The position numbers and the translations under genes are program-made. Under the pieces are notes generated by a model. The model worked only from the letters and a program-made list of their open reading frames with translations, was not told the DNA's origin and ran no database searches. Of a stretch of DNA of 10,942 nucleotides, positions 1 to 10,942 are shown piece after piece. The stretch comes from Aquificota bacterium. GTDB taxonomy: Bacteria > Aquificota > Aquificia > Aquificales > Aquificaceae. Location: the NCBI GenBank assembly GCA_013153455.1, contig JAADEK010000021.1:1-10942 (forward strand), given 5' to 3'. Positions within the stretch are counted from its first letter, which is position 1. Each line of letters starts with the position of its first letter.

Positions 1-56
1 TTAGCCCTTTTCAGATACTCAAGCGTTTTGGCGGAAAACAGGTTCTCGCTTATCAT
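1..56 (-). CDS. N-terminal fragment of a leftward gene, possibly flagellar rod protein FlgB
   Basis: Only the first 18 codons are inside the window; the reading frame runs off the left edge. The start is ATG at 56-54 on the minus strand, with GGGAGGTG six bases upstream and a near-consensus promoter behind it, so this is a real gene start. The visible protein is MISENLFSAKTLEYLKRA. A short start of the form 'xLFSxxTxxxLxKAL' is typical of FlgB, the proximal rod protein of the flagellar basal body, and the flagellar-like gene at 2517 makes that reading more attractive. Eighteen residues cannot prove it, and the typical FlgB motif (NxANxxTPxYK) would lie outside the window. The presence of a gene is well supported; its identity is a guess. 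Confidence 0.6.
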   Translation of the reverse strand, partial: MISENLFSAKTLEYLKRA

Positions 57-61
57 CGTTC

Positions 62-67
62 ACCTCC
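62..67 (-). promoter_or_regulatory. Ribosome binding site of the leftward gene
   Basis: Read on the minus strand, GGGAGG lies here, about six bases before the ATG at 56-54. This fixes the start of the partial leftward gene. Confidence 0.7.
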
Positions 68-84
68 CGTTGTTTATTGCTTAC

Positions 85-113
85 ATAATATTTCTTGAGT
101 ATTCTTTTGTCAA
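85..113 (-). promoter_or_regulatory. Near-consensus sigma70-type promoter for the leftward gene
   Basis: On the minus strand, TTGACA (positions 113-108, a perfect -35 box) is followed by a 17-base spacer and TATTAT (positions 90-85, one mismatch to TATAAT). Transcription would begin near position 78, giving a leader of about 20 bases that contains the GGGAGG ribosome binding site. The perfect spacing and the downstream gene start make chance unlikely. The pattern is the housekeeping-sigma type, not the sigma28 flagellar type (TAAA-N15-GCCGATAA). Confidence 0.75.
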
Positions 114-114
114 C

Positions 115-142
115 TTAATCTTAAAGCTCACACGGATAAAAT
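115..142 (+). promoter_or_regulatory. Candidate promoter for aspS with little or no leader
   Basis: TAAAAT at 137-142 has one mismatch to the -10 consensus. A weak -35-like TTAATC lies at 115-120 with a 16-base spacer. Transcription would start at about 149-151, at or next to the aspS ATG at 151. No Shine-Dalgarno sequence is visible before that ATG, which is consistent with a leaderless or nearly leaderless mRNA. The -35 box is poor, so the call is tentative. Confidence 0.35.
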
Positions 143-150
143 AAATCCTT

Positions 151-1962
151 ATGCTTGAACACTTCGGACAGTTCAAAAGGAGTAAATACTGCGGAGAGGT
201 ATCCCTATCGGACGAGGGAAAGGAGCTGAGCCTCGCGGGCTGGGTTCACAGAGTGAGGGACCACGGGGGTGTCGTCTTTATAGACCTAAGGGACAGGGAA
301 GGTATACTTCAGGTCGTCGCGGAGCAAAAGACGAACCCCGAAGCGTATGAAACCGCAAAGAAGTTAAAGCCCGAGTTCGTCATCGGCGTCGTCGGGAAGG
401 TGAGGAAAAGACCGCCCGGAACCGAGAACCCCAAGATAAAAACCGGATACGTTGAGCTCGTAGCGGAAAAGATTCTCGTCTTCAACACATCAGAACCCCT
501 ACCCTTTCCCGTTGACGAGGAGACACCGGTCTCGGAAGAGACGAAGCTCCGCTACCGCTACATAGACCTCAGGCGCGAAAGCATGAAACAAAACCTTATA
601 TTCCGTCATAAGCTCTACCAGCTTACGCGCAAATTCTTCACCGATGAGGGTTTCATAGAGATAGAAACCCCCTTTCTTACAAAATCAACACCCGAAGGTG
701 CGAGGGACTTCCTCGTTCCCTCACGCCTTCACCCCGGTAAGTTCTACGCACTCCCTCAATCACCACAGCTCTTTAAGCAGATTCTTATGGTCTCCGGGTT
801 TGATAAGTATTTCCAGATAGTCAAGTGCTTCAGGGACGAAGACCTGAGGGCGGACCGCCAACCCGAGTTTACGCAAATAGACTACGAGATGTCCTTCGTC
901 ACGGAAGAGGACGTAATGGGTGTGGCGGAAAGGCTCATATCCCTACTCTTTAGGGAACTTCTCGGTATTGAACTAAAGACGCCCTTTGAGAGGATATCCT
1001 ACCGGGAAGCCCTTGAGCGTTACGGAACCGACAAACCCGACAGACGCTTCGGGCTTGAGCTCGTTGACCTCACGGACATATTCAAAGAGACCGAGTTTAA
1101 GGTCTTTCGGGCGGTCGTAAACCAAGGGGGTGTTGTTAAGGCTCTTAACTTCCCCTCCTCGGACCTCTCGCGTAAGGAGATAGACGAGCTTACGCGCTTT
1201 GTCCAGAGCCTCGGGGCTAAGGGACTCGCATGGATAAAGGTGGAAAAGGACAAGCTTACCTCACCTATAGTGAAGTTCTTCTCCGAGGACGAAACGAAGG
1301 AGATACTCAAAAGAACGAACGCAAAGCCCGGGGACGTTATACTCTTTTCCGCGGACAAAAAGGAGATGGTCTACAAGATTCTCGGGAACCTCAGACTCCA
1401 CATAGCGAAGAAATACAACCTCATTGACACAACGAAATGGGACATCTTCTGGGTCGTTGATTTTCCCCTCATGGAGTGGGACGAGGAGGAAAAGAGGTTC
1501 GTCCCCCTTCACCACCCCTTCACGATGCCGAAAGAGGAAGATATACCCAAACTCCTTGAAGCGAGGGAAATAAACGACTTTCAAAAGAAAAAGGAGCTTA
1601 TACACTCCGTGAGGGCGAGGGCTTACGACCTCGTTCTGAACGGGGAAGAGATAGGAGGGGGTTCAATCCGTATACACAGAACCGATATTCAGGAGCTCGT
1701 TTTTGAGCTTCTCGGGATTCCGAAGGAAGAAGCGCGGGAAAAGTTCGGCTTTTTGCTTGACGCTCTTCGCTTCGGCGCACCACCGCACGGGGGTCTCGCT
1801 TTCGGGCTTGATAGGCTTGTCGCGCTCATGAGGGGGCTTGATAGCATACGGGACACGATAGCCTTTCCCAAGACACAGCGCGGTATATGTCCCCTCACCG
1901 GAGCGCCCGACCGCGTTGATGAGCGCCAGCTCAAGGAACTCCACATAAAGGTGGTAGAATAA
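151..1962 (+). CDS. aspS: Aspartyl-tRNA synthetase, probably non-discriminating (Asp/Asn)
   Basis: Charges tRNA with aspartate in the cytoplasm. The 603-residue protein has the normal bacterial length and order: an OB-fold anticodon-binding domain (about 1-120), the class II catalytic core, a bacterial GAD insertion (about 310-420), and the core's C-terminal part. Visible signatures are YRYIDLRR, PQSPQLFKQ, class II motif 2 with FRDEDLRADRQPEF (227-240), and motif 3 with GLDR (552-555). The anticodon domain carries His38 (in RDHGG) and Gly90 (in PPGTEN). At these positions non-discriminating AspRSs have His and Gly, while E. coli AspRS has Leu at the first. Such enzymes also charge tRNA-Asn for amidation by GatCAB. 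The start at 151 is the most upstream possible, because an in-frame TAA lies at 142-144. No ribosome binding site is seen. The fumarase gene follows after four bases. Identity is certain; specificity is inferred from the two residues. Confidence 0.97.
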   Translation: MLEHFGQFKRSKYCGEVSLSDEGKELSLAGWVHRVRDHGGVVFIDLRDREGILQVVAEQKTNPEAYETAKKLKPEFVIGVVGKVRKRPPGTENPKIKTGYVELVAEKILVFNTSEPLPFPVDEETPVSEETKLRYRYIDLRRESMKQNLIFRHKLYQLTRKFFTDEGFIEIETPFLTKSTPEGARDFLVPSRLHPGKFYALPQSPQLFKQILMVSGFDKYFQIVKCFRDEDLRADRQPEFTQIDYEMSFVTEEDVMGVAERLISLLFRELLGIELKTPFERISYREALERYGTDKPDRRFGLELVDLTDIFKETEFKVFRAVVNQGGVVKALNFPSSDLSRKEIDELTRFVQSLGAKGLAWIKVEKDKLTSPIVKFFSEDETKEILKRTNAKPGDVILFSADKKEMVYKILGNLRLHIAKKYNLIDTTKWDIFWVVDFPLMEWDEEEKRFVPLHHPFTMPKEEDIPKLLEAREINDFQKKKELIHSVRARAYDLVLNGEEIGGGSIRIHRTDIQELVFELLGIPKEEAREKFGFLLDALRFGAPPHGGLAFGLDRLVALMRGLDSIRDTIAFPKTQRGICPLTGAPDRVDERQLKELHIKVVE

Positions 1963-1966
1963 ACGT

Positions 1967-2524
1967 ATGGAGAAGCGTATAACAACACCGCTCACCGACG
2001 AGGTGATAGAGAGCCTAAGGGCGGGGGACAAGGTCTTAATAACGGGCTACATATACACAGCCAGGGACGCAGCTCACAAGAGGATGGTTGAGGCAATCCG
2101 GAGGGGGGAAAAGCCTCCCGTAGAGCTTGAGGGTCAGGTTATATACTACGTGGGACCCACACCCCCGAAGCCGGGGCAAGTGATTGGTTCCGCGGGACCC
2201 ACGACCGCCATAAGGATGGATAAATACGTTGAGCCACTCCTGAAGCTCGGGCTAAAGGGTATGATAGGGAAGGGATACCGCTCACCCCAAGTGAGGGAAC
2301 TCCTCAAAAGATACAAGGCGGTATACTTCGCAGCTGTGGGCGGGGTCGCCACGCTCCTCCAAAAGCACATAAAAAGCTCGGAGCTCGTCGCATACGAAGA
2401 CCTCGGAACGGAAGCGATAAGGAGACTCTACGTTGAGGACTTTCCCGTCATCGTCGCAAACGATATATACGGCGGGGACGTATTTGAGGAAGGAAGGAAA
2501 CGCTACGCGAAGATAGATGTATGA
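1967..2524 (+). CDS. fumB: Class I fumarate hydratase, beta (C-terminal-type) subunit
   Basis: One half of an oxygen-sensitive, 4Fe-4S class I fumarase that interconverts fumarate and malate. The 185 residues match the C-terminal domain found fused in E. coli FumA/FumB but separate in two-subunit enzymes. Conserved blocks seen are TARDAAHKR (31-39), YYVGPTP (60-66), GPTTAIRMD (77-85), MIGKG (99-103) and AAVGGVATLL (122-131). The alpha subunit, which carries the cluster cysteines, is not in this window. In Aquificales this enzyme serves the reductive TCA cycle. The gene starts four bases after aspS stops, with AAGGTGG at 1948-1954 as a somewhat distant ribosome binding site, and its end overlaps the next gene by eight bases, so all three are probably cotranscribed. 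L-tartrate dehydratase beta is a close relative and the main alternative. The symbol denotes the beta subunit and is not orthologous to full-length E. coli fumB. Confidence 0.9.
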   Translation: MEKRITTPLTDEVIESLRAGDKVLITGYIYTARDAAHKRMVEAIRRGEKPPVELEGQVIYYVGPTPPKPGQVIGSAGPTTAIRMDKYVEPLLKLGLKGMIGKGYRSPQVRELLKRYKAVYFAAVGGVATLLQKHIKSSELVAYEDLGTEAIRRLYVEDFPVIVANDIYGGDVFEEGRKRYAKIDV

Positions 2525-3329
2525 GAAGATTGAGCGCTTCAAGCGCAAGGAAGAGGAAAAGCTAAAGAAGCACATAGAGAGGCTGAGGCTCACGCGCTTT
2601 TCCCTCAAACGAAAGGAAGAAGAGCTGAAAGAACTCTACGAAAGGACGAAAAAAAGGAGCGGTGAACTAAAGGATTTGTTCCGCCTGAGGTCTATAGCCA
2701 AAGAGCTTGAGAGAGTAAGGGCGGAGCTTTCGGAGCTTGAGGAAAAGGAGAGAAAGGCGCTTTCGCGCCTTCTTGACCTGAAAAAGGAGATAAAGGCGGT
2801 TGAGATACTGAAGGAAAAAGCGAGTCTGAAGCGCTTAAAGAAGCAGATAGCCCTCACACTTCAAGAGATGAGCTTCATAGGGCTTATAAAGAAGAAGCTT
2901 CTTATTTTGCTCATATGCGGGGTTGCGCTCGGGGACGCGGTGGGCGAAGCTATGAAGCGCGAGGTTGAGAGCAAAAAGGGGGAGAACTACGAGCTGATAC
3001 TCAAAACGATAGAAAAGAAGCTAAAGGAGCTGAAGGAGGAGATAAAGAGGCTTGAGGAGCTAAAGGCGAAGAAGCTACCCGAGGAGCAAAGGAAGAGGAT
3101 AGAGAAGCTCGCGAAGGCTCTTGAGCGCGCGCCCGCGGACGAGATAGCTCCCGCTATTCAAAACCTCCCGCCGGAGCTCGGCGCGGAGCTCCTCCTTCGC
3201 GTAAAGCCGAGGAAAGCGGGCGAGATTCTCTCAAACATGAGCCCGGATAAGGCTTCAAAGATACTCTCTTACATACTCGCGAAAGACCCGAATCTCGCCC
3301 GGAAGCTCACCTCCTCTCTCTCAGATTGA
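2517..3329 (+). CDS. FliJ-like/MotE-like fusion: coiled coil, one membrane helix, MgtE_N-like tail
   Basis: A 270-residue protein in three parts. Residues 1-117 are a charged coiled coil with a FliJ-like pattern (FKRKEEEKL at the start, KAVEILKEKA near 94-102); FliJ is the export ATPase stalk and chaperone escort of the flagellum. Residues 121-145 are a basic-then-hydrophobic membrane helix or signal anchor (KKKLLILLICGVALGDA). Residues 150-205 are a second coiled coil. Residues 206-255 resemble the MgtE N-terminal repeat of MotE/YlxF proteins (LLLRVKPRKAGEILSNMSPDKASKIL region), which chaperone flagellar stators. In Bacillus, ylxF follows fliJ, so fusion of these neighbours is plausible. Predicted topology is N-terminus cytoplasmic, C-terminus periplasmic. 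An internal ATG at 2868 (Met118) could start a separate MotE, but it lacks a spaced ribosome binding site. The start overlaps the fumarase gene by eight bases. Domain boundaries are firm; the FliJ identity is inferred from pattern, since coiled coils can mislead. Confidence 0.65.
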   Translation: MYEKIERFKRKEEEKLKKHIERLRLTRFSLKRKEEELKELYERTKKRSGELKDLFRLRSIAKELERVRAELSELEEKERKALSRLLDLKKEIKAVEILKEKASLKRLKKQIALTLQEMSFIGLIKKKLLILLICGVALGDAVGEAMKREVESKKGENYELILKTIEKKLKELKEEIKRLEELKAKKLPEEQRKRIEKLAKALERAPADEIAPAIQNLPPELGAELLLRVKPRKAGEILSNMSPDKASKILSYILAKDPNLARKLTSSLSD

Positions 3330-4389
3330 AGTATCTGAGTATAGCCTTGTATATGCTGTAGGCGAGCTTTTTCTGGAATCTTGGGTCTCTGAGCCTTCTC
3401 GCCTCTCTCGGGTTTGTTATGAAGCCCGCCTCTATGAGAACCGAGGGTGTTCCGGGTGTTTTGAGAACGACGAATCCCGCCCTCCTTATGCCCTTGAAGT
3501 GAACCTCACGTCTCAGATTTCTCTTTAGCTCCCTCGCGAGTATGCGGGCGAAGCGCTCGCTCTCCTCAAGCGTTACGCGAAACGCGAGGTCGGAGATTAT
3601 CAACCGTGTGTCCTTGTAATGCGCTCCTCCGTCGTTCAAAAGTAGCTGTGCGTAATACCGATTCCTCGCAAACTCCCTTTTCTTCTTCAAGGCGCTCCTG
3701 TGGGATAGGGCGAATATCTGAGTCCCGCGTGCTCTCGGGTTTTTACGGGGTGCTGCGTCCGCGTGTATGCTTATAAAGAGGTGGGCTTTGTTCTTTATCG
3801 CTATGTGTGCCCTTTTTTCAAGCGGGACGTAGTAATCACCCCACCGGGTCATTATCACTTTAAACCTTCCGTCCCTCCTCAGGTATTGAGCGAGATACCT
3901 CGCTATCCTCAGGTTTACCCACTTTTCCTTAAGACCTCTGTAGCCTATGGCTCCGGGGTCCCTTCCCCCGTGACCGGGGTCTATGACGATTACCTTCTTT
4001 TTGGTCCTTTTTACGAAGTAGCTCCTCTTTGAGCGAAGGAGGTCAACCACGAGCCTCGGGGGGTTGTTCAGCTTGAAGCTCCTTACTTCATACCTCCTCG
4101 GGGGGTTTATTACTATCCTCCTTCCCCACGGGTGGCGCCCTACGCGGTATTTAAAACCCTTCGGCAGTCTTACCTTAAGGACTCTCACGTCCTTTCCGAG
4201 GACGTCTATAACAACCCTGTAGGGGTTCTTAAGGTAAAAGACCCTGTATTTTGCGTGCTTGTTCAGGTCAAGAACCACGCGAACCTTGTCGGGGTGAACG
4301 CCGTATCGGACCTTCACAAACGTCTTCCCGAGCGCGAAAGAGAGGAGTAAAAATACGCTAAGAAAAATGACGGAAAGCTTCCGGAACAC
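3307..4389 (-). CDS. amiC: N-acetylmuramoyl-L-alanine amidase, AmiC type (AMIN + Amidase_3)
   Basis: A periplasmic zinc enzyme that cuts the bond between N-acetylmuramic acid and L-alanine in peptidoglycan, usually during cell separation. The 360 residues comprise a signal peptide (1-21, MFRKL... ending FALG), an AMIN domain (about 24-120) and an Amidase_3 domain (about 131-355). Expected zinc and catalytic residues are present: His140 in DPGHGG, Glu155 in GLKEK, His209 in SIHADA and Glu320 in VLIEAGF. The stretch 228-280 (ALSHRSA to LEESERFA) aligns with the inserted helix that self-inhibits E. coli AmiB/AmiC, so activation by an EnvC- or NlpD-like LytM factor is likely. There is no LysM or SPOR domain. 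The start is GTG at 4389-4387, chosen because GGAGGAGGTG lies just upstream. It overlaps the preceding HerA-like gene by 32 bases, and its 3' end overlaps the fusion gene's by 23. Confidence 0.93.
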   Translation of the reverse strand: MFRKLSVIFLSVFLLLSFALGKTFVKVRYGVHPDKVRVVLDLNKHAKYRVFYLKNPYRVVIDVLGKDVRVLKVRLPKGFKYRVGRHPWGRRIVINPPRRYEVRSFKLNNPPRLVVDLLRSKRSYFVKRTKKKVIVIDPGHGGRDPGAIGYRGLKEKWVNLRIARYLAQYLRRDGRFKVIMTRWGDYYVPLEKRAHIAIKNKAHLFISIHADAAPRKNPRARGTQIFALSHRSALKKKREFARNRYYAQLLLNDGGAHYKDTRLIISDLAFRVTLEESERFARILARELKRNLRREVHFKGIRRAGFVVLKTPGTPSVLIEAGFITNPREARRLRDPRFQKKLAYSIYKAILRYFNLRERR

Positions 4390-6019
4390 CCACCTCCTCC
4401 TTTGCTTCTTCCTTCTTCGTAGCCCACGGGGAGAGGGGGAACCTTATCATTATGGGGTTCGGTATGTCGGGCTGATAGAGTATCATCGTTCCTTTCTTGA
4501 GCATTATAGCCCTCTGTCGGAAGTTCCCCGTAAGGAATTCATACTCCTTGCTGAGCACCTCACTGCTGTCAAGCCTTCCTGTGACCTTTACCGCTGCGTT
4601 TGCTATGATTCTCTTCTCTATCTCGCTCGCGGTCTGCTGTGCTCCTATGAGTATAACCCCTAAGCTCCTTCCCCTCTCCGCTATGTCAAGGAGTATGTCT
4701 TTTATGGGACTCCAGCGGTCTTTAGGAGCGTATTTGTTCAGCTCGTCAAGGACTATGAATATCTTCGGGTAGGGGTTACCGCTTTCCTCCTTTTCCTTGA
4801 AAATCTTTTTCAGGATTGAGCCAACGACGAACATCTTGGCTATGCCGTGCAGGTCGGAGATGTCAACGACGCTGAGTTGTTTGTTCCTCCAGTCTATAGC
4901 CCTCGTTTCGCTCCCGTAAACGAGGTGTTTTACGTGTGAGACCGCGTGGTGAAACCGCCTCAAGAACGCGTAAACCGTCGCGGGCATTGCGGTCCCGAAC
5001 CACTCCCTGTAGCGCTCCGTGTCCCTCTTGCTCTCCTTGTCCTCAACTATCTCGTGAAGGAGGGAAAGGAGGTCGCTCAGGCTGTTTATGGGTTTTCCGT
5101 TCTCGTCAAGGAGCTCATCCCCGGGGCTTTCCTTGGCGAGTCCCATCAGTTTCTCGCTCACTCGGTCTATGACGTAGTGCAGGGACGTCGTTCCCTCGTC
5201 CCCTTCCGCAAAGAGGAATCTGAGGAGTCCCTCTTGTGCGAAGTCCTTCATAGACCAGCTGTAGGGCTTTACGCCTTCCTTCCTCTCACCCGACGCTGGG
5301 ATTGGGCTACCGGGCTCCTCGGGCGGTGCGAAGAAGCCCACGTTCCTGAAGGGTCTGGGTTCAAGACCGAGCTTCTCAAAGTCCCTCCTGTGCTCCTCGG
5401 AAAATCGTTTGTTCTCTTTGTCTATCCAAAGGAGGTCTTTGCCTTTGACGTTGAATATGATGCCGTGTATCTTGTCCCTGTCGTCCGCCTTTTGGAATAT
5501 TGAGTAAAGTAAAAAGAGGGCGTAAGAGGTTTTCGTAGCTATACCGGACATCCCGGAGATTGATATGTGAGCCCCTTCCCTTCCGTTTATAAAGTCGTAG
5601 TTCAGGAATACGACGTTTCCGCTCCTCGTGAGTCCCGCGGGTATCCTCCTTTTCATGTTGTCGTAATAGAGAGCCTTCTCAAAGTCCTCACCCTGCGCCT
5701 TGTAGGCTGTGTCCCCGGGGTTGGGGGGTATGAAGACCTCGGGCTCTATGCGCGTAACGGAGACCTTAGCCATATACGCGAGGTTAGCGGGGACAACACC
5801 CGAGTTTACGAGCTTCGCGTCGTATACGAGCTCAACACCCTCAAGATACTTTATGACCTCGTCAACGACACCGTAAAACTTTATCTCCTGATTCGTCCCG
5901 TCAACCCTTGAACGAACTACGATGATATCGTCAAGCTGAACAAAGGTTCCCTTCTCAACCCCTATCCAGAACTCAAGCGGGTTTGAGGGTTTCGTTCCGA
6001 GAACTATGCCTACTTTCAT
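4358..6019 (-). CDS. HerA-like (FtsK/HerA superfamily, DUF87) ATPase
   Basis: A 553-residue protein related to the hexameric DNA translocase HerA. The N-terminal 100 residues fit a HAS-barrel. The nucleotide site follows: a P-loop-like GMSGIATKTS (156-165), a Walker B strand with acidic pair (IFIVLDEL, Asp425-Glu426), and ERGRSLG (448-454), which holds likely arginine-finger residues, followed by GAQQTASEI (459-467). The tail ILYQPDIPNPIMIRFP is typical of the superfamily. The P-loop is unusual: the glycine before the lysine is Thr162 and the loop spacing is not GxxGxGKS, although Lys163-Thr164 remain. Residues 230-345 form a charged insert. Archaeal HerA works with the nuclease NurA in end resection; no NurA is adjacent here, so the DNA role is unproven. 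Start ATG at 6019-6017 has GAGGGG upstream. It is transcribed away from the pel operon and into the amidase gene. Confidence 0.8.
   Translation of the reverse strand: MKVGIVLGTKPSNPLEFWIGVEKGTFVQLDDIIVVRSRVDGTNQEIKFYGVVDEVIKYLEGVELVYDAKLVNSGVVPANLAYMAKVSVTRIEPEVFIPPNPGDTAYKAQGEDFEKALYYDNMKRRIPAGLTRSGNVVFLNYDFINGREGAHISISGMSGIATKTSYALFLLYSIFQKADDRDKIHGIIFNVKGKDLLWIDKENKRFSEEHRRDFEKLGLEPRPFRNVGFFAPPEEPGSPIPASGERKEGVKPYSWSMKDFAQEGLLRFLFAEGDEGTTSLHYVIDRVSEKLMGLAKESPGDELLDENGKPINSLSDLLSLLHEIVEDKESKRDTERYREWFGTAMPATVYAFLRRFHHAVSHVKHLVYGSETRAIDWRNKQLSVVDISDLHGIAKMFVVGSILKKIFKEKEESGNPYPKIFIVLDELNKYAPKDRWSPIKDILLDIAERGRSLGVILIGAQQTASEIEKRIIANAAVKVTGRLDSSEVLSKEYEFLTGNFRQRAIMLKKGTMILYQPDIPNPIMIRFPLSPWATKKEEAKEEVGVPEAFRHFS
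4391..4400 (-). promoter_or_regulatory. Strong ribosome binding site deciding the GTG start of the amidase
   Basis: Minus-strand GGAGGAGGTG is followed by one base and then GTG at 4389-4387; counted from the first GGAGG the spacing is six bases. It lies inside the HerA-like coding region, so amidase translation is likely coupled to that gene. Confidence 0.7.
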
Positions 6020-6094
6020 ATCTTTATGCCCCTCTCTTCGGATAATATAGTGTTAATTCTACAATAGATAAGTAGATATAAAGGGGTGGAAAGA
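6020..6094. promoter_or_regulatory. Divergent promoter region between the HerA-like gene and pelC
   Basis: This 75-base AT-rich gap is the only place where both the leftward HerA-amidase unit and the rightward pel operon can start. On the plus strand TACAAT (6060-6065) is a one-mismatch -10 box, but the matching -35 (TTCGGA, 6037-6042) is weak, as expected for an activated promoter. On the minus strand TATTAT (6047-6042) is a possible -10 without a good -35. No clear operator palindrome is visible. AAGGGGTGG at 6081-6089 is the pelC ribosome binding site. The presence of promoters is inferred from gene layout; the exact boxes are uncertain. Confidence 0.4.
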
Positions 6095-6580
6095 ATGAAA
6101 AAAGCGCTGTCAATACTCGTGTTTTTTTTCCTGATTTCGGGCTGTGCGAGGGTGGTGGACAAAAAGAGCTTCAAGCTTCCCAAAGACAAGGTATACGCGG
6201 TCGTTCCCTTTGAGAATTACACGGACACGCCCCTCGCGGGTTTTCGCGTCGCGAGCATACTTGAGGGGGTTATGAGGGCGAGGGGATACAAGCTCGCGCC
6301 CCGCGTCTGGGAGTATACGGAAGATGAGCCTACAAAAGAGGAGCTGAAGCGTTGGGTTGAGGAGGCAAAGAAGCGCTCCGATTACGTGATTACGGGCTCC
6401 GTGAGCGAGTTTCGCTACAAGACGGGTATAGACGGGGAGCCCGCGGTGAGCATAACCCTCCTGCTTATAAACTCAAAAACGGGAGAGGCGGAGGGGGGTT
6501 CCGCACTTTCCGCGAGCGGGTGGGCGCACGAATCTGTGGGAACGCTCACCCAGAAGCTCCTCCGGGGCTTAATTAAATGA
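6095..6580 (+). CDS. pelC: PelC, outer-membrane lipoprotein of Pel polysaccharide export
   Basis: PelC forms a lipid-anchored ring at the periplasmic face of the outer membrane that guides the cationic Pel polymer to the PelB pore. This protein has 161 residues, close to the 172 of P. aeruginosa PelC. It begins with a lipoprotein signal whose lipobox is ISGC (14-17), so Cys17 becomes the lipidated N-terminus, followed by Ala-Arg. The block VPFENYTDTPLAGFRVASIL is the conserved PelC core near the mature N-terminus. An upstream GTG at 6086 would add three residues, but the ATG at 6095 is preferred: it gives a normal MKK signal peptide and lies five bases after GGTGG. Its stop overlaps pelD in an ATGA. 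It is the first gene of the operon; no pelA or pelB precedes it. Alone it could be mistaken for a generic lipoprotein, but the following pelDEFG genes settle it. Confidence 0.88.
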   Translation: MKKALSILVFFFLISGCARVVDKKSFKLPKDKVYAVVPFENYTDTPLAGFRVASILEGVMRARGYKLAPRVWEYTEDEPTKEELKRWVEEAKKRSDYVITGSVSEFRYKTGIDGEPAVSITLLLINSKTGEAEGGSALSASGWAHESVGTLTQKLLRGLIK

Positions 6581-7815
6581 AGAGGTTCCTCAGGAACCTC
6601 CTGCCAAACGTAGTCTTTGCGGAGGTCTTCTTCCTCTCACTCGTCTTTTTGGTCGCGGGTTTCTTCCTGAGAAAGGAAGACCCACTCTTCCTAAAGACCC
6701 CATACTCCCCTTCCCTTCTTCTGTCCCTCATATTCTCGCTCTACTACGGTTTTTCGGGGGGTCTTTCCTTTCTCGCTTTCTTGGCTCTCTCCTCACTTCT
6801 CCTTTACGAGGAGTTCCCCACTCACGCCCTCCTTTGGAACCTCCTTATAGTCCTCATAGCGTCCGAGTTCAGGTACTACTGGTTCAGGCGGATAAAGGGA
6901 GCGGAGATGGAGCGCGATTACGCAAAGGAGCAACTCTCAAGGCTCAGGAAGGAGCTTTTCCTTTTGAAGCTCTCGCACGACCAGCTTGAGTTTAACTACA
7001 TAGTAAAACCCTACAGCATAAGGGGTATACTTCAGGAGCTGAGGAAAAAACTCCTTGAGAGGGGGGACGAGCGGGCGCTTGCGCGCTTTTTTCTGAACCT
7101 TCTTTCACAAAACTTTCAGGTCTACAGCGCTTCCATATACAGACACGAGGGGGGAAAGCTTAAACTCCTTGAGAGCTTCGGGGAGGACGTTCGGGAAGCA
7201 AGCCCTGAGGACGAGCTTGTCCGGCTCGCCCTTGAGTCCGAAGAGACCTATTTCCTGCCCCCAAAAGCGCTGAGGCGCTTCCTCGCGGGGGGAGGGGAGC
7301 TTAAGCACCTCGCGGTCGTATACGCGAAGGCGGAACAAGAGACCTTCCTCCTTACGATAGAGGATATGATGTTTGTCAACCTCAACGAGGAGATTCTCTC
7401 ATACATTCAAATACTCCTTTTATACATGGCGGAAGACCTCGCGATATCCCGTAAGCTGTCTAAGCTCGCGAGAAAGTTCCCGCTCCCCTGTCCGTTTGAG
7501 TTTATAAGGGAGTATTACAAGATGTATGAGCTCTACAGGAAGCTTACCATACACAGCAGTGTTGTTATCTTTCGGTTTCCGAGCATAACGCCCGAGCTTG
7601 AGCAGGAAATCCAGCACTTTATAAGGAGTCTTGACGTTGTTTGTTTCGTAAAAGATAAAAACGTAGCCCTCTTTCTCCTCCCCTTTACAGCTCACGTGAA
7701 CGCCCAGAGCTTTGCTAACCGCCTTCGCTCCCGCTACCCGAACGCTGAACTCCTTCTCATACGCGAGGTAAGAACCCCCGATATCTCAGAGATATTAAGG
7801 GAGGCGGGAATATGA
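6577..7815 (+). CDS. pelD: PelD, inner-membrane c-di-GMP receptor of the Pel complex
   Basis: PelD binds cyclic di-GMP in the cytoplasm and switches on Pel synthesis. The 412 residues (455 in P. aeruginosa) show four membrane segments (about 12-31, 44-58, 61-77, 84-100), a linking helix (105-132), a GAF domain (about 145-290) including the family stretch SHDQLEFNYIVKPYSIRG (133-150), and a degenerate GGDEF domain (about 300-410). In the last, RSLD (350-353) is an intact I-site RxxD, followed by five residues and KDKNV where active cyclases have GGDEF, then ALFLLP. The spacing is exactly that of diguanylate cyclases, so the fold can bind but not make c-di-GMP. A second ligand arginine is expected about 35 residues after the first; Arg382, Arg384 and Arg386 are candidates. 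It starts with an ATGA overlap on pelC and ends with one on pelE. Confidence 0.93.
   Translation: MKRFLRNLLPNVVFAEVFFLSLVFLVAGFFLRKEDPLFLKTPYSPSLLLSLIFSLYYGFSGGLSFLAFLALSSLLLYEEFPTHALLWNLLIVLIASEFRYYWFRRIKGAEMERDYAKEQLSRLRKELFLLKLSHDQLEFNYIVKPYSIRGILQELRKKLLERGDERALARFFLNLLSQNFQVYSASIYRHEGGKLKLLESFGEDVREASPEDELVRLALESEETYFLPPKALRRFLAGGGELKHLAVVYAKAEQETFLLTIEDMMFVNLNEEILSYIQILLLYMAEDLAISRKLSKLARKFPLPCPFEFIREYYKMYELYRKLTIHSSVVIFRFPSITPELEQEIQHFIRSLDVVCFVKDKNVALFLLPFTAHVNAQSFANRLRSRYPNAELLLIREVRTPDISEILREAGI
7624..7665 (+). other. I-site RxxD and degenerate GGDEF of PelD
   Basis: These codons give residues 350-363 of PelD: RSLD, then VVCFV, then KDKNV. In active diguanylate cyclases the order is RxxD, five residues, GGDEF. 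The binding motif is intact while all catalytic positions of the signature are lost. Confidence 0.85.
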
Positions 7816-8750
7816 ACGCAAAGACCTTGGGTCTTTCGTCCGCGCTTGAAGCCTCCGCTCTCGGCGCCCTTTTTGCCCTCAGCTCCCCGCTCGGTGCGCT
7901 CCTTTATCTGGGACTTCACGCGGGCTCTTCCTTCCTCCTTTCACAGCTCTTTGGGACGCTCGCCAAAAGAGCGGTAAGGCGAAAGACAAAACTCCCCTTT
8001 TTCCTCCTCGTATACTTCTTCGGACCCCTCGGTTTTTTGGGCGGTGTGTTTGTTCTTCTCGCCCTTTACTTAAAGAGGAGGGACGTGACGTTTCTTTACG
8101 AGAGCCTGAGCTCGGAGATATCTCCGGAGATAGAGTTCAAGGGTAGGAAGGCGGGAGAGTCCTTCGGGAGGATAAAAAGTCCGAAGATGGTGATGTATAT
8201 GAGTAAGGTTCTTCACCCGCTCGCGATACGTTATCTGAAGGAGGCTGTTTCATCGCCCGACGACGAGGTTCGCCTCATCGCCTTTTCCCGTATATCAACA
8301 CTTGAGAAGGATATCATGAACCGAATAGGTGAGATGACCCAGATGCTTGAGAAGGCTCAATCAAAGACGGAGCGATTTTCCCTCCTCCTTTCAATAGCGG
8401 AGTTATACTGGGAGCTTGTTTACCTCGGTATAAGCGACGAGGAGCTTGAGCACTTTTACGCAAATAGCGCAAAGCAATACGCCAAGAAGGCTCTTGAGCT
8501 GAGAAAGAGCGGGAGGGCTTCGTTTCTTCTCGGGAGGATAAGCCTGAGGGAGGGTGAGCTTGATGAGGCGGAAAGGTTTCTCCTCTTTGCCCTTCGCTCC
8601 GGTTTCCCCAAAGAGAGGGTGGCTCCGTATCTTCTTGAGGTCTACTTCAGGAAGAAAGACTTTAACACACTCTTTGAGAGGGCGAAAGAGTTCAAAGGGC
8701 TCATACCCCCCGAACACAGGAGCGCGACCATACTGAGGGTTTGGGTATGA
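7812..8750 (+). CDS. pelE: PelE, membrane/TPR scaffold of the Pel synthase complex
   Basis: PelE is an inner-membrane protein with a cytoplasmic TPR domain that links PelF to PelD and PelG. This 312-residue protein (about 329 in P. aeruginosa) has two hydrophobic segments (about 12-36 and 61-87) with a basic loop between them (KRAVRRKTK), then a cytoplasmic region. The stretch SPDDEVRLIAFSRISTLEKD (148-167) matches the conserved PelE block (DDVRLLAYxxLxxxEK). Helical repeats from about 185 to 290 look like TPRs, including SGRASFLLGRISLREGELDE (233-252). Start ATG at 7812 overlaps the pelD stop as ATGA, and the pelE stop overlaps pelF as ATGA. Such PelE proteins diverge quickly, so position and domain layout carry much of the call. 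Confidence 0.88.
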   Translation: MNAKTLGLSSALEASALGALFALSSPLGALLYLGLHAGSSFLLSQLFGTLAKRAVRRKTKLPFFLLVYFFGPLGFLGGVFVLLALYLKRRDVTFLYESLSSEISPEIEFKGRKAGESFGRIKSPKMVMYMSKVLHPLAIRYLKEAVSSPDDEVRLIAFSRISTLEKDIMNRIGEMTQMLEKAQSKTERFSLLLSIAELYWELVYLGISDEELEHFYANSAKQYAKKALELRKSGRASFLLGRISLREGELDEAERFLLFALRSGFPKERVAPYLLEVYFRKKDFNTLFERAKEFKGLIPPEHRSATILRVWV

Positions 8751-10267
8751 GGGTTCTTGACAAGGGAAAGCCCGTTGACGTTCTGTTTATAGCGGAAGGG
8801 ACATACCCTTACGTAAGGGGAGGTGTCTCTACGTGGATACACCAACTCATAACGGGTATGCCGGACCTGTCTTTCGGTGTTTTGTTCCTCGGCTCAAGGG
8901 AAGAAGACTACTCCGCTATAAGATACCAACTCCCGGAGAACCTCGTCCTCCTTGAGACGTTCTTTATGTTCTCAAGGCTTGAGTTCCCAAGACCGAGACC
9001 CTCAGACGGCTCACCCGAGGTTAAGAAGCTGAAAGCTTTCTTCCGGGAGGGGGGTGAGGTTCCTGAGGAACTCGTGGACGAGAGCTTCTACACCCGAAAG
9101 CTCACCTTCTCGGACGTCCTCTACGGGAGAAGGACGTGGGAGATGTTTGAGGAGCTGTATGAGGAGAGACGCATAACCGTCCCGTTTGTTGACTTTTTCT
9201 GGACGCTCAGGAATATACTCACACCCCTGTGGGTTCTCGTGAGGGCGCTTTCTTCTGTAAAGGGAAGGACGATTCGGCTCGTTCACAGTCCCTCAACGGG
9301 CTACGCGGGGTTTCTGGGTTCAATGCTCAGGAAAAACCTGAGGATTCCCTTCATAATAACCGAGCACGGTCTATACACAAAAGAGAGAAAGATAGATATC
9401 CTTAACTCCCAATGGATAAAGTCCGTCTCCCCCTTCTCAACCGACAAATACGACATAGACGACCTCAGGAAGCTTTGGATTAACTTCTTCGTAAACGTCG
9501 GGAGGGTGTGCTACGCGTGGGCGGAGGAGGTGTTCTCACTCTACGAGGGGGCAAGGGAGGCGCAGATAAGCTTAGGATGCCCGCCCCACAAGGCTCGCGT
9601 GATACCGAACGGTGTTGAGATAGAGAAGTTCGCACCCCTTCGCGAAAGGAGACCCCCGCGCGTCCCGAAGGTAGTCGCCCTAATCGGGAGGGTGGCACCC
9701 ATAAAGGACGTAAAGACGTTCATAAAGGCTATGAAGATACTCACGACAAAAGACCCCTCCGTTGAGGGGTGGGTCGTCGGTCCCGAGGACGAAGACCCTA
9801 ACTACGCCCGTGAGTGCAGGATGCTCGTAAAGACGCTCGGTCTTGAGGGAAAGGTTAAGTTCCTCGGGTTTAGGCGCGTTGATGAGGTCTTTCCCCGCAT
9901 AGGTCTCACCACGCTTACCTCCATAAGCGAGGGGATGCCCATGGTCGTTTTGGAGTCCTTTGCGTCCGGCGTTCCTTGCGTCACGACCGACGTCGGCTCC
10001 TGTCGTCAACTTATCTACGGCGGTCTTAACGAGGAGGACAAAGCACTCGGTAAGGCGGGTGAGGTCGTCCCCGTAGCGAATCCCCGCGCCCTTGCGGAGG
10101 CTTACTGGAAGCTTTTGAACGACGAGAAGCTCTGGAGGGAGTGCCAAAGGGTGGGTATAGAGCGCGTTGAGCGCTTTTACTCCTTTGAGAAGTTCATAAA
10201 CAACTACAGGTCCGTTTACGAGAAATACAGGAGGCTCAGCGTTGGCGGGAATATCAATAGAGCTTAA
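8747..10267 (+). CDS. pelF: PelF, cytoplasmic GT4-family glycosyltransferase of Pel synthesis
   Basis: PelF polymerises the Pel chain, a galactosamine/N-acetylgalactosamine polymer, from UDP-linked sugars. The 506 residues (507 in P. aeruginosa) are a complete GT-B fold without membrane segments. The N-terminal domain carries the family's opening motif EGTYPYVRGGVSTWIHQL (17-34) and TEHGLYTKERKI (205-216). The C-terminal domain has VIPNGV (285-290), GRVAPIKDVKTFI (314-326) and the GT4 E-x7-E motif SEGMPMVVLESFASG (Glu395, Glu403), then TDVGSC (414-419). An alternative TTG start at 8741 adds two residues; the ATG at 8747 is preferred because it gives the same ATGA overlap as the other pel junctions. 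The 3' end overlaps pelG by 26 bases. The near-identical length and all motifs make this the most secure pel gene. Confidence 0.96.
   Translation: MRVLDKGKPVDVLFIAEGTYPYVRGGVSTWIHQLITGMPDLSFGVLFLGSREEDYSAIRYQLPENLVLLETFFMFSRLEFPRPRPSDGSPEVKKLKAFFREGGEVPEELVDESFYTRKLTFSDVLYGRRTWEMFEELYEERRITVPFVDFFWTLRNILTPLWVLVRALSSVKGRTIRLVHSPSTGYAGFLGSMLRKNLRIPFIITEHGLYTKERKIDILNSQWIKSVSPFSTDKYDIDDLRKLWINFFVNVGRVCYAWAEEVFSLYEGAREAQISLGCPPHKARVIPNGVEIEKFAPLRERRPPRVPKVVALIGRVAPIKDVKTFIKAMKILTTKDPSVEGWVVGPEDEDPNYARECRMLVKTLGLEGKVKFLGFRRVDEVFPRIGLTTLTSISEGMPMVVLESFASGVPCVTTDVGSCRQLIYGGLNEEDKALGKAGEVVPVANPRALAEAYWKLLNDEKLWRECQRVGIERVERFYSFEKFINNYRSVYEKYRRLSVGGNINRA
10229..10234 (+). promoter_or_regulatory. Perfect ribosome binding site deciding the TTG start of pelG
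   Basis: AGGAGG lies seven bases before TTG at 10242-10244, inside the end of pelF. It fixes the otherwise easily missed TTG start of pelG and suggests translation coupled to pelF. Confidence 0.8.
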
Positions 10268-10942
10268 GAAAGTCCTAAAGAAGGAGAGCCTTTTAAGTAT
10301 TCTTCTCGCTACGGGATACTCCGCGCTTCTCGGGACGGGAAACTGGGTCATAGCGGTATCAACGATATTTTTCTTCTCCGCGCTCGCGAGCGCCTTTTCG
10401 CGCTCCCCGGAAATCCCCGTCGTTTACCAAGTTTACATAACGTATACCGTAGCCCTGAGCCTCATCTTCTCCGGACCCCTTCAGCTCATGTTCACGAGAT
10501 ACGTCGCGGACAGGCTCTTTGAGAAGGAGCCCGAGCGCGTTCTTCCCAATTACATGGGCGCCCTCACGCTTAGCATGGGCTACTCTTTCGTCCTTTCCTT
10601 ACTCCTATCTCTTTACCTCTTTTCCGGGAAACCTTACTACTACCACCTGCTTTTTAGCTTTACGGTGAGCGTCCTTTCGGGTCTTTGGGTTACGAACGCC
10701 CTCCTTACGGGTCTGAAGAGCTACAAACACATACTCATCTCCTTCGGTATTTCTTACCTGCTCATCGGGGTTCTCCTCGTTTTTTCCTCGTCTTTCGGGC
10801 TCTTTTGGACGTTTGCCTCCTTCTACGCGGGTCAGTGTCTTCTGCTTTTGCTACTCCTTTTTAGGGTTGTGAGGGATTACCCGTCGGACAGACTATTTGA
10901 GACAGACTTCTTGAGACCTTCCCGCTCCTACTACTCACTCGC
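10242..10942 (+). CDS. pelG: PelG, polytopic Pel transporter (5' part; runs off the window)
   Basis: PelG is the inner-membrane protein, of the flippase-like MOP type, thought to move the growing Pel chain to the periplasm with PelD, PelE and PelF. The first 233 codons are visible, about half of the usual 455 or so. The start is TTG, supported by AGGAGG seven bases upstream and by the family N-terminus: MAGISIELKKVLKKESLLS matches the PelG opening MAGIGFELRKLLxxxS. The block TYTVALSLIFSGPLQLMFTR (68-87), followed by ADRLFEKE and VLPNYMG (100-106), is also diagnostic. Hydrophobic segments are visible at about 24-50, 67-85, 107-128, 134-157, 164-182 and 186-208. The frame is open to the right edge with no stop. 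It overlaps pelF by 26 bases, so it belongs to the same operon. Confidence 0.93.
   Translation, partial: MAGISIELKKVLKKESLLSILLATGYSALLGTGNWVIAVSTIFFFSALASAFSRSPEIPVVYQVYITYTVALSLIFSGPLQLMFTRYVADRLFEKEPERVLPNYMGALTLSMGYSFVLSLLLSLYLFSGKPYYYHLLFSFTVSVLSGLWVTNALLTGLKSYKHILISFGISYLLIGVLLVFSSSFGLFWTFASFYAGQCLLLLLLLFRVVRDYPSDRLFETDFLRPSRSYYSL

Follow-up and report, generated by a model that had tools for sequence, protein, structure and literature searches.

The window (the whole 10,942-nucleotide stretch of DNA analysed, contig C113 of its assembly) carries five consecutive genes, all on the plus strand, with pelC, pelD, pelE, pelF, and the first 233 codons of pelG encoded at positions 6095-10940 (Table 1). 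An earlier note on this DNA had read these genes as pelC to pelG from their order, lengths, and diagnostic motifs. Our gene calls, together with matches to profiles and solved structures, bear this out, and the profile evidence puts the predicted identity of the five as Pel genes beyond chance. The gene junctions that it had described, three ATGA overlaps and one overlap of 26 bases, are also found in the calls. For pelC, the open reading frame lister offers an alternative start, GTG 6086, which lies inside a ribosome-site-like stretch, GGGGTGGA. A scan of positions 5900-6400 for promoters and terminators found none.

Table 1. Features at the left edge of the Pel island and within it (window positions)
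Feature	Position	Strand	Description
AmiC-like amidase gene	3310-4389		beside herA
herA-like ATPase gene	4361..6019	-	left flank of island; HAS-barrel match
herA-pelC intergenic gap	6020..6094	.	left edge of island
pelC	6095..6580	+	161 aa; start ATG 6095, stop ends 6580
pelD	6577..7815	+	predicted membrane c-di-GMP receptor, degenerate GGDEF domain
pelE	7812..8750	+	N-terminal hydrophobic helices, low-confidence linker, helical TPR-like domain
pelF	8747..10267	+	GT4 glycosyltransferase; start ATG 8747 or TTG 8741
pelG 5' part	10242..10942	+	start TTG 10242, 233 codons to contig end; predicted inner-membrane exporter

The identities of PelC, PelD, PelF, and PelG are supported by profiles or by the sequences of solved structures, and that of PelE by homology and a structural model. 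Of the Pel profile searches that the earlier note had proposed, those for PelF, PelD, and PelG pass curated cut-offs, but PelC and PelE match no Pel model in Pfam or NCBIfam. PelF scores 590.9 bits against the NCBIfam PelF equivalog NF038011 (cut-off, 100), matches DUF3492 (E 3.1e-76), and, counted from the TTG start, has an EX7E motif at residue 397. It thus falls within the PelF equivalog. The note had said that a place of PelF and PelG outside the Pel clades, or the lack of a PelD or PelE profile match, would count against its reading; neither outcome was seen, PelD having matched a curated model and PelE none. PelD reaches 32.7 bits against PF16963 (PelD_GGDEF; cut-off, 27) and matches the solved PelD 4dmz weakly (E 3.3e-4). 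Its residues R149, R350, D353, and R382 align with known c-di-GMP-binding (I-site) residues; across 18 PelD homologues D353 is invariant and the three arginines are nearly so, and PelD is a probable c-di-GMP receptor with its ligand residues kept. The PelG piece in the window matches PF16933 over positions 1-233 of 452 (E 1.2e-53).

Although no Pfam or NCBIfam model matched PelC, a phmmer search aligned it with the solved P. aeruginosa PelC of 9h80 (E 1.6e-20), and 5t11, 5t10, and 5t0z were matched as well. The lipobox, LISGC, has its cysteine, and the protein is predicted to be the outer-membrane lipoprotein of the Pel export channel. PelE gave a weak TPR match in the curated databases. When PelE and PelB were each searched as single sequences against solved structures, none of the hits was a Pel protein and most were TPR proteins, designed or otherwise. 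A PelE profile search found a database protein named PelE by JGI (E 2.4e-52; hhalign 99.9% over 320 columns), and the AlphaFold model has a mean pLDDT of 83.7. The assignment of PelE, the weakest of the five, is thus supported by gene order, length, the model, and homology to that one JGI-named protein.

The window ends within pelG, and its last 91 bases are shared exactly with contig C25 of the same assembly (83% complete; 126 contigs), which carries the remainder of pelG (residues 205-457), pelA, a membrane-anchored TPR gene (here pelBN), pelB, and a convergent galE. Both pelG pieces, the only form in which the gene is known here, match PF16933 (183 and 243.5 bits; cut-off, 29). A minimal operon without pelA and pelB, as the window alone might suggest, is ruled out by these genes and the exact overlap. 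The earlier note was therefore right about the five genes, but the operon is larger than the pelCDEFG that it had named: as read from the two contigs, it is pelC-D-E-F-G-A-BN-B plus convergent galE. The same eight-gene run is present in 15 of the 23 PelF-positive genomes whose neighborhoods were read, this genome's run spanning two contigs. ARAGORN also called a tRNA-Pro that spans the point on C25 where pelBN meets pelB (L072 11245-11319), which we take as false because Rfam models give no support and the call was not found in L031, L038, or L089.

PelA on C25 matches the full-length solved PelA 9cgy over residues 20-887 (E 1.4e-142) and retains the equivalents of P. aeruginosa PelA D160, E218, D528, D530, H600, and H604, as hand-counted along the alignment. 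The roles of these six catalytic residues have been described (PMC12022489, in the portion available), and the protein is predicted to be of the GH166 hydrolase plus CE21 deacetylase type. The PelB barrel passes PelB_C (PF24604; 81.1 bits; cut-off, 31), and a profile of 16 PelB homologues matches the solved PelB of 9h80 (E 3.2e-47). PelB is divided between two genes, one for a 329-aa protein with one membrane segment and one for a 975-aa protein with its own signal-like start, so that a single PelB bridging both membranes was not found here. The one-piece PelB is a trait of P. aeruginosa and is not taken to define the family, since a split pelB has been published for aquatic thermophiles (PMC7112194, legend and section text). 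For the pelBN protein, the match to PelB (1.2e-16) is weaker than that to a designed TPR protein (1e-18), and on iteration its profile strayed into other TPR proteins (66 hits); its reading as the N-terminal part of PelB therefore relies on position and on the published fission.

A SPOR domain stands at the start of the barrel half. Pfam, an independent count, places SPOR on 4 of 16 PelB proteins, and in the count by our own profile three matching rows had been used to build it. Our literature searches found no report of a SPOR domain on a split PelB. The same genome encodes a SPOR-BcsB fusion and has six GGDEF matches. A link between the AmiC-like amidase and the SPOR-bearing PelB was considered and is unsupported, as the amidase adjoins herA also where pel is absent from that site.

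All seven functions of P. aeruginosa pelABCDEFG are found at this locus: PelC, PelD, and PelB match solved proteins, PelA matches 9cgy, and the c-di-GMP and catalytic residues are kept. The order C-D-E-F-G-A-B is a cyclic permutation of the P. aeruginosa order A-B-C-D-E-F-G, and the locus differs in its two-gene pelB with a SPOR domain at the start of the barrel half. The Bacillus cereus operon pelDEADAFG, in the part of PMC7112168 covered, is alike in PelE, PelF, PelG, and the RxxD c-di-GMP site of PelD, but as named has neither pelB nor pelC; both are present here, which fits a cell that has an outer membrane. For the aquatic thermophile operons (PMC7112194, Fig. 5(iii)), the legend and section text name no Aquificota species and no SPOR domain. 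PelB homologues of Aquificota are in print, namely Sulfurihydrogenibium azorense SULAZ_0918 and Persephonella marina PERMA_1356 (PMC12141448), cited in the text covered for a conserved tyrosine without an operon description. As PelA, PelB, and PelD homologues in Aquificota and Pel genes in other thermophiles are already published, this locus is mainly a well-documented new example of Pel genes in such organisms.

Gene content, gene order, the conserved catalytic and ligand residues, and a presence/absence polymorphism at the site (see below) are what we observe directly. From the characterized P. aeruginosa and B. cereus systems we infer what the enzymes do, the chemistry of the polymer, control by c-di-GMP, and a role in biofilm. 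By that analogy, PelF would polymerize UDP-GalNAc, for which the neighboring GalE (485.6 bits against the GalE equivalog) is a plausible source of precursor. Binding of c-di-GMP by PelD would lead PelD-E-F-G to carry the chain across the inner membrane, PelA would act on it in the periplasm by trimming and deacetylation, and the cationic polymer would leave through PelB and the ring of PelC lipoproteins to form biofilm matrix. The product expected of a Pel operon is a partly deacetylated alpha-1,4 GalNAc polymer. It is improbable that the locus is Pel-like and makes another polysaccharide, with another sugar or another modification. Our basis is homology, section 10 of PMC7112194 cautions that diverged pel operons may make other polymers, and the PelF proteins of the three pel-bearing congeners are only 57-70% identical; however, the score of PelF is nearly sixfold the equivalog cut-off, PelA keeps its hydrolase and deacetylase residues, and galE lies convergent beside pelB in this genome and in G005, G031, G046, and G054. 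Still less credible, at odds that we consider very small, is an inactive or decaying remnant. Such a state is suggested for congener G003, which has pelE-F-G only, elsewhere and beside hemB, lacks a full PelD, and has PelA pieces at contig edges with in-frame stops in two of three. In this genome all pel genes are open over their whole length (pelG in the two pieces that overlap), and their active-site and ligand residues are conserved.

The host, a member of the Aquificaceae, is a near relative of Aquifex, and its genome encodes a reverse gyrase above the curated cut-off, so the thermophily predicted from the sequence is well supported, in agreement with the earlier note's "probable Aquificales thermophile." The pel genes occupy a herA-to-purQ block of 14,749 bp. 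In three congeners (G002, G003, and G006) herA and purQ are separated by 42, 59, and 69 bp, and pel is absent from that site. Pairwise alignments show that about 43 bp of the herA-pelC gap resemble the herA-purQ gap of the pel-free sites, after which similarity ends. The herA-like gene was matched in all eight genomes that were searched for it; in G001 the far side is different, with a GT2, PilZ-HlyD, and SPOR cluster at herA, and the contigs of G004 and G005 end at herA. The empty site alone fits either gain in this lineage or loss in the congeners. Base composition gave no sign of transfer, as GC content did not differ between island and surroundings. No integrase or transposase was recognized among open reading frames of 90 aa or more, and the longest word common to the 500 bp around the two edges was 9 bases, a length also reached in shuffled sequence. 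Transferred DNA need not carry mobility genes or repeats.

The earlier note had proposed a phylogeny of PelF as a test of transfer. Aquificaceae monophyly in PelF was rejected (p_AU 1.4e-4), and horizontal acquisition of the island is therefore likely, as judged from the gene tree. The g1 clade was weakly rejected (p_AU 0.0245), and tests with G029 and/or G007 removed gave p_AU 0.0128 and 1.8e-5; these two of the five tests were chosen after the first tree had been seen. The remaining test groups followed kinship codes, with one Persephonella MAG put into the second family by name. The tree was cut from 38 to 29 rows by dropping G024, G050, G059, SKYG16, the Chromatiales outgroup, Thermocrinis, an Aquifex MAG, and two Hydrogenivirga rows; the partial G030 was absent from both sets. 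RpoB, matched in 28 of the 30 genomes searched (of 61), could be compared with PelF in 17 genomes (136 pairs). G000 and G003 are 90.9% identical in RpoB and 60.1% in PelF, while G029 and G042, of different families, are 58.3% identical in RpoB and 68.1% in PelF, and tree and identities alike show the PelF gene tree in conflict with host relationships.

Vertical inheritance with repeated loss and no transfer seems to us unlikely, albeit less so than the alternatives above. Pel is common in the order (PelF over cut-off in 23 of 61 genomes), G010 and G031 of genus g5 have pel by the same miaB-like gene (named from sequence), on opposite operon sides, and the rejection of the g1 clade is weak. Against it stand the rejected Aquificaceae monophyly, the location of pel at a different chromosomal site in each of three genomes from a single genus, and the PelF of a MAG labelled Thermodesulfovibrio, which pairs with G003 (97/93) within an otherwise Aquificaceae clade (95/92) and counts for transfer provided that the MAG is correctly labelled and free of contamination. 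We thus hold with high confidence that this Aquificaceae hyperthermophile has a complete Pel operon of the Gram-negative thermophile type, on a block of ~14.7 kb that was probably transferred horizontally.

Two linked readings are more tentative, and we lean against them as they stand: that SPOR on the split PelB ties the exporter to peptidoglycan, and that the herA side hosts varied c-di-GMP-linked polysaccharide machines. If true, the PelB bridge would be cut in part of the Aquificota, with a SPOR-bearing outer-membrane half replacing the continuous periplasmic chain, and the SPOR-BcsB fusion would hint that SPOR anchoring is general for the polysaccharide exporters of these cells. The herA side in Aquifex lineages would then hold the Pel island here, the GT2, PilZ-HlyD, and SPOR cluster in G001, and nothing in three others. 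Attached or streamer-like growth and a heat-stable complex, both raised by the earlier note, are, like the polymer chemistry, what we would infer from such a system. With a complete Pel set in a reverse-gyrase-bearing organism, its proteins are candidate stable material for structural studies of the D-E-F-G and A-B-C complexes. Exchange of biofilm capacity among deep-branching thermophiles is suggested by the site polymorphism and by the PelF tree, and the split, SPOR-bearing PelB would offer a direct test of whether export needs a continuous trans-envelope bridge.

The earlier note had read a pelCDEFG operon from the window; this was correct, and the real extent is somewhat larger, as the operon continues on a second contig (C25) of the same draft genome (1.15 Mb, 83% complete). 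When the genome was searched with relatives' proteins, pelG residues 205 to 457, pelA, and pelB were found consecutively on C25. The end of the window's contig and the reverse-complemented start of C25 have 91 identical bases in common, and the assembly break therefore most likely lies inside pelG. A ribosome-site-like stretch (GGGGTGGA) precedes position 6095, the most likely start of pelC as judged from the sequence. Re-examination bore out the overlaps described before, namely three ATGA junctions and 26 bases shared by pelF and pelG. In the window, the coiled-coil protein encoded beside aspS and the hydro-lyase gene matches MgtE_N and is weakly similar to FliG_M. A tRNA-Pro predicted by ARAGORN across the pelBN/pelB junction (L072:11245-11319, on C25) is probably false, having no Rfam tRNA match and being absent from three relatives' loci.

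Features of the window, of C25, and of loci in related genomes
Feature	Location	Coordinates	Strand	Remarks
aspS, fumarase beta-type hydro-lyase	window, ahead of pel genes
MgtE_N coiled-coil protein	window, ahead of pel genes	2517-3326
AmiC-like amidase, HerA-like ATPase	window, before pel genes		minus
pelC	window, after HerA-like ATPase	6095-6580	plus
pelD	window	6577-7815	plus
pelE	window	7812-8750	plus
pelF	window	8747-10267	plus
pelG	window	from 10242	plus
pelA	C25, after pelG			894 aa
pelBN	C25, after pelA			329 aa, one membrane segment
pelB	C25, after pelBN			975 aa
galE	C25, after pelB		convergent
TaqI-type restriction enzyme, N6/N4 methylase	C25, inside island, between galE and purQ	L072:5737-7360
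Front-of-operon pelB	G021	L056:7441-10221
Front-of-operon pelB	G033	L057:7438-10296
Second PelB-like gene	G052	L047:4316-8197		1294 aa
pelE-F-G	G003 (partial pel locus)	L060:119-3866 and contig C77
GT2, PilZ-HlyD, SPOR cluster	G001	L136:7455-13088
SPOR-BcsB locus	C92 of window's genome	L121:776-5512

The score of PelF was close to six times the cut-off of the NCBIfam equivalog model for PelF, and Pfam cut-offs were exceeded by PelG and by the GGDEF domain of PelD, in agreement with the identities proposed earlier. No curated model matched PelC, but the PelC chain of the P. aeruginosa PelBC complex did, at 1.6e-20. Although PelD matched the solved PelD only at 3.3e-4, its conservation pattern across 18 homologues is telling: just two columns do not vary at all, D353 being one, and R149, R350, and R382 belong to a set of twelve that hardly vary. 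In the alignment to the solved protein, these four residues fall on c-di-GMP-binding residues of P. aeruginosa PelD, R161 among them. Binding by R367, D370, and R402 is described in PMC7112168. PelE is the least certain of the five identities in the window. No curated PelE model matched it, but it is homologous to one protein named PelE by JGI (320 aligned columns, 99.9% probability), found among 83 proteins retrieved by a profile built from 20 neighbors. In the AlphaFold model of PelE (mean pLDDT, 83.7), residues 89 to 119 form a low-confidence linker between four helices at the N terminus and a helical TPR-like domain. PelA aligned with the full-length solved PelA over residues 20 to 887 (E = 1.4e-142) and, counted along this alignment, retains six published catalytic or metal-binding residues; the count agrees with the published PtPelA/PaPelA numbering offset.

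A profile of 16 large PelB proteins matched P. aeruginosa PelB at 3.2e-47, with the best stretch at residues 285 to 743 and other repeat proteins scoring far below. The profile of pelBN, the small gene between pelA and pelB, matched PelB residues 53 to 171 (1.2e-16). Since it scored better against a designed TPR protein, the pelBN assignment is positional. Pfam placed a SPOR domain in four of the 16 PelBs, including that of the window's genome, and our own SPOR profile added G059, one open reading frame of G040, and the second PelB-like gene of G052. In this last gene, which sits ahead of pelC in a genome that also has the usual pelBN-pelB downstream, the SPOR match is internal. A database search with PelB residues 1 to 330, scoring the 7,993 candidates that shared the most words, returned nine proteins, six of which (the window genome's own included) combine SPOR with the PelB barrel. 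None of the papers listed by our literature searches links SPOR and PelB. By analogy with what SPOR domains do in other proteins, a role in anchoring to peptidoglycan may be envisaged. Contig C92 carries a second synthase-type polysaccharide locus, in which a SPOR-BcsB fusion precedes a small protein that matches no Pfam family and an MshEN-GT2 protein; the SPOR domain of the fusion is related to that of PelB.

Among 61 genomes from the same order, 23 had a PelF over the cut-off, including three of the seven from the window's own genus. We examined the pel neighborhoods of all 23, window and C25 included, with labels from iterated profiles, of which that for pelBN drifted to other TPR proteins. 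The order C-D-E-F-G-A-BN-B occurs in 15, the window's genome spanning two contigs. The exceptions are three loci cut by contig ends (G024, G030, and G059); two Aquificaceae genomes, G021 and G033, with pelB at the operon front, ahead of pelC (G033 is also cut by a contig end); G040 and G050, whose pelB part is split over two frames; and G003, with only pelE-F-G between hemB and a contig end. Cyclic permutation of the P. aeruginosa order, together with the splitting of pelB, gives this arrangement. Fission and rearrangement of pelB in aquatic thermophiles are reported in PMC7112194, and a full-length Aquificota PelA (PMC12022489), a thermophile PelB (PMC12141448), and, in a figure legend, an Aquificota PelD (PMC10333796) are already published. 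Among the closest PelF proteins (the best 120 of 4,830), many were already named PelF in thermophiles by their sources, and 10 of 13 named loci with a PelF match are Aquificota by title. Because PelF moves, this last count is the weaker kind of evidence on the host. Thermophily, suggested earlier, is supported by a reverse gyrase over the curated cut-off, which four of 14 control genomes also passed.

PelF and RpoB disagree, a signal of transfer. G003 and G000 (apparently the window's genome) are 90.9% identical in RpoB and 60.1% in PelF; G029 and G042, of different families, are 58.3% and 68.1% identical, respectively. Over 136 pairs from 17 genomes, the rank correlation of the two identities was 0.39. 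Constraining PelF to one group was rejected for Aquificaceae (p_AU, 1.4e-4) and a second family (2.7e-4), and more weakly for genus g1 (0.0245). The partner of the G003 PelF in the tree (97/93) comes from a metagenome-assembled genome that is labeled Thermodesulfovibrio. The tree is small (29 sequences), and G007 forms a long branch; it speaks for transfer as such and not for a given direction or number of events.

In the congeners G006, G002, and G003, herA and purQ are divergent direct neighbors, with gaps of 69, 42, and 59 bp, respectively. In the window's genome, 14,749 bp separate them. The genes found in this interval are the eight of the pel operon, galE, and those for a TaqI-type restriction enzyme and a DNA methylase. 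About 43 bp beside herA remain similar to the empty-site gap before similarity ends; neither a mobility gene among the open reading frames nor a repeat at the compared edges was found. Neither G006 nor G002 has a PelF above the cut-off. The partial locus of G003 lies at another site, adjoining hemB, with pelA pieces at contig edges (stops in two of three) and no full PelD found; it is either decaying or badly assembled. In G005, pel adjoins a gene that is rlmN-like by its sequence. The contigs of G004 and G005 end at herA and are uninformative for the island site. G001 carries on the pel-island side of herA a GT2, a SPOR protein, and a PilZ-HlyD protein, the last with an Alg44-like arrangement; purQ does not form the opposite flank there, so that only one flank is in common with the window's site.

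Taken together, the pel locus belongs to a known kind, and what it adds is the polymorphism of the site, the signal of PelF transfer, and the SPOR-bearing split PelB, all of them new.
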